From Allosphingosinicella vermicomposti (lineage in GTDB: Bacteria; Pseudomonadota; Alphaproteobacteria; Sphingomonadales; Sphingomonadaceae), in contig NZ_PXYJ01000001.1 in assembly GCF_003012815.1 (NCBI RefSeq), positions 558,001-622,000 of the forward strand: a stretch of DNA of 64,000 nucleotides, given 5' to 3'. This document shows positions 1-64,000 of this stretch, piece by piece (positions within the stretch are counted from its first letter, which is position 1; each line of letters opens with the position of its first letter). A model generated the notes under the pieces. That model had not been told where the DNA came from. It did not search any database and saw only the letters and a list, made by a program, of their open reading frames with translations. The translations under genes were made by a program, and so were the position numbers.

Positions 1-701
1 GCATTTTCTGGGACTCGGCCTTTCCGGACGTCGCGCACGACGAGCGCCCCCTCTACTTCGATGCGATGAACGAGACCATTGCCCGGCTCCATAGCCTCGA
101 TCCGGAGGCGATCGGCCTTGGCGATTTCGGCAAGCCCGGCAACTATTTCGAGCGGCAGATCGGGCGCTGGGCGAAGCAGTATATTGGCGACGCCGAAGCG
201 GGGCGGGTGGCATCCATGGACAGGCTCGTCGAATGGCTGCCCGCCAACATTCCGCCGGGAGAAGATGAGGCTCGGATCGTCCACGGCGACTTTCGCTGCG
301 ACAATATGATCTTCCATCCGGGCGAGCCGAGAGTGCTGGCGGTCCTCGATTGGGAGCTTTCAACGCTCGGCCACCCGCTCGCGGACTTCGCCTATCATCT
401 GATGATGTACCGCATGCCCGCGGGCATTACGGCGGGCCTCGCGGGCCTGGACCTTGCCGCGCTCAACATCCCTTCCGAAGCGGATTATGTCGCCGCTTAC
501 TGCCGCCGCACCGGGCGCGCGGGTATTCCGCATCTCGATTTTTACATCGCTTTCAACATGTTTCGTCTCGCCGCGATCATTCATGGCATCAAGGGTCGAA
601 TGGTGCGCGGCACCGCGTCTTCGGCTCATGCGGCCAAGGCCGTGGAGGGCCTGGAGCCGCTTGCCGATCTTGCCTGGGCGCAGGCGATGCGGGCGGCATA
701 A
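1..701 (+). CDS. Phosphotransferase family protein (APH-like), 5' end outside window
   Basis: The open frame enters from the left edge (reading from base 3), so only the C-terminal part of about 233 residues is seen. It carries the Brenner-type kinase motif HGDFRCDNMIF (base near 282) and, about 20 residues later, VLDWE. These match the catalytic HxD...N and the metal-binding D of the aminoglycoside phosphotransferase/choline kinase fold. The type 'GNYFERQIGRWAKQY' before it is typical of the subgroup found beside acyl-CoA dehydrogenases (ACAD10/11-like), suggesting a small-molecule or acyl-CoA-related kinase rather than a resistance enzyme. The family is clear; the substrate is not known. 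Confidence 0.85.
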   Translation, partial: IFWDSAFPDVAHDERPLYFDAMNETIARLHSLDPEAIGLGDFGKPGNYFERQIGRWAKQYIGDAEAGRVASMDRLVEWLPANIPPGEDEARIVHGDFRCDNMIFHPGEPRVLAVLDWELSTLGHPLADFAYHLMMYRMPAGITAGLAGLDLAALNIPSEADYVAAYCRRTGRAGIPHLDFYIAFNMFRLAAIIHGIKGRMVRGTASSAHAAKAVEGLEPLADLAWAQAMRAA

Positions 702-707
702 GATATG

Positions 708-737
708 TTGTAACCCGTTCAGGCTTGTTCCTATAGT
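708..737 (+). promoter_or_regulatory. Possible housekeeping promoter for the M3 peptidase gene
   Basis: TTGTAA, an 18-base spacer, then TATAGT, about 60 bases upstream of the peptidase start. It resembles a sigma-70 promoter. It is a single by-eye match. Confidence 0.35.
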
Positions 738-793
738 AAGGGCATCGACGCCGCGCGCGGGGAGCCTCTCGCGGCACCATTGGGAGATAGATT

Positions 794-2935
794 TTGAAGA
801 CTTTGCTTCTCGCAAGCGCAACCGCGCTCGCGCTCGGCGGTTCAGCCGCTGCAATGGCCCAGACCGCACCCTCTACCGCCGCGCCCGCAGCCGCGGCCAG
901 CAATCCGTTGCTTGCCGACTGGACCGGCCCCTATGCCGGTGTTCCACCGTTCGACAAGGTGACGCCGGAACTCGTTTCGCAGGCACTTGGCGTCGCGATC
1001 GAAGAACAGCGCAAGGAAGTGCTCGCCATCGCGAACAATACCGCCGCGCCGACTTTCGCTAACATGGTGGAAGCGCTGGAGAAATCCGGCCAGCGCCTCG
1101 GCAATGTTTTCGCTCCCTTCGGCGTGATGACGAGCAATATGTCGAACCCGGCCTATCAATCTGTGCAGCGCGAATGGTCGCCCAAGCTTGCCGCCGCATC
1201 GGATGAAATCACGCTCAATCCCAAGCTCTTCCAGCGCGTAAAGGCCGTTTACGATGCGCGCGAAACCTCGGGATTGAATGAAACGCAGAAGCGGGTGGTC
1301 ACGCGCCTCTACGACAGCTTCGTGCGGCGCGGTGCCAATCTGAATGATGCGCAGAAGCAGCAGTTGTCGGCGTACAATCAGCAGCTCGCCGCAGCCTTCG
1401 CGGAATTCAGCGAGAAAGTGCTGGCCGACGAAAGCACCTATATCACCGCGACCGAAGCCCAGATGAAGGGCGTTCCGGACGACATCAAGGCAGCCGCCGC
1501 TGCCGCTGCCAAGGAGCGGAAGCTTCCCGCCGGCACCTATGCCATCGTCAACACGCGCTCGGCCGTGGACCCGGTTCTGACCTTCGCCGATGATCGCGCC
1601 CTTCGCGAGAAGGCGTGGAAGGCCTTCGTCAATCGCGGCGACAATGGAGACGCGAACGATACCAATGCGACGATCGCCAAGATCGTGAAGCTGCGCGCGG
1701 ACCGCGCCAAGCTCCTGGGCTTCAAGAGCCATGCCGAATGGCGGATGCAGGACACGATGGCCAAGACGCCGGAAAAGGCGAACGAGCTGATGATGAAGGT
1801 CTGGCCGGCCGCCGTCGCACGCGTGAAGGACGAGGTGCGCGACCAGCAGGTGATCGCCGACAAGGAAGGCGCGAAGATCAAGATCGAGCCGTGGGACTAT
1901 CGTTATTATCAGGAGAAGGTCCGCAAGGATCGCTACAACCTGACCCAGGACGAGGTGAAGCCTTATTTCGAGCTCAACAACATCATCAACGCGTCCTATT
2001 GGGCGGCGGGTGAGCTGTACGGGCTCGACTTCAAGGAAGTCACCGGCACGGTTCCGACCTGGAGCCCCGATATTCGGGTCTACAGCGTCACGGATCGCGC
2101 GACCGCCAAGCAGGTCGGCCTGTTCTACCGTGACGATTTCGCACGGACGGGCAAGCGCTCGGGTGCATGGGCAACGACCTATCGCAGCCGCGCGGGCCTG
2201 ACCGGCGACGACATCGTGCTGGGTTCCAACAACAACAATTTCGTGAAGCCGGGCGACGGCGAGCCGGTCCTCATCAGCCTCGACGACGCTGAAACGCTGT
2301 TCCACGAATTCGGCCACGCCATTCACTACTTCCTGTCGGACGTCTATTATCCGAGCCTCGGCGGCACGCCGCGCGACTTCGTGGAATATCCGAGCCAGGT
2401 GAACGAGAATTGGCTGCTGACGCCGCAGGTGCTGTCGCGCTTCGCCAAGCACTACAAGACCGGTGAGCCGATGCCGAAGGCCCTGCTCGACAAGATCGAA
2501 GCCTCGTCCAAGTTCAACCAGGGCTTCGCGACGGTGGAATATCTCTCGTCCGCGCTGGTCGATATGGCGCTCCACACCGATCCGAACGGGGTGGTCGATG
2601 CCAAGGCGTTCGAGAAGGAAACGCTGGCGAAGCTCGGCATGCCGAGCGAACTGGTGATGCGTCACCGCCTGCCGCAGTTCAACCACCTCTTCTCGTCCGA
2701 CGCTTATTCGGCCGGCTATTATTCCTACCTCTGGTCGGAAACCATGGACGCCGACACCTGGGCGGCGTTCGAGGAAACGGGCAATCCATTCGACAAGGCG
2801 ACGGCTGAAAGGTTCGCAAAGACGCTGCTGTCGACGGGCAACGAGACGGATCGCGCGGACGCCTACAAGGCCTTCCGCGGCCGCGATCCGGACGTGAATG
2901 CCCTGCTCAAGAAGCGCGGCTTCCCGACGAATTAA
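794..2935 (+). CDS. M3 family zinc metallopeptidase (peptidyl-dipeptidase Dcp/oligopeptidase type), exported
   Basis: A 713-residue protein with the M3 signature HEFGHAIHYF; the zinc-binding HExxH is at residues 504-508, at the expected place in the C-terminal half of a family that usually runs to about 680-720 residues. The N-terminus MKTLLLASATALALGG ending in AMAQ looks like a Sec signal peptide, so the enzyme probably degrades oligopeptides in the periplasm. The start is TTG, chosen because it gives a complete signal peptide and has GGGAG about 8 bases upstream. It stands alone between the phosphotransferase gene and prfC. Dcp versus oligopeptidase A specificity cannot be decided here. 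Confidence 0.93.
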   Translation: MKTLLLASATALALGGSAAAMAQTAPSTAAPAAAASNPLLADWTGPYAGVPPFDKVTPELVSQALGVAIEEQRKEVLAIANNTAAPTFANMVEALEKSGQRLGNVFAPFGVMTSNMSNPAYQSVQREWSPKLAAASDEITLNPKLFQRVKAVYDARETSGLNETQKRVVTRLYDSFVRRGANLNDAQKQQLSAYNQQLAAAFAEFSEKVLADESTYITATEAQMKGVPDDIKAAAAAAAKERKLPAGTYAIVNTRSAVDPVLTFADDRALREKAWKAFVNRGDNGDANDTNATIAKIVKLRADRAKLLGFKSHAEWRMQDTMAKTPEKANELMMKVWPAAVARVKDEVRDQQVIADKEGAKIKIEPWDYRYYQEKVRKDRYNLTQDEVKPYFELNNIINASYWAAGELYGLDFKEVTGTVPTWSPDIRVYSVTDRATAKQVGLFYRDDFARTGKRSGAWATTYRSRAGLTGDDIVLGSNNNNFVKPGDGEPVLISLDDAETLFHEFGHAIHYFLSDVYYPSLGGTPRDFVEYPSQVNENWLLTPQVLSRFAKHYKTGEPMPKALLDKIEASSKFNQGFATVEYLSSALVDMALHTDPNGVVDAKAFEKETLAKLGMPSELVMRHRLPQFNHLFSSDAYSAGYYSYLWSETMDADTWAAFEETGNPFDKATAERFAKTLLSTGNETDRADAYKAFRGRDPDVNALLKKRGFPTN

Positions 2936-2949
2936 ACATCATCTACTCG

Positions 2950-3029
2950 CGTCACCCCGGCGAAAGCCGGGGGCTCAGGGCGGCATATCGCCCTCTTGTC
3001 CTGAGATGCCGGCTTTCGCCGGCAAGACG
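2950..3029. repeat. Family B palindromic repeat (GGCGAAAGCCGG type), copy 1
   Basis: Two inverted arms, CGTCACCCCGGCGAAAGCCG and its reverse-complement relative ending in CGGCTTTCGCCGGCAAGACG, surround a spacer. It lies between the peptidase gene and prfC. Related copies are at 47411, 47915, 49507 and 52960. It could act as a transcript-end hairpin. Confidence 0.85.
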
Positions 3030-3100
3030 TGGGTGTTTTATTTTGAATGCGAAACCGGCTAAGGCGCCGCCAAGCATTCACAGCATTCTCGAAAAGCATC

Positions 3101-4690
3101 ATGCCAGACCGACCCACCGGCCGCCCGGACCGGCGCACCTTCGCGATCATCTCGCACCCCGACGCGGGTAAGACGACGCTCACCGAAAAGCTGCTGCTGT
3201 TCGGTGGCGCGATCCATCTTGCGGGCGAGGTAAAGGCACGTGGAGCGAACCGGCGCGCGCGGTCGGACTGGATGAAGATCGAGCAGCAGCGCGGTATTTC
3301 CGTGACCAGCTCGGTCATGACGTTCGAACATGAAGGCGTGACCTTCAACCTGCTCGACACGCCGGGCCACGAAGACTTTTCCGAAGACACGTATCGCACG
3401 CTCACCGCCGTCGACAGCGCCGTCATGGTGATCGACGCGGCCAAGGGCATCGAGCCGCAGACGCGCAAACTGTTTGAGGTCTGCCGTATTCGCAACGTCC
3501 CGATCATCACCTTCGTCAACAAGGTGGACCGGGAGGGCAAGGCGCCGTTCGAACTCCTCGACGAGATCGCTGATGTGCTGGCGCTGGACGTGGCGCCGAT
3601 GAGCTGGCCGGTGGGTATGGGCGGCACGTTCGAAGGCATTTACGATCTCGCCCACAACAAGCTCAATCTCCCCGCCAAAAATGACAGCGCCCATTTTGAA
3701 GGCGATGCGCGGTCGTTTGAGGGGATCGAGGATTCGAAATTGGACGAGGTCATCTCCGCCGATGAGCTGGCCAAATTCCGCGAGGAGGCGGCACTCGCGA
3801 CCGGGGCCTATCCGGAATTCGACAGTGAAGCTTATCTCGCCGGCGACCTGACACCTGTCTATTTCGGTTCGGCGCTCAAGGAATTCGGCGTCGCGGAACT
3901 GATCGCCGCACTCGCGAACCACGCGCCGTCGCCGCAACCGCAGCCTTCGGCGAGCGGCCCGGTCAATCCCGATACCAAGGCGGTCAGCGGCTTCATCTTC
4001 AAGGTGCAAGCGAACATGAACCCGCAGCATCGCGACCGCGTGGCCTTCATGCGGCTCTGCTCGGGCAAGTTCAAACGCGGCATGAAGTTGCTCCAGCCCT
4101 CAACCGGCAAGGCAATTGCGGTGCACAGCCCGATCCTCTTCTTCGCCCAGAACCGGGAACTGGCGGACGAGGCATGGCCGGGCGACATCATCGGCATTCC
4201 AAATCACGGCACGCTTCGCGTCGGCGATACGCTGACCGAGGATGAGGCGATCCAATATACCGGCCTTCCGAACTTCGCCCCGGAAATCCTGCGCCGCGTG
4301 CTGCTCGTCGATCCGACGAAGACCAAGCAGCTTCGCAAGGCGCTGGACGACATGGCCGAAGAGGGCGTGACCCAGGTTTTCCACCCTGAAATCGGCTCGC
4401 AATGGATTGTCGGCGTTGTCGGGCAGCTTCAGCTCGACGTGCTCATCTCCCGTCTCGATGCGGAATATAAGGTCGATGCCAAGTTCGAAGCCTCGCCCTG
4501 GGACACGGCGCGTTGGATCGCGTCGGACAATGATGCGGACCTCAAAGCCTTTATCGGCACCCACCGCAATGCCATTGCCAAGGATCGCGACGGCGCGCCG
4601 GTCTTTATGGCCAAGGATCTTTGGGAGCTGAATTATCATGAGGGCCGTAACCCGACGATCCGTTTCACCGCGACGAAGGAGCGTCATTGA
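3101..4690 (+). CDS. prfC: Peptide chain release factor 3
   Basis: A 529-residue translational GTPase that recycles RF1/RF2 from the ribosome after termination. All G motifs are visible: P-loop SHPDAGKTT near residue 19, DTPGHEDF, and NKVDRE. RF3 hallmarks are GANRRARSDWMKIEQQRGIS and the length. The frame is open upstream to 3047, but the ATG at 3101 gives MPDRPTGRPDRRTFAIISHP, the normal RF3 N-terminus, so that start was used. Monocistronic as far as can be seen. Confidence 0.96.
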   Translation: MPDRPTGRPDRRTFAIISHPDAGKTTLTEKLLLFGGAIHLAGEVKARGANRRARSDWMKIEQQRGISVTSSVMTFEHEGVTFNLLDTPGHEDFSEDTYRTLTAVDSAVMVIDAAKGIEPQTRKLFEVCRIRNVPIITFVNKVDREGKAPFELLDEIADVLALDVAPMSWPVGMGGTFEGIYDLAHNKLNLPAKNDSAHFEGDARSFEGIEDSKLDEVISADELAKFREEAALATGAYPEFDSEAYLAGDLTPVYFGSALKEFGVAELIAALANHAPSPQPQPSASGPVNPDTKAVSGFIFKVQANMNPQHRDRVAFMRLCSGKFKRGMKLLQPSTGKAIAVHSPILFFAQNRELADEAWPGDIIGIPNHGTLRVGDTLTEDEAIQYTGLPNFAPEILRRVLLVDPTKTKQLRKALDDMAEEGVTQVFHPEIGSQWIVGVVGQLQLDVLISRLDAEYKVDAKFEASPWDTARWIASDNDADLKAFIGTHRNAIAKDRDGAPVFMAKDLWELNYHEGRNPTIRFTATKERH

Positions 4691-4744
4691 TCTGGCTTGC
4701 GCTCACGAGCCGCGCTAAATGCCGCTTCATCCAAGGGAGCTACT

Positions 4745-4915
4745 ATGTCCGATCAGAACACGTCCGACGCGCCGAAGAAGGCGCCAGCCGCCGCCAATCC
4801 GGATGACAAGAAGGGCTGGGTGAAAACGGGCGTAGCCGTCGGTATCGGGTCAGCGGCGATCGTCGCGGCGCTTCTTTATGCGAACCGCTCCAAGCCCACG
4901 AAAAAGCGCGATTAA
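4745..4915 (+). CDS. Small single-span membrane protein of unknown function
   Basis: 57 residues. A polar N-terminus (MSDQNTSDAPKKAP) is followed by one hydrophobic segment (about residues 27-45, VAVGIGSAAIVAALLYANR) and a basic tail ending KPTKKRD, predicting N-out or N-in single-pass insertion with the basic end in the cytoplasm. The ATG at 4745 has AGGGAGC about 7 bases upstream; an earlier in-frame start at 4697 lacks a ribosome binding site. No family recognised. Confidence 0.6.
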   Translation: MSDQNTSDAPKKAPAAANPDDKKGWVKTGVAVGIGSAAIVAALLYANRSKPTKKRD

Positions 4916-5143
4916 GTGCTTTAAGCCTGCAAAATTCCATGATCGTCGACGTATTCCGGGTTTTCGTCGACAGATATTTGAAAAGCAGCGGTAAAAATCG
5001 TCTGACTGAGATCGGGACGAGGCGGTGAAAGCCGCTTCGAACACGAAGCGATGTCGTGGCCGGGCGCGGGGGTCCGCGAAACGATTTCCTTCGATGATCA
5101 TGAGTTTTCGGACGGAAACTGGGGGCGGGGACCGTTCGAATTT

Positions 5144-5181
5144 TGGGGGAGTGGGCTTCGGCCTGCTCCCCCATTTATTTT
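5144..5181 (+). terminator. Rho-independent terminator with UUCG tetraloop
   Basis: Arms TGGGGGAG and CTCCCCCA with inner GGC(TTCG)GCC form a hairpin capped by the very stable C(UUCG)G tetraloop. TTTATTTT follows. It lies about 230 bases after the small membrane protein gene, so it may end that transcript or an independent small RNA. Confidence 0.8.
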
Positions 5182-5230
5182 GGGGCCGAGAAACGGAGGG
5201 CCCAGACCTTCACAGGTTAAAAATCCTGCC

Positions 5231-5305
5231 GGGGCTGAGCTTGTCGAGCCGAAGGCCAACCCCGGAGCTAACTGGAACCGTCCTTCGACAAGCTCAGGAC
5301 TAACG
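5231..5305. repeat. Family A palindromic repeat (TTCGACAAGCTCAGG type), copy 1
   Basis: Arms GGGCTGAGCTTGTCGAGCC and TCCTTCGACAAGCTCAGGAC around a central spacer containing CTGGAACC. It lies downstream of the convergent diguanylate cyclase gene. Other copies are near 11891, 45023, 46361 and 57505. Confidence 0.8.
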
Positions 5306-5342
5306 GAGTTGGCTTTGCCTCCAATTCTGGTTGCATGTTCCA

Positions 5343-6389
5343 TCACGCATCGTTCGCGACGGCTTCGGAGCCTTCTCCTTCCATCTCCACCCGGTCGCGG
5401 CCATTTTGCTTCGCGCGATAGAGCAGTGCGTCCGCGCGTTGGACGAGGCGGTCGCGTTTTTCTCCCGTTTTCGATTCTACGATTCCAGCGGAGAAGGTGA
5501 GCATGCCGATCGCAACGTCGGTGTTGCGGACCTTGAAGTGCTTTGCGGCCAATTCCGCTTGCGCCGTTTCTACCATCGTCGTCGCAGCGCGCAGGGGAAT
5601 GCCCGAAAAGAGGATCGCAAATTCCTCCCCGCCATAACGGGCGACAAGATGCTTCCCGCAGGTTTCGGACAGGATGTTGGCAACCGCCTTCAGCACGCGA
5701 TCGCCCACGGCATGACCATGCGTGTCATTGATCGCCTTGAACTTGTCGATATCGCACAAGGCGAGGCACATCGGCACGTTGCTTTCGGACAGCATGCGGT
5801 GCCGGTCTTGAAACGCACGACGGTTGGCGAGACCGGTCAGCGCATCGCTCTGAGCCTCTTCGGTTACGCTGGCGAGCTTTACGCGCAGGGAGTCCGCTTC
5901 CGTAACGGCCTGCTCCATCCGCTCTTCCGCAGTGCGGGCGCGGTCGATCATCGTCGTGGTGAGCTTGAGGAGGGCCTGGATCGACTCCGCTCCGGTCATG
6001 CGCGACAGCTGATCGGCGGCATGATTCAGCTCCCGGCCATAGGCCTGGTTGCCATCGCGCGTTGCTTGGACAATGCGAGTGAAGCGCTCCATCTGGTCAC
6101 GGGCTTCTTCGACCAGGGCAGCTTCTTCGGCGTTCGCGCGATCGGGGTCTCCGGAAGCGCGTTGAAAGCCATATTTGACGCGGATTCGATCCGCCTCGTC
6201 CTGGCTCAGGCGCACGCCGTCGCGTGTCGCCTCGTCGATCTCGCGCGACATGTCCTCGTCCGGGCCGCAACAAAGACGATAGGCCAGCAGATAATTGGCC
6301 GGATTGGGATCCAGCCTGTGTTTGAACAGAAAGGCACCGATGGCGTCGAACAGGCGCCTGTCGGTCACGTCTTTCGCAGGTGTCGCCAT
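5343..6389 (-). CDS. GGDEF diguanylate cyclase, last gene of the motAB transcript
   Basis: 348 residues. The C-terminal GGDEF domain starts at DALTGLANRRAF (residues 183-194), has CDIDKFKAINDTHGH for metal and substrate binding and an intact GGEEF active site (253-257), so it should make c-di-GMP. The product-inhibition RxxD site is not present five residues before GGEEF (the residues there are CGKH). The N-terminal about 170 residues have no membrane segment and look helical; no sensor domain recognised. It starts 20 bases after motB ends, so it is probably co-transcribed with motA-motB from the sigma-28 promoter at 8261-8287, linking motor expression to c-di-GMP production. Confidence 0.92.
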   Translation of the reverse strand: MATPAKDVTDRRLFDAIGAFLFKHRLDPNPANYLLAYRLCCGPDEDMSREIDEATRDGVRLSQDEADRIRVKYGFQRASGDPDRANAEEAALVEEARDQMERFTRIVQATRDGNQAYGRELNHAADQLSRMTGAESIQALLKLTTTMIDRARTAEERMEQAVTEADSLRVKLASVTEEAQSDALTGLANRRAFQDRHRMLSESNVPMCLALCDIDKFKAINDTHGHAVGDRVLKAVANILSETCGKHLVARYGGEEFAILFSGIPLRAATTMVETAQAELAAKHFKVRNTDVAIGMLTFSAGIVESKTGEKRDRLVQRADALLYRAKQNGRDRVEMEGEGSEAVANDA

Positions 6390-6409
6390 GGCTTGCCCGC
6401 TCTCCCTTT

Positions 6410-7342
6410 TTATCGGTCCTCGCTCTTCGCCCTCGCTGGAAGCGATGCCTTGATTCTGTTTGCCGCCGCCGTGGGTGCCGGATCACCCTTAGCCCAGGCT
6501 AGGGTGATCGACATGCGGCGGTTGCGCGGATCGTAGCGGTCGGCGGGCACATAGGGCTCCCGCTCGGCCACACCTTCAATCCGTGCAAAACGACCGCCCG
6601 GCACCCCACTGCTGTGAAGCGCCGCGCGCGTTGCCTCCGCCCGTGCGCCCGATAGCAGCCAATTGTTCATGCCGCCGGATGAATAGGGAAGGGCATCGGT
6701 ATGGCCGCGGACGATGATTTCGTTCGGCACACCGGCAATGACCTGCGCGACTTCGCCCAGCAGAGTGCGAGCTTGAGGCAATAGCTTGTCAGTACCGACC
6801 GCGAACATCGAGAAATTGGCCTCGTCTATCAAATCGATGCGCAACCCTTCGCGCGTATCGGTGAAGCGAACCTGCGCCTTTAGTTTCTTGAGCGCTGCCG
6901 ATGCCTCCATGCGCTGGACGAGCGTCTTCTTCAGTCGCTCGAACCGCTCCATATCGCGTTCCTTGCCGCCACCCGAATCCGGGCCGCCAACCACGTCGCG
7001 GGGAATGGTTATAGCCTTCGTGCCGGTCTGCGCGGCGCGGTTCGGGTAGTTGTCGGCGCCGACAATGGAATCGCCGCCCATGATGCCGTTCGATCCGGCA
7101 CTATTCTGCTTCAACTCGACGATAGTAGGCGTGAAATAATCGGCGAGGCCTTTCCGCTTTTGGGCGTCCGTCTGGCCGAGGATCCACATGAGGAGGAAGA
7201 ACGCCATCATAGCCGTCACGAAATCGGCATAGGCGACCTTCCACGCGCCGCCATGGTGGCCACCATGCCCATCCTCGATGATCTTCTTGACGATGATCGG
7301 ACGGACTTCAGGCTCGTTCTTTTTCTTGGCGGCGCTCGCCAT
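6410..7342 (-). CDS. motB: Flagellar motor stator protein MotB
   Basis: 310 residues. A basic cytoplasmic N-terminus (about 1-33) leads into one membrane helix, AYADFVTAMMAFFLLMWIL, whose Asp40 corresponds to the proton-binding residue of MotB. The periplasmic part ends in an OmpA-type peptidoglycan-binding domain with IIVRGHTDALPY and LSGARAEATRAAL. It anchors the stator to the cell wall and drives rotation together with MotA. It begins one base after motA stops, so the two are translated together. No Vibrio-type PomB features are evident. Confidence 0.96.
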   Translation of the reverse strand: MASAAKKKNEPEVRPIIVKKIIEDGHGGHHGGAWKVAYADFVTAMMAFFLLMWILGQTDAQKRKGLADYFTPTIVELKQNSAGSNGIMGGDSIVGADNYPNRAAQTGTKAITIPRDVVGGPDSGGGKERDMERFERLKKTLVQRMEASAALKKLKAQVRFTDTREGLRIDLIDEANFSMFAVGTDKLLPQARTLLGEVAQVIAGVPNEIIVRGHTDALPYSSGGMNNWLLSGARAEATRAALHSSGVPGGRFARIEGVAEREPYVPADRYDPRNRRMSITLAWAKGDPAPTAAANRIKASLPARAKSEDR

Positions 7343-7343
7343 C

Positions 7344-8207
7344 TTACCGCCCTCTCATCCCGTCGAACACGTCGGCAAAAGCCGGCTGGTTCGAATGATC
7401 GATGCTCGAGCGCGCGGCTTCGATGACGAGCGGCAGCGGATGGCCGTGGAGCGAGGCAACGATGATTTGCTTAACGACATGATAGATCGCGGCGTCCGCT
7501 TCGATCACCTGCTTGGCCCGGTTCGCGAAGGGGCCAACGATGCCATAAGCGAGCAGCACGCCGAGAAAGGTGCCGACGAGCGCCGAGCCGATCATGCCGC
7601 CAAGGATGGCGGGCGGCTGGTCGATCGAGCCCATCGTCTTCACCACGCCCAAAACGGCCGCGACGATGCCAAGGGCGGGGAGGGCGTCAGCGAGGGTCTG
7701 AAGCGTATCGGCAGGCCGGATAACGTGATGGTGATGAGTCTTGATCGAGCTGTCCATCACGTCCTCGACCGCGTGGGGATCGAGCGTTCCGGACGAAACG
7801 ACGACGAGGCGCAAGGTGTCGCAGATTAGATGAATCAGCGTCTCGTCTTTCAAGAGCTTGGGATATTCCTGGAAGATCGCGCTGCTCTGGGGATCCTCGA
7901 TGTGCGGCTCGACCGCGACGGGGCCATCGACGCGCAACATTTTCATGAGCTTGGAAACGAGGAAGATAACGCCGAGGAAGTCGTCCTTCCCATATTTCGG
8001 GCCTTTGAAGACCTTGGCGAAGCCGCCGCCCAAAGCCTTCAATTCCTTGCCGCTATTGCCGGCAATGGTGGCGCCCAAAGCGGCGCCGCCGATAATCAGC
8101 ATTTCATGAGGGAGGGCATGCATCACGGCGCCAAGGTCGCCGCCTGTGATCGTGAACCCGCCAAACACCATGACGAGAACCACAACCAAGCCGATCGCTG
8201 CGAACAT
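7344..8207 (-). CDS. motA: Flagellar motor stator protein MotA
   Basis: About 287 residues with the four-helix MotA plan: an N-terminal helix (FAAIGLVVVLVMVFGGF), a second one (LIIGGAALGATIAGN), a long cytoplasmic loop with basic and acidic residues, and two C-terminal helices (ALGIVAAVLGVVKTMGS and GSALVGTFLGVLLAYGIVGP). It forms the ion channel with MotB. The ATG at 8207 is preferred over GTG at 8210 because GGGGTGG then sits at a normal distance. First gene of a motA-motB-GGDEF unit under a sigma-28 promoter. Confidence 0.95.
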   Translation of the reverse strand: MFAAIGLVVVLVMVFGGFTITGGDLGAVMHALPHEMLIIGGAALGATIAGNSGKELKALGGGFAKVFKGPKYGKDDFLGVIFLVSKLMKMLRVDGPVAVEPHIEDPQSSAIFQEYPKLLKDETLIHLICDTLRLVVVSSGTLDPHAVEDVMDSSIKTHHHHVIRPADTLQTLADALPALGIVAAVLGVVKTMGSIDQPPAILGGMIGSALVGTFLGVLLAYGIVGPFANRAKQVIEADAAIYHVVKQIIVASLHGHPLPLVIEAARSSIDHSNQPAFADVFDGMRGR

Positions 8208-8260
8208 CACCCACCCCGTCTGGTTGCCTTACAAGGGGAGCGCTCGGCTTCCCTTAGATG

Positions 8261-8287
8261 ATAACGGCAGCGGGCAGGAAAATTTTA
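8261..8287 (-). promoter_or_regulatory. Sigma-28 (FliA) promoter for motA-motB-GGDEF
   Basis: On the minus strand: TAAA, exactly 15 bases, then GCCGTTAT. This is the FliA consensus layout (TAAA-N15-GCCGATAA) and is identical in its -10 box to the sites before fliC, fliD and the second stator genes. Confidence 0.82.
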
Positions 8288-8301
8288 GGCCGGCTAGACG
8301 C

Positions 8302-9156
8302 TTATCTCAGATAATCGAACAACGTCTTTTCATTGACGCGTGCGAAGATGGCCTGCGCCGCGTCAAGCGACAGCTTGGTCGCTTCCAATTGCGCGATCGC
8401 CTGGAATGGATCGACAAGCTCCAGCTCATCTCGTTCCACGGCAAGGCGAAGCTTGGTGTCTTCCGACTGCTCTTCCAAAGCGGCGATGCGCGATCCGCGC
8501 ACATTGTGATCGCCCTGCACAAGGGCGACATGCTCAGCCGCGCGATTAACATTATCGAGCGCAGTGGTGAGCGCAGCTTGGCGTCCGCCCTGATCTTCAA
8601 TCTCCATCGCATCGGCTGCTGCGAGTAGAATTTCGGACAATGCCATCGGATCGGCGCCGGTCTCAATCGGCCCAAAAATCTCTTCGCGTAACGCGACGGG
8701 GGAGAGGCGAAGACCAGTCGCCACGGGAATTTCGAGCTCGATAGTCCGGAACAGGGGTTCCCCCCGTGTGTCCCGCGCTTCTGAGAATCCGGTGATCTGG
8801 GCCGCCAGTTGGCGAATTTCATTCGCGTAAATCTTGCGCGCTTCGTCAGACGCCGCGCCGTTATTAGCCGACGATGTGAGTGAGGCTGCCCTATCCACGG
8901 TAGCCATTAATGCGGTCAGTGTCGAAAAGGCTTGATCTGAAAGGGCGGCTGCTGTGCCCAGATTGCGCTTCCACGCGACCTCGTCGGCCTGGTTGCGGCC
9001 TATTTCCGTGATGCGGGCGGACGCAATTGCATCGTCGGACGGCGCCTGAATACGCTTGCCCGTGGAAATCTGCGTTTGGAGCTTGGTAATCTCCTTCGCA
9101 AGATTGGCCTGCCGGTTGATCTCTGCATCAAGGCGGTAGCGAGTGGCGTTAATCAT
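8302..9156 (-). CDS. flgL: Flagellar hook-associated protein 3 (hook-filament junction)
   Basis: 284 residues. The N-terminal coiled coil (MINATRYRLDAEINRQANLAKEI type, with LQTQISTGKRI) and C-terminal helix (ALEEQSEDTKLRLAVERDELELVDPFQAIAQL) are flagellin-like and typical of FlgL. It is exported by the flagellar type III system and joins FlgK to the filament. Last gene of the flgB-flgL operon, 11 bases after flgK. The FliA promoter for motA lies just downstream. Confidence 0.93.
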   Translation of the reverse strand: MINATRYRLDAEINRQANLAKEITKLQTQISTGKRIQAPSDDAIASARITEIGRNQADEVAWKRNLGTAAALSDQAFSTLTALMATVDRAASLTSSANNGAASDEARKIYANEIRQLAAQITGFSEARDTRGEPLFRTIELEIPVATGLRLSPVALREEIFGPIETGADPMALSEILLAAADAMEIEDQGGRQAALTTALDNVNRAAEHVALVQGDHNVRGSRIAALEEQSEDTKLRLAVERDELELVDPFQAIAQLEATKLSLDAAQAIFARVNEKTLFDYLR

Positions 9157-9167
9157 GGCGCAGGCCT

Positions 9168-10514
9168 TCAGAACAGGTTGAGAATGGAATCAACGGTTTC
9201 GCGGGCGACCTGAATGATGCGCGCTGCCCCTTCATAGGCTTTCTGGTAGCGCATCAGCTCCGCTGCCTCGCGGTCGGGGTCGACGCCCGTTACTTCGTCG
9301 AGCGCCGCATAGGCGTTGTCGCGGCGATTGGTGGCGGCCTTGTCTTCGGCATTGGTCGCGGACAGGATGTGGGCGTGAGACGTCACCATCGCCGTCCAGC
9401 GCTGCTCGATCCCCTGCACTCCGCGCAGTGTGTCGAGAGTGAGGAGGTTGCCGTTTTCCGCACCCGCGCTTGCCGCCGCGATTGCGGCGGGATCGGTCGT
9501 GACAAGCGTCAGGGATTGGAGCCCCGCCGCCATGGTCAGCATCGGCGCGCCCGGATTGCCCGCGCGGTCGAGGCCCGCCTGCGACCAGGTATTGATGGCG
9601 TTCATGAAGTCCGTCACCATCGACGTCAGTTCATTGCGCCGATCGGCAAGGTTCGCTGCGACCTCGGTAAGGCCGGCGAGCGTTCCACCGGTGGCGGGCA
9701 AGGGCACAGTCGTGCCGTTCGCATAGAGTTCGAGCGATAGTCGGCCATCGAGCGCCGGGACGACGCCCACGACGCTGGCGAAGGCCGGGTCCAACAAAGT
9801 CACGCCGCTCGCGCGGGCCAAGGTCAAGGTCGCGGCGCCTGTTTCATCCACCGCCACGGAAACATCGATCCGCGTCGCAATGCTGTCGATCAGGCTATCA
9901 CGCTGATCCTCTAAAGCGGCGCGGGCATTGTTGCCAGGCGTCGATTGGCGAAGCGCGCTGTTGACCTTGGCAAGCGCCTGAATGTCGAGGTTGAGCGCAT
10001 CGACTTCACCTTGTGCGGCGGTCGTGACGCTATCCGAAAGCCGATCGATGCCGTCCGATGTGCGGCGCACGGCCATAGTGAATTCGTCGAGCTTGGCCAG
10101 CATCGCGACCCGGCTGGGAATATCGCGCGGGGTTGCGGAAAGCGTCTGGGCCGCATTGAAGAATCCGGTGATGGTTTGACCGATGCCTGCAGGGCCATCG
10201 TCCAGCGCGGTTTCGAGCGAGGTCAGCCATTGTTTGCGGGTTGCCGCACTGCCTGCGGACGACGCGGCGAGCCGTGCGTCGGCGGCGCGGAAGGCATCCC
10301 ATGCGCGCTCGACCGAGAAAGCCTCCACGCCCGCGAACAGGCTTTCCTCGCGATAGGTAACGCTCCGCGCGCTGAAGACGTTGAGTTGCTTCATGTGCAC
10401 GCTGCGGCGGGAATAGCCGGGCGTTTCGGCATTCGCGACATTGTCCCCGATCGCGCTCAGCGCCGTCTTGTACGCGGAAAGGCCGGTCTGGCCGATGTGG
10501 AACAGGTCGTTCAT
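9168..10514 (-). CDS. flgK: Flagellar hook-associated protein 1
   Basis: 448 residues, on the short side of the family. The N-terminal rod-type motif LSAYKTALSAIGDNVANAETPGYSRR and the C-terminal helix ending LMRYQKAYEGAARIIQVARE are the diagnostic FlgK/axial-protein termini. It forms the first junction ring on the hook. Its ATG overlaps the end of flgJ by four bases, showing translational coupling. Confidence 0.95.
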   Translation of the reverse strand: MNDLFHIGQTGLSAYKTALSAIGDNVANAETPGYSRRSVHMKQLNVFSARSVTYREESLFAGVEAFSVERAWDAFRAADARLAASSAGSAATRKQWLTSLETALDDGPAGIGQTITGFFNAAQTLSATPRDIPSRVAMLAKLDEFTMAVRRTSDGIDRLSDSVTTAAQGEVDALNLDIQALAKVNSALRQSTPGNNARAALEDQRDSLIDSIATRIDVSVAVDETGAATLTLARASGVTLLDPAFASVVGVVPALDGRLSLELYANGTTVPLPATGGTLAGLTEVAANLADRRNELTSMVTDFMNAINTWSQAGLDRAGNPGAPMLTMAAGLQSLTLVTTDPAAIAAASAGAENGNLLTLDTLRGVQGIEQRWTAMVTSHAHILSATNAEDKAATNRRDNAYAALDEVTGVDPDREAAELMRYQKAYEGAARIIQVARETVDSILNLF

Positions 10515-10798
10515 TTCGTCCCCCCGCTTGCGCCGAACTGCTTCAGCAGCATTTCGGCGACCCCGAAGCTGCCCGTTTCGGCCATATTGTCGGCGAGTTT
10601 CGCATCCGAAAGCTCGCGGAACTGATCGGTGGCGCGGCTGCCCAGAATGTCCTCGCCAAGGCCCGCCTGGCGCATCGATCCGATCATCTGACGCAGGAAT
10701 ACGGCCTCGAACGCCTGCGCGGCGGCCTTCAGCTCCGCCGTCTTCGGGCCCGACTGCTGCGGCGCCCCCGCCGCTCCCATAATCCCCGTAATCTTCAT
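10511..10798 (-). CDS. flgJ: Rod-binding protein, FlgJ N-terminal domain only
   Basis: 95 residues corresponding to the rod-cap (Rod-binding) half of FlgJ: LKAAAQAFEAVFLRQMIGSMRQ and the C-terminal GFGVAEMLLKQF-like helix. The muramidase half found in enterobacterial FlgJ is missing, as is common in alphaproteobacteria. A separate lytic transglycosylase gene at 19693 probably supplies wall opening. It overlaps flgI and flgK by four bases on each side. Confidence 0.92.
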   Translation of the reverse strand: MKITGIMGAAGAPQQSGPKTAELKAAAQAFEAVFLRQMIGSMRQAGLGEDILGSRATDQFRELSDAKLADNMAETGSFGVAEMLLKQFGASGGTK

Positions 10799-11994
10799 AG
10801 CACCACCAATTCGGCCTTGAGGGCCCCCGCCTGCTTCAGCGCTTCGAGGATCGCGACCAGATCGGAAGGCGCCGCACCGATCGCGTTCACCGCCTTCACA
10901 ATCTCTGATAACGACGCGCCGGCCGAAACTTGAAACATCGGCGCGCGCTGCTCGATCACTTCGATACTGCTGGAAGGCTCCACAGCCGTCTGGCCGCGCG
11001 AAAATGGCGCGGGCTGGATGACGCGCGGATCTTCCTGAACCGCGACCGTGAGCTTGCCGTGGCTGACGGCAGCGGGTGCGATGCGCACCGCGCCGTTGAC
11101 GACCACGGTGCCGGTCCGCGCATTGACTATCACGCGGGCGGGTGCATCTGCGGGATCCACGTTCAAATTCTCAATCTGGCTCATCAGCGCGGTACGCACC
11201 TCGGCGCCCTGCGGCGCTTCGATCGTGATCGTCACCGCGTCCGTAGCACGCGCATTGATGCCGAGCTTGCCGCTGATCGCCTGGGCCACGCGTTGGGCAG
11301 TAGTGAGATCGGCATCGGCGAGATTAAACATCAGGGTCGGCGACGTCGCGAAGCCCGCATCCACCGCGCGTTCCACCGTGGCGCCGCCCGGAATACGCCC
11401 GGCCGACGGAATGTTGACGGATACCTTCGATCCGTCCGCCGCTTCGACACCGAGGCCGCCGACGGCGAGATTGCCCTGCGCCATCGCATAGATTTCATTG
11501 TCTGCGCCGCGCAAAGGGGCAAGCACGAGGGTGCCCCCGCGCAGCGACTTCGCCTTGCCCAGCGCCGACACGGTGATGTCGAGCCGCTGGCCGGGCTTGG
11601 CGAAGGGCGGGAGTTCGGCGGTGATCATCACGGCGGCGGCATTCTTCAGCGCCGGATTGACGCCCGGGGGCAGGGTGAGGCCGAAGCGGGAGGTGACGCC
11701 CCTCATGCCCTGCGTCGCATAATCGAGGCTGTCGTCACCCGTCCCCGCGAGACCCACCACGATGCCGTAGCCGGTGAGCTGGTTGGCACGCAGGCCCTGG
11801 AAGGCGCCGAGATCCTTTACGCGTTCGGCATGTGCGGGCGCGGCGAAGAGGGTGCTGATTGTAGCTAATAAAAGCGCGATTACCAAAACCGTTCGGGCTG
11901 AGCTTGTCGAAGCCCTGTTCTTTTCTTTTTTTGTCCGAGAGGGGAAGGGCAGCCCTTCGACAAGCTCAGGGCGAACGGAAGTGGGGAAGGCCAT
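10795..11994 (-). CDS. flgI: Flagellar P-ring protein, with a palindromic repeat inside its signal-peptide region
   Basis: About 399 residues. Mature FlgI is clear: ERVKDLGAFQGLRANQLTGYGIVVGLAGTGDD and the C-terminal LVAILEALKQAGALKAELVVL. It builds the periplasmic P ring after Sec export. The N-terminus is unusual: before the hydrophobic core VLVIALLLATISTLFA and the cleavage site APAHA there are about 35 polar residues, including RPELVEG and ASTSSART, which are the translation of a family A repeat (11891-11976). ATG at 11994 is preferred to ATG at 12003 because GAGG then lies 9 bases upstream. A TTG inside the region (VIALLL...) could also be used and would avoid translating the repeat. Confidence 0.93.
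   Translation of the reverse strand: MAFPTSVRPELVEGLPFPSRTKKEKNRASTSSARTVLVIALLLATISTLFAAPAHAERVKDLGAFQGLRANQLTGYGIVVGLAGTGDDSLDYATQGMRGVTSRFGLTLPPGVNPALKNAAAVMITAELPPFAKPGQRLDITVSALGKAKSLRGGTLVLAPLRGADNEIYAMAQGNLAVGGLGVEAADGSKVSVNIPSAGRIPGGATVERAVDAGFATSPTLMFNLADADLTTAQRVAQAISGKLGINARATDAVTITIEAPQGAEVRTALMSQIENLNVDPADAPARVIVNARTGTVVVNGAVRIAPAAVSHGKLTVAVQEDPRVIQPAPFSRGQTAVEPSSSIEVIEQRAPMFQVSAGASLSEIVKAVNAIGAAPSDLVAILEALKQAGALKAELVVL
11891..11976. repeat. Family A palindromic repeat lying in-frame inside flgI, copy 2
   Basis: Arms GTTCGGGCTGAGCTTGTCGA and its inverse around 11952-11976, with a T/C-rich middle. It is translated in flgI as RPELVEG...ASTSSART without any stop codon. Confidence 0.85.
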
Positions 11995-12005
11995 ATTGCT
12001 CATCC

Positions 12006-12659
12006 TCAGAACGGGCTGACGCGGGAGAAAAAGCGCTGGAGCCAGCCTTGCTGGCTCGCCCGCGCAAGCTGTCCCCTGCCGGAATAAGTGATGCGGGCGT
12101 CGGCCACGCGGGTGGAGGCGACGCGATTGTCCGCGCCGATATCGGCCGGGCGGATCATCCCGGAAATCTGGATGAACTCGTCACCGCGGTTAAGCGTCAC
12201 AAGCTTTTCGCCGCGCACGAGCATGTTGCCGTTGGGATAGACGGCGGCGACGGTCACGCTGATCTCGCCGGTCAGGCTGTTGGACTGGGTTGCGGCGCCT
12301 TTGCCGCTAAAGCCCTGGTCGCCGCCCATGGCGACATCGCTGGGATTGAACAATGACAGCGGCCCCGTCGTCGGCGGCGTCAAACCAATGTCGCCGCTGC
12401 GATCGAGCGAGGCCGCGTTCGATTTGGCGGCCTGCGTCCGCTCAACCAGCACGATAGTCACGATATCGCCCACCATCGCCGCGCGCTGGCCGCTGGTGAG
12501 CGGCGCATAGCCGTTGGCGGTCTGGAAGATCGCGCCGTTGCTGGGCGCTTGCACCACCGGAACGGGCGGCAAAGCGGGTTCGTAGCTTTCCTTCGGCTTC
12601 GATCCGAAGAGGCTGCCGAAGATACCGGCGGCGATCAGAAGGGCGGGTGCGGCGGCCAT
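12006..12659 (-). CDS. flgH: Flagellar L-ring protein, lacking the usual lipobox cysteine
   Basis: 217 residues. The body matches FlgH: GDIVTIVLVERTQAAKSNAAS, GEISVTVAAVYPNGNMLVRGEK and DEFIQISGMIRPADI. FlgH normally carries a lipoprotein signal with an invariant Cys and is acylated in the outer membrane. Here the N-terminus is MAAAPALLIAAGIFGSLFGS and no Cys occurs in it, nor in the in-frame codons just upstream. It is followed by flgI with only two bases between, and preceded by flgG. Confidence 0.93.
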   Translation of the reverse strand: MAAAPALLIAAGIFGSLFGSKPKESYEPALPPVPVVQAPSNGAIFQTANGYAPLTSGQRAAMVGDIVTIVLVERTQAAKSNAASLDRSGDIGLTPPTTGPLSLFNPSDVAMGGDQGFSGKGAATQSNSLTGEISVTVAAVYPNGNMLVRGEKLVTLNRGDEFIQISGMIRPADIGADNRVASTRVADARITYSGRGQLARASQQGWLQRFFSRVSPF

Positions 12660-12661
12660 GA

Positions 12662-13450
12662 TCAGAGCTGCTGGTTCGCGTTGCGGAGCATCTCGTCCGT
12701 CGCCGAGATCATCTTCGAATTGACCTCATAAGCGCGCTGCGTCTCGATCATGTCGACCAGTTCCTGGACGACATTGACGTTGGAGCCTTCGAGCGCGCCC
12801 TGACGGATCGTGCCGCGGCCATCGAGGCCTGCCGCGCCAACTTGCGGCGCGCCGCTCGATGCGGTTTCAACGAGTATGTTGTTGCCCTTGGCCTGAAGGC
12901 CGGCCGGATTGACGAAGCGGGCAATTTCGATGCGGCCAAGCTCGGTCGGCTCGCTCTGCCCGGCGAGTTGGGCGGAGACCGTGCCGTCCGCGCCGATCGT
13001 CACGGAATCGGCGCCTTCTGGCACCTGGATCTGCGGTTGGATCGGATAGCCGTCGGGCGTCACAATCGTGCCGTCCGCAGACAGGTTGAAATCGCCCGCC
13101 CGCGTGAAGCCGGTCGTTCCATCCGGCATAGTGATCTGGAAGAAGCCATCACCCTCAATCGCGAGATCGTAGGTGTTGTCGGTGGTGTTGAGCGACCCGG
13201 CCGTGTTGGTGCGCGCAATGCTCGTCATCTGCACCCCGCCGCCCAATGACAGGCCGGTGGCATAGCGGTTCTCCGCCGACGAGGGCGAACCGGGCGCGAC
13301 GAGCGTCTGGTAGGCGAGCGTTTCGAACTGCGCCCGTTCCCGCTTGAAGCCCGTCGTGTTCACGTTAGCGAGGTTGTTCGCGATCACGCGCATGCGGGCC
13401 GACTGCGCGTCGAGGCCGGTGCGGGCGACGTGGAGGGCTGCGTTCGTCAT
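12662..13450 (-). CDS. flgG: Flagellar distal rod protein
   Basis: 262 residues, the normal FlgG length. N-terminal axial motif MRVIANNLANVNTTGFKRER and C-terminal NVVQELVDMIETQRAYEVNSKMI are both intact. The central FlgG-specific region (GTTGFTRAGDFNLSADG) is present. It forms the distal rod through the P and L rings. Follows flgF by 22 bases. Confidence 0.96.
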   Translation of the reverse strand: MTNAALHVARTGLDAQSARMRVIANNLANVNTTGFKRERAQFETLAYQTLVAPGSPSSAENRYATGLSLGGGVQMTSIARTNTAGSLNTTDNTYDLAIEGDGFFQITMPDGTTGFTRAGDFNLSADGTIVTPDGYPIQPQIQVPEGADSVTIGADGTVSAQLAGQSEPTELGRIEIARFVNPAGLQAKGNNILVETASSGAPQVGAAGLDGRGTIRQGALEGSNVNVVQELVDMIETQRAYEVNSKMISATDEMLRNANQQL

Positions 13451-13472
13451 GGCTTCACTCCTTCAAAATCAA

Positions 13473-14213
13473 TCAATCGAGCCGCATCAGATCGGCGGCG
13501 GACGTATCCATTTCGCGCGCGGTGCTGATGAGCTTCATCTGGGTTTCCCAGGCACGGCTCGCCTCGATCATCTCCACAAGCGCGCTGGTGGCTTCGACAT
13601 TGGAGCCTTCGAGGCTTCCGGAATTGACGCGGGCCAATGGATCGGAGGGGAGGGCGCCGCCGCCCTGCACGCGGAACAGGCCATCCAGTCCCTTCAGCAC
13701 CACCGAACCGGCGGGCGAAGTGAGCTTCAGCCGGTCGACAAGCTGGGGCTGATTGGGATCGCCGCCCAAGGGCACGACCCAGATAGAGCCGTCCTTGTCG
13801 ATCTTGATGCTTTCGGCGGGCGGCAGGGTGATCGGACCCTGCTCGCCATAGACCGGGTTGCCATCGCCGGTGGTGAGAAGCCCGCTGTCCGCCATCTGCA
13901 GGTCGCCGCGCCGCGTATAGGCTTCCTCGCCATTGGGCGCCTGCACGGCAAGGAGGGCGTCGCCCTCCAACGCGATGTCGAGCGCCCGTCCGGTTTCCGT
14001 CACCGCGCCCTGAGCCATGTTGGCGCCCATCACCTGTTCCGACGACAAAGCGCGCGGCTGAAGCTCGCCACCCTGCAGCCACACGGCCTGGGCCGCGGCG
14101 ATTTCGCCGCGAAAGCCCACCGTGTTGACGTTGGCGAGATTGTTCGCCGTCGCCGCCTGGCGGGACATCGCCCCGCGCATCGCCGAAAGAGAGGTGTAGA
14201 TCAGCCGGTCCAT
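13473..14213 (-). CDS. flgF: Flagellar proximal rod protein FlgF
   Basis: 246 residues. Starts MDRLIYTSLSAMRGAMSRQA with the axial motif TANNLANVNTVGFRGE, and ends with EATSALVEMIEASRAWETQMK. The length and N-terminus (DRLIY) distinguish it from FlgG. Proximal rod subunit exported through the flagellar type III system. Lies between flgE and flgG in the usual order. Confidence 0.95.
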   Translation of the reverse strand: MDRLIYTSLSAMRGAMSRQAATANNLANVNTVGFRGEIAAAQAVWLQGGELQPRALSSEQVMGANMAQGAVTETGRALDIALEGDALLAVQAPNGEEAYTRRGDLQMADSGLLTTGDGNPVYGEQGPITLPPAESIKIDKDGSIWVVPLGGDPNQPQLVDRLKLTSPAGSVVLKGLDGLFRVQGGGALPSDPLARVNSGSLEGSNVEATSALVEMIEASRAWETQMKLISTAREMDTSAADLMRLD

Positions 14214-14227
14214 GGATCAGATCCTCA

Positions 14228-15520
14228 TCAGGTCCGCATGTTGACGATGGCTTGCGTCATATTGTTCGACGTCTCGATCGCCTTGGCATTGGCCTGGAAG
14301 TTCCGCTGGGCGGAAATGAGGGCGACCAGTTCGTCGGTAATGTCGACATTGGCACGCTCGAGACCGCCGGACTGGACTCCGCCAAAGCCTTCGGTACCCG
14401 CCTCGCCGATCTGCGCGTCGCCGCTGTCGCCGGTGACGGACCAATGCGCGTCACCGCGCTGTTTGAGGCCGACCGGATTGGCGAAATTGGCGATGGCAAG
14501 CTTGCCGAGCGCGCGGGTGTCGCCATTGGAATAGCTGGCGGTGACAAGTCCGTCCGCGCCGATCGAAATATCGTCGAGCTTACCGGCCGCTGCGCCGTCC
14601 TGATCGATATTGGCGAGACGGAAGGCGCCCGCGCCCTGCGCCGTGGAGCCAAAGTCGAGGGTCAAGGACAGCGGCTCGGCAGAGCCTGCCGGAATGACAT
14701 CTGCGAATGTGAAGGCACCTGCCGGGGCGGTCATCACACCCGCCGCGTCGAAGGTCATGACGAGCGGAGCGGGCTGACTGGCAGCGGCCGCATCGGCGGT
14801 CACCGGCTCGCTGCCCACAAACATGCGGGCTTCCCAGCCGTTGGTGGGGTCGCCACCATCGATCGAGGCGGTGCGGACGAAATAGATGGTCGCCGGGATC
14901 GAACGGCCGGCGCTGTCGAAGACGGTGGTCTGGACCGTGTGATTGTAGCTGTTCGGATCGAGGCGATCGAAGGCGTAAGGATTGGCCGCATTATAGACGG
15001 GGCGGTCCGACGGAAGATCGGCACTCGAAGGCAGGTTGATCGTAAGGTCGATATTGCTCGTCGCCTGCGGTACACCCGACTGGGCCGGAATTTGGAGGGC
15101 GGTAATCGCCTCAAGGCCGGTCGAAGTGACATTGCCTTCCGGATCGACCGGCATCACCTGCACATAGCCGCCGGCCGCGTCCATCAAGTAATTGTTCTTG
15201 TCGAGCGACAGGTGGCCGTTGCGGGTGAAGAGGGTCGGGCCGCCCGTCAGGCTGTTGCGCGTGACGAGGAAGCCGTTGCCGGTGATCGCGATGTCGAGCT
15301 CGCGGGCGGTGGCTTCGAAGCCCCCTTGCATGAACTGCTGCTCAATCGCTTTCAGCCGCGTGCCGTTGCCGGGCGTGGTGCGGGAGGCTGAGGCAATGTC
15401 GCCGAACAAAGTGAGGCTCTTCTTGAAGCCATAGCTGTTCACGTTTGCGACGTTGTTCGAAGTGGTCGCGAGATCGGTCTGTGCGCCTTTGAGGCCGGAA
15501 AGCGAGGTGTAGAAGGACAT
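14228..15520 (-). CDS. flgE: Flagellar hook protein
   Basis: 430 residues. N-terminus MSFYTSLSGLKGAQTDLATT with SNNVANVNSYGFKKS, and C-terminus ANVDITDELVALISAQRNFQ. The central variable domains (about 150-340) with repeated GLVTASYSNGD-type motifs are typical of hook protein. Subunit of the universal joint. Follows flgD, which caps hook assembly. Confidence 0.96.
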   Translation of the reverse strand: MSFYTSLSGLKGAQTDLATTSNNVANVNSYGFKKSLTLFGDIASASRTTPGNGTRLKAIEQQFMQGGFEATARELDIAITGNGFLVTRNSLTGGPTLFTRNGHLSLDKNNYLMDAAGGYVQVMPVDPEGNVTSTGLEAITALQIPAQSGVPQATSNIDLTINLPSSADLPSDRPVYNAANPYAFDRLDPNSYNHTVQTTVFDSAGRSIPATIYFVRTASIDGGDPTNGWEARMFVGSEPVTADAAAASQPAPLVMTFDAAGVMTAPAGAFTFADVIPAGSAEPLSLTLDFGSTAQGAGAFRLANIDQDGAAAGKLDDISIGADGLVTASYSNGDTRALGKLAIANFANPVGLKQRGDAHWSVTGDSGDAQIGEAGTEGFGGVQSGGLERANVDITDELVALISAQRNFQANAKAIETSNNMTQAIVNMRT

Positions 15521-15544
15521 GGTTTCTTCTCCCGTGTCTAAAGG

Positions 15545-16204
15545 TCAGGCGAGACGGATCGCGTCTTGCGGAGAAAGGGTGCCGAGCCCCGTCATCAGCT
15601 GCGTGACGCCGCTGGCGGGGGACTGGATGGACTGGACCTGGGTCCACGTGGCGGTGGCGGTTTCGATCGACTTGCCGTCGGCGGTCGATGCTGTGACGAC
15701 GACCTTCAGGGGGCCGGGCACGGCCTCTCCAGCCGCATTCTTGCCATCCCAGGCGAAGGTGAACGGGCCTTTGGGTTTGCTGCCCATCTGCTCGGAATGG
15801 ACGACCGCGCCGCTGCTGTCGACGAGGCTTAAAGTCACGTCCTTGGCATCGTCGGCGAGGTGCACTTCACCCGAATAGCTGCCATCCGTCATCGGCGCGG
15901 CATAATCGGAAAGGACGAGCATCGACCGATTGAGCCAGGCTGCGGCGTCGTTAAGGCGGCCCGCACCCATCATCTCGGTGAGTGATTTCAGCGAGCGGTT
16001 CATTTCCGCGATGCCGGACACCTGCGAGAATTGCGCCATCTGGGCGACCATCTGGGTGTTATCCATCGGGTTGAACGGATCCTGCATGGTCAGCTGTGTG
16101 GTCATCAGCTTCAGGAAAGCGTTCTGATCGAGACCGCCGCTGCTCGCCGCCGCCGTCGTGTTCGTCTGCGCTTGAGCCGCGTTGTTTCCGGTGATCGTCG
16201 TCAT
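15545..16204 (-). CDS. flgD: Hook assembly (cap) protein FlgD
   Basis: 219 residues. The N-terminal FlgD motif QNAFLKLMTTQLTMQDPFNP and MDNTQMVAQMAQFSQVSG are present, followed by an Ig/tudor-like C-terminal domain containing FTFAWDGKNAAGEAVPGP. Scaffold for polymerising FlgE at the growing hook. Its ATG overlaps the stop of flgC by four bases. Confidence 0.96.
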   Translation of the reverse strand: MTTITGNNAAQAQTNTTAAASSGGLDQNAFLKLMTTQLTMQDPFNPMDNTQMVAQMAQFSQVSGIAEMNRSLKSLTEMMGAGRLNDAAAWLNRSMLVLSDYAAPMTDGSYSGEVHLADDAKDVTLSLVDSSGAVVHSEQMGSKPKGPFTFAWDGKNAAGEAVPGPLKVVVTASTADGKSIETATATWTQVQSIQSPASGVTQLMTGLGTLSPQDAIRLA

Positions 16205-16605
16205 TGGCCGAGCCTCAAAGTGTCGAGGGTAAGGGTCTTCGCGGTCTGCAGGACCTGGACGTTGTTCTGATATTGGCGGGCGGCCTCGATCATTTCGACA
16301 AGCTCGGCCGCGCTATCGACGCCCGCTTCCCACACATCGCCATTTTCGTCGGCGAGCGGGTGGTTGGGGTCGTTCTTCTTGACCGGCTCCGTGCCCGCCT
16401 GGACGACATTCTGGACGCCGACGGTGGCGACGCCGGGGGCTTCGCTGATCGATTGGAAGACCGGCTTCAATGCGCGGAAGGCGCCTTCCTTGGTGCCCGA
16501 TACGGTGCCCGCATTGGCGAGGTTCGACGCGGTGGTGTTGAGCCGCACGAGCTGCGCCGACATGGCGCGCCCAGATATGTCGAAGACGTTCATAGGGCCG
16601 GCCAT
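16201..16605 (-). CDS. flgC: Flagellar proximal rod protein FlgC
   Basis: 134 residues. MNVFDISGRAMSAQLVRLNT with TASNLANAGTVSGT at the N-terminus and AAELVEMIEAARQYQNNVQV at the C-terminus, the FlgC pattern. Starts one base after flgB. Confidence 0.96.
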   Translation of the reverse strand: MAGPMNVFDISGRAMSAQLVRLNTTASNLANAGTVSGTKEGAFRALKPVFQSISEAPGVATVGVQNVVQAGTEPVKKNDPNHPLADENGDVWEAGVDSAAELVEMIEAARQYQNNVQVLQTAKTLTLDTLRLGQ

Positions 16606-16606
16606 C

Positions 16607-16960
16607 TTATTCCCCCTTCAGCGCGCGCTTGACGGTGGAGATGCGCCCTTCGAGGAAGGCGAGGGTCGTGCGGTACTGAACCGCATTTTCCGCAAACTGC
16701 GTCTGCTCCGTCGACAATTCGACGGTATTGCCGTCGAGCGACTGCGTGACAGGCACGCGATAAGCGACGGCATTGTTCGCCGCCCCGTCAATATTCTGAC
16801 CCTCGGAGGCGAGGCTCATCGCCTTGTCGAAATCGATGTCGCGGGCCTTGTAGCCCGGGGTCGCCGCATTCGCGATGTTGGACGCGAGCATCGCCATACG
16901 CTGCGAACGCAGCGCCAGCGCGGTGCCGTGGATCCCGAAAAGCGGGTCTGAACCTGCCAT
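16607..16960 (-). CDS. flgB: Flagellar proximal rod protein FlgB
   Basis: 117 residues. FGIHGTALALRSQRMAMLAS and NIANAATPGYKARDIDFDKA match FlgB. First gene of the leftward flgBCDEFGHIJKL operon. A sigma-54 promoter lies 72-87 bases upstream (17032-17047). Confidence 0.96.
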   Translation of the reverse strand: MAGSDPLFGIHGTALALRSQRMAMLASNIANAATPGYKARDIDFDKAMSLASEGQNIDGAANNAVAYRVPVTQSLDGNTVELSTEQTQFAENAVQYRTTLAFLEGRISTVKRALKGE

Positions 16961-16974
16961 CTCATCAAGCCTTC

Positions 16975-17001
16975 TAAAGTCTTTGCCCTGGCCGCCGTTA
17001 T
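16975..17001 (+). promoter_or_regulatory. Sigma-28 promoter for the second stator pair
   Basis: TAAA, 15 bases, GCCGTTAT, reading rightward towards 17170. The predicted start (about 17008) lies inside the leftward flgB leader, so this promoter is interlocked with the sigma-54 flgB promoter at 17032-17047. Confidence 0.78.
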
Positions 17002-17031
17002 CAGTGGAGACAGGACTTGCCGGTCATCCGA

Positions 17032-17047
17032 TGCAACAGCCGTGCCA
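17032..17047 (-). promoter_or_regulatory. Sigma-54 promoter for the flgB operon
   Basis: Minus strand TGGCACGGCTGTTGCA: the -24 element TGGCAC, five bases, then TTGC at -12, an essentially perfect RpoN site. Requires an enhancer-binding activator such as those encoded at 25906 and 41574. Confidence 0.88.
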
Positions 17048-17169
17048 AATCCGTTTGGACGGCGCGAATGTGCCGTGCGGGGCTGAAGCGGGCCAGAGGG
17101 CGGCAGGAAATTGCCGGGCGAGCGGCAAGGATTTGCCGGGGCAGGCCCGCCAAAGGGAGGGAGAGAGAA

Positions 17170-17850
17170 ATGGTAATCGAAACCGCGATGCGTTTGCTGG
17201 ACCCTATTTCTCTTCTCCTTGTCGGAGGCGGCACTGTCGCGGTGACCGCGCTCCGCTTCCCAGGGGCGGATTTAAAGGGCGCCGTCCGGGCGCTTCGTCC
17301 CCTCATCAGGGCGCGGCCGGTGGCGGATGCCTTCGCGGCGGAACGGGCCGTGCGGCAAATCCAGAGGATCAGCGACATCAAGGGCATCGCTCTTGCCGAC
17401 CGGGTGGATACGTCGAGCCCCTTTGTCCGCCGCGCGGCGGTGAAGCTTGCCGACTGCCATCGTGCGGAAGAATTCGCGGTCTGGGCACGCGCGGAAATCG
17501 AAGGCCGCACCCAGCGCCATGAAGCCGCAATCGCGGTGTGGAAATCGGCGGCCGACGCCGCGCCCGCAATGGGCATGATCGGCACGGTCCTCGGCCTCAT
17601 CGGCATGTTCGCGGCGATGGACGATCCGGCGACGCTCGGCCCGGCCATGGCGCTTGCTTTGCTTACTACCCTCTATGGCCTCATCCTATCTGCCATAGTC
17701 GCCATTCCTATCGGCGGGCGACTGGAGCGGCTGTCGAACATGGAACGGCGCTGGCAGGAAGCGGTATTGGGCCGCCTCGAAGCCCTCGCGCGCGCGGAAG
17801 AAGTCGTGCCGCTTGCTGCTTGGCCGAAACGCGCGGCCGCCAAGACATGA
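17170..17850 (+). CDS. Second MotA-like stator channel subunit
   Basis: 226 residues, shorter than MotA at 7344 (287). Hydrophobic N-terminal segment LLDPISLLLVGGGTVAVTAL, a charged cytoplasmic middle, and the two C-terminal MotA/TolQ/ExbB helices with APAMGMIGTVLGLIGMFAAM and MALALLTTLYGLILSAIVAIP. The frame is open upstream to 17017, but ATG at 17170 follows GGGAGAGAG and fits the promoter position. It overlaps the next gene by ATGA, so the two subunits are made together. Likely a flagellar stator or paralogue, since it sits in the flagellar island under a FliA promoter. An ExbB/TolQ-like role is less likely. Confidence 0.82.
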   Translation: MVIETAMRLLDPISLLLVGGGTVAVTALRFPGADLKGAVRALRPLIRARPVADAFAAERAVRQIQRISDIKGIALADRVDTSSPFVRRAAVKLADCHRAEEFAVWARAEIEGRTQRHEAAIAVWKSAADAAPAMGMIGTVLGLIGMFAAMDDPATLGPAMALALLTTLYGLILSAIVAIPIGGRLERLSNMERRWQEAVLGRLEALARAEEVVPLAAWPKRAAAKT

Positions 17851-18314
17851 GCCAGGTCAACGTCCCGCGATGGGCAATGAGCCTCGCCGATCTTGGGCTC
17901 CTGCTCCTCGGCTTCTTCATCATTCTCTACACCGGCAAGGCGGATGTGGAGGACGTCGCGCGGGCCACGCGCGGCGCTTTTGGTTCTGAGGAAGAAGGAG
18001 GCGAGACGTTCGTCGTCGATGCCCCCGCCGATGCGTTCTTTGAGGAAGGGGAAGCGCGCCTAACCCGCGACGGACGCACACGCTTTGTCGGCATCGGGCG
18101 GCGCGCGATGGCGCTTGGCCGCAAGGTGCAGATTGAAAGCGTCGGCCGCGCGGAGGATGCGGCGCGGTTCGACGGCTTCGAACTTTCCGCCGCCCGTGCC
18201 GCCGCCGTCGCGCGCGCGGTGGAAGAAGGGGGATTGGCGCCCGAGCGGATCGAGATTGCGATGCCAGTGGGGCGGGATGTTGAAGGGCAGCAGCTGAAGG
18301 TAAGGGCCAGATAA
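17847..18314 (+). CDS. Second MotB-like stator subunit with minimal OmpA domain
   Basis: 155 residues, half the length of MotB at 6410. The membrane helix MSLADLGLLLLGFFIILY carries an Asp (residue 14) at the place of the MotB proton-binding Asp. The periplasmic part has ELSAARAAAVARAVEEGGLA followed by ERIEI, the second half of the OmpA-type peptidoglycan-binding motif, but the GHTD segment seen in MotB is replaced by SVGRAED. It probably partners the MotA-like protein just upstream. Confidence 0.78.
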   Translation: MSQVNVPRWAMSLADLGLLLLGFFIILYTGKADVEDVARATRGAFGSEEEGGETFVVDAPADAFFEEGEARLTRDGRTRFVGIGRRAMALGRKVQIESVGRAEDAARFDGFELSAARAAAVARAVEEGGLAPERIEIAMPVGRDVEGQQLKVRAR

Positions 18315-18315
18315 G

Positions 18316-18412
18316 CCCCTGCGCTTGATGGGGAGGGGTGATGTTCGGGGTAGGGCTGCAATCTTCCCCAGCATCACCCCCACCCAACCCTCCCCCATCG
18401 AGGGGGAGGGCT
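18316..18412. repeat. Family C palindromic repeat, copy 1
   Basis: GC-rich inverted repeat: the left arm GATGGGGAGGGGTGATGTTC pairs with the right part containing GCATCACCCCCACCCAACCC. A second tract CTCCCCCATCGAGGGGGAG forms its own hairpin. A related copy lies at 54367-54476. It sits just after the second stator genes and may serve as their transcript end. Confidence 0.75.
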
Positions 18413-18437
18413 ATAAGGCCAAGGAGTTGGTTAGAGC

Positions 18438-18453
18438 TGGCACAACCTTTGCT
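18438..18453 (+). promoter_or_regulatory. Sigma-54 promoter for flgA
   Basis: TGGCACAACCTTTGCT, a near-consensus -24/-12 element, giving a start near 18464 and a short leader before flgA. Confidence 0.88.
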
Positions 18454-18487
18454 TAACTCTTCTCGAACTTATTGAGAGGAGGCGCGA

Positions 18488-18985
18488 GTGACGCTTTTCC
18501 GACGCTTGATCCTGTTATCTGCTCTGGGCGCTGCGCCTGCCGCCGCGCAGGGTTTTCAGGATCTGGATGCCCTGGAAGTGCGGGTGACGTCCGCGCTCGG
18601 CGCGGATATCGGCCAGCCCGGTGGACCATCAGGGCCGATCGACCGCCGCCTGAAGCTTGCGGCTTGCCCACAACCGGTTTCGGTCGAAGCGCCTGCGCTT
18701 GGCGCGGCCACGGTGCGTTGCGAGGCGTTGGGATGGCGCATCCGCATTCCGGTCGTGGCCTCGGGCGCGACGGTCCGCGCCGCTAAGGCCGAGCCGATCA
18801 TCCGCAAGGGCGATCAGGTGGAGGTTGTCGCGGCCGGCTCTGCTTTCACCGTGAGCACGCTCGCGGTCGCCGAACAGGACGGCGCGCCGGGCGACCGAAT
18901 CCGTGTCCGATCCGAGCGGAAAGCGGGCCCGATCATCGGTGAGGTCAGCATCGACGGGCGGATTTTGTTACCGGGATTTAAGTAA
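18488..18985 (+). CDS. flgA: Flagellar P-ring assembly chaperone FlgA
   Basis: 165 residues. Sec signal peptide MTLFRRLILLSALGAAPAAA, then a SAF-type domain with GWRIRIPVVASGATVRAAKA and the C-terminal IIGEVSIDGRILLPGFK. It helps FlgI assemble in the periplasm. The start is GTG, supported by AGAGGAGG five bases upstream. It leads a flgA-flgM-flgN-like group. Confidence 0.92.
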   Translation: MTLFRRLILLSALGAAPAAAQGFQDLDALEVRVTSALGADIGQPGGPSGPIDRRLKLAACPQPVSVEAPALGAATVRCEALGWRIRIPVVASGATVRAAKAEPIIRKGDQVEVVAAGSAFTVSTLAVAEQDGAPGDRIRVRSERKAGPIIGEVSIDGRILLPGFK

Positions 18986-19004
18986 TTCCCGTCAGGGTCG
19001 TTAT
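18978..19004 (+). promoter_or_regulatory. Probable sigma-28 promoter for flgM
   Basis: TTAA, 15 bases, GTCGTTAT: one mismatch in each box from the TAAA-N15-GCCGTTAT sites elsewhere in the island. It begins at the end of flgA. A FliA-dependent flgM promoter would give the usual feedback control. Confidence 0.5.
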
Positions 19005-19047
19005 AAGGCGCGAGGACGAGCGGCTGGGCCGCGAAAGGACGTAAGTG

Positions 19048-19329
19048 ATGATCGACGGCATTGGAAAAGGCGGCCTTGGCCGCATCGACATTCAGAGGGG
19101 CCAAGTCGCCAAGAGCGGCGCCGCATCCTCGGCCGGTAGCGCGACGAGCGGAAGCGCAGCCAGCGGTTCGGCGAGCCTGCTCGCCGACCTTGCCTCGGGC
19201 CCGCCGGTCAATGCCGAAAAGATCGCCGCGCTTCGCGCCGCCATCGCGGAAGGCCGTTACCCGGTCGATCCGGAAAAGATCGCCGAGCGGATGATCGCGC
19301 TCGATATTCCATATCGTGACGCCCAGTGA
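19048..19329 (+). CDS. flgM: Anti-sigma-28 factor FlgM
   Basis: 93 residues. Low-complexity Gly/Ser/Ala-rich first half and a C-terminal helix pair, VNAEKIAALRAAIAEGRYPV and DPEKIAERMIAL, the FlgM sigma-28-binding signature. It holds FliA inactive until exported through the finished hook-basal body. ATG at 19048 is preferred to GTG at 19045 because AAAGGA lies at the right distance. Confidence 0.93.
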   Translation: MIDGIGKGGLGRIDIQRGQVAKSGAASSAGSATSGSAASGSASLLADLASGPPVNAEKIAALRAAIAEGRYPVDPEKIAERMIALDIPYRDAQ

Positions 19330-19631
19330 GCGCCGCCGCGCTCCGCAAGGTTGAAGATTGCCAGGAGGCGCTGGTCAACGCGCTCGACGGCAACGACGTC
19401 GATGTTCTCGAACAGAGCATCGAAGCGCTCCGTTATGCGGTGGACGCGGCGCGCAGCGTCGGCGGCTGGCATGACGAAGCCGAAATCCGCGCGCGCGCCG
19501 ACAAAATCCGCGCGCTCGCTCATGCCGCGATGATCCGCGTCAATTTTCTGACGGACATGACCCGCCAGCGGCTCGACACCCTCGCCGCGCTGCGCGGCCG
19601 ACCTGCAACGGGCTATTCTCCCCGCCGCTAA
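19326..19631 (+). CDS. Small helical protein, probable FlgN-like export chaperone
   Basis: 101 residues, almost entirely helical (EDCQEALVNALDGNDVDVLEQSIEALRYAVDAA in outline, given here as residues 10-42), ending in a basic tail. The GTG start overlaps the flgM stop (GTGA), so it is coupled to flgM, the usual position of flgN. FlgN proteins are poorly conserved. FlgN is inferred mainly from position, size and helical content. Confidence 0.6.
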   Translation: MSAAALRKVEDCQEALVNALDGNDVDVLEQSIEALRYAVDAARSVGGWHDEAEIRARADKIRALAHAAMIRVNFLTDMTRQRLDTLAALRGRPATGYSPRR

Positions 19632-19648
19632 GCGGCTTTGCAAATAAC

Positions 19649-19664
19649 TGGCACACCCCTTGCT
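19649..19664 (+). promoter_or_regulatory. Sigma-54 promoter for the transglycosylase-flhA-flhG-fliA block
   Basis: TGGCACACCCCTTGCT. The predicted start near 19675 leaves an 18-base leader with GAAGGAG before the ATG at 19693, which rules out the earlier in-frame starts. Confidence 0.88.
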
Positions 19665-19692
19665 TAACGTCTCCATGATTGAAGGAGACGTC

Positions 19693-20514
19693 ATGGTTTC
19701 GACGGTGAACATCAGGGCTGGGGCAAGTGGGCCGGGCAACCGGATCGGCAATGCCATCGCGTCCGCATCTGCCCGCACCGGCGTCGATTTCGATTATCTG
19801 ATGAACCAGGCGCGGATCGAAAGCAGCTTCGATCCCAATGCGCGCGCGCGGACCTCCAGCGCCACTGGCCTCTATCAATTCATCGATCAGACCTGGCTCG
19901 GCACGGTCAAGGACCATGGCGCGAAGCACGGCCTTGGCTGGGCTGCCGACGCGATCCATGGGCGGAGTGGGCGGTATAGCGTGCCGGATGCCGAGACGCG
20001 CCGGGCGATCCTCGATCTTCGGAACCACCCGGAAGCGGCTTCGGCCATGGCGGCGGAATTCGCTTCGGACAATCGCGACTATCTGGAAGCGCGGCTTGGC
20101 CGCCCCATGGAAAGCGTCGACCTTTATCTCGCCCATTTTCTGGGGGCGGGCGGGGCCGAGGAGTTTCTCGGCGCCTATGCCGCCGATCCGTCGACACCTG
20201 CTGCTTCAATCCTTCCCGCAGCGGCACGCGCCAACCGCTCCATCTTCTATCGCCCTGACGGCAGTGCGCGGAGCGTCGCTGAAATCCGCGACAATTTCGC
20301 CGCCAAATTGGGCACGGAGAGTGGACCTTCCTTCGCCGCGCCCCAATATGCGGCGATGGGCGCTACCCTGCCGATGCCCGCCGCGCCCCATCGCTTCACG
20401 CACGCGGCTGGCGCGGAAGAAGCCGATCGCGGCATCCGCCCGATCGCCAAGCCATCGGCCGAATTTGCCCGCATTTCCTATGAAATGCTCTCGAAGATCG
20501 GAGCGTCCGCATGA
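19693..20514 (+). CDS. Flagellar soluble lytic transglycosylase (SLT family) without a Sec signal
   Basis: 273 residues. The goose-type SLT fold is marked by ARIESSFDPNA (catalytic Glu43) and SATGLYQF (about 56-63), with LYLAHFLGAGGA later. It should cut peptidoglycan so that the rod can cross the wall, replacing the muramidase half missing from FlgJ. The N-terminus MVSTVNIRAGASGPGNRIGN has no hydrophobic signal, so export through the flagellar type III pathway (as for FlgJ) is an inference. The C-terminal about 80 residues are non-catalytic and may bind rod proteins. Its stop overlaps the flhA start. Confidence 0.88.
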   Translation: MVSTVNIRAGASGPGNRIGNAIASASARTGVDFDYLMNQARIESSFDPNARARTSSATGLYQFIDQTWLGTVKDHGAKHGLGWAADAIHGRSGRYSVPDAETRRAILDLRNHPEAASAMAAEFASDNRDYLEARLGRPMESVDLYLAHFLGAGGAEEFLGAYAADPSTPAASILPAAARANRSIFYRPDGSARSVAEIRDNFAAKLGTESGPSFAAPQYAAMGATLPMPAAPHRFTHAAGAEEADRGIRPIAKPSAEFARISYEMLSKIGASA

Positions 20515-22610
20515 GCGCCGCCAACGTCCGCAGGGCTGCGTGGATCAGCGCAGGGAAGGGGGCGGTGCTGCCTTTCGCCACCCTGATGCTCGTCATGCTG
20601 ATGGTCGTGCCGATCCCGGCCTTTGCGCTCGACATCGGTTTCATCATCAACATCATGATCAGCCTTGCCGTCCTGATGGTGGCATTGAATGTCGCAAAGC
20701 CGCTGGACTTCTCGTCCTTCCCGACCGTTCTTCTCTTCGCCACCCTGTTGCGCCTGGCGCTGAACGTCGCGTCGACCCGCGTCGTGCTCGTCCACGGCCA
20801 TGAAGGATCGGCTTCGGCAGGCCATGTGATCGAGGCGTTTGGCAGCTTCCTGATCGGCGGCGATTATGTCGTCGGCGTTTTCGTCTTCCTCATTCTGATG
20901 ATCATCAACATGGTCGTCATCACCAAGGGCGCGGGCCGCGTGTCGGAAGTGTCCGCGCGCTTCACTCTTGACGCCATGCCCGGCAAGCAGATGGCGATCG
21001 ATGCTGATCTGAACGCCGGTCTGATGACCCCCGAGGAAGCCAAGCATCGCCGTCAGGAAGTGGCGACGGAAGCCGATTTCTACGGCTCCATGGACGGTGC
21101 GTCCAAGTTCGTTAAGGGCGACGCGGTCGCGGGCGTGCTCATCCTCGTCATCAATATCATCGGCGGCCTCGTACTCGGTACGGTGAGCCATGGTCTGTCT
21201 CTTGGACAGGCGGCGGAAACCTACATCCTGCTCGCCATTGGCGACGCGCTGGTCGCGCAGGTTCCGGCGCTGCTGCTGTCGGTGGCTGCCGCGTCCGTCG
21301 TGACGCGCGTGTCTTCGCCGCTCGATCTTTCGGGCCAGATCAGCAGCCAGTTCGCCTCGGCCCGCGCTTGGACGCCGGTGGCTGCAATCCTGCTGTTCTT
21401 GGGTGTGCTGCCGGGAATGCCGCACATGATCATCCTGCCCGCCGCAGCCATCGCAGGTTACGTTGCGTGGCGTCTCCACAAGGCGCCCAAGCCGATCGAG
21501 CCAGCCTCGGTCGAGGCCGCGATCACGCCGTCGCCGAGCGCGATTGGCTGGGACGAAGTGAGCGACGGCGCCGCCCTCGGCCTCGAACTTGGCTACGGCC
21601 TTATTGGCCTGGTCGATGAACGCAAGGGCGCGCCCCTTATGGGCCGCATCACCGGCATACGGCGTCAGCTGTCGCGGGAGCTCGGCTTCGTCGTGCCGCT
21701 CGTCCGGGTGCGTGACGAACTCTCGCTTGGGCCCAACAGCTATCGCATCACGGTCGCCGGCGTGATCTGCGCAGAGGACGAGATCTGGCCGGAAGACCTG
21801 CTCGCGCTCGACTCGGGCGATCTCCTGAACACGATCGACGGCCGCAAGGTCAAGGATCCGACCTTTGGCCTCGACGCCGTCTGGATCGCGCCGTCGAAGC
21901 GCGCCGATGCGGTGGTCGCGGGTTACACTGTCGTCGATCCGGCGACGGTGGTCGCAACGCACCTTAACCATGTTGTCCAGATGCAGGCCGCCGAATTGTT
22001 CGGCATGGACGAAGCCCAGAATTTGCTCGACGCGCTGAAGGAAGTCGCGCCGCAACTCGTCGCGGGCCTGACGCCGCAGCCATTGCCGCTCGCTTCCATC
22101 GCCGCTTTGTGCCGTGCCTTGCTGGCCGAAGGCGTACCGCTGAAGGATTTCCGCCGCATCGCCGAAGCCATGGCGGATGCCGCACGCGAGGAGGCCGATC
22201 CGGTCCAGCTGGTCGAAAGGGTCCGCCAGCGGATCGGGGCGCTGATTGTCCAGACGATCGTGCCGATCAAGATGCCGCTGCCGGTCATCACGTTGGATGC
22301 GGAGCTTGAAACCCTGCTCGCGCAGGCCGTGCGCACCGGACAGACCGCCATGCACCCGATCGAGCCGGGCCTTGGCCAGCGCCTGGTGCAGGCGGTTAGC
22401 GATGCCGCTGGTCCTCTTCTGGGCGAGGCGCGCCGCTTCGCCATCGTTACGTCGCCGATCGCGCGCCGGTCGCTGTCGCGCCTGCTGGCGCCGCAGATCC
22501 CGGACGTGCCGGTCTTGTCCTTTCTCGAAATCCCGGACGGCAAGCCCGTCGAGGTCGTCGCCGTCGTCGGCGGACAGCGGGAAGCCATGATGTTGCCGGA
22601 GAGCGTGTAA
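20511..22610 (+). CDS. flhA: Flagellar type III export gate protein FlhA
   Basis: 699 residues, normal for FlhA. The N-terminal half has about eight membrane helices, including LVVPIPAFALDIGFIINIMI and the conserved FPTVLLFATLLRLALNVAST. The FHIPEP-region equivalent is DAMPGKQMAIDADLNAGLM. The C-terminal half is the cytoplasmic docking domain for chaperones and substrates. ATG overlaps the preceding stop. Confidence 0.97.
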   Translation: MSAANVRRAAWISAGKGAVLPFATLMLVMLMVVPIPAFALDIGFIINIMISLAVLMVALNVAKPLDFSSFPTVLLFATLLRLALNVASTRVVLVHGHEGSASAGHVIEAFGSFLIGGDYVVGVFVFLILMIINMVVITKGAGRVSEVSARFTLDAMPGKQMAIDADLNAGLMTPEEAKHRRQEVATEADFYGSMDGASKFVKGDAVAGVLILVINIIGGLVLGTVSHGLSLGQAAETYILLAIGDALVAQVPALLLSVAAASVVTRVSSPLDLSGQISSQFASARAWTPVAAILLFLGVLPGMPHMIILPAAAIAGYVAWRLHKAPKPIEPASVEAAITPSPSAIGWDEVSDGAALGLELGYGLIGLVDERKGAPLMGRITGIRRQLSRELGFVVPLVRVRDELSLGPNSYRITVAGVICAEDEIWPEDLLALDSGDLLNTIDGRKVKDPTFGLDAVWIAPSKRADAVVAGYTVVDPATVVATHLNHVVQMQAAELFGMDEAQNLLDALKEVAPQLVAGLTPQPLPLASIAALCRALLAEGVPLKDFRRIAEAMADAAREEADPVQLVERVRQRIGALIVQTIVPIKMPLPVITLDAELETLLAQAVRTGQTAMHPIEPGLGQRLVQAVSDAAGPLLGEARRFAIVTSPIARRSLSRLLAPQIPDVPVLSFLEIPDGKPVEVVAVVGGQREAMMLPESV

Positions 22611-22611
22611 T

Positions 22612-23433
22612 ATGCGTTGGAACGAAGGACGCACCGCCCGCGTGATCGCAGTCTCGAGCGGCAAGGGCGGCGTCGGCAAGACGAATTGCAGCGTCAACCT
22701 GTCCGTCGCGCTCGCCCGTGCGGGGAAGAATGTGATGCTGGTCGATGGCGACATCGGCCTTGCCAATGCGAACATCCTTTTGGGCCTTAATTCGCCGCTC
22801 ACCATCGCCGATGTGATCGCGCGCCAATGCGGGCTTGCCGACGTGATCGTCGCGGGGCCTTCGGGCGTGAAAATCGTGCCCGGGCACAATGGCAGCGGCA
22901 TCACGGCCAACCTTGGGCGCAAGGAGAAACGGCGGCTTGCGGACGTGTTCCGTCCTTATGCCGCGACGCTCGATTATCTGATCCTCGACACCGGGACCGG
23001 CGTCGCTCCGGAATCGCTGCGGCTTACCTCTTTGTCGGACATGGTGATGATTGTCCTGTCGGCCGAGCCCACTGCCTTCATGGACGCCTATACGCTGACG
23101 AAGGTGTTGGCACTGGATCACGGCATCACATCCGCCGCCGTCGTCACCAACATGGTGGACGATGAGGGAAGGGGACGCGAGCTCTTCCGGCATTTCCGCG
23201 AGGTGGTGAGCCGCTTCCTCCCGACCGAACTTCTTTATCTCGGCTCCGTGCCGCGGGACGATCATGTCCGGCAGTCGGTGCTTCGCAAGCAATGCTGCCT
23301 CGAAGCCTTTCCGCGCAGCCACGCCTCCCTGGCCTTCGGCGAGATCGCGGGCGCGCTCGCGCAGCTCGATCCGGGGCTCCGCGAAACCGGTGATCGCTTC
23401 TTTGGAATGGAGGCCCTTCATGGCGCTCGGTGA
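22612..23433 (+). CDS. flhG: MinD-like ATPase FlhG (FleN), short N-terminus
   Basis: 273 residues. Deviant Walker A SSGKGGVGKTN starts at residue 15, MLVDGDIGLANANILLG is the switch region, and YLILDTGTGV is Walker B-like. FlhG controls flagellar number and restrains the sigma-54 activator in polar flagellates. Orthologues normally begin with a helix bearing DQAxxLR that stimulates FlhF. Here the protein goes straight into the P-loop strand after MRWNEGRTARVIAV, and there is no flhF between flhA and flhG. Starts one base after flhA. Confidence 0.92.
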   Translation: MRWNEGRTARVIAVSSGKGGVGKTNCSVNLSVALARAGKNVMLVDGDIGLANANILLGLNSPLTIADVIARQCGLADVIVAGPSGVKIVPGHNGSGITANLGRKEKRRLADVFRPYAATLDYLILDTGTGVAPESLRLTSLSDMVMIVLSAEPTAFMDAYTLTKVLALDHGITSAAVVTNMVDDEGRGRELFRHFREVVSRFLPTELLYLGSVPRDDHVRQSVLRKQCCLEAFPRSHASLAFGEIAGALAQLDPGLRETGDRFFGMEALHGAR

Positions 23434-24154
23434 TCCACAGGACATGGTGGTGACGACCTACAAGCGCACGCCCTCGCGCACGCAGCCCGAACAGCTGGCG
23501 CGCGCTCATATGGGCCTCGTCCGCAAGATCGCGTGGCACGTCCATGGCCGCGTCTCGAACGCGATCGATATCGAGGATCTGGTGCAGATCGGGATGGTGG
23601 CGCTCGTCGAAGCGGCCAATGCCTATGAGGATCGCGGCCACGCCTTCGCGACCTATGCCCAGATGCGCATCCGCGGGGCGATGATCGATCATCTCCGTCG
23701 CCATGCGACGATGTGCCGGTCCGCGATGGTGAAGCGCAAGACGATCACGGCGACCCGCGAAAAGCTGGAAGGCCGCCTCGGCCGTGCGCCGAGCAATGCC
23801 GAAATGGCCGAAGAGCTTGGCGTTTCGGCCTCCGATTATCGCGAAATGGTCGATGAAACGATGACGGTGCGTCACGAAAGCCTCGACGATGTCTATTCGG
23901 ATCAGTCCGTGTGGTTCGCCGATGTCGAGGAAAGGGCCGACGATGCGTTGATGCGCGAAGGCCTGAAAGCCGCGATCGCCGACGGCATCCGCGAGCTTCC
24001 GGAGCGCGAGGCGATGGTCCTCCAGCTCTATTTCGTCGAGGAATTGAACCTCGAGGAAATCGGCCAGACCCTCGGCATCGGCGCCGCCCGTGTCTGTCAG
24101 ATCAAGAAATCGGCGCTCGACAGGCTGCGCGGTACTCTTAGCGACTGGAACTAG
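23420..24154 (+). CDS. fliA: Flagellar sigma factor sigma-28
   Basis: 244 residues. Region 2 contains GLVRKIAWHVHGRVSNAIDIEDLVQIGM in outline (residues 31-58) and FATYAQMRIRGAMIDHLR; region 4 is LPEREAMVLQLYFVEELNLE with the HTH IGQTLGIGAARVCQIKKSAL. It directs RNA polymerase to the TAAA-N15-GCCGTTAT sites seen before motA, the second stator genes, fliC and fliD, and is held by FlgM. ATG at 23420 has GGAGG upstream and lies inside the end of flhG. Confidence 0.95.
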   Translation: MALGDPQDMVVTTYKRTPSRTQPEQLARAHMGLVRKIAWHVHGRVSNAIDIEDLVQIGMVALVEAANAYEDRGHAFATYAQMRIRGAMIDHLRRHATMCRSAMVKRKTITATREKLEGRLGRAPSNAEMAEELGVSASDYREMVDETMTVRHESLDDVYSDQSVWFADVEERADDALMREGLKAAIADGIRELPEREAMVLQLYFVEELNLEEIGQTLGIGAARVCQIKKSALDRLRGTLSDWN

Positions 24155-24209
24155 AGAGCGCTCTCCAACAAGGGGAGGGGCTATTCCGCGCGCTCCCCCA
24201 AAACAATAG

Positions 24210-24246
24210 AAAAGCCCCGGCGTGGTAGCGACACGCCGGGGCTTTT
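24210..24246. terminator. Bidirectional rho-independent terminator between fliA and fliC
   Basis: Perfect 15-base arms AAAAGCCCCGGCGTG and CACGCCGGGGCTTTT around a seven-base loop, with A and T tracts on the two sides, so it can end both the rightward fliA transcript and the leftward fliC transcript. Confidence 0.93.
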
Positions 24247-24270
24247 CCGCCCACTAACTCGAGTGAGAGT

Positions 24271-25632
24271 TTAGCGGAGAAGGCTCATCACGTTCTGGGC
24301 GCTCTGATTGGCCTGGGCGAGCATCGCGGTGGATGCCTGGCTCAGGATCTGCGCCTTGGCGAGATTGGTCGTTTCAGCCGAGAAGTCGGCGTCTTCGATA
24401 CGGCTGCGCGCTTCTTCAAGGTTGGTCGAAGTCGTGGTCAGGTTGTTGACCGTAACTTCGAGACGGTTCTGAACCGCGCCCAAGTCGCCGCGACCCGCGC
24501 TGATCTTGTCGAGCGCGCCGTCGATGATAGCGATCGAGTCCTCGGCGCCCTTTTGCGTAGCGATCGAAATGCCCTTGGTGTTGCCGGCGGTGAAGCCCGA
24601 GTCGGCTGCGGACGTGCCGCCGATCAGGATATTTTCGCCCGGCTGAGCCGTCAGGGTGACCGCGCCTTCGACGTCGATCAATGCGGTGCCGATCGCGAAC
24701 GAGCTGCCCTTGACGTCCTTGGCATTGGACAGGATCGAGTCCGTATTGGTCACAGTGATGTTGCGGCCGTCCACGGCCTTCAGCGACAGGCGACCGTCGT
24801 CGTCCACGCTGGCTTCTACGCCTGTGGCGGCGGTTTGCGTGTTGAGGCGCTTGGCTAGCGAAGCGGCATCGTCTTCGGCGGCCGTCATCGTGAAGGTCTG
24901 GCCGTTGAGGACCAGCACGTCGCCCACTGCGATCGCGCCCACATCGGCGGTCACTTCATTTTCCGCCTTGGCGGTTACGCCGGTGTCGACGGTCTTCAAG
25001 TTGATGGCGGCAGCAACACTCTTTGCATCGACCGTGGCAACAGCGCCGATGTCTTCACCGTTGATCAGCAAGTCGCCTGCAGCGAGAGCCGCGTTTACGA
25101 CGGCGCCTTCGACCTTCGCCTGAATGCCGAGTTCCGACGCGGTTGCATCAACCAGAGCAAGTGAAGTCTGCTCACCGGCATTGAGGCCAGTTTGCAGCTT
25201 GAGGGTATCCATGGAACCGTCGAGCAATTTCACGCCGTTGAAGGTTGTGGTTTCTGCGATGTTCGAGATTTCCTTGGTCAGCTGATTGACTTCGGACTGA
25301 AGAGCGGCGCGGTCGCTGTCCTTCAGGGTGCCGTTGGACGACTGGAGGGCCAGTTCCTTCATGCGGTGAAGCATGTTGGTGACTTCGCCCATCGCGCCTT
25401 CGGCCGTCTGCGCCAGCGAAATGCCGTCATTGGCATTGCGGACGGCGACGGCCATGCCGCGCACTTGGCTGGTCATGCGGCTGGCAATGGCGAGGCCGGC
25501 GGCGTCGTCCTTCGCGCTGTTGATGCGCTTGCCGGTCGACAGACGCTCCATGGCGGTCGACAGGCTCTGGTTGGCCATGCGGCTGGCATTCTGGGCCCGG
25601 AGAGCCGAACTGTTCGTGTTGATGGCAGTCAT
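24271..25632 (-). CDS. fliC: Flagellin
   Basis: 453 residues. The conserved N-terminal helix [20 protein letters not shown] with [20 protein letters not shown] and the C-terminal helix [20 protein letters not shown], ending in NVMSLLR, are complete. The central about 200 residues are variable and Thr/Val/Ala-rich (surface domains). Major filament subunit. The frame is open upstream to 25836, but the start at 25632 gives the standard flagellin N-terminus and is preceded by AAGGACT. Only one flagellin gene is seen. Confidence 0.97.
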
Positions 25633-25696
25633 TGGGTAGTCCTTTCCCGCTCGAATAAGGCGGCCCGGGATCAAGCGAGGGTCGCCACGAATTGGG

Positions 25697-25723
25697 ATAA
25701 CGGCGCGGCCAAGCCGAACTTTA
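25697..25723 (-). promoter_or_regulatory. Sigma-28 promoter for fliC
   Basis: Minus strand TAAAGTTC begins the -35 box, 15 bases separate TAAA from GCCGTTAT; an exact match in layout to the FliA consensus. The start falls about 55 bases before the flagellin ATG. Confidence 0.9.
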
Positions 25724-25830
25724 ATCGGAAAATTTCGGCGTCGGCTTTTCGACGCCCTGCATGTCGAGCCGCTGACACGCGCGCGTAAGGCGAGCCCGCG
25801 ATGTGCGTAAAACAGAGCTAAATCAAAACG

Positions 25831-25846
25831 TGGCATGGCCCTTGCT
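25831..25846 (+). promoter_or_regulatory. Sigma-54 promoter for the activator-fliE...flhB operon
   Basis: TGGCATGGCCCTTGCT. The -24 and -12 elements match those before flgA and the transglycosylase gene, including the following TTAA. Predicted start near 25857. Confidence 0.85.
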
Positions 25847-25905
25847 TAAATATGGGCGAGGCAACCGAGACGTCGGGCGCCGGTACAGATTTCGGGGGTG
25901 GCTTG

Positions 25906-27117
25906 ATGATCGGATTGAGCGAGAAAGTGGTGATGGCGCATCCGCTTCTTCAGCGTTGGCTGATGGGTGCGGGCGTTGCATGCCTGCCCATTTCGGGCAG
26001 CCCGGCGACGGCCGATCTTCCGACCATCTTCGATGTTTCAGAAGCCGATGCGGCACGAAGCGGCGATCTGCTGATCGAATATACGGATGGTGCGCCCGCG
26101 CTCATTCTGGGCGATGGGGCAAGGCCCGCTCTTCTGCGCTTCGGTTTTGACGACATGGCGTTCGGCCACGCCCTTGTTGCCGAACTGATGCGCAGCCCGG
26201 TGCGTCCGGCCTGCGGCGAACCGGAAAGCGCCCGCCTTCTTGCCCTCGCCGAGCGGGTGTCGGGGAGCGGCGCCAGCGTACTCATCCTCGGAGAAACCGG
26301 CACCGGCAAGGAAGGGCTGGCGCGCTTCATCCACGCGTCATCGGCGCGTGCATCGGGGCCATTCGTGGCCGTCAATTGCGCCGCGCTTCCCGAAACGATG
26401 ATCGAAGCCATCCTGTTCGGTCACCGTAAGGGCAGCTTTACCGGCGCCAGCGCGGACAGCGAGGGTCTGTTCCGTGCGGCGGAAGGCGGCACGCTTCTGC
26501 TCGACGAAATTTCCGAATTGCCCCTTTCTCTTCAGGCCAAATTGCTCCGCGCGCTGCAGGAACGCGAAGTGCTTCCCGTCGGCGCGGTCCGGCCCGAAGC
26601 GGTCGACGTTCGCGTCATCGCCTGCGCCAACCGCGATCTTGCGGCGGCAGTCGCCGAAGGAAAATTCCGCGCCGATCTCTATTGGCGGCTCAACGTCATG
26701 CCGCTGCAGTTGCTGCCTTTGAGCCATCGCCGCCTCGACGTCCGCGCCATCGCCGCTGCTCTCATCCTGCGCCACATGGCTCCGGGTGAGGCTTTGCCCT
26801 GGCCAACCGCCACTGCGCTCGACCGGCTGATGGCGCACAATTGGCCGGGCAATGCGCGCGAGCTCGACAACGTGCTGCAGCGTGCAATGCTGCTTCGCGA
26901 GGGCGACCGGATCGAGGCGGCCGATCTCCAGATCGAAACTGCTCCGGTCCGCGCAGTGCCGCGCTTTGTGGCGGCAGGTCGCGCCGCTCAGGAAGACGTC
27001 ATACGCGCGGCCCTTGCTTCGACCGGCGGCCATCGCCTGAAGGCGGCTGAACAGCTTGGCATCAGTGAACGCACGCTCCGCTATCGGCTCGCCGATATGC
27101 GTGTGGCGGCGGCCTGA
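25906..27117 (+). CDS. Sigma-54-dependent flagellar activator (FlbD/FleQ-type enhancer-binding protein)
   Basis: 403 residues. AAA+ domain with Walker A GETGTGKE (129-136), the sigma-54 contact loop GSFTGA (176-181), and GGTLLLDEISELPL as Walker B; C-terminal Fis-type HTH LKAAEQLGISERTLRYRLAD. The first about 110 residues are not a canonical receiver: no clear acidic pocket or phosphorylated Asp was found. ATG at 25906 with GGGGGTGG upstream is chosen because the earlier in-frame ATG at 25852 would lie before the predicted transcript start. It is itself under a sigma-54 promoter and heads the fliE-flhB operon, so it may be autoregulated. Confidence 0.9.
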   Translation: MIGLSEKVVMAHPLLQRWLMGAGVACLPISGSPATADLPTIFDVSEADAARSGDLLIEYTDGAPALILGDGARPALLRFGFDDMAFGHALVAELMRSPVRPACGEPESARLLALAERVSGSGASVLILGETGTGKEGLARFIHASSARASGPFVAVNCAALPETMIEAILFGHRKGSFTGASADSEGLFRAAEGGTLLLDEISELPLSLQAKLLRALQEREVLPVGAVRPEAVDVRVIACANRDLAAAVAEGKFRADLYWRLNVMPLQLLPLSHRRLDVRAIAAALILRHMAPGEALPWPTATALDRLMAHNWPGNARELDNVLQRAMLLREGDRIEAADLQIETAPVRAVPRFVAAGRAAQEDVIRAALASTGGHRLKAAEQLGISERTLRYRLADMRVAAA

Positions 27118-27129
27118 GGAGAATAGATC

Positions 27130-27477
27130 ATGTCGACAATCGACAGCACCAAAGTCCTCTCGATGCGGGCGGCCTTCGTCGAGCAGAGCGGAGCCATCAA
27201 GCGCGCGGCCGGCCTTGGCGGCGCGGAGGGTTTGGGCGGTGTCCAGAAGGCCGGGGGCGCCGATTTTGGCGATGCGCTGCGCAGCGCGCTCGCTCAGGTC
27301 AACGAGCTTCAATCCAATTCGAGCAATGTGAGCGCGGCTTATGAGCGGGGCGAAACGTCCGACATCGCGTCCGTGATGCTCGCCCGCCAGCAAGCCTCGA
27401 TCGGGTTCGAAGCGACGCTTCAGGTCAGGAACAAGCTCCTAAGTGCTTATAAAGATATCATGAGTATGCCGGTCTGA
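27130..27477 (+). CDS. fliE: MS-ring/rod junction protein FliE
   Basis: 115 residues. FGDALRSALAQVNELQSNSS and SVMLARQQASIGFEATLQVR ending in NKLLSAYKDIMSMPV are the FliE signature. It links the MS ring to the rod. Twelve bases after the activator gene, in the same operon. Confidence 0.95.
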   Translation: MSTIDSTKVLSMRAAFVEQSGAIKRAAGLGGAEGLGGVQKAGGADFGDALRSALAQVNELQSNSSNVSAAYERGETSDIASVMLARQQASIGFEATLQVRNKLLSAYKDIMSMPV

Positions 27478-27478
27478 T

Positions 27479-29218
27479 ATGAGCGACATCGCAGCCACAT
27501 CGAACGACGTCATCGCCGCTTCAGCGCGATCCGTCGCCCCGTCCACGCCCCGCGCTGGCGGCACCGGTGCCATCCTGGAGTCCATCCAGGTTTTCACACG
27601 CCAACCGGCGGTAGCGAAGAGCCTGCCCGCCATCGGTTTCCTGGCGCTGATGGGCCTCGCCGCCCTCTTGTGGATGACATTCAGCGCGCCACCAAGCCGC
27701 GATTTGTTCCAGGGGCTTCCCGATGCCGACAAGGCTGCGGTCGCCGAAGCCCTGAGCGGTGCAGGCATCCAATATTCCATTGACCGGACGACCGGCGCGC
27801 TTTCGGTATCCGAAAACGATTATCATCAGGCCAAGATGCTGCTCGCTCAGCAGGGCCTGCCGAAGGCCGCGCCGGGCGGCGACGAATTGATCACCAATCT
27901 TCCTTTGGGATCGAGCCGCGCCGTTGAGGGCGAGCGGCTGCGTTCGGCTCGCGAGCTCGACCTTGCCCGCACGATCGAAGCGATCGATGCCGTGCAGCAG
28001 GCGCGCGTCCACCTCGCGGTCGCGCAGCAGAGCGTGTTTCTCCGCGATAAGGCCGATCCGGCGGCATCCGTTATGCTGACGCTCGCCGCAGGCCGGGCGC
28101 TGAGCGATGCGCAGGTTCAGGCAATCGTCCACCTCGTTGCTTCCTCCGTTCCAGGTCTCGCACCCGATGGCGTGTCGGTCGTCGATCAGAATGGCCGCTT
28201 GCTTTCCGGCGCGGGCGGCAATGGTGCCGTTGCGGAATCCGAGCGGCAGGTCGAGGTTCAGGACAAGATCGAGAACCGCTATCGCGAGGCACTCACCGCT
28301 TTGCTGACACCCATCGTCGGCGCGGGCAACTTCACCGCCGAAGTCCACGCGGACATGGACTTTTCCCAAAAGGAAGCAACCCGCGAAGGCTTTCCTGAGG
28401 AAGCGCGCGCGCTTCGTTCGGAAGAGGGCAGCACGAGCAGCGACGGTACCGGCGCGGCAGGTCCGGCAGCAGCGGGCGGCGTGCCCGGCGCGATCGCCAA
28501 CGAAGCGCCTCCGGCCGCGGTTGCTGCCCCGGCGCCCGGTGTGCAGGAAGCGGGCGCGGAGGCAGCAGCTGGCGCCGCCAATCAGCGCCGCACCGAAAAT
28601 TATTCGCGTAACTTCGCCGTTGGTCGCGAAGTCTCGCACACGAAGGAACAAACAGGTCAGGTGAAGCGCCTGTCCGTCGCCGTCGCGCTCAAGACGCCGG
28701 AGGGCGGCAAGCCGCTGAGCCCGCAGGATCTCGCTGCGATTGAAAATCTCGTGAAGGGCGCGGTCGGTTTCGATCAGCAGCGCGGCGACGTAGTCGCGCT
28801 CACTTCGCGCGCCTTCGCGCCGGTCGAAACGGCGACCGAAAGCTGGTGGGAGGCAAGTTGGGTGTCGATGCTCGCGCGCAACCTCACCGCGCTCGGCCTC
28901 GCCGCCTTGCTCATCTTCGGCGTTGGCCGTCCGCTACTCAAGAAGGGCAGTGCCGTGCTTGCCAACCGTGCGGCATCCAGCGGTGCAATTGGCGGCGGCA
29001 AGGGCAATCTCGGTGATGAAATCTCCGCCGCGCTGAGCGCCGAAGCGCGGGAAAATGCGGGCACTAAGGTCACGCTCGAAATGATCGAGGCAGCCAAGAC
29101 CTATGAGGCCCGCGCCGAACTCGTACGCAATTTCGTCCGCCAGGATCCGACCCGCGCCGCCCTCGTCGTGCGCGATCTGATCCGCTCGGACAGCAAGGGA
29201 GCTGACAAGAATGGCTGA
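27479..29218 (+). CDS. fliF: Flagellar MS-ring protein FliF
   Basis: 579 residues. N-terminal membrane helix (LPAIGFLALMGLAALLWMTF), YscJ-type ring-building domains with ELDLARTIEAIDAVQQARVH, an Ala/Gly/Pro-rich disordered insert (about 310-370), a second membrane helix (LTALGLAALLIFGVGRPLL) and a C-terminal tail that binds FliG. It forms the membrane ring on which the export apparatus and C ring assemble. Overlaps fliG by eight bases. Confidence 0.96.
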   Translation: MSDIAATSNDVIAASARSVAPSTPRAGGTGAILESIQVFTRQPAVAKSLPAIGFLALMGLAALLWMTFSAPPSRDLFQGLPDADKAAVAEALSGAGIQYSIDRTTGALSVSENDYHQAKMLLAQQGLPKAAPGGDELITNLPLGSSRAVEGERLRSARELDLARTIEAIDAVQQARVHLAVAQQSVFLRDKADPAASVMLTLAAGRALSDAQVQAIVHLVASSVPGLAPDGVSVVDQNGRLLSGAGGNGAVAESERQVEVQDKIENRYREALTALLTPIVGAGNFTAEVHADMDFSQKEATREGFPEEARALRSEEGSTSSDGTGAAGPAAAGGVPGAIANEAPPAAVAAPAPGVQEAGAEAAAGAANQRRTENYSRNFAVGREVSHTKEQTGQVKRLSVAVALKTPEGGKPLSPQDLAAIENLVKGAVGFDQQRGDVVALTSRAFAPVETATESWWEASWVSMLARNLTALGLAALLIFGVGRPLLKKGSAVLANRAASSGAIGGGKGNLGDEISAALSAEARENAGTKVTLEMIEAAKTYEARAELVRNFVRQDPTRAALVVRDLIRSDSKGADKNG

Positions 29219-30227
29219 GTATGGCGCTGATACGCTCGAAGCGGCGAGCGGCAGCGAGGCGGCCGCGATCCTCCTGATGCTCCTTGAGGAGCAGGAGGCG
29301 GCGGAGGTGCTGACGCGCCTCAGCCCGGACGAGGTGCAACAGGTCGGCAGCGCGATGTTCGAACTTGCGGACGTCACCGAAACTCAGGTCGACAGCGTCG
29401 TCGTCCAGTTCATGACCATGGCGAAAGCGCGCACGACGCTGGGTTTCGACGCGTCGACCCGCGTCCGTTCGGTCATGACCCATGCGCTGGGCCCGGCCCG
29501 CGCGGACTCCATGCTCGCCCGCATCACGCCGCCGACCAGCAGCCGCGCGCTCGACGCGCTCCACTGGATGGACGCGCGCACCATCGCGGCGCTTGTGAAG
29601 GACGAACATCCGCAAATCGCGGCGCTCGTCCTCGCGCATCTGGAGCCGACTGCGGCGGGCGACGTGCTTCAGATGCTGCCGATCGACATGCAGCCCGACG
29701 TTATCCACCGCGTCGCCACGCTTGAAATCGTGACCGCCGAAGCGCTGGAAGAGCTTGAGCGCATCCTCGTCGGCGAAGTCTCCCGTTCCGCAACGCCTGC
29801 CACCGCGCGCGGCGGGGCGGGGGAGGCTGCAAAGATCATGAACAATCTTCGTCCTGGCACCGGCCAGCGCATAATCCGCTCCCTGAACAAGGTCGACAAG
29901 CGCCTCGCGCAGACGATCGAGGAGGAGATGTTCATCTTCGACGATCTCATCGCGATTGACGAGAAGAGCCTGTCGACCCTGTTCCGCAACGTGGAAAACG
30001 ACGTGCTTGTGCTCTCCTTGAAGGGCGCGAATCCCCGTCTTCGCGAAAAGATCCTTGGCTGCATGTCGAGCCGCGCGGCCGACGCGATCAAGGACGATAT
30101 GGAAGCCCGCGGCCCCGTCCGCCTAGCGGAAGTTCAGGATGCCCAGAAAGAAGTCCTCGCCATCGCCCGACGCCTCGCCGACGCCGGAACCATCATGCTC
30201 CTCGACGGCGGCAACGACTATGTCTAA
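29211..30227 (+). CDS. fliG: Flagellar motor switch protein FliG
   Basis: 338 residues. EHPQIAALVLAHLEPTAAGD (middle domain) and the C-terminal torque domain with IDEKSLSTLFRNVENDVLVL and MSSRAADAIKDDMEARGPVR, which carry the charged residues that face the stator. It couples FliF to FliM and generates torque with MotA. Confidence 0.97.
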   Translation: MAEYGADTLEAASGSEAAAILLMLLEEQEAAEVLTRLSPDEVQQVGSAMFELADVTETQVDSVVVQFMTMAKARTTLGFDASTRVRSVMTHALGPARADSMLARITPPTSSRALDALHWMDARTIAALVKDEHPQIAALVLAHLEPTAAGDVLQMLPIDMQPDVIHRVATLEIVTAEALEELERILVGEVSRSATPATARGGAGEAAKIMNNLRPGTGQRIIRSLNKVDKRLAQTIEEEMFIFDDLIAIDEKSLSTLFRNVENDVLVLSLKGANPRLREKILGCMSSRAADAIKDDMEARGPVRLAEVQDAQKEVLAIARRLADAGTIMLLDGGNDYV

Positions 30228-30864
30228 CATCTGGCGCCATGGCGTCGCGGACGCCGAAACGGTCGGCAGCTTCGCGATCGAGCGGGCGACGCCGATGTTC
30301 ACGCCGTGGACGTCTTTCCAGCCCGATGGCGATGGTTCAGACCTTCTGACGCCGGACGAGCTTCCGCCTCTCGCGGAAACCGGCGAGATCGACGTCGAGA
30401 AAATCCAGGCCGATGCCTTCGCGCAAGGCTTCGACGCGGGCCGCCGTACCGCAGACATGGAAGTCGCCGCCGAGCGCGACGCGATTGCGCGCCTCGCCGA
30501 AAACCTTCAGGTTTTGGAACCGCAACCGACCAACGCGCTTGCCGTGCTTATGGCAGAGGCGGTCGAGCGGCTTGTCCGCCAGATCGTCGGTCAGGTCGAG
30601 ATCGACAAGGGCGTTCTCATGGAGCGCGCGGAGCGCGTTGCCGCCATGATCGGCGAAGATGTCGAGCCCGGCCGCCTTCGCGTCCATCCCGACGATGCGG
30701 CTTTGCTCGACGCTGCCCGTCTTCCGGTCGCGATCCTTGGCGATCCCTCTCTCGAACGCGGCACATTGCTCCTCGAAACCGGCGAAGGCTGGATCGAAGA
30801 TGGCCCCGCCGCCCGCCTCGAACGGCTCCGCGCCGCACTCGACAAGATGGGGATGGAGCAGTGA
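30220..30864 (+). CDS. fliH: Flagellar export regulator FliH
   Basis: 214 residues. Poorly conserved, but the position between fliG and fliI, the helical middle (AFAQGFDAGRRTADMEVAAE) and the C-terminal domain with VHPDDAALLD and ERGTLLLETGEGWIEDG identify it. It binds the ATPase FliI and delivers it to the gate. ATG at 30220 overlaps the fliG stop, and its stop overlaps the fliI GTG start. Confidence 0.9.
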   Translation: MSNIWRHGVADAETVGSFAIERATPMFTPWTSFQPDGDGSDLLTPDELPPLAETGEIDVEKIQADAFAQGFDAGRRTADMEVAAERDAIARLAENLQVLEPQPTNALAVLMAEAVERLVRQIVGQVEIDKGVLMERAERVAAMIGEDVEPGRLRVHPDDAALLDAARLPVAILGDPSLERGTLLLETGEGWIEDGPAARLERLRAALDKMGMEQ

Positions 30865-32192
30865 CGCCCTCTCTCGCCGACGCGGCGAGCGCGATGCTGG
30901 ACCGGGTGAGCATCCCGGACGGCCGCGCCACGCGCATCGGCAAGCTCGCCGCTTATGACGGGCTGATGCTGGAAGCGACGGGTTTTAACCAGCCGATCGG
31001 CGCGGGCGCGCGGATCATCACTGCCGACGGCCAATCGGCGCGCGCCGAAGTCGTCGGCTTTCGCGGCAACCGCACTCTGCTGATGGCCCTGGACGGCGAT
31101 GCCCCGCACGCCGCTGGAGCACGGGTCGAGCCTTTCTCCGGCGGCAATATGTGCGATGTCGGCCCGGCGCTCCTCGGCCGCGTGGTCGATGCGCTTGGCA
31201 ACCCGCTCGATGCGCTCGGCCCCGTCACCACCGCCGAACGCTGGCCGCTCGCCGGGCAGCAGGGCAATCCGCTGGATCGCGGCCGCGTGACCGAGCCGTT
31301 CGACATCGGCGTCCGTGCTGTCAACGCGCTTCTCACCGCAGGCGTCGGCCAGCGCATTGCGATCATCGCGGGTTCGGGCGTCGGCAAGTCCGTCCTCATG
31401 GGCCAAATGATCGCGGGCGCCGATGCCGATGTGGTCGTCGTCGGCCTGATCGGCGAGCGCAGCCGCGAGGTGAGCGACTTCCTCGCCACCAAGCTAACGG
31501 GCGAGGTGCGGAAGAAATCGGTCGTCGTCGCCGTGCCTGCCGATCACGCGCCTCTGCTCCGCCTCCGCGCCGCGATGCGCGCCACCGCCATCGCCGAATA
31601 TTTCCGCGCGCAGGGCCTCAAAGTCCTGCTCCTCATCGACAGCCTCACCCGCGTTGCCCATGCGCAGCGCGAAATCGGCCTGTCGCTTGGCGAGCCGCCG
31701 ACGGCCAAGGGCTATCCGCCCTCCGCACTCGGCCTGGTCCCACGCCTCGTGGAGCGGGCAGGCGCGGACAGCCGCACCGGCGGATCGATCACCGCGCTCT
31801 ACACCGTACTCGCCGACGGTGACGACACGAACGATCCGATCGTGGACGCCGCCCGCGCGATCGTCGACGGTCACATCATCCTGTCACGCGCACTCGGCGA
31901 GCAGGGCATTTATCCGGCCATCGACGTCGGCAAGTCGCTCTCCCGCGTCATGCCCGACTGCGTGACTCCGGATCATCTCCACGCCGCCTCCATGCTGCGC
32001 CGCCTCTGGTCGGCTTATGAGGAAAATCGCGACCTGATCCTGATGGGCGCCTATCAATCGGGCGGCGACGCGCTGATCGATAACGCCATCGCGCGGCGGC
32101 AGGACGTGCTTGCATTCCTGAAGCAGGCGCCGGGCGAGCGGATCGGTTTCGAACAGGCCAAAGCCGCCCTGATCGAGGAATTCGCGCAATGA
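30861..32192 (+). CDS. fliI: Flagellum-specific ATP synthase/ATPase FliI
   Basis: 443 residues, the family length. Walker A AGSGVGKSVLMGQ near residue 170, GLIGERSREVSDFL, Walker B VLLLIDSLTRVAHAQREIGL, and GGSITALYTVLADGDD. Hexameric ATPase that helps unfold export substrates. Start codon GTG, overlapping the fliH stop. Confidence 0.97.
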   Translation: MTPSLADAASAMLDRVSIPDGRATRIGKLAAYDGLMLEATGFNQPIGAGARIITADGQSARAEVVGFRGNRTLLMALDGDAPHAAGARVEPFSGGNMCDVGPALLGRVVDALGNPLDALGPVTTAERWPLAGQQGNPLDRGRVTEPFDIGVRAVNALLTAGVGQRIAIIAGSGVGKSVLMGQMIAGADADVVVVGLIGERSREVSDFLATKLTGEVRKKSVVVAVPADHAPLLRLRAAMRATAIAEYFRAQGLKVLLLIDSLTRVAHAQREIGLSLGEPPTAKGYPPSALGLVPRLVERAGADSRTGGSITALYTVLADGDDTNDPIVDAARAIVDGHIILSRALGEQGIYPAIDVGKSLSRVMPDCVTPDHLHAASMLRRLWSAYEENRDLILMGAYQSGGDALIDNAIARRQDVLAFLKQAPGERIGFEQAKAALIEEFAQ

Positions 32193-32620
32193 GCCCCGTC
32201 TCCCGCCAGCGCGCGCGTATCGCCCGCGTCCGCCACATCCAGCACGACCTCGCCGCCGCAGCTGCCAGTGAAGCCAAGGGCAAGGTCAACGCGCTGGAAA
32301 TGAGCGCCGAACATCTTGCTCGCCTCCGCGCCGAACTCACCGCCGATGTCGGTACGACCAACGGCGCAACCATTGGCAGCATGGGCGAACTAGCGCTCCG
32401 CATCGAACAGGCGCGCGAAGGGCTGGAGCGCAGTCTCGATCGGGCCCGTTCCGTGGCGGAGGCAAAGGATCAGGTCCGCCTCGCCGCGCGCATCCAGCAG
32501 GAGAGCGCGGACAAATTGAAGGATCGCGCGAGCGCCGCTGACGAAGCGCGGGAGGAGCGGAAGATCTCCGCGTCCATCCGTCCAAAATTCCGCTCCGCAA
32601 GACAGGGAGACGATGCGTGA
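32189..32620 (+). CDS. fliJ: FliJ-like flagellar export stalk protein
   Basis: 143 residues, strongly helical and coiled-coil-like (long runs of A, E, R, L; for example LRIEQAREGLERSLDRARSV), located directly after fliI with ATGA overlap. FliJ forms the central stalk of the FliI ring and is poorly conserved. The identity rests on position, size and helical pattern. Confidence 0.75.
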   Translation: MSPVSRQRARIARVRHIQHDLAAAAASEAKGKVNALEMSAEHLARLRAELTADVGTTNGATIGSMGELALRIEQAREGLERSLDRARSVAEAKDQVRLAARIQQESADKLKDRASAADEAREERKISASIRPKFRSARQGDDA

Positions 32621-33852
32621 TGACGCTTCATTCCACCATCAAGATCGCTGGTGCCACGCCCGAACGGGCAGGGGACGGCAGCGCCGTCGCTGCCGAAGGC
32701 GATCTCTTCACGCAGCTGCTTTCAACTTTAGTCGTCCCCCCGCCCGCTGAGCTGGGCGCCGCGGCGCCGGGCGAGCTCCTGTTCCTGCCGCCTGAAGCGT
32801 TGGCGAGCGATGGCGAGGCGGAGGACGTGTCGACGGTCTCTCCCTCTACTGATGACGATGAAGCGGACGCGGAGGATCAGATTCTGGCGTTGGCTGTCCT
32901 CTTCACGCCGCCTCCAGTGGAGCGCCCGGTTGCTGCTCCGGCGATGACCTCAGCTCCGGCTGTCGAAGCTTCCGTTTCCACCCAATCGCCCATGGCGGAC
33001 GGCGCCCCTACGCCGATCCTTGCCGACGTGACTCAGCCTTCGGGTGAGCAGAAGGTCGACGATGCGCCTGCCGACTTCCAGCTTCCGCTCCCGAAGGCTG
33101 AGATTGGTGGCGAACAGTCCCTTGTGAAGAATGAAGAGGCGTCATTGCCGGGCAAGGCGACGGTCGTAGTCCCGGCTCCGGCCGCGAAGCCAATAGCCGA
33201 TCCGGGCCATATCGCTTCGGCACTGGCCCCGGCCGTTCCAGCGGCTCGTCCCGCAAAGTCGGTGTCTCTCGAAAGGGCTTTACCCGCCGCTACGCCTGTC
33301 ATGCCCCGGACCGACACGCAGGGATTCCAACCGCTCGTCTTCGACATCGCGCCCGCTCTTTCCGAAGCGGCCCCGGACGCGGTCGCGGCTTTCGAGTCTG
33401 CAATGCCTGCCGAGTTTGCGGTCGAGCAGCAGCTTAATCTCTCGCGCGACGAGCAATGGCTGGATCAGCTCGCCAAGGACATCGCGCAAACAGGGGGGAA
33501 GGACGGCCAGCTCCGCTTCCGCCTCAACCCCGAGACCCTTGGCACCCTGCGGGTCGAGGTGAGCCAAGGGCAGGCGGGCGCGTCGATCCGCCTGTCCGCC
33601 GATACCGAGGCCGCGCGGACGATCGTCGCGGACGCGCAGCCCCGCCTTGTCGCCGAAGCCAAGGCGCAGGGTGTTCGGATCGCTGAAACTCATGTCGATC
33701 TTGGCACCGGCCAAGGCCCCGCAGGCGATCCGCGCCGCGACGCGCAAGGACGGAACGATCAGGATTTTATCCGCGCAGCCGCACGTGCCGATGAAACCAA
33801 CGAGACACCGGAGCCCGCGCGCAAGGCTGGGCCCTCCGAACGCTACGCATAA
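32620..33852 (+). CDS. fliK: Flagellar hook-length control protein FliK
   Basis: About 410 residues. The long N-terminal half is disordered and rich in Ala, Pro and Glu. The C-terminal FliK (Flg_hook) domain is seen in LRFRLNPETLGTLRVEVSQG and TEAARTIVADAQPRLVAEAK. It acts as the molecular ruler and switches export specificity through FlhB. Start may be GTG 32617 or ATG 32620; both lie after GGGAGA. Confidence 0.9.
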   Translation: MTLHSTIKIAGATPERAGDGSAVAAEGDLFTQLLSTLVVPPPAELGAAAPGELLFLPPEALASDGEAEDVSTVSPSTDDDEADAEDQILALAVLFTPPPVERPVAAPAMTSAPAVEASVSTQSPMADGAPTPILADVTQPSGEQKVDDAPADFQLPLPKAEIGGEQSLVKNEEASLPGKATVVVPAPAAKPIADPGHIASALAPAVPAARPAKSVSLERALPAATPVMPRTDTQGFQPLVFDIAPALSEAAPDAVAAFESAMPAEFAVEQQLNLSRDEQWLDQLAKDIAQTGGKDGQLRFRLNPETLGTLRVEVSQGQAGASIRLSADTEAARTIVADAQPRLVAEAKAQGVRIAETHVDLGTGQGPAGDPRRDAQGRNDQDFIRAAARADETNETPEPARKAGPSERYA

Positions 33853-33861
33853 GGACTGGCA

Positions 33862-34443
33862 ATGAGTGACACGGAAAAGCCCGCGAAAAAGCCGGGTAAG
33901 ATGAAGAAAATCCTGCTGATGACCGTGCTGATCGTCGGCATCGGTGGCGGCGGGGTCGGCGCTGGTCTCTATGCTGGCGGTATGTTGCCGGGCGCGGGCG
34001 GCAAGTCCCATGCGCCTGTCATCGATCCGAACCAGCCTCACCTCGTCCCGCGCGATGGGACGAGTGAAGCCGACGCCGCCAAATATCATTCGGCGCAGGG
34101 CGACAAGTCGCCCGATCCGCGCCTGTTCAAGGCGTCTTATTATCCGCTCGAGCAGAATTTCACGGTGAACCTGCGCGACACGGATGGCTTCATGCAATTG
34201 GGGCTCGGCGTCTCAACTTTCTATGACGAGCGTGTCCTGGAAAATGTGAAGACGCACGAAATGGCGATCCGCTCGGCTGTTCTCCTCGCGCTCTCCGATC
34301 AGGATTCGATCGCGCTCGCGACGCCGCAGGGCAAGGATCAGCTTCGCAAGGATCTCAAAAAGGCGGTCAACGATGTGCTGAAGGCCAAGGAAGGCTTTGG
34401 CGGCATCGACGACGTCTATTTCACAAGCATGGTGATGCAATGA
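33862..34443 (+). CDS. fliL: Flagellar basal body-associated protein FliL
   Basis: 193 residues. A lysine-rich cytoplasmic start, one membrane helix (ILLMTVLIVGIGGGGVGAGL), a linker and a periplasmic domain with YYPLEQNFTVNLRDTDGFMQ and MAIRSAVLLALSDQD. FliL surrounds and stabilises stators. Its stop overlaps fliM. Confidence 0.93.
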   Translation: MSDTEKPAKKPGKMKKILLMTVLIVGIGGGGVGAGLYAGGMLPGAGGKSHAPVIDPNQPHLVPRDGTSEADAAKYHSAQGDKSPDPRLFKASYYPLEQNFTVNLRDTDGFMQLGLGVSTFYDERVLENVKTHEMAIRSAVLLALSDQDSIALATPQGKDQLRKDLKKAVNDVLKAKEGFGGIDDVYFTSMVMQ

Positions 34444-35408
34444 GCAAATCCGCAGCGCTTTCGGGCGATGAAGTCGCCGCGATGATCGACGGCCTCAACG
34501 AGCATGCAGCCACGGCCGCTCCGGGCAGCGAGGAAGAGCTTCACCGGCCCTTCTCCTTCGCCAACGAGACGATCCCCCCCATGCCGATGCTTCCGGCGGT
34601 GGATCGCCTGTCGGTTCGCATGGCGCGCAAGCTCCGCGACGTGATCGAACCCTTCGCCCGCGACAAACCGGGTGTCGACGCCGAGCGCGTCCACGTCCGC
34701 CGCTTCGAAAGCTGGCGGCTGGAACAGCCCGAATTTTCGAGCATCAGCCTCTATCGCTTCCGGCCATTGAAGGGCGCGGTCCTGATCGCACTCGAGCCAA
34801 GCTTCATCAGCCGTCTGGTTGACATGTTTTATGGCGGATCCGGCGACTATGATGAACGGAAATTTAATGAATTTACCGCTACGGAAGAACGGCTTCTGGG
34901 GCGGATTTCAGAAGCGCTCATCGACACGCTTACCGAGGTATGGTCCGAAGTCATGACGGTTTCGCCGCAGCTCCTGTCACGGGAAACGAACACGGCCTAT
35001 GCCAGCCTCGTCCGTGGCGACGAGCCGGTGGCCGTCGCGCGCTTCACCGTGACCTTGGGGCAGGGGCGTCCGGCGAAGATCGACATCCTCTATCCGGTGT
35101 CGGCCCTTCGTTCGGTTGAAAACGAGCTTTCGGCGAAGGTGCATGACGATACGAGCCGGACGGCCCGGCAACGCATGGCCTCGGCGCTTGGCGAAGTCCG
35201 CATCCAGGCGCGGAGCGTGCTCGCGCGGCCCAGCATCTCCATGCAGGAATTGCTGGCGCTCGAACCCGGCGACGTCATCCCGATCAGCCTGCCCGCCCAG
35301 GTGCCATTACTGGTGTCCGGTCGCCTGCTCGCCTTCGGGTCGATCGGCGATCAGGAAGGCAAGGCCGCGCTCAGGATTGAAAAAGTAGACAGGAGTGGCG
35401 CTCGATGA
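34440..35408 (+). CDS. fliM: Flagellar motor switch protein FliM
   Basis: 322 residues. The N-terminal segment ALSGDEVAAMIDGL corresponds to the CheY-P-binding peptide (usual form LSQxEIDALL). The middle domain contains FYGGSGDYDERKFNEFTATE and the C-terminal SpoA domain SISMQELLALEPGDVIPISL. Together with FliG and FliN it forms the C ring. No chemotaxis genes are present in the window. Confidence 0.96.
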   Translation: MSKSAALSGDEVAAMIDGLNEHAATAAPGSEEELHRPFSFANETIPPMPMLPAVDRLSVRMARKLRDVIEPFARDKPGVDAERVHVRRFESWRLEQPEFSSISLYRFRPLKGAVLIALEPSFISRLVDMFYGGSGDYDERKFNEFTATEERLLGRISEALIDTLTEVWSEVMTVSPQLLSRETNTAYASLVRGDEPVAVARFTVTLGQGRPAKIDILYPVSALRSVENELSAKVHDDTSRTARQRMASALGEVRIQARSVLARPSISMQELLALEPGDVIPISLPAQVPLLVSGRLLAFGSIGDQEGKAALRIEKVDRSGAR

Positions 35409-35728
35409 GCGACGTTGAAGAAAAGATCGCGCAAAAGCCTGAGGACGCCGTTCTCGCGGGCCGGAATTATCAGCTGCTCGCAGACATTCCGCTGCGCCTG
35501 TCGGTAGAAGTCGGCAGCAGCTCGCTCAAGCTCTCCGAATTGCTCGATCTTCAGGAAGGCAGCGTCGTCGAGCTTGATCGTCAGGCGCACGACCTTCTCG
35601 ACATCATGGTCAACGGCCGCCTCATCGCGAAGGGCGAGGTGGTGACGGTGAATAACCGCTTCGGCATCCGCATCGTCGAAGTAATCGCCGCCGAAGCGCG
35701 TCTCGCGGGGCTCGAACGCCGCAAATGA
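35405..35728 (+). CDS. fliN: Flagellar motor switch protein FliN
   Basis: 107 residues. SpoA domain with IPLRLSVEVGSSSLKLSELL and VNGRLIAKGEVVTVNNRFGI followed by RIVEVIA. Forms the lower C ring with FliM. Overlaps both neighbours by four bases. Confidence 0.96.
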   Translation: MSDVEEKIAQKPEDAVLAGRNYQLLADIPLRLSVEVGSSSLKLSELLDLQEGSVVELDRQAHDLLDIMVNGRLIAKGEVVTVNNRFGIRIVEVIAAEARLAGLERRK

Positions 35729-35997
35729 TGACCACCTATATTTTGAAACTGCTGTTCCTCGTGCCCCTCGTCGCGGGCATGGCGTTCGGCGCCTTGTGGC
35801 TCTGGCGGAAAGCGCAGCCTGGCCTGGCGCTCGGTCAGCGGGAGAGGGCGGTGAAGCTAGTGGATGCCATTCCGCTGGGTGCCACTGGGCGGTTGGCGGT
35901 CGTGGAGTTCGCGGACAAAAGGCTGCTGATTTCGGTATCTCGGGGGCAGGTGCAGCTTATCTCCGAAGGCCCGTTGCCCGAGGTTGACGAGAAGTGA
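35725..35997 (+). CDS. fliO: Flagellar export protein FliO
   Basis: 90 residues. One N-terminal membrane helix ([20 protein letters not shown]) and a short cytoplasmic domain with [20 protein letters not shown], the FliO pattern. Scaffold for assembling FliP. Identity is supported by its place between fliN and fliP. Confidence 0.88.
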
Positions 35998-36788
35998 GCG
36001 CAATCGCTTTACCCGCCTGGTGCCGACTGCGCATTCTGCTGGCCATCGCATTGTTCATTGGTCTGGCTTTGATTGCAGCCCCAGCCTTCGCGCAGGCAGG
36101 CGGCCAACCCGGTGCCCTCGACCGCGCCGTCCAGACCATCTCCGGCGACGGCCGACCTTTGTCGCTGTCGCTGCAAATCCTTGTCCTGATGAGCCTGCTG
36201 ACGGTCCTGCCGTCGCTCGTCCTGATGATGACCAGCTTCACGCGCATCATCATTGTGCTGTCGATCCTGCGCCAGGCATTGGGCCTGCAGCAGACGCCGC
36301 CCAACCAGGTTCTCGTCGGCCTCGCGCTTTTCCTCTCCATCTTCGTGATGCGGCCGGTGATTACCGAGATCAACGAAACCGCCTACACGCCTTACGGCAA
36401 TGGCTCGATCAGCATCGAGGAAGGTGTGTCGCGTTCGGGCGACGCACTTCACAAATTCATGATCGCCCAAACACGCGAGACGGATTTGAAGCTGTTCGCC
36501 GATCTCGCGGGGGCCCCGGCCTTCGCCAACGCGCAGGATATTCCCTTCTCGATCCTGCTCCCAGCTTTCGTGACGAGCGAGCTCAAGACAGCCTTCCAGA
36601 TCGGCTTTCTGATCTTCCTGCCCTTCCTCATCATCGATCTCGTCGTGGCCTCGACGCTGATGGCGCTCGGCATGATGATGCTGTCCCCCACCATCATCTC
36701 CATGCCGTTCAAGCTTCTGCTGTTCGTGCTGGTCGATGGATGGGCGCTCACCATGGGCTCCCTCGCGGCTTCGTTCACGGTGGGGTAG
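35994..36788 (+). CDS. fliP: Flagellar export gate protein FliP
   Basis: 264 residues. A cleavable hydrophobic N-terminus ([20 protein letters not shown]), then the FliP hallmark [20 protein letters not shown] with [20 protein letters not shown] and [17 protein letters not shown]. Core of the export channel. Start is GTG overlapping the fliO stop. Confidence 0.97.
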
Positions 36789-36792
36789 AGGC

Positions 36793-37071
36793 ATGGTTGT
36801 CGACAGCCCGGATTATTTCATCGGCGTCGCGCAGCAGGCGTTGTGGATCGTATCGCTCGCGACCGCCCCGATCCTCGTCCCCGCGCTGATCGCAGGTGTA
36901 ATTCTCGGCATGATTCAGGCAGCGACGTCCATCAACGAAGCGACTTTGTCCTTCGTGCCGAAACTGATCGTCGTCGGCCTGTGCCTTGTGCTTTTCGGAA
37001 GCGCGATCCTGATGCTGCTGATGGATTTCACGCAGGATATTTTCGCGCGCATCCCCGACATAACGCGATGA
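36793..37071 (+). CDS. fliQ: Flagellar export gate protein FliQ
   Basis: 92 residues with two membrane helices (IVSLATAPILVPALIAGVIL and LIVVGLCLVLFGSAILMLLM) and the conserved QAATSINEATLSFVPK between them. ATG at 36793 follows the fliP stop by four bases; a longer upstream frame lacks a ribosome site. Confidence 0.96.
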   Translation: MVVDSPDYFIGVAQQALWIVSLATAPILVPALIAGVILGMIQAATSINEATLSFVPKLIVVGLCLVLFGSAILMLLMDFTQDIFARIPDITR

Positions 37072-37856
37072 TCCCGGCCGGTTTCGCGGGGGTCGAAACC
37101 CAATTGTGGCTGTGGATGCTCGCCATGGTCCGCCCCGGCGCCGCCTTCCTCGCCGCGCCCGTGTTCAGCGCGCCCGCCGTGCCGGTCCAGCTGCGCCTCA
37201 TCATCGCGCTAGCCATCGGCATTCCAGCTCTTTCGGCCGCCGATTTCGTGCTTCCGACAGGAGGCCTCGCGACCATCGAAGGTTTCATGCTGGTGCTCGG
37301 CGAAGTGCTTGCGGGGCTGGCTCTTGGTTTTGCCGTGCAGATCGGCTTCTCAGCCGCCTTGGTCGCGGGCGAGGCGATCAGCAACGCCATGGGCCTTGGC
37401 TTTTCATCGATGATCGATCCGGCGAGCGGACAATCGAGCCCGGCGCTCGGCCAGTTCCTCACCATCCTCGGCACCTTCCTGTTCCTCGCCGTCAACGGCC
37501 ATCTGGCGCTCGCCGCGTCGATCGTTGAAAGCTATCGCGCGCTGCCGCCCGGCAATGCCTGGATGGCGGCGGAGAGCATCAACGGCCTCGTCCTCTTCGG
37601 TAGCACCTTATTCGCGGCGGGCCTTTCCATCGCCTTGCCGGTGGGCTTCGCGATCATCCTGGTTCAGGTCGTGATGGGAATGCTTTCCCGCTCTGCTCCC
37701 GCGCTCAACCTGTTTTCCGTCGGCCTCCCCGCCGCGTTGCTCGCAGGCCTTGTCCTGCTCGCGATGGCCGCGCCAGTGATCGGCGAGGGGATATTGGTCT
37801 CGATCCAGATGGGCCTCGATGAAGCGAGCCGCCTGGCGCTCGGCGGAGGCGCCTGA
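37068..37856 (+). CDS. fliR: Flagellar export gate protein FliR
   Basis: 262 residues, mostly membrane helices, with MVRPGAAFLAAPVFSAPAVP near the N-terminus and GEAISNAMGLGFSSMIDPAS, both typical of FliR. Part of the FliPQR export pore. ATGA overlap with fliQ. Confidence 0.96.
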   Translation: MIPAGFAGVETQLWLWMLAMVRPGAAFLAAPVFSAPAVPVQLRLIIALAIGIPALSAADFVLPTGGLATIEGFMLVLGEVLAGLALGFAVQIGFSAALVAGEAISNAMGLGFSSMIDPASGQSSPALGQFLTILGTFLFLAVNGHLALAASIVESYRALPPGNAWMAAESINGLVLFGSTLFAAGLSIALPVGFAIILVQVVMGMLSRSAPALNLFSVGLPAALLAGLVLLAMAAPVIGEGILVSIQMGLDEASRLALGGGA

Positions 37857-38995
37857 TGTCGGACGAAGCGGATCGCGACGAAAAAACCGAAGCCCCGACG
37901 CCGAAGCGCAAACAGGATGCGGTCAAGAAAGGGGACGTCCTCCAGTCGCGCGAACTCGGCACCGCCCTCGTCGTCGTCGCAGGCGCGATCTGGGTGGCGA
38001 TGGCCGGGCCGCTGATGATCGGCGCGTTGGAAGAAATGCTCACCGATGCGCTGACGTTCGATGCCGGGGCCGTGCGCAATTTCGATCCGGCCACGGTCGC
38101 GTTCGAACTGATCGGCATCGTCTTGGTGCCGCTCATCATTCTGTTCGCGGTGACGATGGCCGCATCGATCGCCGCGCCCGCGGTGCTCGGCTCACTCGGC
38201 TTCCGGTCCGGCGCCTTCGCGTTCAAGGCGAACAAGATGAATCCGATGAAGGGGCTGAAGCGCATGTTCGGCATGCACGGCGTCATCGAACTCGCCAAAT
38301 CCCTCGCCAAGGTGATCCTGCTGGGGTCGATCGGCGTATGGCTGCTCCTCGATCAGGCCAACGCGCTGATCGGCCTTACGTCCCGGGACATCAATGCCGC
38401 GCTCGGCGACGTGGGCGAGACATTCACCTTGGCCGTGCTCGTTATGGCCTTCGCGCTTGCCCTCATCGCCCTCATCGACGTGCCGACCCAGATATTGCAG
38501 CGTCAGGGGCGCCTGCGCATGACGAAGCAGGAGGTGAAGGAAGAGCATAAGCAAACCGAAGGCTCGCCCGAATTGAAGGCCGCGATCCGCCGCAAGCAGC
38601 ATGAGGTGCTTGCCGCATCCGCCCGCGCCGCGGTGCAAGATGCGACCGTGATCCTCACCAACCCGACGCACTTTGCCGTCGCGCTCCGCTATCGCCCGGG
38701 CAGCGACCCGGCCCCCTTCGTCGTCGCGCGGGGCAAAGGTGCGACCGCCGATGCGATCCGCGAGCTGGCGAAGGAAGCCGGCGTTCCGATGCTGAGCTAC
38801 CCACAGCTTACCCGCGCCCTCTACTTTACCGCGCGGGCAGGCCAGGTGATCCGCGAAGACCTTTATCTCGCCGTCGCGACGATCCTCGCTTTCGTGTTCA
38901 ATCTCGACGCGGCGCTCGCGTCGGACACCCCGCAACCCAAGGTCGATGTGCCCACCGGCGCACGTTTTGACGAAAAAGGTCGTCCGGACATTTAA
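37856..38995 (+). CDS. flhB: Flagellar export switch protein FlhB
   Basis: 379 residues. The N-terminus DKTEAPTPKRKQDAVKKGDV-like (here DEKTEAPTPKRKQDA), four membrane helices, and the autocleavage motif NPTH at residues 269-272 followed by FAVALRY. Cleavage changes export specificity from hook to filament proteins in response to FliK. Last gene of the fliE-flhB run, though the next small gene is only about 55 bases away. Confidence 0.97.
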   Translation: MSDEADRDEKTEAPTPKRKQDAVKKGDVLQSRELGTALVVVAGAIWVAMAGPLMIGALEEMLTDALTFDAGAVRNFDPATVAFELIGIVLVPLIILFAVTMAASIAAPAVLGSLGFRSGAFAFKANKMNPMKGLKRMFGMHGVIELAKSLAKVILLGSIGVWLLLDQANALIGLTSRDINAALGDVGETFTLAVLVMAFALALIALIDVPTQILQRQGRLRMTKQEVKEEHKQTEGSPELKAAIRRKQHEVLAASARAAVQDATVILTNPTHFAVALRYRPGSDPAPFVVARGKGATADAIRELAKEAGVPMLSYPQLTRALYFTARAGQVIREDLYLAVATILAFVFNLDAALASDTPQPKVDVPTGARFDEKGRPDI

Positions 38996-39051
38996 GCTTT
39001 CCTTTCCCCTGCCGTTCTTGGTTGCGGCGAGATGGGTTGAAGGCGGCTGGA

Positions 39052-39456
39052 ATGAGCGCGAAGGACCATGACGACATACACGAACGCGCTCTCGAACAGA
39101 TCGAGGGCGCGCTTCAGATTGCGTTTCAGGGAGAGGCCGGGACGCAGCGCCTGACTCGCATCATCAAGGCGCTCGAAAAAAGACCGCATGGGCATGAGGG
39201 CGGCCTTCGCGAACACCTTGCCGCCGCCATAGCCGAAATCGACCTCCTGCGTGAGCGGGCCCGCCGCGGCAATGTGCCGATGGACAGCTGGCTGGCGGCG
39301 GTGGCCGACGATCTCGGCGCCACTCAGCCAGCGCCCGACAATATGGCTTTGGAGACCGTCTTTTCGCTCATCGGCCGAATGTCGGCTTACCCCGCCCGGG
39401 CCCTCTGCGCGCAAGCGGGCGTGCCTCGCGCCACAGTGCGAATTTTGACGGAGTAA
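39052..39456 (+). CDS. Unknown small protein between flhB and fliD
   Basis: 134 residues, soluble, largely helical, starting MSAKDHDDIHERALEQIEGA; no cysteine-rich or membrane features except Cys near the C-terminus, which has SAYPARALCAQAGVPRATVR, possibly a helix-turn-helix-like end. An in-frame start at 39022 is also open. It lies in the same direction as flhB and just before the FliA promoter for fliD, so a flagellar role is likely, but I do not recognise the family. Confidence 0.65.
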   Translation: MSAKDHDDIHERALEQIEGALQIAFQGEAGTQRLTRIIKALEKRPHGHEGGLREHLAAAIAEIDLLRERARRGNVPMDSWLAAVADDLGATQPAPDNMALETVFSLIGRMSAYPARALCAQAGVPRATVRILTE

Positions 39457-39460
39457 AAAC

Positions 39461-39487
39461 TAAAGAAACCACGCGCCGCGCCGTTAT
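39461..39487 (+). promoter_or_regulatory. Sigma-28 promoter for fliD-fliS
   Basis: TAAA, 15 bases, GCCGTTAT, 26 bases before the fliD ATG. Same boxes as the fliC and motA sites. Confidence 0.88.
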
Positions 39488-39512
39488 CCAGAACAGCAAG
39501 GGGAATGGCCAA

Positions 39513-41126
39513 ATGGTTTCATCGATCGGATATGCGCTGGGAGCCGGATCGGGCCTCGATACCGCCAAGCTGATCGAGGATCTCTACACCGCAAGCCGGG
39601 CGCCAAAGGAAGCAGCGATCAAGAAACGCGAAGAGGCCAATGCCGCTCGCATTTCCGGCATTGCCGAAGCCTCCAACGCGATCGCCTCTTTCTCCTCCGC
39701 TCTCTCTTCGCTAGTCGGCGGCGGCACGCTCTTCACCCAGCCGACCGTGTCCGACACGTCCGTTTTTTCCGCCAAGGCCCTCCCGGGCTCGCGCCTCGGC
39801 GATTATTCGGCACGCCTTGAGGTGAAGCAGCTCGCCCAGGCCCAGACCTTGGTGTCGCAGCCGCTGGGCGCTGCCACCGATCCCGTCGGCCAGGGCACGA
39901 TCACCCTTAACGTCGGCGGCCGCACGCTCGACATCATTGTCGACGAAAACAATGACAGCCTGGAAGGCCTCGCCAAGGCGATCAATGACAAGAAAGCCGG
40001 TGTCACGGCGACGATCGTCACCGGCACGCAGGGCGCGCAGATCATGCTGAAGGGGCAAACGGGGGAGGCGCAGGCCTTCACCCTGTCCGTGCCAGAGGGC
40101 ACAGTATCGGGCCTCGAACGCTTTGCCTTCGGCCCGAGCGTTACCAACGGATTGACGCAGGCGCAGGCCGCGCGGGACGCGATCGTCATACTGGATGGCG
40201 TCGAGGTGGCGCGTGATTCCAATAGCATTTCTGACCTTATTCCCGGCATCCAGCTCGATCTCCTGAAGGCCGCCCCGGGCAATGCCGTGGCCATCGGATC
40301 GCAACGGCCGACCGGAGCGATCCGGCAGGCCGTCGGCGACTTCATCGCCGCCTTCAATGAACTGAATATCGTACTGAACGACCTGGCTGGGCCGAGCACC
40401 CCGGGCCAGCCAAGCAAGCCGCTTCGCAACGATCTTGGCGTGCGCGATATGATGCGGCAGCTCAATCGTATGCCATCGACGATCCTCAGCAGCGAGGACG
40501 GACCGCACACGCTCGGCGACATTGGCGTCTATACCAATCGCGACGGCACATTGTCGCTCGATCAGGAAGTTTTCGACAGGGCTCTCAAGAACCATCCCGA
40601 CGGCGTCGAAGCGCTTTTCAACCCGGGCCAGCACAGCAGCAATCCCAATCTGGTCATCACCAGCGCGCTTGGGAAGGTTAAGCCCGGCACTTATACGATC
40701 ACCAATGTCGTGCCGGGCGTCGATGGCGCCGCCGCCTCCGGCTTTATAGACGGAAAGGCCGCCGATGCCGTCGGCAACTTTCTGATCGCCTCGACCGCAT
40801 CCGGCGCGACGGGCCTCGTCCTTCAGGTGAAGGGCGCAATATCCAGCGCAACGATCACCATCGATGCGGGGATCGGCGGCGCGCTGCTCGCGATCAAGGA
40901 CGCATTGTTCGCGCCGGGCGGACCGCTCACCAACAGCAATACGCGCTTCAGCGACGAAGCCGGCGATATCGCCGACGACCGCGAGGCGATGGAGCGGCGC
41001 ATGACGGCCTATCACGACCGGCTCGTCAGCAGTTACGCATCGATGGAAAAACGTGTTGCCGTGTTCAAGGCCACGCAAAGCTATCTCGACCAGCAAATCA
41101 AGATGTGGACCAAGAGCGGTGACTGA
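39513..41126 (+). CDS. fliD: Flagellar filament cap protein FliD
   Basis: 537 residues. N-terminal GAGSGLDTAKLIEDLYTASR, the FliD domain, and the C-terminal part LVSSYASMEKRVAVFKATQS followed by YLDQQIKMW. The protein forms the cap under which flagellin polymerises. AAGGGG lies upstream of the ATG. Followed by fliS. Confidence 0.95.
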   Translation: MVSSIGYALGAGSGLDTAKLIEDLYTASRAPKEAAIKKREEANAARISGIAEASNAIASFSSALSSLVGGGTLFTQPTVSDTSVFSAKALPGSRLGDYSARLEVKQLAQAQTLVSQPLGAATDPVGQGTITLNVGGRTLDIIVDENNDSLEGLAKAINDKKAGVTATIVTGTQGAQIMLKGQTGEAQAFTLSVPEGTVSGLERFAFGPSVTNGLTQAQAARDAIVILDGVEVARDSNSISDLIPGIQLDLLKAAPGNAVAIGSQRPTGAIRQAVGDFIAAFNELNIVLNDLAGPSTPGQPSKPLRNDLGVRDMMRQLNRMPSTILSSEDGPHTLGDIGVYTNRDGTLSLDQEVFDRALKNHPDGVEALFNPGQHSSNPNLVITSALGKVKPGTYTITNVVPGVDGAAASGFIDGKAADAVGNFLIASTASGATGLVLQVKGAISSATITIDAGIGGALLAIKDALFAPGGPLTNSNTRFSDEAGDIADDREAMERRMTAYHDRLVSSYASMEKRVAVFKATQSYLDQQIKMWTKSGD

Positions 41127-41159
41127 GCATCGCCGTAACAGGAGTGGGAGGGCGTGAGT

Positions 41160-41555
41160 ATGTATATGACGCATGGACAATTCGGCGCGGCGCGTGCGCG
41201 TTATGAGAGCATCGATCTCACCAGCCGCCTGGAAGGGGCGTCTCCGCACCGCCTCGTCGCGATCATGTATGAGGAGCTTTTAAAGGCACTCGACACGATG
41301 GGTGCGGCCATCCGGCAGCGGGATATCGTGAAGCGTGGACGCACACAGGCGCGGGCCCTATCGATCCTTCATGGGCTTGAAGGCAGTCTCGATTTCAATC
41401 GCGGCGCGGAAATCGCGGCGGGCCTTGCGACCGTCTATCGCGAAGCACGGCGCCTTGTCGTGAATGGCGGGCGCGAGAATGACGACGAACAGATCGTCCG
41501 CGCGCGCGACATGCTGGGCGAGATTGCGGGCGCTTGGACGGCGATCGGCCAATAG
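41160..41555 (+). CDS. fliS: Flagellin export chaperone FliS
   Basis: 131 residues. ARYESIDLTSRLEGASPHRL and IMYEELLKALDTMGAAI with SILHGLEGSLDFNRGAEIA are FliS signatures. It binds the flagellin C-terminus and prevents early polymerisation. GGGAGGG lies seven bases before ATG 41160; the GTG at 41154 is too close to it. Confidence 0.92.
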   Translation: MYMTHGQFGAARARYESIDLTSRLEGASPHRLVAIMYEELLKALDTMGAAIRQRDIVKRGRTQARALSILHGLEGSLDFNRGAEIAAGLATVYREARRLVVNGGRENDDEQIVRARDMLGEIAGAWTAIGQ

Positions 41556-41573
41556 GACCCCTCGTCGGTGCCG

Positions 41574-42638
41574 TCAGGCCTTAGCGAGCCCGTATTTCCG
41601 CATCTTTTCGATGAGGGTGGTGCGCTGAAGCGAAAGCATACGCGCGGCCTCGGCCACCACGCCGTCGCCCAAGCGCAGCGCTTCGACAATCTGCTCGCGT
41701 TCCATCTCGGCCACCATGGCACGAAGGTCGACTGGCGCGTCCTTCATCGATACGGCGGGCGTGGCGGGCTCGGCCGCGATTGACGGAGCAGCTTCGGCGC
41801 TCGCCTGCCAGACCGCTTCGCGCTCCTGGCGGTTCATGCGCGGGCGGCGGGCGATGAGCAGTTCGATCTGCTCGGCGCTGACCGTCTGGCCCGAATAGAG
41901 GATCACTGCCCGTTCGATCACATTGCGTAGCTCACGCACATTGCCCGGCCAATTATGCGCGGCGAGCTTATCGATCGCGGCTGGCGAGAAACGCACGACC
42001 TGCTTGGAATCGGCCATCTGGCGCAGAAAATGACGGACGAGCAGGGGCACGTCTTCGCGGCGATCGCAGAGCGGCAAGATGTCGATCGGAAAGACGGACA
42101 GGCGGTAGAAAAGGTCTTCGCGGAAGCGCTGCTCTTCGATCGCTTCGTCGATATCGCGGTGCGTCGCGGAAATGATCCGTGTATCGACACCAATCTCGCC
42201 CCGGCCCCCGACACGCTGCACGGTGCGTTCTTCCAGCACGCGCAGCAATTTCACCTGCATGTCGGCGGGCATGTCGCCGATTTCGTCGAGGAACAAAGTG
42301 CCGCCGTCGGCTTCCTCGAACCGGCCCTTACGTTGGGCAACGGCACCTGTGAACGATCCCTTTTCATGCCCGAATAATTCGGATTCGAGCAGTTCGCGCG
42401 GGATCGCGCCGCAATTGACGGCAACGTAGGATTTGGCGGCGCGGTGGCTTTCGGCATGAATGGCGCGCGCCACCATTTCCTTGCCCGCACCGGATGGGCC
42501 AGTGACGATCACCGACGCATTGGTCGGCGCGACCTGACGGATCAGATATTTCAGTTCCGAGATTCCGGGGCTGACCCCGATAATCAAAGATTCAATCGTA
42601 TTGGCCGGATCAGCCGGCGGCGCCCAGATGCATGACAT
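41574..42638 (-). CDS. Second sigma-54-dependent flagellar activator, AAA+ and HTH only
   Basis: 354 residues. Almost no N-terminal domain: AAA+ begins near residue 20, with Walker A GPSGAGKE (47-54), GSFTGA (94-99), GGTLFLDEIGDMPADMQVKL and a Fis-type HTH at the C-terminus (VAEAARMLSLQRTTLIEKMR). It resembles the FleQ/FlrA core, lacking the N-terminal domain. ATG at 42638 is preferred; a TTG nine bases earlier is also open. It ends 18 bases from fliS, tail to tail. A sigma-28-like site lies upstream at 42766-42792. Confidence 0.88.
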   Translation of the reverse strand: MSCIWAPPADPANTIESLIIGVSPGISELKYLIRQVAPTNASVIVTGPSGAGKEMVARAIHAESHRAAKSYVAVNCGAIPRELLESELFGHEKGSFTGAVAQRKGRFEEADGGTLFLDEIGDMPADMQVKLLRVLEERTVQRVGGRGEIGVDTRIISATHRDIDEAIEEQRFREDLFYRLSVFPIDILPLCDRREDVPLLVRHFLRQMADSKQVVRFSPAAIDKLAAHNWPGNVRELRNVIERAVILYSGQTVSAEQIELLIARRPRMNRQEREAVWQASAEAAPSIAAEPATPAVSMKDAPVDLRAMVAEMEREQIVEALRLGDGVVAEAARMLSLQRTTLIEKMRKYGLAKA

Positions 42639-42765
42639 CAGGCGCAACCGCCGATTTTAAGATTTCGAATCAACCGCATTGTCATCATCCCCTGACCCGC
42701 GTTGAAAGCAGGAATGGGGTTCAACCCGTTAACGTTCAGCAAACGCGAATTTCTTTTTTTGTCTT

Positions 42766-42792
42766 ATAACGGGTTGACGCGAATGAACTTTA
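42766..42792 (-). promoter_or_regulatory. Sigma-28-like site upstream of the second activator gene
   Basis: Minus strand TAAAGTTC start, 15 bases after TAAA, then CCCGTTAT: one mismatch from the sites before fliC and motA. It overlaps the last codon of the helicase gene and would leave a leader of about 120 bases. Confidence 0.5.
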
Positions 42793-44484
42793 ACGCGGCC
42801 GCTTCAGCCCCTTGTGATGGTGTGCCGGGCGCGCTTTGTGGCGCACAGGCGGCGGCCCGGCGCGGCGGTTCTGGCGCGCCATTTCGCGGGGCTTTCCGTC
42901 CACGGCTTCGATGGTGATCCCATCCTCGCCCTCGGCACCGGCCTGGGCCGTACGCTTGACGGCGGCCATGAACCGGCTGGCGGCCGCGCGCGGGATTTCG
43001 AACATGGTCTCGTTCGCCGCGATGCGGATCGCGCCGATCTCGCTCTTGGTGATGTGCCCGCGCCTGCACAGCAAAGGCAGAATCCAGCGCGGGTCGGCAT
43101 TGTGCCGCCGCCCGATGTCCATCCGGAACCATATCGTATCCTCAAAGCCCGCGCGCGGGCCCTGGTCGCGCGGTGCCGGACCCTCGTCGAGAAGATCCTC
43201 CGGTGCGGGCATACGGGCACGATGTGCCTGGACGAGCGCGGCTGCGATGTCCTCGGCGCTTCGTTGCTCCATCAATTGCTTGGCCAGTGCGCGATCCTCG
43301 TCATCCGCCTCGACGGGCTCAAGGAGGTTGGCGAGCAGCCGCTGGCGATCCTGCTTGCGCACATCATCGGACGACGGCGGCTTGATCCATTCCGCATTGA
43401 TCTTGGCACCGCGCAGCATCGATTCGACGCGCTTCTTGCGCTGATAGGGGACGAGCAGGGCGGCGATGCCCTTCTTCCCCGCGCGGCCGGTGCGGCCAGA
43501 ACGGTGCTGCAGAGTTTCCGCGTCGCGCGGCAGCTCGACGTGAATGACGAGCGACAAGGTGGGCAAGTCGATCCCGCGCGCCGCGACATCGGTGGCGACG
43601 CACACGCGGGCGCGCCGGTCGCGCAGGGCCTGCATCGCCTGGTTGCGCTCATTCTGACTATGCTCGCCCGATAGCGCCACGGCCGCGAAGCCGCGTTCGA
43701 CGAGGCTGGCGTGCAGCCGCCGGACGCTTTCCCGCGTCGCGCAGAACAGCATGGCCGATTCCGCTTCGTGGAAGCGAAGCAGGTTCACCACCGCCTGTTC
43801 GATGTCGGATGGGGCGAGCACGACCGCCTGATAGGCAATATCGCCATGACCGCGATCCTCGCCGATCGTCGAGATGCGCTCCGCATCCTTCTGATAGCGC
43901 TTGGCGAGTGCCACGATCGGCTTGGGCATCGTCGCGGAGAAAAGGAGCGTGCGCCGCCCGTCCGGCGTCGCGTCGAGAATCTCTTCCAGATCCTCGCGGA
44001 AACCCATGTCGAGCATCTCATCGGCTTCGTCGAGAACGGCGACGCGAAGCGCGCTCAGGTCGAGGGCGCCACGCTCGAGGTGATCGCGCAGGCGTCCCGG
44101 CGTCCCAACCACGATATGCGCACCATCGCGAAGATTGCGGCGTTCCTTGGATGCATCCATACCGCCGACACAGGTGGCGATCCGCGCCCCCGCTTTGCCG
44201 TACAGCCAGATCAGCTCCCGGCTCACCTGCAACGCGAGCTCGCGCGTCGGCGCGATCACGAGCGCCAGCGGCTCGCGGATGAACGGCATACTGCCATTTT
44301 CTTCCAGCAATTGCGGCGCCATGGCGAGGCCGAAGGCGACCGTCTTGCCCGACCCCGTCTGGGCGGAAACGATAAGGTCGCGATTGGCGTCCGCTTCGAG
44401 AACGGCGGCCTGAACCGGAGTTGGCGCATCATAGCCGCGCGCGGAAAGTGCCTCGGCAAGGAGGGGAGAAAGCGTATCGAACAT
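42790..44484 (-). CDS. DEAD-box RNA helicase with DbpA-like RNA-binding domain
   Basis: 564 residues. Helicase motifs in order: AQTGSGKT, PTRELA, TPGR, DEAD (VLDEADEMLDMGF), SAT (LLFSATMP), RGID (DVAARGIDLP) and HRSGRTGRAG. After a linker the region TIWFRMDIGRRHNADPRWIL to AAVKRTAQ looks like the DbpA/CsdA RNA-binding domain, then a basic tail. Probably acts in ribosome assembly or mRNA turnover. ATG at 44484 gives MFDTLSPLL, the usual start for this group; upstream codons are open but unlikely. Confidence 0.94.
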   Translation of the reverse strand: MFDTLSPLLAEALSARGYDAPTPVQAAVLEADANRDLIVSAQTGSGKTVAFGLAMAPQLLEENGSMPFIREPLALVIAPTRELALQVSRELIWLYGKAGARIATCVGGMDASKERRNLRDGAHIVVGTPGRLRDHLERGALDLSALRVAVLDEADEMLDMGFREDLEEILDATPDGRRTLLFSATMPKPIVALAKRYQKDAERISTIGEDRGHGDIAYQAVVLAPSDIEQAVVNLLRFHEAESAMLFCATRESVRRLHASLVERGFAAVALSGEHSQNERNQAMQALRDRRARVCVATDVAARGIDLPTLSLVIHVELPRDAETLQHRSGRTGRAGKKGIAALLVPYQRKKRVESMLRGAKINAEWIKPPSSDDVRKQDRQRLLANLLEPVEADDEDRALAKQLMEQRSAEDIAAALVQAHRARMPAPEDLLDEGPAPRDQGPRAGFEDTIWFRMDIGRRHNADPRWILPLLCRRGHITKSEIGAIRIAANETMFEIPRAAASRFMAAVKRTAQAGAEGEDGITIEAVDGKPREMARQNRRAGPPPVRHKARPAHHHKGLKRPR

Positions 44485-44666
44485 ATATATCCTGAAAAAG
44501 CGCAACGAAGGCGTCGGGCGCGCCCTTAACATGGGTCGGCGGAAAAGTCTCCTTATAATGGTGCGGGCAAGCCGTTACGCGGCTGAACCGAAGCTGACAG
44601 GTCCGTTCAGACGTCGAACAGCAGCGACTCGGTAGAAGAATGTCATCTTGAGTGAGGAGATGAGTA

Positions 44667-45014
44667 ATGCGTAAGGTTCTTCTTTCGGTTCTGGCCCTGT
44701 CCACTGTTGCCGTTGCGGCGCCGGCCGCCGCCCAGAATTATCGTCATCACGACACTGGCATCGAACGCCAGCTCGACAGTATCGCCCAGCGCGTGCGCCA
44801 GGCCGAAAATCGCGGCCGCATCTCGCACCGTGAAGCCAATGGCCTGCTCCGCCGCGCGGACCAGATCGACCGCCTGCACGACCGCTACGCCCGCAATGGC
44901 CTCAGCCGCGGCGAGCGTGACGATCTTCGTCGTCAGGTGAACAGGCTGCAGCAGGATCTGCGTTTCGAACGCCAGGATAATAACAATCGTCCGGGCAAAC
45001 GGATCGGCTGGTAA
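44667..45014 (+). CDS. Small exported protein of the sphingomonad basic/helical type
   Basis: 115 residues. Signal peptide MRKVLLSVLALSTVAVAAPA with cleavage after AAAQ, then a charged helical repeat-like region (RQLDSIAQRVRQAENRGRIS and GLSRGERDDLRRQVNRLQQD). Proteins of this layout are common and uncharacterised in sphingomonads. GAGGAG lies upstream. Function unknown; a cell-envelope role is only an inference. Confidence 0.8.
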   Translation: MRKVLLSVLALSTVAVAAPAAAQNYRHHDTGIERQLDSIAQRVRQAENRGRISHREANGLLRRADQIDRLHDRYARNGLSRGERDDLRRQVNRLQQDLRFERQDNNNRPGKRIGW

Positions 45015-45022
45015 CCGGTACA

Positions 45023-45068
45023 GCTAGTCCTGAGCCTGTCGAAAGCATTCGACAAGCTCAGGACTAGC
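45023..45068. repeat. Family A palindromic repeat, copy 3 (compact form)
   Basis: Arms GCTAGTCCTGAGCCTGTCGA and TCGACAAGCTCAGGACTAGC with almost no loop. Sits nine bases after the preceding stop codon. Confidence 0.88.
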
Positions 45069-45104
45069 GGGCTTGGGATAAGGGCCCTATAAGGGCAGGC
45101 GTTG

Positions 45105-45132
45105 AAGGCGACCCTAATAAGGTCGCCTTTTT
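45105..45132 (+). terminator. Terminator hairpin directly upstream of argD
   Basis: AAGGCGACC, seven-base loop, GGTCGCCTT followed by TTT. It ends only 24 bases before the argD ATG, so it may end the upstream gene or act as an attenuator for argD. Confidence 0.75.
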
Positions 45133-45156
45133 CGCTTAGGATTTCAGGAGAATAAG

Positions 45157-46347
45157 ATGCCCATCACGCCGCTCATGCCCGTCTATCCGCGCTCTCCGGT
45201 GCGGCCGGTGCGAGGCGAGGGTGTCTATCTCTATGGCGAACAAGGCGAAAAATATCTCGATTTCGCCAGCGGTATCGCGGTGAACCTGCTCGGCCACGGT
45301 CACCCGCACCTCACCAAGGCGATCCAGGATCAGGCCGCGACCCTGATGCACGTCTCCAATCTCTACGGTAGCCCACAGGGCGAGGCGTTCGCCCAGCGCC
45401 TCGTCGACGCGACCTTCGCCGACACGGTTTTTTTCACCAATTCGGGCGCCGAAGCGGTGGAATGCGCGATCAAGACCGCGCGCCGCTACCATCATGCCAA
45501 GGGCAATCCGCACAAGAATGTGCTGATCACCTTCACCAACGCCTTCCACGGTCGCACCATGGCGACGATTAGCGCCACCAATCAGGAAAAGCTCCGCGAC
45601 GGTTTCGCGCCGCTGCTTCCCGGCTTCACTGTGGTCGAATTCGACAATCTTGAGCAGGCGCTCGCCGCCGTCGACGATCACACCGCCGGCTTCCTGCTCG
45701 AACCCGTGCAGGGCGAAGGCGGCATCCGCCCCGCGAGCCAGGAATTCATCTCGGGCCTTCGTAAGGTCTGCGACGAGCGCGACCTGATGCTCGTATTCGA
45801 CGAGGTGCAGTGCGGTTACGGCCGCACCGGCAAATTCTTTGCCTACGAACATTATGGCGTGGAGCCGGACATTCTAGCTTCGGCCAAGGGCATTGGCGGC
45901 GGTTTCCCCTTGGGCGCCTGCCTCGCCACCGAAAAGGCCGCCGCCGGCATGGTCGTCGGCACGCATGGGTCGACTTATGGCGGCAATCCGCTCGCCATGG
46001 CCGCTGGACAGGCGGTGATGGACGTCGTCCACACCCCCGAATTCCTCGATCACGTCACCCGCATGGGCGAGCGCCTGCGCGGCGCGCTCGAGCAGATGAT
46101 CCCCAATCACGATCACCTTTTCGAAAGCGTGCGCGGCCTTGGCCTTATCCTCGGCATCAAGATGAAGACCGACAGCCGCGCCTTCGTCACCTATCTCCGC
46201 GACCGCGGCATTCTCACCGTGTCGGCAGGCGACAATGTGCTTCGCGTCCTGCCGCCGCTCGTAATTGAGGACGCGCATGTCACGGAGTTTGTCGAGCGCC
46301 TGTCCGAGGCCGCGCGGCAATATGAGGTGGCTCAGGCTGCTGCCTGA
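45157..46347 (+). CDS. argD: Acetylornithine aminotransferase (class III, PLP)
   Basis: 396 residues. Conserved blocks: LDFASGIAVNLLGHGHP, FFTNSGAEAVECAIKTAR, LMLVFDEVQCGYGRTGKFFA and the PLP lysine in ASAKGIGGGFPLGA (Lys244). Works in arginine biosynthesis and possibly in lysine synthesis as succinyl-DAP aminotransferase. AGGAG lies upstream. In many alphaproteobacteria argF follows argD and precedes hslO; here only a family A repeat separates them. Confidence 0.95.
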   Translation: MPITPLMPVYPRSPVRPVRGEGVYLYGEQGEKYLDFASGIAVNLLGHGHPHLTKAIQDQAATLMHVSNLYGSPQGEAFAQRLVDATFADTVFFTNSGAEAVECAIKTARRYHHAKGNPHKNVLITFTNAFHGRTMATISATNQEKLRDGFAPLLPGFTVVEFDNLEQALAAVDDHTAGFLLEPVQGEGGIRPASQEFISGLRKVCDERDLMLVFDEVQCGYGRTGKFFAYEHYGVEPDILASAKGIGGGFPLGACLATEKAAAGMVVGTHGSTYGGNPLAMAAGQAVMDVVHTPEFLDHVTRMGERLRGALEQMIPNHDHLFESVRGLGLILGIKMKTDSRAFVTYLRDRGILTVSAGDNVLRVLPPLVIEDAHVTEFVERLSEAARQYEVAQAAA

Positions 46348-46360
46348 CCTGTCTCCACCC

Positions 46361-46436
46361 ACACCGCTAGTCCTGAGCTTGTCGAAGGACGGTTCCAGCT
46401 GGTTCCGTCCTTCGACAAGCTCAGGACTAGCGGTGT
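46361..46436. repeat. Family A palindromic repeat, copy 4 (near-perfect 32-base arms)
   Basis: Arm ACACCGCTAGTCCTGAGCTT, continuing TGTCGAAGGACGG, is mirrored exactly on the right. The 12-base centre contains the palindrome CCAGCTGG. It lies between argD and hslO. Confidence 0.92.
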
Positions 46437-46475
46437 TTGGGAATTGGGGCTGAAATCTCCACACCCCTACACTAA

Positions 46476-47396
46476 ATGAAGCCGATGACTGTCGAACACG
46501 AACTGAACGCGGCCAATCTCGATCAGGCCCTGGGCTTCACCATTCCCTCGCGGAACGCACGCGGGCGGCTGGTACGGATCGGCCCGGTGCTGGATGATAT
46601 CCTGTCTGCCCACGATTATCCGGCGCCGATCGCGCGCATCCTGTCGGAAGCCCTGGTGCTTGCCGCGCTCCTCGGCGCGATGCTGAAGGATGCCGACGGC
46701 CAGCTCACGCTTCAGGCTCAGACGAAGGACGGCATCGTCGACCTGCTCGTCTGCGACTATAAAGGCGGTGAGCTGCGCGGCTATGTCCGCTTCGATCACG
46801 AACGCCTGGCGGCCGAGCCCAGCATTCCGCACCTCTGCGACCTGTTCGGCGAAGGTTATCTCGCCATCACTTTCGATCAGGCCGCGACGGGCGAGCGCTA
46901 TCAGGGCATCGTGCCGCTGGAAGGCGACAGCCTTGCCGAGGCGGCGGAAAGCTATTTCAGCCAGTCCGAGCAGATACCGAGCCTCGTTCGCCTGTCGGTA
47001 GACGATACCGGCCATCTTGCAGGTGGCGTCCTCATTCAGCACCTGCCGGAGGGTGAAGAAGGGCGGGAGCGTCTCCACACCCGCCTCGACCATCCCGAAT
47101 GGGAGCATGTCCGCGCGCTTGGCCAGACGATCAAGGCGAATGAGTTGTACGACGCGGAACTGCCGCTCGACACTTTGCTCTGGCGCCTGTTCCATGAGGA
47201 AGAGGAAGTGCGCGTCACTGCCGCCCAGTCCCTTACCAAGGGGTGCCGCTGCAATTCGGACTATATCCAGAGCGTCATCGGCCGCTTCGGCGCCGAAGAA
47301 CGGGCGGAAATGGCTGACGATGACGGCTTCATCAACGTCGATTGCGAATTCTGCTCGCGCGTTTTCCCGATCCGCTTCACGGATTCAGAGGCATGA
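46476..47396 (+). CDS. hslO: Redox-regulated chaperone Hsp33
   Basis: 306 residues. The C-terminal zinc/redox switch is intact: Cys257 and Cys259 (TKGCRCN), then Cys290 and Cys293 (DCEFC). It becomes an ATP-independent holdase on oxidation. Its stop overlaps the ATG of the next small gene. Confidence 0.95.
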   Translation: MKPMTVEHELNAANLDQALGFTIPSRNARGRLVRIGPVLDDILSAHDYPAPIARILSEALVLAALLGAMLKDADGQLTLQAQTKDGIVDLLVCDYKGGELRGYVRFDHERLAAEPSIPHLCDLFGEGYLAITFDQAATGERYQGIVPLEGDSLAEAAESYFSQSEQIPSLVRLSVDDTGHLAGGVLIQHLPEGEEGRERLHTRLDHPEWEHVRALGQTIKANELYDAELPLDTLLWRLFHEEEEVRVTAAQSLTKGCRCNSDYIQSVIGRFGAEERAEMADDDGFINVDCEFCSRVFPIRFTDSEA

Positions 47397-47887
47397 AACG
47401 GCTGTTTTCTCGTCATTCCGGCGAAAGCCGGAATCTCATGAAGGAAAGCGACGAGAGCAGCGCGCCCTTCCAGCCCAAGATCCCGGCTTTCGCCGGGATG
47501 ACGGGCGTGAGAATCGCGACGGCAGCAATTATCGGCCTCCTGGCCGCATCGCCCGCCACGACGCGGGGCGGCGACAGCTTGGCCGCCCTGTCCTCGCTTG
47601 AGGCAGGGCGCTGGCAGCTGCGCGACCTCAACAGCGGCCGCGCGAGCAGCCTGTGCCTCGGCAATCGCCGCGCGCTCATGCAGGTTCGTCATTCCGGCCA
47701 ATGCGCATGGACGGTTATCCGCAACGAAGCGAAGGATGCGACGATCGCTTATACGTGCGGCGACGGCTCGGGCCGCACCGCGCTGCGCGTCGAAACCCCG
47801 CGCCTCGCGCAAATCGACACGCAGGGTGTCCTGGGCGGCATCCCCTACGCCATGCGCGCCGAAGCTAGGCACGTTGGAAGCTGCTAA
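47393..47887 (+). CDS. Small exported cysteine-containing protein with a repeat inside its signal region
   Basis: 164 residues from ATG 47393, which overlaps the hslO stop (ATGA). It begins MKRLF, like a signal peptide, but a family B repeat follows (RHSGESRN...PAFAGMTG) before the hydrophobic core RIATAAIIGLLAASPA. The mature part has LEAGRWQLRDLNSGRASSLC and three more Cys, resembling DUF3617-type periplasmic proteins. Alternative starts are ATG 47498, created by the repeat, and GTG 47507. Function unknown. Confidence 0.7.
   Translation: MKRLFSRHSGESRNLMKESDESSAPFQPKIPAFAGMTGVRIATAAIIGLLAASPATTRGGDSLAALSSLEAGRWQLRDLNSGRASSLCLGNRRALMQVRHSGQCAWTVIRNEAKDATIAYTCGDGSGRTALRVETPRLAQIDTQGVLGGIPYAMRAEARHVGSC
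47411..47503. repeat. Family B palindromic repeat within a coding frame, copy 2
   Basis: Arms CGTCATTCCGGCGAAAGCCG and CCCGGCTTTCGCCGGGATGA surround a spacer; translated as SRHSGESRN and IPAFAGMT in the gene at 47393. Confidence 0.88.
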
Positions 47888-47914
47888 AGCGCCCGCCCCA
47901 TTTACCCCCTCCTA

Positions 47915-48000
47915 CGTCATTCCGGCGAAAGCCGGAATCTCAGGACAAGAGGACACCGGAGCTTATCCGGCATGAGATTCCGGCTTTCGCCGGAATGACG
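47915..48000. repeat. Family B palindromic repeat, copy 3
   Basis: CGTCATTCCGGCGAAAGCCG left arm and CCGGCTTTCGCCGGAATGAC right arm; a complete, nearly perfect copy 28 bases after the small exported gene. Confidence 0.92.
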
Positions 48001-48103
48001 GAGGTTATCCCGTTCAGCCCCGGTTTAGCCGCCCTTCGCTAATCCTCCCACGTGCCCGGAATGGCACGCTTTCCTCCCTTTGGGCCATTTGAAGGTCCGA
48101 ACT

Positions 48104-48137
48104 GGGCCGCCGCCATTTTGGGGCGGCCCGCTTTTTG
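48104..48137 (+). terminator. Terminator-like hairpin in the queC leader
   Basis: GGGCCGCC and GGCGGCCC arms with a ten-base loop, followed by GCTTTTTGG, 47 bases before queC. Just upstream CGTGCC-CGGAAT-GGCACG forms another hairpin. It may end upstream transcription or be the expression platform of a leader-based control. Confidence 0.55.
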
Positions 48138-48183
48138 GAGCCCTCCGCTTGCGCTCCCCCTCGAACAGGATTAGCCGCGCGCC

Positions 48184-48876
48184 ATGACCGAAGCGCAGCC
48201 TCTTGCCGTCGTCCTCCTTTCGGGCGGCCTCGATTCCATGGTGGCCGCTGGCCGCGCCAAGGCGGACGGCTACCGGCTGCTGGCGCTCACCGTCGATTAC
48301 AACCAGCGTCACCGTATCGAGATTGACGCCGCCCGCAGGATCGCCGACGCCTTGGGTGTGGAGCGCCACATTGTCCTGCCGCTCGACCTCACCGGCTTTG
48401 GTGGATCGGCGCTCACCGCCGACATCGCGGTGCCGAAGGATGGGGTCGAAGAGGGCGTGGTGCCGATCACCTATGTGCCCGCCCGCAACACGATCTTCCT
48501 GTCGCTGTCGCTCGGCTGGGCGGAGGCGGCGGGGGCGCGGGCCATGTATATCGGCGTCAACGCGCTCGATTATTCCGGCTATCCCGATTGCCGCCCTGAT
48601 TTCATCGCCCAGTTCGAACGGCTCGCCAATATCGCGACCAAGGCGGGGGTCGAAGGCGACAGCTTCCACGTCGAAGCGCCGCTCCTGCACATGACGAAGG
48701 CCGACATCGCCGCCGAAGCCGCGCGCCTCGGCCTCGATGCCGGGCTCAGCTGGTCCTGCTACGATCCGACGCTGGCGGGCGAGCATTGCGGCTATTGCGA
48801 CAGCTGCCGCCTGCGCTCGAAGGGCTTCGAGGAAGCCGGGCTGCCCGATCCCACCATTTACGCCGCGCGACCGTGA
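48184..48876 (+). CDS. queC: 7-cyano-7-deazaguanine synthase
   Basis: 230 residues. PP-loop SGGLDS at 13-18 and the zinc site Cys192, Cys202, Cys205, Cys208 (EHCGYCDSC). Converts 7-carboxy-7-deazaguanine to preQ0 with ATP and ammonia in queuosine biosynthesis. It is coupled to queE by GTGA overlap. Confidence 0.96.
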   Translation: MTEAQPLAVVLLSGGLDSMVAAGRAKADGYRLLALTVDYNQRHRIEIDAARRIADALGVERHIVLPLDLTGFGGSALTADIAVPKDGVEEGVVPITYVPARNTIFLSLSLGWAEAAGARAMYIGVNALDYSGYPDCRPDFIAQFERLANIATKAGVEGDSFHVEAPLLHMTKADIAAEAARLGLDAGLSWSCYDPTLAGEHCGYCDSCRLRSKGFEEAGLPDPTIYAARP

Positions 48877-49499
48877 GCTACGCGGTCAAGGAAATCTTCC
48901 TGACGTTGCAGGGGGAGGGTGCCCAAGCCGGGCGCCGCGCCGTCTTCCTGCGCTTTTCCGGCTGCAATCTCTGGACGGGTCGCGAACAGGATCGGGCGGA
49001 GGCAGCTTGCACTTTCTGCGACACCGATTTCGTGGGCATGGATGGCGCCAATGGCGGCCGCTACGAGGCTGAAGCCCTCGCCGATAAGGTCGCGGTTCTT
49101 TGGGGTGAGGGCGAGCGGCCTTATGTTGTAATGACGGGCGGCGAACCCCTCCTGCAGGTTGACCGCCCTCTGCTTGAAGCGCTTCACGCGCGCGGTTTCG
49201 AAATTGCGGTGGAAACGAACGGCACCCAGGACGCGCCCGAAGGGATCGACTGGATCTGCGTCAGCCCCAAGGGCACCAATCCCGTCGTCCAGCGTAAGGG
49301 CAACGAATTGAAACTCGTCTGGCCCCAGGATGGCGTTGATCCCAAGGCCATGGAAGCCTGGGACTTCGACCACTTCCTCATCCAGCCGAAAGACGGCGCG
49401 GACAAAAGCGAATGGCTGCAGGCCGCAATCGCCTTTGTCATGGCCAACCCGCGCTGGCGCCTCTCGCTCCAGACCCACAAATTGCTGGGATTGCCCTGA
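48873..49499 (+). CDS. queE: 7-carboxy-7-deazaguanine synthase (radical SAM)
   Basis: 208 residues. The 4Fe-4S cysteines are in the expanded form C-x14-C-x2-C (Cys31, Cys46, Cys49; ACTFCDTDFVG), typical of one QueE class. VMTGGEPLLQ and VETNGT follow. Makes the precursor used by QueC. Start GTG at 48873 overlaps the queC stop and gives the usual MSYAVKEIFLTLQGEG start. Confidence 0.95.
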   Translation: MSYAVKEIFLTLQGEGAQAGRRAVFLRFSGCNLWTGREQDRAEAACTFCDTDFVGMDGANGGRYEAEALADKVAVLWGEGERPYVVMTGGEPLLQVDRPLLEALHARGFEIAVETNGTQDAPEGIDWICVSPKGTNPVVQRKGNELKLVWPQDGVDPKAMEAWDFDHFLIQPKDGADKSEWLQAAIAFVMANPRWRLSLQTHKLLGLP

Positions 49500-49506
49500 G
49501 CTGAAA

Positions 49507-49584
49507 CGTCATTCCGGCGAAAGCCGGAATCTCATCGTGATTTAATGCTATCTTGTCCCGAGACCCCGGCCTCGCTGGGGGACG
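49507..49584. repeat. Family B palindromic repeat, copy 4 (diverged right arm)
   Basis: Good left arm CGTCATTCCGGCGAAAGCCG; the right arm is changed to AGACCCCGGCCTCGCTGGGG. Lies between the converging queE and the next leftward gene. Confidence 0.8.
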
Positions 49585-49591
49585 ATTACCG

Positions 49592-50266
49592 TCAAACCGT
49601 GACGTACTGCCCCCGGCATTTTTTCTTCAGCCGGTTTTTCTTGTCGTAACATTTCTCGTTGAACGTCGGCAGCACCAGCTGCCGCACCAGCGGCCAGGGA
49701 TTATATTGCAGCATACGTTCGCCGCCGAGCGGCACCAGGCTGTTACGAAGCTCCCTCATGCGCGTTTCAGCGGTCACATGGAACTGGCCCTTGGGACGGG
49801 TCAGCGCTTCCTTCGCGATGCCCGATGCCACTTGGCAGAAGCCGACCTGGGCGTGCAGTGTCGAGAAATTATTATAGGTTATGGTCGAATAATCGTCGAA
49901 CAGCTTCTGGCCCTGCTTCGGGCCATGGACGCGTTTGAAATATTTGCCGACGGTGTTGTAGGCGTCCATCAACTCCTTCGAATGATGGGCGAGAATGTCA
50001 TTATAATTATCCACCGCGCGCAGATAGGGCGCGAACTGACATTGCAGCGCCGCGACGTTGAGGCCCGCGCGCATATTCCAGATCATATGCGCCTCATATT
50101 CGGCCGCACTGGCGCCGGGAAGCGGCAGTCCGACAAGTGGGTCGCTGGCCGCGATTGCGCCGGGCTTGAAATCGGGATCCTTGAAGAAGAGCTGGGCCGA
50201 AGCCGCCTGCGGAAGCAGGGTGAGCGCCGCAGCCGCGGCAATGGTCTTCAAGAACCGGAACGCCAT
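49592..50266 (-). CDS. Exported protein of unknown function
   Basis: 224 residues. Signal peptide MAFRFLKTIAAAAALTLLPQ with cleavage after AASAQ. The mature part is mixed and rich in Tyr and Asn (YNNFSTLHAQVGFCQVASGI) and ends with a basic stretch KCYDKKNRLKKKCRGQYVTV. Two Cys pairs could form disulfides. ATG 50266 has GGAGGA upstream; codons further upstream are open but implausible. No family recognised, stands alone. Confidence 0.75.
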   Translation of the reverse strand: MAFRFLKTIAAAAALTLLPQAASAQLFFKDPDFKPGAIAASDPLVGLPLPGASAAEYEAHMIWNMRAGLNVAALQCQFAPYLRAVDNYNDILAHHSKELMDAYNTVGKYFKRVHGPKQGQKLFDDYSTITYNNFSTLHAQVGFCQVASGIAKEALTRPKGQFHVTAETRMRELRNSLVPLGGERMLQYNPWPLVRQLVLPTFNEKCYDKKNRLKKKCRGQYVTV

Positions 50267-50393
50267 TCGCACATCCTCCACGGCCGGTGCTGGCCGCCTC
50301 GTCGTCATGTTAACCTTAACCCCACCGGCTCGCAATCCCGCCTGCGATGGATGGAGTCGCCAGAGAGGCGCCTCGTTCGCACCCCGCCGATGT

Positions 50394-50434
50394 AAAAAGG
50401 GGCCGCCCGATCCCGGACGGCCCCTCTTCAAAAA
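50394..50434 (-). terminator. Terminator for the Met-rich lipoprotein gene
   Basis: Minus strand: AGGGGCCGTCCGGGATCGGG then CGGCCCCTTTTTAC, a stem with a T run, starting about 22 bases after the stop codon at 50456. Confidence 0.8.
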
Positions 50435-50455
50435 CAACCGGACAACCGGCCGCGC

Positions 50456-50755
50456 TTACATACCGTTGGTGGTGTCCGCGTCGGTCGTCGTCGTAGCCGT
50501 GGTGTCGGCGACCGGAGCCGTCGTGTTCGAATCCATGGTCATGTCGGTCGCCATGTTGCCGGCGGCATTGGTGCCGGCGTCGACGGCGGTCATGTCATTG
50601 GTCATGCCGTCCATCATCATCATGTCGTTGCTGTCCATTTCCGTCATGGCGGTGTTGTTGACAGCAGCATCTTCGCTGCCGCCGCAAGCCGCGACGAGAA
50701 GGGCCGCACCGGCAACCATCGAACCGGTCATAACCTTCGAAAGAATTGCACGCAT
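50456..50755 (-). CDS. Small methionine-rich lipoprotein of unknown function
   Basis: 99 residues. Lipobox LLVAACGG gives lipidation at Cys24. The mature chain has low complexity, rich in Met, Asp, Asn and Thr (NDMMMMDGMTNDMTAV and DTTATTTTDADTTNGM), with about 15 Met in total. Such Met clusters can bind Cu(I), but nothing nearby supports a metal role. It has its own terminator. Confidence 0.8.
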   Translation of the reverse strand: MRAILSKVMTGSMVAGAALLVAACGGSEDAAVNNTAMTEMDSNDMMMMDGMTNDMTAVDAGTNAAGNMATDMTMDSNTTAPVADTTATTTTDADTTNGM

Positions 50756-50844
50756 TCAAATAACTCCCTCGTTAGATGATTTGGTCGGGGTGGCCCCATG
50801 TTTTGCCAAATCGAAATCCACAATAAACGGAAAGAATTCGGCTC

Positions 50845-51498
50845 TCAACCCTTGTCTACTGGGTGATTCAACGCATCCAGGAACGATTTCAGCGCCTTTT
50901 TCAGTGCCGCATCGAAACCTTTCATATCGTTCGAGCCGATTTCGGCAAGGCTTGTCACCGGATATTCGGCGATGCCGCATGGCACAATGCCCGAAAAGTG
51001 TGAAAGGTCCGGATCGGCATTGATCGAAAAGCCGTGCATCGTCACCCAGCGCCGCACGCGTACACCGATCGCGCCGATCTTGGCCTCGCTATTTCCATGG
51101 TCGACCCAGATTCCGATCCGGCCTTCCGCGCGCCTTGCCGTGACGCCGAGCGCCCGCAGCGTGTCGATCAGCCAGCCTTCCAGCGCATGGACGAAATTGC
51201 GCACGTCCTTCCCGCGCTTGTTGAGGTCGAGGAGAAGGTAGCCCACCCGCTGGCCCGGGCCGTGGTAGGTGTAGCGCCCACCGCGTCCCGCTTCGTAGAC
51301 CGGAAACCCCTGTGGATTGAACAATTCCGCCGGATCCGCGCTCGTTCCCGCCGTGAACAGCGGCGGATGCTCGAGCAGCCAGACCAGCTCCTTTGCCTCG
51401 CCCGCCAGGATCGCGGCATGGCGCCGTTCCATCTCTGCCAGCGCATCGGGATAAGAGGTAAGGCCGGGCGTTACCCGCCATTCAATCTCTTCAATCAT
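50845..51498 (-). CDS. lipB: Octanoyltransferase LipB
   Basis: 217 residues. [20 protein letters not shown], catalytic Lys140 in [19 protein letters not shown] and catalytic Cys174 in GIVPCGI. Transfers octanoyl from ACP to lipoyl domains of 2-oxoacid dehydrogenases; lipoyl synthase LipA is not in the window. Confidence 0.95.
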
Positions 51499-51599
51499 CG
51501 CGGCTCATGTGGCGCGTCGGCGGAGGCCGCGCAAGAAGGATGATTGCACCTGCAAAAGCATTGGGGCTATCCACCCATCAGCAACAGGGGAACGCTCTC

Positions 51600-52382
51600 A
51601 TGACGACGCTTTCAATTTCTCAGGCCTGGAATGAAACAACAGCCTTCGTGAAGCGGGAAGCAGGGCTGCTTTTCCCGATCGCGCTCGCTTTCCTCGCCGT
51701 GCCGACCATCATCTTGCAGTTCGTCACGCCGCAGTCGGTTCCGGGGCAGCCGGTGGAGGGCGGGCCCTGGCTGTGGCTTTTCATTCCGGTGATCGTCGCG
51801 ACGATGATCGGGTCGCTCTCGATCACGACGCTGGCCATTCGCCCCGCTCAATCCGTCGGCGATGCGATCGGTCACGCCCTTAAACGGCTACTTCCGATTC
51901 TGCTTGCGGTGCTGATCCTATCGGCTGTGACCCTGCTCATTGCCGTGCCTGCGCTTCTGGTAATATTCGCACTCGGCTTGACCAGCGAGACGGCGATGCT
52001 CTTCGGCGGCCTGGTTTTCCTGGCGATTTTCACCTTCATCTGGATCCGCGTGATCTTGATGACGCCGGTGGCGGTGGCCGAGCCGGTCGGGGCGGGCGGG
52101 ATCCTTCGGCGAAGCTGGGCGCTTACCCGCGGCCATTTCAGCCCACTCATCATGTTCGCAACAGTGATCGCGATTGTGGCGGTCGTTGCATTTTTGGCGA
52201 TCACCCTCGTTTTCGGTTCGCTGATCGCTTTGGTTGCCGGGCCGCCGGAAAAGGGCAATGTGTCGTTCGTCCTGTCGCTGGTCGTCAGCGGCATCGCGAG
52301 CGCCGTCTTTTCCGTCTATTTTCAAGTGGCTGTCGCGCGCATCTATGTTCAGCTGACCGGCGGCTCGACCAGCGGAATGTGA
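51600..52382 (+). CDS. Multi-pass membrane protein of unknown function
   Basis: 260 residues, about six membrane helices (for example LFPIALAFLAVPTIILQFV, LLPILLAVLILSAVTLLIAV, FATVIAIVAVVAFLAITLVF), with the loop RRSWALTRGHFSPLIMF typical of the glycerophosphodiester phosphodiesterase membrane-domain/DUF975-like proteins. Start ATG 51600 follows CAGGGGAA. Its last 34 bases overlap the convergent acetyltransferase gene. Function unknown. Confidence 0.8.
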   Translation: MTTLSISQAWNETTAFVKREAGLLFPIALAFLAVPTIILQFVTPQSVPGQPVEGGPWLWLFIPVIVATMIGSLSITTLAIRPAQSVGDAIGHALKRLLPILLAVLILSAVTLLIAVPALLVIFALGLTSETAMLFGGLVFLAIFTFIWIRVILMTPVAVAEPVGAGGILRRSWALTRGHFSPLIMFATVIAIVAVVAFLAITLVFGSLIALVAGPPEKGNVSFVLSLVVSGIASAVFSVYFQVAVARIYVQLTGGSTSGM

Positions 52383-52942
52383 GGCGCGGCCTCGCGGGGC
52401 AGCAGCCCGATAAGGCGCGGATCGGGGAAGCTCTCGAACGAGCGGCGATAGGCCTTAAACCCCGCTTTCACATAAGAAGGCAAAGCGGCCGGATGGTCGA
52501 GCGTGCAGGTGTTGACCAGCACGCGCTCCACTCCAGGCCGCCATGCCAGTGCAAGCAGCTGAGCAAACAGCCAGCGGCCATGGCCTTTGCCCGCCAGTTC
52601 CGGCACAAGTCCCAGAAACCGGATCAGGCAGGTGCCTGCCTGCGCGAAGTCGAGCTCGATCATGCCGACCTCAATCCCGCGCTGATCCTCGACCACATGA
52701 ACCTCGCATATCGCCGCGCGAAGCTGATCGTCGTCCATTGCCAGCCGCGAATACCAGAGCCACGGTCCGCCGATGCGCTCGAACAGGGCACGATATTTGC
52801 CAGGCTTGGCATCGGTCCATTGCCGCAACCGTAGAGGCGCTGGCGGGAAGGGGCGGGGCCTTGGTCGTTCCGTCATCTCAAGGAACGTCACGACCGCGCC
52901 GACATGGCCGGGCGGGATGTCGATGATCTGCTCGTTGCTCAT
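52349..52942 (-). CDS. GNAT family N-acetyltransferase
   Basis: 197 residues. The acetyl-CoA loop is seen in FLGLVPELAGKGHGRWLFAQ and the C-terminal HPAALPSYVKAGFKAYRRSF matches the GNAT motif B end. Substrate unknown. Convergent with and overlapping the membrane protein gene on its left. Confidence 0.87.
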   Translation of the reverse strand: MSNEQIIDIPPGHVGAVVTFLEMTERPRPRPFPPAPLRLRQWTDAKPGKYRALFERIGGPWLWYSRLAMDDDQLRAAICEVHVVEDQRGIEVGMIELDFAQAGTCLIRFLGLVPELAGKGHGRWLFAQLLALAWRPGVERVLVNTCTLDHPAALPSYVKAGFKAYRRSFESFPDPRLIGLLPREAAPHIPLVEPPVS

Positions 52943-52959
52943 AGCCTGCGCTTCTTAAA

Positions 52960-53030
52960 CGTCATTCCGGTGAAAGCCGGAATCTCAGGAAGGATAGCCG
53001 TCCCGAGACCCCGGCTTGGCCGGGGTGACG
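52960..53030. repeat. Family B palindromic repeat, copy 5 (diverged right arm)
   Basis: CGTCATTCCGGTGAAAGCCG left arm; right arm AGACCCCGGCTTGGCCGGGG. Lies between the acetyltransferase gene and hemF, 12 bases after hemF stops. Confidence 0.82.
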
Positions 53031-53042
53031 TGATAGAGGGTC

Positions 53043-53894
53043 TCAACTCCACGTCGCTTCCGGCGGCAGGCTCATCAGGATGGCGTCGACATTGCCGCCC
53101 GTCTTGAGGCCGAACAGAGTGCCGCGATCGTAGATCAGGTTGAATTCGGCATAACGCCCGCGCCATTCGAGCTGGCGGGCCTTGTCTTCGGGCGTGAAGG
53201 GCATATCCATTCGCTGCCGCACGATCTTCGGAAAGATATCGAGGAAGGCCTCGCCAACGTCGCGGGTGAAGGCGAAGTGCGCATCGAAAAGACCTTCAAG
53301 ATGATCGTAGAAAATGCCGCCTACCCCGCGATGGACGCCGCGGTGAGGAATGAAGAAATAATCCTCCGCCCATTTGCTGAACTTCGGATAATAAGTCGGA
53401 TCATGCGCGGCGCAGGCGGCGCGGAGGCGTGCGTGGAAGGCCTCGGTATCCTCCTGATAGGGAATGGGCGGGTTGAGGTCCGCGCCGCCGCCGAACCAGC
53501 GCTTGGTCGTGCAGAGGAAGCGAGTGTTCATGTGGACAGCGGGCACATGCGGGTTCGCCATGTGGGCGACGAGGCTGATGCCGGTCGCGAAGAAGCGGGG
53601 ATCGTCCTCCGCCCCATTGATCGTCTTTGCAAATTCCGGGCTGAACGTGCCGCCAACGGTGGAAACGTTGACGCCCACCTTCTCGAACACCTTGCCCTTC
53701 ATCAGGCCGCGCACGCCACCGCCGCCGGGCTCGCCCTCATGGTCTTCACGCTCCCAGGGGAGATATTGGAAGGCGGCATCGCTGTCTGCCTCGCGTTCGA
53801 TCGCCTCGAATTCCGCGCAGATCCGGTCGCGGAGCGATTCGAACCAGTCCTTCGCCGCGTGCTGCTGTTCATCGAGCTCGATCATCTCGGCCAT
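53043..53894 (-). CDS. hemF: Oxygen-dependent coproporphyrinogen III oxidase
   Basis: 283 residues. Signatures GKVFEKVGVNVSTVGG, HMNTRFLCTT, FGGGADLNPPIPYQEDTEAF and FNLIYDRGTLFGLKTGGNVD are all present. Converts coproporphyrinogen III to protoporphyrinogen IX in haem synthesis under aerobic conditions. It overlaps trmL by 13 bases. Confidence 0.97.
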   Translation of the reverse strand: MAEMIELDEQQHAAKDWFESLRDRICAEFEAIEREADSDAAFQYLPWEREDHEGEPGGGGVRGLMKGKVFEKVGVNVSTVGGTFSPEFAKTINGAEDDPRFFATGISLVAHMANPHVPAVHMNTRFLCTTKRWFGGGADLNPPIPYQEDTEAFHARLRAACAAHDPTYYPKFSKWAEDYFFIPHRGVHRGVGGIFYDHLEGLFDAHFAFTRDVGEAFLDIFPKIVRQRMDMPFTPEDKARQLEWRGRYAEFNLIYDRGTLFGLKTGGNVDAILMSLPPEATWS

Positions 53895-54331
53895 TCCTTC
53901 GTCTGTCTCAGCGCCTCGGCAAGGGCGATGCCCGCGGCGACGGCGATATTCAAGGACCGGGTGCCTTCAACCTGAGGAATCCGCACCCGCATGTCGGCCC
54001 GGGCGTGCACATTGTCCGGCACGCCCCGGCTCTCCGCGCCCATTAGGAGGATGTCGCCGGGAAGAAATTGAGCTTCGTCAAGGCGCGTGCCGCCCTGTGT
54101 GGTCAGGAGGACGATCCGCCCTTTCGCGGAAGATTCGAAAGTGGCCCAGCTGGCGCGCCGCGTGACGTTCGCCATTTCGGCATAATCCATGCCCGCTCGC
54201 TTCAGCGCTCGATCCGAAAAGGGGAAGCCGCAGGGTTCGATGACGTCCAGCGGAACGCCAAGGCAGGCCGCGAGGCGCAGGATCGTGCCGACATTGCCCG
54301 CCTGGTCGGGCTGGTAGAGAGAAAGGCGCAT
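53882..54331 (-). CDS. trmL: tRNA (cytidine/uridine-2'-O-)-methyltransferase TrmL
   Basis: 149 residues, a SPOUT enzyme. QAGNVGTILRLAACLGVPLD, LLMGAESRGVP and RIPQVEGTRSLNIAVAAGIA form the knotted SAM site. Methylates the wobble base of certain leucine tRNAs. ATG at 54331 gives the correct start MRLSLYQPDQAGN; upstream codons run into a family C repeat. Confidence 0.94.
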   Translation of the reverse strand: MRLSLYQPDQAGNVGTILRLAACLGVPLDVIEPCGFPFSDRALKRAGMDYAEMANVTRRASWATFESSAKGRIVLLTTQGGTRLDEAQFLPGDILLMGAESRGVPDNVHARADMRVRIPQVEGTRSLNIAVAAGIALAEALRQTKEWPR

Positions 54332-54677
54332 AAAAGAACCCGATAGCCGGAACACGCGCTCGGTAAACCCCCCTCCCCCTCGATGGTGGAGGGATGGGGG
54401 GTGATGTTCCCGGAAAAGGCGGTGTCCTACGTCGTAGATCACCCCCACCCGACCCTCCCCAATAAGGGGGAGGGCTCGCACACGTAAGGTGCCGTCGCCG
54501 TCCTCCGCCGCCCCACGCAAAAAATCGCTGTTGGCAAAGCGGCATGGGGGCGGCTATCAGGCCGCAAGCCGCGACAGGGGGAACCAAGAGCGGTGGTGAG
54601 CGAAAACCGCCTTTTTCCGGGAATTTTCGGGACGAGGGCGGTATTTCGTATTCCTGTGTTGAATCGCTCGAAGGGTC
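54332..54677. other. 346-base non-coding stretch between trmL and petA
   Basis: Divergent promoter region for trmL-hemF and petABC. It holds a family C repeat at 54367-54476. No protein gene supported and no clear promoter boxes recognised. Confidence 0.6.
54367..54476. repeat. Family C palindromic repeat, copy 2
   Basis: CCCCCCTCCCCCTCGATGGT on the left and CACCCCCACCCGACCCTCCC further right, with GTGATGTTCC near the centre; shares the layout of 18316-18412. Confidence 0.75.
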
Positions 54678-55247
54678 ATGATGGCGACGGTCGAAAACAG
54701 CGATGAAGTGGTAGGAGGGGCGCCCGATGGCGTTCGCCGCCGCGATTTCATCAATATCGCAGCAGTCAGCTTTGCCGGGGTCGGCGCAGTGGCGGTGGTC
54801 TATCCGCTGGTGAACCAGATGAACCCGTCGGCCGACGTTCTGGCGCTCGCCTCTACCGAGGTGGACGTGTCGCAGATCCAGCCGGGCCAGGCGATCAAGA
54901 CGATCTGGCGCAAGCAACCCATCTTCATCCGCAACCTGACGGAAAAGGAAATCGCGGAGGCCAATGCGGTCGACGTCGGTTCGCTCCGCGATCCGCAGAC
55001 GCTTGCCGAGCGTACGCTTGAAGGCAAGCAGAACTGGCTCATCACGCTGGGCGTCTGTACGCACCTTGGCTGTGTGCCGTTGGGCGCTGCGGAAGGCGAG
55101 AATAAGGGTGAGTATGGCGGCTATTTCTGCCCTTGCCACGGTTCCCACTACGACACGGCCGCCCGCATCCGTAAGGGTCCGGCGCCGAAGAACCTCGAAG
55201 TGCCGGAATACGCATTTACCTCCGACACTGTTGTCCAGATCGGCTGA
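54678..55247 (+). CDS. petA: Ubiquinol-cytochrome c reductase Rieske iron-sulfur subunit
   Basis: 189 residues. A twin-arginine-like start ([20 protein letters not shown]) forms the membrane anchor, and the 2Fe-2S ligands are in CTHLGC (Cys127, His129, Cys132) and CPCHGS (Cys151, Cys153, His154). Transfers electrons from ubiquinol to cytochrome c1. First of petA-petB-petC. Confidence 0.96.
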
Positions 55248-55258
55248 GGAAGAACGAG

Positions 55259-56566
55259 ATGAGCTTTCCCTGGGCGGAACATTATACTCCGAAAATGCCG
55301 CTGATGCGCTGGCTGGACGAACGTCTGCCGCTGCCGCGTCTCGTCTATAACGCGATCGGCGCCGGTTACCCGGTCCCGCGCAACCTCAACTATTTCTGGA
55401 ATTTCGGCGTTCTGGCGGGCTTCGCGCTCGTGCTGCAGATCGTCACCGGCATCATCCTCGCCATGCATTATGCGCCGGCGGGTGCGATCGCCTTCCAGTC
55501 GGTCGAGCACATCATGCGCGACGTGAACCAGGGCTGGCTCCTGCGCTACGCCCACGCGAACGGCGCAAGCTTCTTCTTCATCGTGGTCTACATCCACATC
55601 TTCCGCGGCCTCTTCTACGGATCGTATAAGGCACCGCGCGAAATGGTTTGGCTCTTGGGCCTCGTCATCTTCCTGCTGATGATGGCGACCGCGTTCATGG
55701 GCTACGTCCTTCCCTGGGGTCAGATGAGCTTCTGGGGCGCGAAGGTCATCACCGGCCTGTTCGGCGCCATCCCGCTCGTCGGCGAGCCGATCCAGCAATG
55801 GCTGCTCGGCGGCTTCGCTCCGGACAATGCGGCATTGAACCGCTTCTTCTCGCTCCACTATCTGCTGCCGTTCGTGATTGCGGGTGTCATCATCCTGCAC
55901 ATCTGGGCGCTCCACATTCCGGGCTCGGGCAACCCGACCGGTGTGGACGTGAAGGGCCCGCAGGATACCGTGCCTTTCCACCCGTACTACACGGCGAAGG
56001 ACGGTTTCGGCCTGGGCATCTTCCTGATCGCTTACTGCCTGGTGCTGTTCTTCGCGCCGAACTATCTCGGCCACGCGGACAATTACATCCCGGCAAACCC
56101 ACTTTCGACGCCGGCGCACATCGTGCCTGAATGGTATTTCTGGCCGTTCTACGCGATCCTGCGCGCCTTCACGGTCGACTTCATCCTTCCGGCGAAGCTC
56201 TGGGGCGTCATCGCGATGTTCGCGTCGATCCTGCTGCTTTTCTTCCTGCCGTGGCTGGACAAGTCGCCAGTGCGTTCGGGCAATTACCGTCCGGCGTTCA
56301 AGAAGTTCTTCTGGTTCGGCCTGATCCCGTGCGTTCTGATCCTGGGTTATTGCGGCGGCGCGCCGGCGGAAGAGCCCTACGTCATGATCAGTCAGATCGC
56401 GGCGGCTTATTATTTTGCGCACTTCCTGATCATCCTGCCGCTCATTTCGAAGTTCGAAACGACGCTGCCGCTGCCCAATTCCATCTCGGAATCGGTGCTG
56501 CATGGTGAAAAGCAGGAAGCCGCTCCGTTCGGTGTCGACGGCACCAAGCCGGCAACGGCCGCTTAA
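55259..56566 (+). CDS. petB: Cytochrome b of the bc1 complex
   Basis: 435 residues, full-length bc1-type cytochrome b. [20 protein letters not shown], haem-ligand helices with [39 protein letters not shown] and the Qo-site motif PEWYF ([14 protein letters not shown]). Carries both b haems and the quinone sites. Starts 11 bases after petA. Confidence 0.97.
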
Positions 56567-56581
56567 GGGGGACTGAGGATC

Positions 56582-57418
56582 ATGGTTCGTTTGATTGGTT
56601 TCCTGGTCGGCCTCGGCTTCGTCGGCGTCTTGATGATCTCGTTCATCAGCGGCGCGGTGACGTTCGCGACCGAAGAGAAAGTGGAAAGCGTCGAAAGCCG
56701 TTTCCACAAGCCGGTGAAGGACGTGCATTTCGCGTCCGACGGCCCGTTCGGCCATTATGATCGCCAGCAGCTGCAGCGCGGTTTCCAAGTCTACAAGGAA
56801 GTTTGCGCCGCCTGCCACGGCCTCGGCCTGGTCGCGTTCCGCAACCTTCAGGACATTGGCTATAGCGAAGCCGAAGTGAAGGCGATCGCCAACCAGTGGC
56901 AGATCGAGGTTCCCTCGATCGATCCCGCCACGGGCGAAGCGTCCACGCGCAAGGCGATTGCTTCGGACAACTTCCCGAGCCCCTATGCGAATGAAACGGC
57001 TGCCCGCGCCGCGAACAACAACGCGCTCCCGCCCGATCTTTCGCTCATCACCAAGGCGCGCCACCACGGCCCGGCCTATGTCTATTCGCTGCTCACGGGT
57101 TATCAGAATCCGCCTGCGAATCTTCCGGCCGAAAACCGTCCAGGCACGGGGCTGCACTACAACCCCTATTTCGCCAACCTCAACATCGCGATGCCGCAGC
57201 CGATCACATCGGACGGCCAGGTCACTTATGCCGATGGCACCAACGCCACGGTCGACCAGATGGCGCAAGATGTCGCGGCCTTCCTCACCTGGACGGCCGA
57301 GCCGAAGCTGGAAAACCGCCATCGCACCGGTATCGCGGTCATCTTCTTCCTGCTCATCGCGACTGGCCTTGCCTACATGGCCTACCGCAACATCTGGGCG
57401 GAAAAGAAGTACCGCTAA
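56582..57418 (+). CDS. petC: Cytochrome c1 of the bc1 complex
   Basis: 278 residues. Haem attachment VCAACHG (Cys75, Cys78, His79), the distal ligand region PQPITSDGQVTYADGT, and a C-terminal membrane anchor (IAVIFFLLIATGLAYMAYRN). It passes electrons to soluble or membrane cytochrome c. Ends the pet operon with a strong terminator downstream. Confidence 0.96.
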   Translation: MVRLIGFLVGLGFVGVLMISFISGAVTFATEEKVESVESRFHKPVKDVHFASDGPFGHYDRQQLQRGFQVYKEVCAACHGLGLVAFRNLQDIGYSEAEVKAIANQWQIEVPSIDPATGEASTRKAIASDNFPSPYANETAARAANNNALPPDLSLITKARHHGPAYVYSLLTGYQNPPANLPAENRPGTGLHYNPYFANLNIAMPQPITSDGQVTYADGTNATVDQMAQDVAAFLTWTAEPKLENRHRTGIAVIFFLLIATGLAYMAYRNIWAEKKYR

Positions 57419-57437
57419 GCGGCTGCTTCGAAAGCAA

Positions 57438-57482
57438 AAGAAAATGGGCGTCGCAGCTAAAGCTGCGGCGCCCATTTTCTTT
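57438..57482 (+). terminator. Strong terminator after petC
   Basis: AAGAAAATGGGCGTCGCAGC and GCTGCGGCGCCCATTTTCTT form a 20-base stem with a four-base loop TAAA, followed by TT. One mismatch (T/G). Also has A-rich flanks and could act both ways. Confidence 0.9.
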
Positions 57483-57504
57483 TCCATCATCTTTTACCCC
57501 ACCA

Positions 57505-57574
57505 CCGCTAGTCCTGAGCCTGTCGAAGGATGGTTCCAGCTGGTTACGTCCTTCGACAGGCTCAGGACTAGCGG
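57505..57574. repeat. Family A palindromic repeat, copy 5
   Basis: CCGCTAGTCCTGAGCCTGTC and GACAGGCTCAGGACTAGCGG arms, centre containing CCAGCTGG. Located between petC and the convergent MaoC-type gene. Confidence 0.92.
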
Positions 57575-57589
57575 GGTGACAGCAGTGAA

Positions 57590-58036
57590 CTAAGCGGGCC
57601 GCCGCCGGATCAGCACGATCGTCTTCATCCGCATCACCGCAACGTCGCCTTGGTTGAAGACCGTGAGGTCGCTCTTGAACGTCCCGATATCGGGTTTGCT
57701 GCGTGAGGGCGTCACATCGGCGATCAATGTTTCCACCCGTAAGGTATCGCCGGGATAGACAGGACGCAGCCAGCGCAGCTCATCGACGCCGGGCGAGCCC
57801 ATCGTCGCCATTGGGTTTGTCTTGCCGTTTTCGACGATCATTGACATGGTCATCGCGCAGGTGTGCCAGCCACTTGCGGCGATCCTGCCGAAATAAGTCT
57901 TGGCCGCCGCCTCGTCCGACAGGTGGAAAGGCTGAGCATCATATTTGGACGCGAACGCGATCACTTCCTCGCGCGTCACTTCATAGCGGCCAAAAGAGGC
58001 TTTTTGCCCCACCTCGATATCTTCCAGATACAGCAC
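57590..58036 (-). CDS. MaoC-type acyl-CoA hydratase/dehydratase
   Basis: 148 residues, single hot-dog fold. YLEDIEVGQKASFGRYEVTR, the catalytic region YDAQPFHLSDEAAAKTYFGR (Asp and His) and IAASGWHTCAMTM match MaoC domain proteins that hydrate enoyl-CoAs. GTG at 58036 with GGAG six bases upstream gives the usual N-terminus; an open frame to 58108 exists but adds an atypical 24 residues. Substrate unknown. Confidence 0.88.
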   Translation of the reverse strand: MLYLEDIEVGQKASFGRYEVTREEVIAFASKYDAQPFHLSDEAAAKTYFGRIAASGWHTCAMTMSMIVENGKTNPMATMGSPGVDELRWLRPVYPGDTLRVETLIADVTPSRSKPDIGTFKSDLTVFNQGDVAVMRMKTIVLIRRRPA

Positions 58037-58173
58037 GCGATGCTCCGTTCCTGATCGTGTAAACAGTTTTGAGCAGAAACCGATCTGTCGCGCCAGAACC
58101 TTAGTCATCGCGGCGCAACAAACGGTGACAATGAGCCTTCCGCGTGCGACAGAGCGGCAGGCATTCTCACATC

Positions 58174-59940
58174 ATGGGTAAAGACATGCGCATCACATTG
58201 GCATTGGCGGCGCTCGCCACCGTTTCGGCCTGCGTCTCGCCACGCGTCGCGGATCAAGGGACCGCGCCGGTCGATGTGAAGATCATTGCCTTGAACGATT
58301 TCCACGGTGCGTTGGAGCCGCCCCGCACGGCAATCCCGGCCACCACGCCCGCTGGCGCGGCGATCCGCGTCCCCGCCGGTGGCGCCGCTTATCTCGCCTC
58401 CGCCGTGCAGAGCCTCAAGGCCGCGAACGCCAACAATGTCGTCGTTTCGGCGGGCGACCTGATCAGCGCCTCGCCGCTCATCTCGTCCCATTTCCTCGAT
58501 GAGCCGACCATATTGGCGATGAACCTCATCGGCCTCGATTTCAACGCCGTCGGCAATCACGAATTCGATCGCGGCCGCAAGGAATTGCTGCGGATGCAGG
58601 AGGGCGGGTGTGAGAAGAACACGCATCTCGACCCCTGCCGCGTCGACGCCGATTTTGGCGGCGCCGATTTCAAGTTCCTGGGTGCCAACGTCATCACCGA
58701 AAGCGGCGGCACGCTCTTCCCCTCCCATGGCATACGCAGCTTCGGTAGCGGTGCGCGCAAGGTGGAGGTCGGCTTCATCGGCCTGACGTTGAAGACCACG
58801 CCGACGCTCGTCTCTCCTGGCGGCGTTGCGGGCCTGACGTTCAAGGATGAAGCGGCCAGCATCAACGCGCTCATCCCAAAGCTCAAGGCCGAAGGCGCGG
58901 ACGCGATCGTCGTGCTCATCCATCAGGGCGTCTATTCAAAGGCCGGTTACAACACCAAGACCTGCGACGGCGTCACGGGTGATTTGCTGCCGATCCTGCC
59001 GCGCCTCGATCCGGGCATCGATGTCATCGTGTCGGGCCACACCCACCAATCCTATATTTGCGATTACGGCACGGTCGATCCGCAGCGTCCCTTCCTGCTT
59101 ACCAGCGCGGGGCGCAGCGGCACCTTGCTCACCGACATCACGCTCAGCATCAATCCCGCGTCGGGCAAGGTCGTAAAGCGCGGCGCCGACAATGTGATCG
59201 TTCAAGGTGAGGCTTATCAGTCCTCATCCGGGCCCGTTGAGACGAACGCTGCCTTCGCCCGCTTCCCGCAGGAACCAAGGGTCGCGGCGCTCGTGAGCCG
59301 CTATGCCACTGCCGTGGCGCCGGTCGCGCAGCGCGTCGCTGGCCAGTTTGACGGGTCCGCCCTGCGCGAAACGTCACCTGCCGGTGAATCCGTGCTCGGC
59401 GCGCTTATCGCCGACGCCCATCTCGACGCGACGAGCGCGCCGGACGCTGGCGGGGCGCAGGTCGCTTTCTCCAATGCAGGCGGGCTTCGCGCGGATATCG
59501 TGCCGGGGGAGGGGGGCGCCGTTACTTATGGCCAGCTCATCTCCGCCCAACCCTTCGGCAATACGCTTGTCGTGCAAAGCTTCACCGGCCTTCAGATCCG
59601 TGCGTTGCTGGAACAGCAATTCGACAGCGGCACCAACACGGTTGCTCAGCCGAACATGCTGATGCCCTCGCGGGGCTTCACATATAGCTACGATCTGTCA
59701 CGTCCGGCGGGAAAACGTATCGTCGACCCGCGCCTCAACGGCGAGCCCCTGCGCGATGACACGGTTTATCGCGTCGCGACGAACAGCTTCCTTGCGAGCG
59801 GCGGAGATAATTTCACAGTTTTCACACAGGGCGCTGACACGGTCGGCGGTCCGATCGACGTCGACGCGCTGGAGGCCTATATTGTGAAAGCAGGCCGCCT
59901 GAAGCCGCCCGCCGCAAATCGGGTGAAGCGCATCAACTGA
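58174..59940 (+). CDS. 5'-nucleotidase family metallophosphatase, lipoprotein
   Basis: 588 residues. N-terminus MGKDMRITLALAALATVSAC with a lipobox (TVSAC), so the enzyme is probably lipid-anchored. Metallophosphatase motifs LNDFHG, AGDLIS, GNHEFDRG, SGHTHQSY; C-terminal 5'-nucleotidase domain with AFSNAGGLRADIVPGE and NSFLASGGDNFTVF. Releases phosphate from nucleotides (or UDP-sugars) in the periplasm. ATG 58186 is an alternative start; neither has a strong ribosome site. Confidence 0.92.
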   Translation: MGKDMRITLALAALATVSACVSPRVADQGTAPVDVKIIALNDFHGALEPPRTAIPATTPAGAAIRVPAGGAAYLASAVQSLKAANANNVVVSAGDLISASPLISSHFLDEPTILAMNLIGLDFNAVGNHEFDRGRKELLRMQEGGCEKNTHLDPCRVDADFGGADFKFLGANVITESGGTLFPSHGIRSFGSGARKVEVGFIGLTLKTTPTLVSPGGVAGLTFKDEAASINALIPKLKAEGADAIVVLIHQGVYSKAGYNTKTCDGVTGDLLPILPRLDPGIDVIVSGHTHQSYICDYGTVDPQRPFLLTSAGRSGTLLTDITLSINPASGKVVKRGADNVIVQGEAYQSSSGPVETNAAFARFPQEPRVAALVSRYATAVAPVAQRVAGQFDGSALRETSPAGESVLGALIADAHLDATSAPDAGGAQVAFSNAGGLRADIVPGEGGAVTYGQLISAQPFGNTLVVQSFTGLQIRALLEQQFDSGTNTVAQPNMLMPSRGFTYSYDLSRPAGKRIVDPRLNGEPLRDDTVYRVATNSFLASGGDNFTVFTQGADTVGGPIDVDALEAYIVKAGRLKPPAANRVKRIN

Positions 59941-60010
59941 CCACCACCCGTCATGCTGAACCTGTTTCAGCATCCATGTCGATGACAACGCGACAGTCGG
60001 CGAAATGGAC

Positions 60011-60052
60011 CCTGAACAAGCCTGTCCTGAGCCTGACGAAGGGTTCAGGGTG
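60011..60052. repeat. Degenerate half copy of family A repeat
   Basis: CCTGTCCTGAGCCTGACGAA followed by GGGTTCAGGGTGA, a one-arm relative. A nearby CATGCTGAACCTGTTTCAGC also makes a small hairpin. Lies between converging 5'-nucleotidase and ychF genes. Confidence 0.55.
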
Positions 60053-60066
60053 AAGAACAGTTACGC

Positions 60067-61167
60067 TCAGACGTTGAACCGGAACAGCATCACGTCACCG
60101 TCCTTGGTGACGTAATCCTTGCCTTCCGATCGCAGCTTGCCCGCATCCCGCGCGCCGCTTTCGCCGCCGCACTGGATGTAATCGTCAAAGGCGATCGTCT
60201 CGGCGCGGATGAATCCGCGCTCGAAATCGGAATGGATGGCACCCGCGGCCTGCGGCGCCTTCGATCCCTTTTCCACCGTCCAGGCTCGCGCTTCCTTCGG
60301 GCCCGCAGTGAAGAAGGTGATGAGGTCGAGAAGGTCGTAGCCCGCGCGGATGATCCGCGACAGGCCCGTTTCGGTAAGGCCCAAATCCTTAAGGAAGTCG
60401 GCGCGATCTTCCATCGGCATCGTCGCGATTTCGGCCTCAATCGCAGCGGAGATGATGACGGCTTTGGCGCCTTCCGCCGCCGCTTTCTCAAATACGCGCG
60501 CGCTGTGGCCATTGCCGGTCGCGGCATCGCCCTCATCGACGTTGCAGACATAGAGGACGGGCTTGGCGGTGAGCAGCTGCGCCCTTTCCAGCGCCTTCGC
60601 TTCCTCCTCGTCCGCCGGCTGCGTCAGTCGCGCGGGCTTGGACTGGCGAAGGATTTCGAGCGCCTTGCCGAGCACGGCGGCCTGCACCTTGGCTTCCTTG
60701 TCACCCTGTTGCGCCTTCTTGACGAGGTTCGGCACCCGCTTCTCGAGGCTTTCGAGGTCGGCCAGCATCAATTCGGTCTCGACCGTCTCGGCGTCCGCGA
60801 TCGGATCGACGCGGCCTTCGACGTGAGTCACATCGCCTTCCTCGAAGCAGCGCAGCACATGGACGATCGCATCCACCTCGCGGATATTGCCGAGGAACTG
60901 GTTGCCGAGCCCTTCGCCCTTGGACGCACCGCGCACCAAGCCCGCAATGTCAACGAACTCAAGCTGCGTCTCGATGATGTTCGCGGATCCCGCGACCTTC
61001 GCGATGTCCTGCAAACGCGGATCGGGCACGGCGACGCGACCGACATTGGGCTCGATCGTGCAAAAGGGGTAATTGGCCGCCTGCGCGGCCGCCGTTTCGG
61101 TCAATGCGTTGAAAAGGGTGGACTTCCCAACATTTGGAAGCCCCACGATGCCGCAACGAAAACCCAT
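60067..61167 (-). CDS. ychF: Ribosome-binding ATPase YchF (Obg family)
   Basis: 366 residues. [20 protein letters not shown], the switch regions [20 protein letters not shown], and a C-terminal TGS domain ([20 protein letters not shown] and the final DVMLFRFNV). Binds ATP and the ribosome; widely conserved. Confidence 0.97.
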
Positions 61168-61268
61168 TTTGTACTGCCTTTGAACACTATTCGCGCACGC
61201 CCTAGACGGTCCTGTGGCGCAATGCCAGCATCGCTGTTAGTGGCAGCCTCAAAGCGATTGGGGGTAAT

Positions 61269-61783
61269 ATGAAGAAAATCATTCTCGCCGTGGCGTTGGC
61301 CGCATCGTCACATGCAGTTTACGCCGCGCAGCCTTCGGCGCCTTCGGCACGTCAGTGGCCGAGCCTTCAGGATTGGGATTTCACGGAAGGAGAGGGCTTT
61401 TGTGAAATGATGACAGTCTATGGCGAAGGGCCGACGGAAGTGAACTTCGCCCTCGTCTTGATGCCCAACGGCAAGGCCGCAGTGGGCGGGCTGAGCAAGA
61501 ATTGGGATCTCGAAAAGGACAAGCCGTATGACATATCGGTCCGGCTTCGGCTGACGACGACGATCAGGCGATGACGGCAAACGGATATTCGGACGCGGAC
61601 ATGACAGGGTTTATCATGATGGTAAGCCCGCAGTCTCTCGACGAGGTTATCGAGGCTGGTCGCTTCATCTTCGACGTCAAGGGCACGGGCGCCAGCGGCA
61701 ATTTCAATGTCAGCGGCAGCGATCTCGCCCTTGCGCAGCTGAAGACCTGCGTTGCTGCTCTCAAGGCAGATAGCGCGGGATAG
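61269..61783 (+). pseudogene. Small exported protein gene interrupted by a frameshift
   Basis: A signal peptide MKKIILAVALAASSHAVYAA opens a first frame that continues through GFCEMMTVYGEGPTEVNFAL and ends at LRLTTTIRR (stop at 61574). A second frame continues directly: it is open from 61537, reads ADDDDQAMTANGYSDADMTG and ends at 61783 with LKTCVAALKADSAG. Together they make one protein of about 170 residues with two Cys, of a type common in sphingomonads. The frames differ as expected for loss of one base near the ACGACGACG run around 61556. Could be a sequencing error or real decay. Confidence 0.65.
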
Positions 61784-61785
61784 GA

Positions 61786-62391
61786 TCAGGCGCGATAGTT
61801 GAAGCTTATGCTGATCCGCTCGGCCTTAGCGGCGGACGGCATCACTTCATGTCGCAGCCAGCTCTCCCACAGAAAGATCGTGCCCGGCTGCGGCTCGGCA
61901 TAGACAAAGGTCTGCAAGTCTTCCGACGCATCCGCACGGCGGGGCGGGGCGGCCATCATCATCGGCAGCCGCGGATCCTCCAGCTTCAACGCACCCGATC
62001 CCGGTGGCACGGCGATGTAAAGCGTGCCGGAAATGATGCTGTGCGGATGAATATGCCCGCTATGCGTCGCGCCCGGCTTCATCACATTGACCCACAGACT
62101 GTCGAGCTCGGGCTTCTTACCGCCAAGATCGAACGCGCATTCCGCCGCAAATGCCGCGACATGCCGGTTCAACAATTTGACAAGATCAGCAAAGCGCGGA
62201 TCGCGCGCGGGCAAATCGTTTAGAGAGGCGTAGGAGGTATAGCCTCGATAGCCATGCGCCTTCGACCAGCGCCGCCCCGCTTCATCCTCCTGCGACAACG
62301 CCAGACAGGCATCCTCCAATTCCTCCAAAAGACCGGGAGAGGCGAGGGCGCCTTCGTAAAAGCGGGTGGCGAAGAGAGATCGGGTAGTCAC
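61786..62391 (-). CDS. TIGR02466-like putative 2OG-Fe(II) oxygenase
   Basis: 201 residues. The double-stranded beta-helix has the iron-binding HSGHIHPHS and, later, WLRHEVMPSAAKAERISISF with the distal His and Arg for 2-oxoglutarate. Substrate unknown. GTG at 62391 is preferred. A TTG at 62445 is open, but what looks like its ribosome site is the terminator of the next gene. Confidence 0.82.
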   Translation of the reverse strand: MTTRSLFATRFYEGALASPGLLEELEDACLALSQEDEAGRRWSKAHGYRGYTSYASLNDLPARDPRFADLVKLLNRHVAAFAAECAFDLGGKKPELDSLWVNVMKPGATHSGHIHPHSIISGTLYIAVPPGSGALKLEDPRLPMMMAAPPRRADASEDLQTFVYAEPQPGTIFLWESWLRHEVMPSAAKAERISISFNYRA

Positions 62392-62430
62392 AGTGGCAGG
62401 CGCTAAAGCACTTATTGCCGTCCGCAAATA

Positions 62431-62460
62431 AAAAAGGAGGGGCAAAAGCCCCTCCTTTCC
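62431..62460 (-). terminator. Terminator for the outer-membrane protein gene
   Basis: Minus strand GGAAAGGAGGGGC, loop TTTT, GCCCCTCC then TTTTTTATTT, 19 bases after the stop of the outer-membrane protein gene. Confidence 0.9.
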
Positions 62461-62478
62461 ATCGATCTTGTAAAATGA

Positions 62479-63075
62479 TTAGAAGCGGAAGCCGAGCGAG
62501 GCGGCCACCTGGTGGCGCGAAACGTCGGCTTCATAGTTCGAATAGCGATATTCGAGGCCGACATAGGTGTTGCCGGCAACTGCATATTGGCCGCCGACGC
62601 CGACGCGGACGCCGTCAAGATTCGTGGATGCGCTGTCTGCTTCATCTTCGAAGTCATATGCGAACTTGATACGAGTATTGGTGTAGCCGATCTTGCCGTA
62701 CAGGTTGAACTTGTCTGAAACGGCGGTGGTGACGCGGCCGCCGACATAGAGGTCGCGACCAAGAGACAGGCGCGCGAAATCGCCTTCTTCCTCGATTTCG
62801 AAATCGGACGACGAGTCGGAGATTTCGGCGTCGACGCCAAGCGCGAGAGTGGGGCTGACTGCAAAGTCGTAGCCCAGGCCAACACCATAAACTATACCAT
62901 CAAGCTTGATATCGAAATCGACCTCAACGTCTTCGCTGTCGAAAGTGCCCGTACCATCCTTCGGGCTGTCATAACCGATCACGCCTTCAACGCGAGCGCC
63001 AGTGATGTCGGCAGCAAAAGCGGAAGTGGAGGTGAGGGCTGCGACAGCAGCAGCAGTGATAAATGCGAATTTCAT
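62479..63075 (-). CDS. Small outer-membrane beta-barrel protein
   Basis: 198 residues. Signal peptide MKFAFITAAAVAALTSTSAF with cleavage after AFAA, then about eight alternating-hydrophobic strands (LDGIVYGVGLGYDFAVSP, NLYGKIGYTNTRIKFAYDF) and a C-terminal aromatic residue (VAASLGFRF), as in OmpA-type/Omp25-like barrels. It contains acidic loops. Upstream start codons to 63180 are open but the ATG at 63075 gives the signal peptide. Confidence 0.88.
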   Translation of the reverse strand: MKFAFITAAAVAALTSTSAFAADITGARVEGVIGYDSPKDGTGTFDSEDVEVDFDIKLDGIVYGVGLGYDFAVSPTLALGVDAEISDSSSDFEIEEEGDFARLSLGRDLYVGGRVTTAVSDKFNLYGKIGYTNTRIKFAYDFEDEADSASTNLDGVRVGVGGQYAVAGNTYVGLEYRYSNYEADVSRHQVAASLGFRF

Positions 63076-63312
63076 AACAATATTCCCCATACTCTTCACG
63101 TGGCAAGATACATCCGGCCGGGAAATCTCCCGCCAGTTATGTTGTCTTGCCTGTGACCTTTGCAGGTTTAATTTAGGCACCGCTCAGTCGTGACTTGGCG
63201 ATGGCATGGCGGTTAACCATTGCGAGCTTGCTGTTAGCTGAACATTCTGGGCGCGCAACAACTTATTGTAACGAAGTCGCACCTGTTGCGTTTTTACAAC
63301 GGATCGACTTGG

Positions 63313-63882
63313 CTATCTCTGCTGGCGCGCCGCGACATTGCTCATGAAACGCGGATCGTCGCCTTGGGCCAGCCATTCGGCCTCTGCGGCGATCGCGCCA
63401 AGCATGTCGCTCAAATCATCCATTTCCGCCTTGGCATAATTGCCCAGTACGTGGCCTGTTACCCGATCCTTGTGCCCGGGATGACCAATGCCGATCCGCA
63501 CGCGGCGAAACGGATTGCCGATATGCTGTTCGGTGGAGCGCAGGCCGTTATGCCCTGCCGTGCCGGCGCCCGTCTTCACCTTCACCTTGAAGGGCGGGAG
63601 GTCGAGTTCGTCGTGGAAGACGGTGACGTCGCCCACCTCGGCCTTGAAGAAGCGCATCGCCTCGCCAACGGCCTGGCCGCTCTTGTTCATGAAGGTGGCG
63701 GGTTTCAGGAGCAGGATGCGTTGGCCCGCGATACGGCCTTGCTGGGCCCAGCCGTGGAAGGCGCGCTTGGGCGGCTCGAAGCCATGGACCTCGGCGATGG
63801 CGTCCATCACCATGAAGCCGACATTGTGCCGGTGGAGCGCATATTGCGCGCCGGGATTTCCGAGGCCGACCCAGATCTGCAT
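63313..63882 (-). CDS. pth: Peptidyl-tRNA hydrolase
   Basis: 189 residues. VGLGNPGAQYALHRHNVGFM (catalytic His), KPATFMNKSGQAV, VFHDELDLPP and GTAGHNGLRSTEQHIG. Releases tRNA from peptidyl-tRNA that falls off ribosomes. ATG at 63882 gives MQIWVGLGNPG; upstream codons to 63924 are open but unlikely. Confidence 0.96.
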   Translation of the reverse strand: MQIWVGLGNPGAQYALHRHNVGFMVMDAIAEVHGFEPPKRAFHGWAQQGRIAGQRILLLKPATFMNKSGQAVGEAMRFFKAEVGDVTVFHDELDLPPFKVKVKTGAGTAGHNGLRSTEQHIGNPFRRVRIGIGHPGHKDRVTGHVLGNYAKAEMDDLSDMLGAIAAEAEWLAQGDDPRFMSNVAARQQR

Positions 63883-63977
63883 ATCTTTAACTGGCTCAAA
63901 CGGCAGTTCGGCGGAAGCGGGCATCTCCTCGCGAAGATCCCGCTCCCGCCGGAACGATGTCAGGAACCTGAAAAAGT

Positions 63978-64000
63978 TCAGGCTTCTTCGCCCGCCTCTT
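63978..64000 (-). CDS. C-terminal end of a gene, probably 50S ribosomal protein L25 (Ctc)
   Basis: Only the last six codons (EAGEEA, then stop) are inside the window. An acidic Ala/Glu-rich end just before pth fits the rplY/ctc gene, which often precedes pth, but the assignment rests on position and composition alone. Confidence 0.35.

Follow-up and report, generated by a model that had tools for sequence, protein, structure and literature searches.

The window, a stretch of 64,000 nucleotides from Allosphingosinicella vermicomposti (genome G000), carries a flagellar operon in which Pfam matches give the order FlgD, FlgE-type, two rod-type proteins (FlgF/G), FlgH, FlgI, a rod-binding protein (FlgJ-type), FlgK and flagellin-N. 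Those neighbouring genes that were tested with Pfam were whole, in agreement with the otherwise intact operon that the initial annotation had stated. The Pfam FlgI profile was covered end to end by FlgI residues 58-398. By inspection and simple counts, the FlgI N-terminus has the parts of a Sec signal: an n-region with a net charge of +4, a core of 16 residues (VLVIALLLATISTLFA) and APAHA before E57, and both core and cleavage site are undamaged, as had been claimed. Between the start at 11994 and this core we found the palindromic repeat that the initial annotation had described as lying in frame within flgI. Translation yielded the two peptides it named, RPELVEG and ASTSSART, and an n-region of 35 residues from that ATG. 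The features of the locus are collected in Table 1.

Table 1. Features at the 5' end of flgI and around it, in window positions
Feature	Position	Strand	Basis or remark
flgI, P-ring protein, 399 aa	10795..11994	-	From ATG 11994; Pfam FlgI, sequence
APAHA, residues 52-56, likely signal peptidase I site before E57	11827..11841	-	Inspection; Pfam match from residue 58
Hydrophobic core VLVIALLLATISTLFA, FlgI residues 36-51	11842..11889	-	Translation
TTG, residue 37, within the hydrophobic core; sole start-like codon between element and mature FlgI	11884..11886	-	Sequence
Palindromic element, 90 nt, CCGTTCG...CGAACGG, family A, CGTTC subtype; FlgI residues 6-35	11889..11978	-	
Second repeat core in gene direction, CTTCGACAAGCTCAG, codes ..STSSA..	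11898..11912	.	Exact 15-mer; contig C1 569898-569912
First repeat core in gene direction, CTGAGCTTGTCGAAG, codes ..ELVE..	11955..11969	.	Exact 15-mer; contig C1 569955-569969
Likeliest start codon ATG, 9 nt past GAGG	11992..11994	-	Sequence
Second in-frame ATG, zero spacing to GAGG	12001..12003	-	Sequence
GAGG, Shine-Dalgarno-like, overlaps flgH stop TGA (12006-12008)	12004..12007	-	Sequence
flgH, stop abuts flgI	12006..12659	-	ORF, Pfam

The arms of the inverted repeat (11889-11922 and 11945-11978 in + strand numbering) are 34 nt long and 82% complementary, and the element strand, folded as DNA, was far more stable than its shuffled versions (z -5.35; 0/200 shuffles as stable). Exact copies of the core 15-mer were abundant in the 2.51-Mb genome, with 106 of CTTCGACAAGCTCAG and 111 of CTTCGACAGGCTCAG, while a reversed control 15-mer had 0 copies; the flgI repeat is therefore not a chance match. 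The 200 of the 217 cores that were listed, on which the following counts rest, formed 126 clusters. Fifty-seven of these were inverted pairs in one orientation, and their spans bunched at 51-52, 58 and 70-72 nt. Leaving aside a pair with a 153-nt span, the heads of 56 pairs were CGTTC in 15, CGCTAG in 40 and other in 1. A coding scan based on codon usage (flanks of 210 nt, and a threshold of 15 bits that was our own choice) found no coding flank for 68 of the 126 clusters, one flank for 45, an in-frame position inside a gene for 4, the same frame with a stop for 2 and other arrangements for 7. Twelve Rfam matches (E up to 1) all lay far under their gathering scores and were taken as chance hairpin matches. 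The window also holds a second repeat family, with CGTCATTCCGGCGAAAGCCGG-type palindromes at 2928-3051, 47411-47503 and 47911-48004.

In three respects these repeats conform to REP sequences and REPINs: they are short imperfect palindromes at high copy (106 + 111 exact cores, control 0), they form inverted pairs with typical spacing (57/126 of the clusters of listed cores) and they are chiefly extragenic (68/126 of those clusters without a coding flank). The GTAG or CGTC tag is missing from the 56 pairs of listed cores, with their CGTTC, CGCTAG or other heads. PF01797 (Y1_Tnp, RAYT) had no match in the G000 genome, and RAYT was for that reason rejected as the mover of the G000 elements. The profile was present in 11 of 26 genomes of the genus, at 19 places; at the 12 of these places inspected (up to about 1.5 kb on each side) there were no family A cores nearby, and copy number showed no link to PF01797 presence across the 26 genomes (Mann-Whitney P 0.42). 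G002, the closest relative examined, has 1 family A core vs 217 in G000 and likewise lacks a Y1 transposase match, a gain or loss of copies on a large scale for which no mover is visible. That the element is mobile is something we infer.

The four in-frame pairs found by the coding scan lie in genes named from NCBIfam as RNase R, valyl-tRNA synthetase, SufC and methylmalonyl-CoA mutase, and a fifth copy, below the scan threshold and spotted by inspection, lies in the linker of the succinyltransferase OdhB/SucB. All five (rnr, valS, sufC, odhB and mcm) are mid-protein, and together with the flgI copy they read VR[PAT]E[LP]VE[AG] in frame. If those six genes work, G000 ribosomes would read through the element. 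The six in-gene pairs all belong to the CGTTC subtype (6/15 vs 0/41 others among listed cores; Fisher P 1.5e-4, the split having been made post hoc). Stop-codon content was not supported as the cause of this restriction, the share of open frames being alike in the two subtypes (CGTTC 48/90, 53%; CGCTAG 118/240, 49%). Element length may help explain why the CGTTC subtype alone sits in genes: pair lengths were 1 mod 3 in 26/40 CGCTAG pairs and a multiple of 3 in 6/15 CGTTC pairs, these being lengths of pairs and not established inserted lengths.

For rnr, sufC and mcm the in-gene copies were compared with relatives. In rnr, five of six relatives were empty (2/7 genomes filled), and in mcm four of six were empty, with 3/7 genomes filled by a different family in each. 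Beside family A, a second in-frame repeat-like peptide (TPFASSEVEKR..., with an end like ..TNG) is present in both RNase R and valyl-tRNA synthetase, at C1:491486-491557 and C1:659076-659146 (L095, L102); in RNase R it is this second stretch that interrupts the match to G002, G022 and G018. In G018 a family A element forms the in-frame C-terminal end of an RnpA-like protein, so named by eye (L057).

The initial annotation had offered as an alternative that translation starts at the TTG and bypasses the repeat. More broadly, the palindrome could be leader RNA, with initiation at a weak start such as TTG 11886, an open frame that is accidental and a hairpin acting on mRNA stability or flgH-flgI coupling. 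An in-frame TTG does exist, and about half of the CGTTC element frames are open anyway (48/90). PMC3733652 cautions that, of the intragenic REPs at N-termini, many may lie outside genes. However, TTG 11886 lacks a Shine-Dalgarno sequence and the n-region counted from it contains no basic residue, and we therefore judged it unlikely as the flgI start, whereas GAGG and an ATG precede the element. Initiation at the upstream ATG 11994 with read-through of the element would best explain this arrangement of the sequence.

We then compared flgH-flgI junctions across sphingomonads. Within the genus, a FlgI search gave matches in 22/26 genomes (E ≤ 0.001), some via the element or a distant FlgI; from these we took the 16 closest loci. 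Within the family, 179/298 genomes matched at E ≤ 1e-100 and the best 110 of the 179 were used, so that distant relatives are under-represented in the survey; GTDB contigs contributed 51 loci. The 177 loci comprised 145 distinct junctions that could be parsed, 13 unparsed and 19 duplicates, and the uncounted loci L047-L055 are more distant copies, a fragment and one match to the element alone. The distance from the flgH stop to mature FlgI was 53-140 nt in 133 of the 145 junctions and 182-304 nt in 12. Eleven of these 12 enlarged junctions contain a palindromic element that is open in the FlgI frame; in the twelfth, L237, the element is out of frame. By families A-F, which are our own names assigned by eye from the cores, the carriers divide into four with A (G000, G017, G187 and Sphingobium vermicomposti), four with B (S. 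quisquiliarum, S. fuliginis, S. chlorophenolicum and Sphingobium sp. 15-1), two with C (S. lactosutens and S. abikonense) and one with D (G130). The stretches of all 11 folded better than the shuffle mean, with 0/100 shuffles as stable for nine and 1/100 for L110 and L152. Counted from the first in-frame ATG, the n-region was 37-62 residues in the 11 carriers vs 0-27 (median 7) in 123 others, a count that leaves out L237 and 10 junctions without ATG. Short family C-like stretches (SPYRGG, LPFQGRW and LPRGED), perhaps remnants, were seen in the FlgI leaders of L114, L121 and L129.

The sister of G000 in this survey, G002 (FlgI 88% identical, SH-aLRT 96), has an empty flgI, with a distance of 68 nt vs 182 in G000. 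Its N-terminus begins MLKRLFAALLIFAAPAQA, and the repeat is thus missing from a close relative, so that the possibility raised with the initial annotation, of one N-terminus common to all relatives, does not apply. A tree built from 85 mature FlgI sequences includes 10 of the 11 carriers (L243 and L237 fall outside it) and requires 9 changes between presence and absence of an element. Empty neighbours on the tree are G002, G232 (sister of G187) and G003 (near G017), and one close clade contains S. quisquiliarum (L110, family B), S. vermicomposti (L152, family A) and Novosphingobium sp. Chol11 (L149, empty). From this distribution we count at least seven in-frame entries (four A, one B, one C and one D) plus one out of frame. 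At least 7 of 8 events in frame has P = 3.8e-5 at a chance of 0.18 per event, a rough value (48/90 open frames times one third for length) in which the inserted length is not established.

This excess of in-frame events also argues against the palindrome being leader RNA, as do individual junctions. In the stretches listed, L117 and L167 have no ATG, GTG or TTG from the element to mature FlgI, and in L152 the only such codon after the element is a TTG near the end of the core; the frame is kept in all three. Some elements at the flgH-flgI junction may nevertheless be leader RNA, namely that of L237, which is out of frame, and that of L041 (G017), which is followed by an ATG whose Shine-Dalgarno sequence is good. 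For flgI of G000 we consider a leader RNA improbable.

None of the 85 distinct mature FlgI sequences contained an insert of ≥6 aa, while the leaders carry them; insertions are thus accepted by the part of the protein that is discarded and not by the part that is kept. FlgH N-termini had been chosen as a negative control and proved to carry elements as well. Among 82 distinct FlgH loci (from 97, with 5 unparsed and 10 duplicates), seven have an enlarged N-terminal leader, each through an in-frame stretch with inverted repeats that were recognised by eye and not folded, and some of these carriers have GTG, ATG or TTG codons downstream of the element. In four Sphingobium strains (L110, L131, L150 and L152) both the FlgH and the FlgI leader carry elements. 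FlgJ N-termini, taken as a further control, were partly readable, with a distance obtained for 66/84; it was 65-104 nt in 64 of these, and 125 and 164 nt in the other two.

An element might also be retained as useful, by adding basic residues or by slowing early translation in favour of export or of the FlgI:FlgH ratio. The n-region is indeed positive in all 11 carriers (net charge +3 to +12), insertions recur in both FlgH and FlgI, and the hairpin starts 16 nt downstream of the ATG's first base, which leaves the flgI start site free. The nearest relatives manage without an element, however, the inserts of the different families are unlike in sequence, and inserts shared between loci gave no sign of amino-acid constraint (5 synonymous and 11 non-synonymous single changes between L117 and L127). 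We regard a retained benefit as very improbable.

SufC provides a second case of one site holding several families. In six relatives the SufC site was empty in one and occupied in five, by in-frame palindromic inserts of other families at the exact G000 position, and each of the five was more stable when folded than all 100 shuffles. The inserts of G002, G022, G018 and G004 (families D, E and B) start with CGTCA and resemble CGTC repeats. Searched across the family, the empty SufC sequence matched 156/159 genomes. Among the matches listed, which do not include six low-scoring genomes, the only interruption falls at residues 60-66 and affects seven genomes; one further match, in G139, is cut short by the end of its contig. 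The four of these seven that lie outside the genus were inspected, and all four have an in-frame insert, two folding as hairpins and two known by family C peptides only. The loop after GSVxF is filled in frame by palindrome families that differ between species (L318, L330-L334, L378-L381).

Such recurrence could mean that a transposition machinery favours the DNA near the flgH stop as a hotspot for insertion, with protein permissiveness secondary. The clade of L110, L152 and L149, in which family B, family A and no element occupy the same site, fits a hotspot, and so does the similar presence of several families at one site in SufC. However, the sequences hit (flgI, flgH, sufC and mcm) are unrelated and have tolerance of extra residues as their common property, and inspection of the flgI site by eye revealed neither a target motif nor a duplication. 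We therefore consider a DNA hotspot unlikely.

Taken together, these findings suggest that a palindrome very probably entered the 5' end of flgI in frame, is translated and is then removed with the signal, leaving mature FlgI unchanged. A member of the high-copy repeat, with two inverted cores and CGTTC heads, would have inserted where the frame could stay open. Initiation at ATG 11994 would then produce about 30 repeat-encoded residues followed by the old hydrophobic core, and the resulting pre-FlgI, with its net-positive n-region of 35 residues, would be directed to export by that core. Signal peptidase I is proposed to cut away the enlarged signal; the element-encoded part would thereby be removed and mature FlgI would not change. 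The insertion may be neutral. The n-region of an exported protein would in this respect be a permissive site comparable to a surface loop or a domain linker, one that different palindrome families may enter in relatives, with selection retaining mainly the in-frame cases. The initial annotation had interpreted the repeat as in-frame tolerance of a mobile palindrome in a region removed after export, and the empty sister site and the unlikely TTG start support that interpretation, with mobility as its presumed component.

A wider scheme is possible, and we put it forward tentatively. The CGTTC subtype might be a protein-compatible class that spreads without a RAYT, and a few protein sites, including the FlgI and FlgH n-regions and the SufC loop, might be shared harbours for several families, repeatedly entered, left or replaced, nearly always in frame. 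The results indicate a simple rule, that mobile palindromes survive where extra residues are discarded or tolerated, and suggest that export signals are places that absorb palindromic mobile DNA without harm to the protein. Relatives with different families at the same site are natural replicates for deciding whether hotspots arise from protein tolerance or from target choice. For annotation, trimming signal peptides that appear 'too long' to a downstream TTG is probably wrong.

Several known systems bear comparison. The Yersinia YPAL/RU-2 MITE partly forms the predicted signal peptide of YPO1552, for which a new exported protein was proposed (PMC2229807), whereas the signal enlarged here is an old, conserved one. 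Genic location also separates two related Correia subtypes, in step with their stop codons (PMC2229807); the subtypes here also differ in genic location, but their shares of open frames are alike (48/90 and 118/240). In-frame MITEs are described in Coxiella (PMC5896051). REPINs with RAYTs share with our elements the inverted pair of short palindromes and the high copy number, but G000 has no PF01797 match. Intragenic GTAG/CGTC REP dimers come closer: they code for 20-30 aa, occur in genes that include those of S. alaskensis and E. litoralis, and have hit two Xanthomonas recB genes at about one site (PMC3733652). The likeness therefore extends to dimers in genes, to sphingomonads and to a recurrent site, but the family A heads here are CGTTC or CGCTAG, neither GTAG nor CGTC, and the main text of PMC3733652 does not mention FlgI, flagella or signal peptides. 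The literature searched, which excluded subscription papers, supplements and preprints, described neither palindromes in the signals of FlgI or FlgH nor several families at one signal-peptide site.

The Rickettsia palindromic elements (RPE), to which the initial annotation had likened the flgI repeat, are 105-146 bp long and lie in frame inside conserved genes (PMC2229807); elsewhere they are given as about 150 bp, in ten families (PMC10969869). Both systems fuse palindromes in frame in conserved genes, and the G000 elements, like RPEs, are in frame in such genes and absent from close relatives (flgI, rnr and mcm; sufC is empty in one of six). The likeness lies in the way of working. The differences lie in the hosts, here sphingomonads with genomes of 2.1-6.9 Mb among those searched, and in one signal peptide being hit repeatedly by several families. 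These observations add another group in which mobile palindromes form part of proteins. In-frame palindromes as such are already known from Rickettsia RPEs and intragenic REPs; the novelty lies in a signal-peptide n-region being used repeatedly, and by different families.
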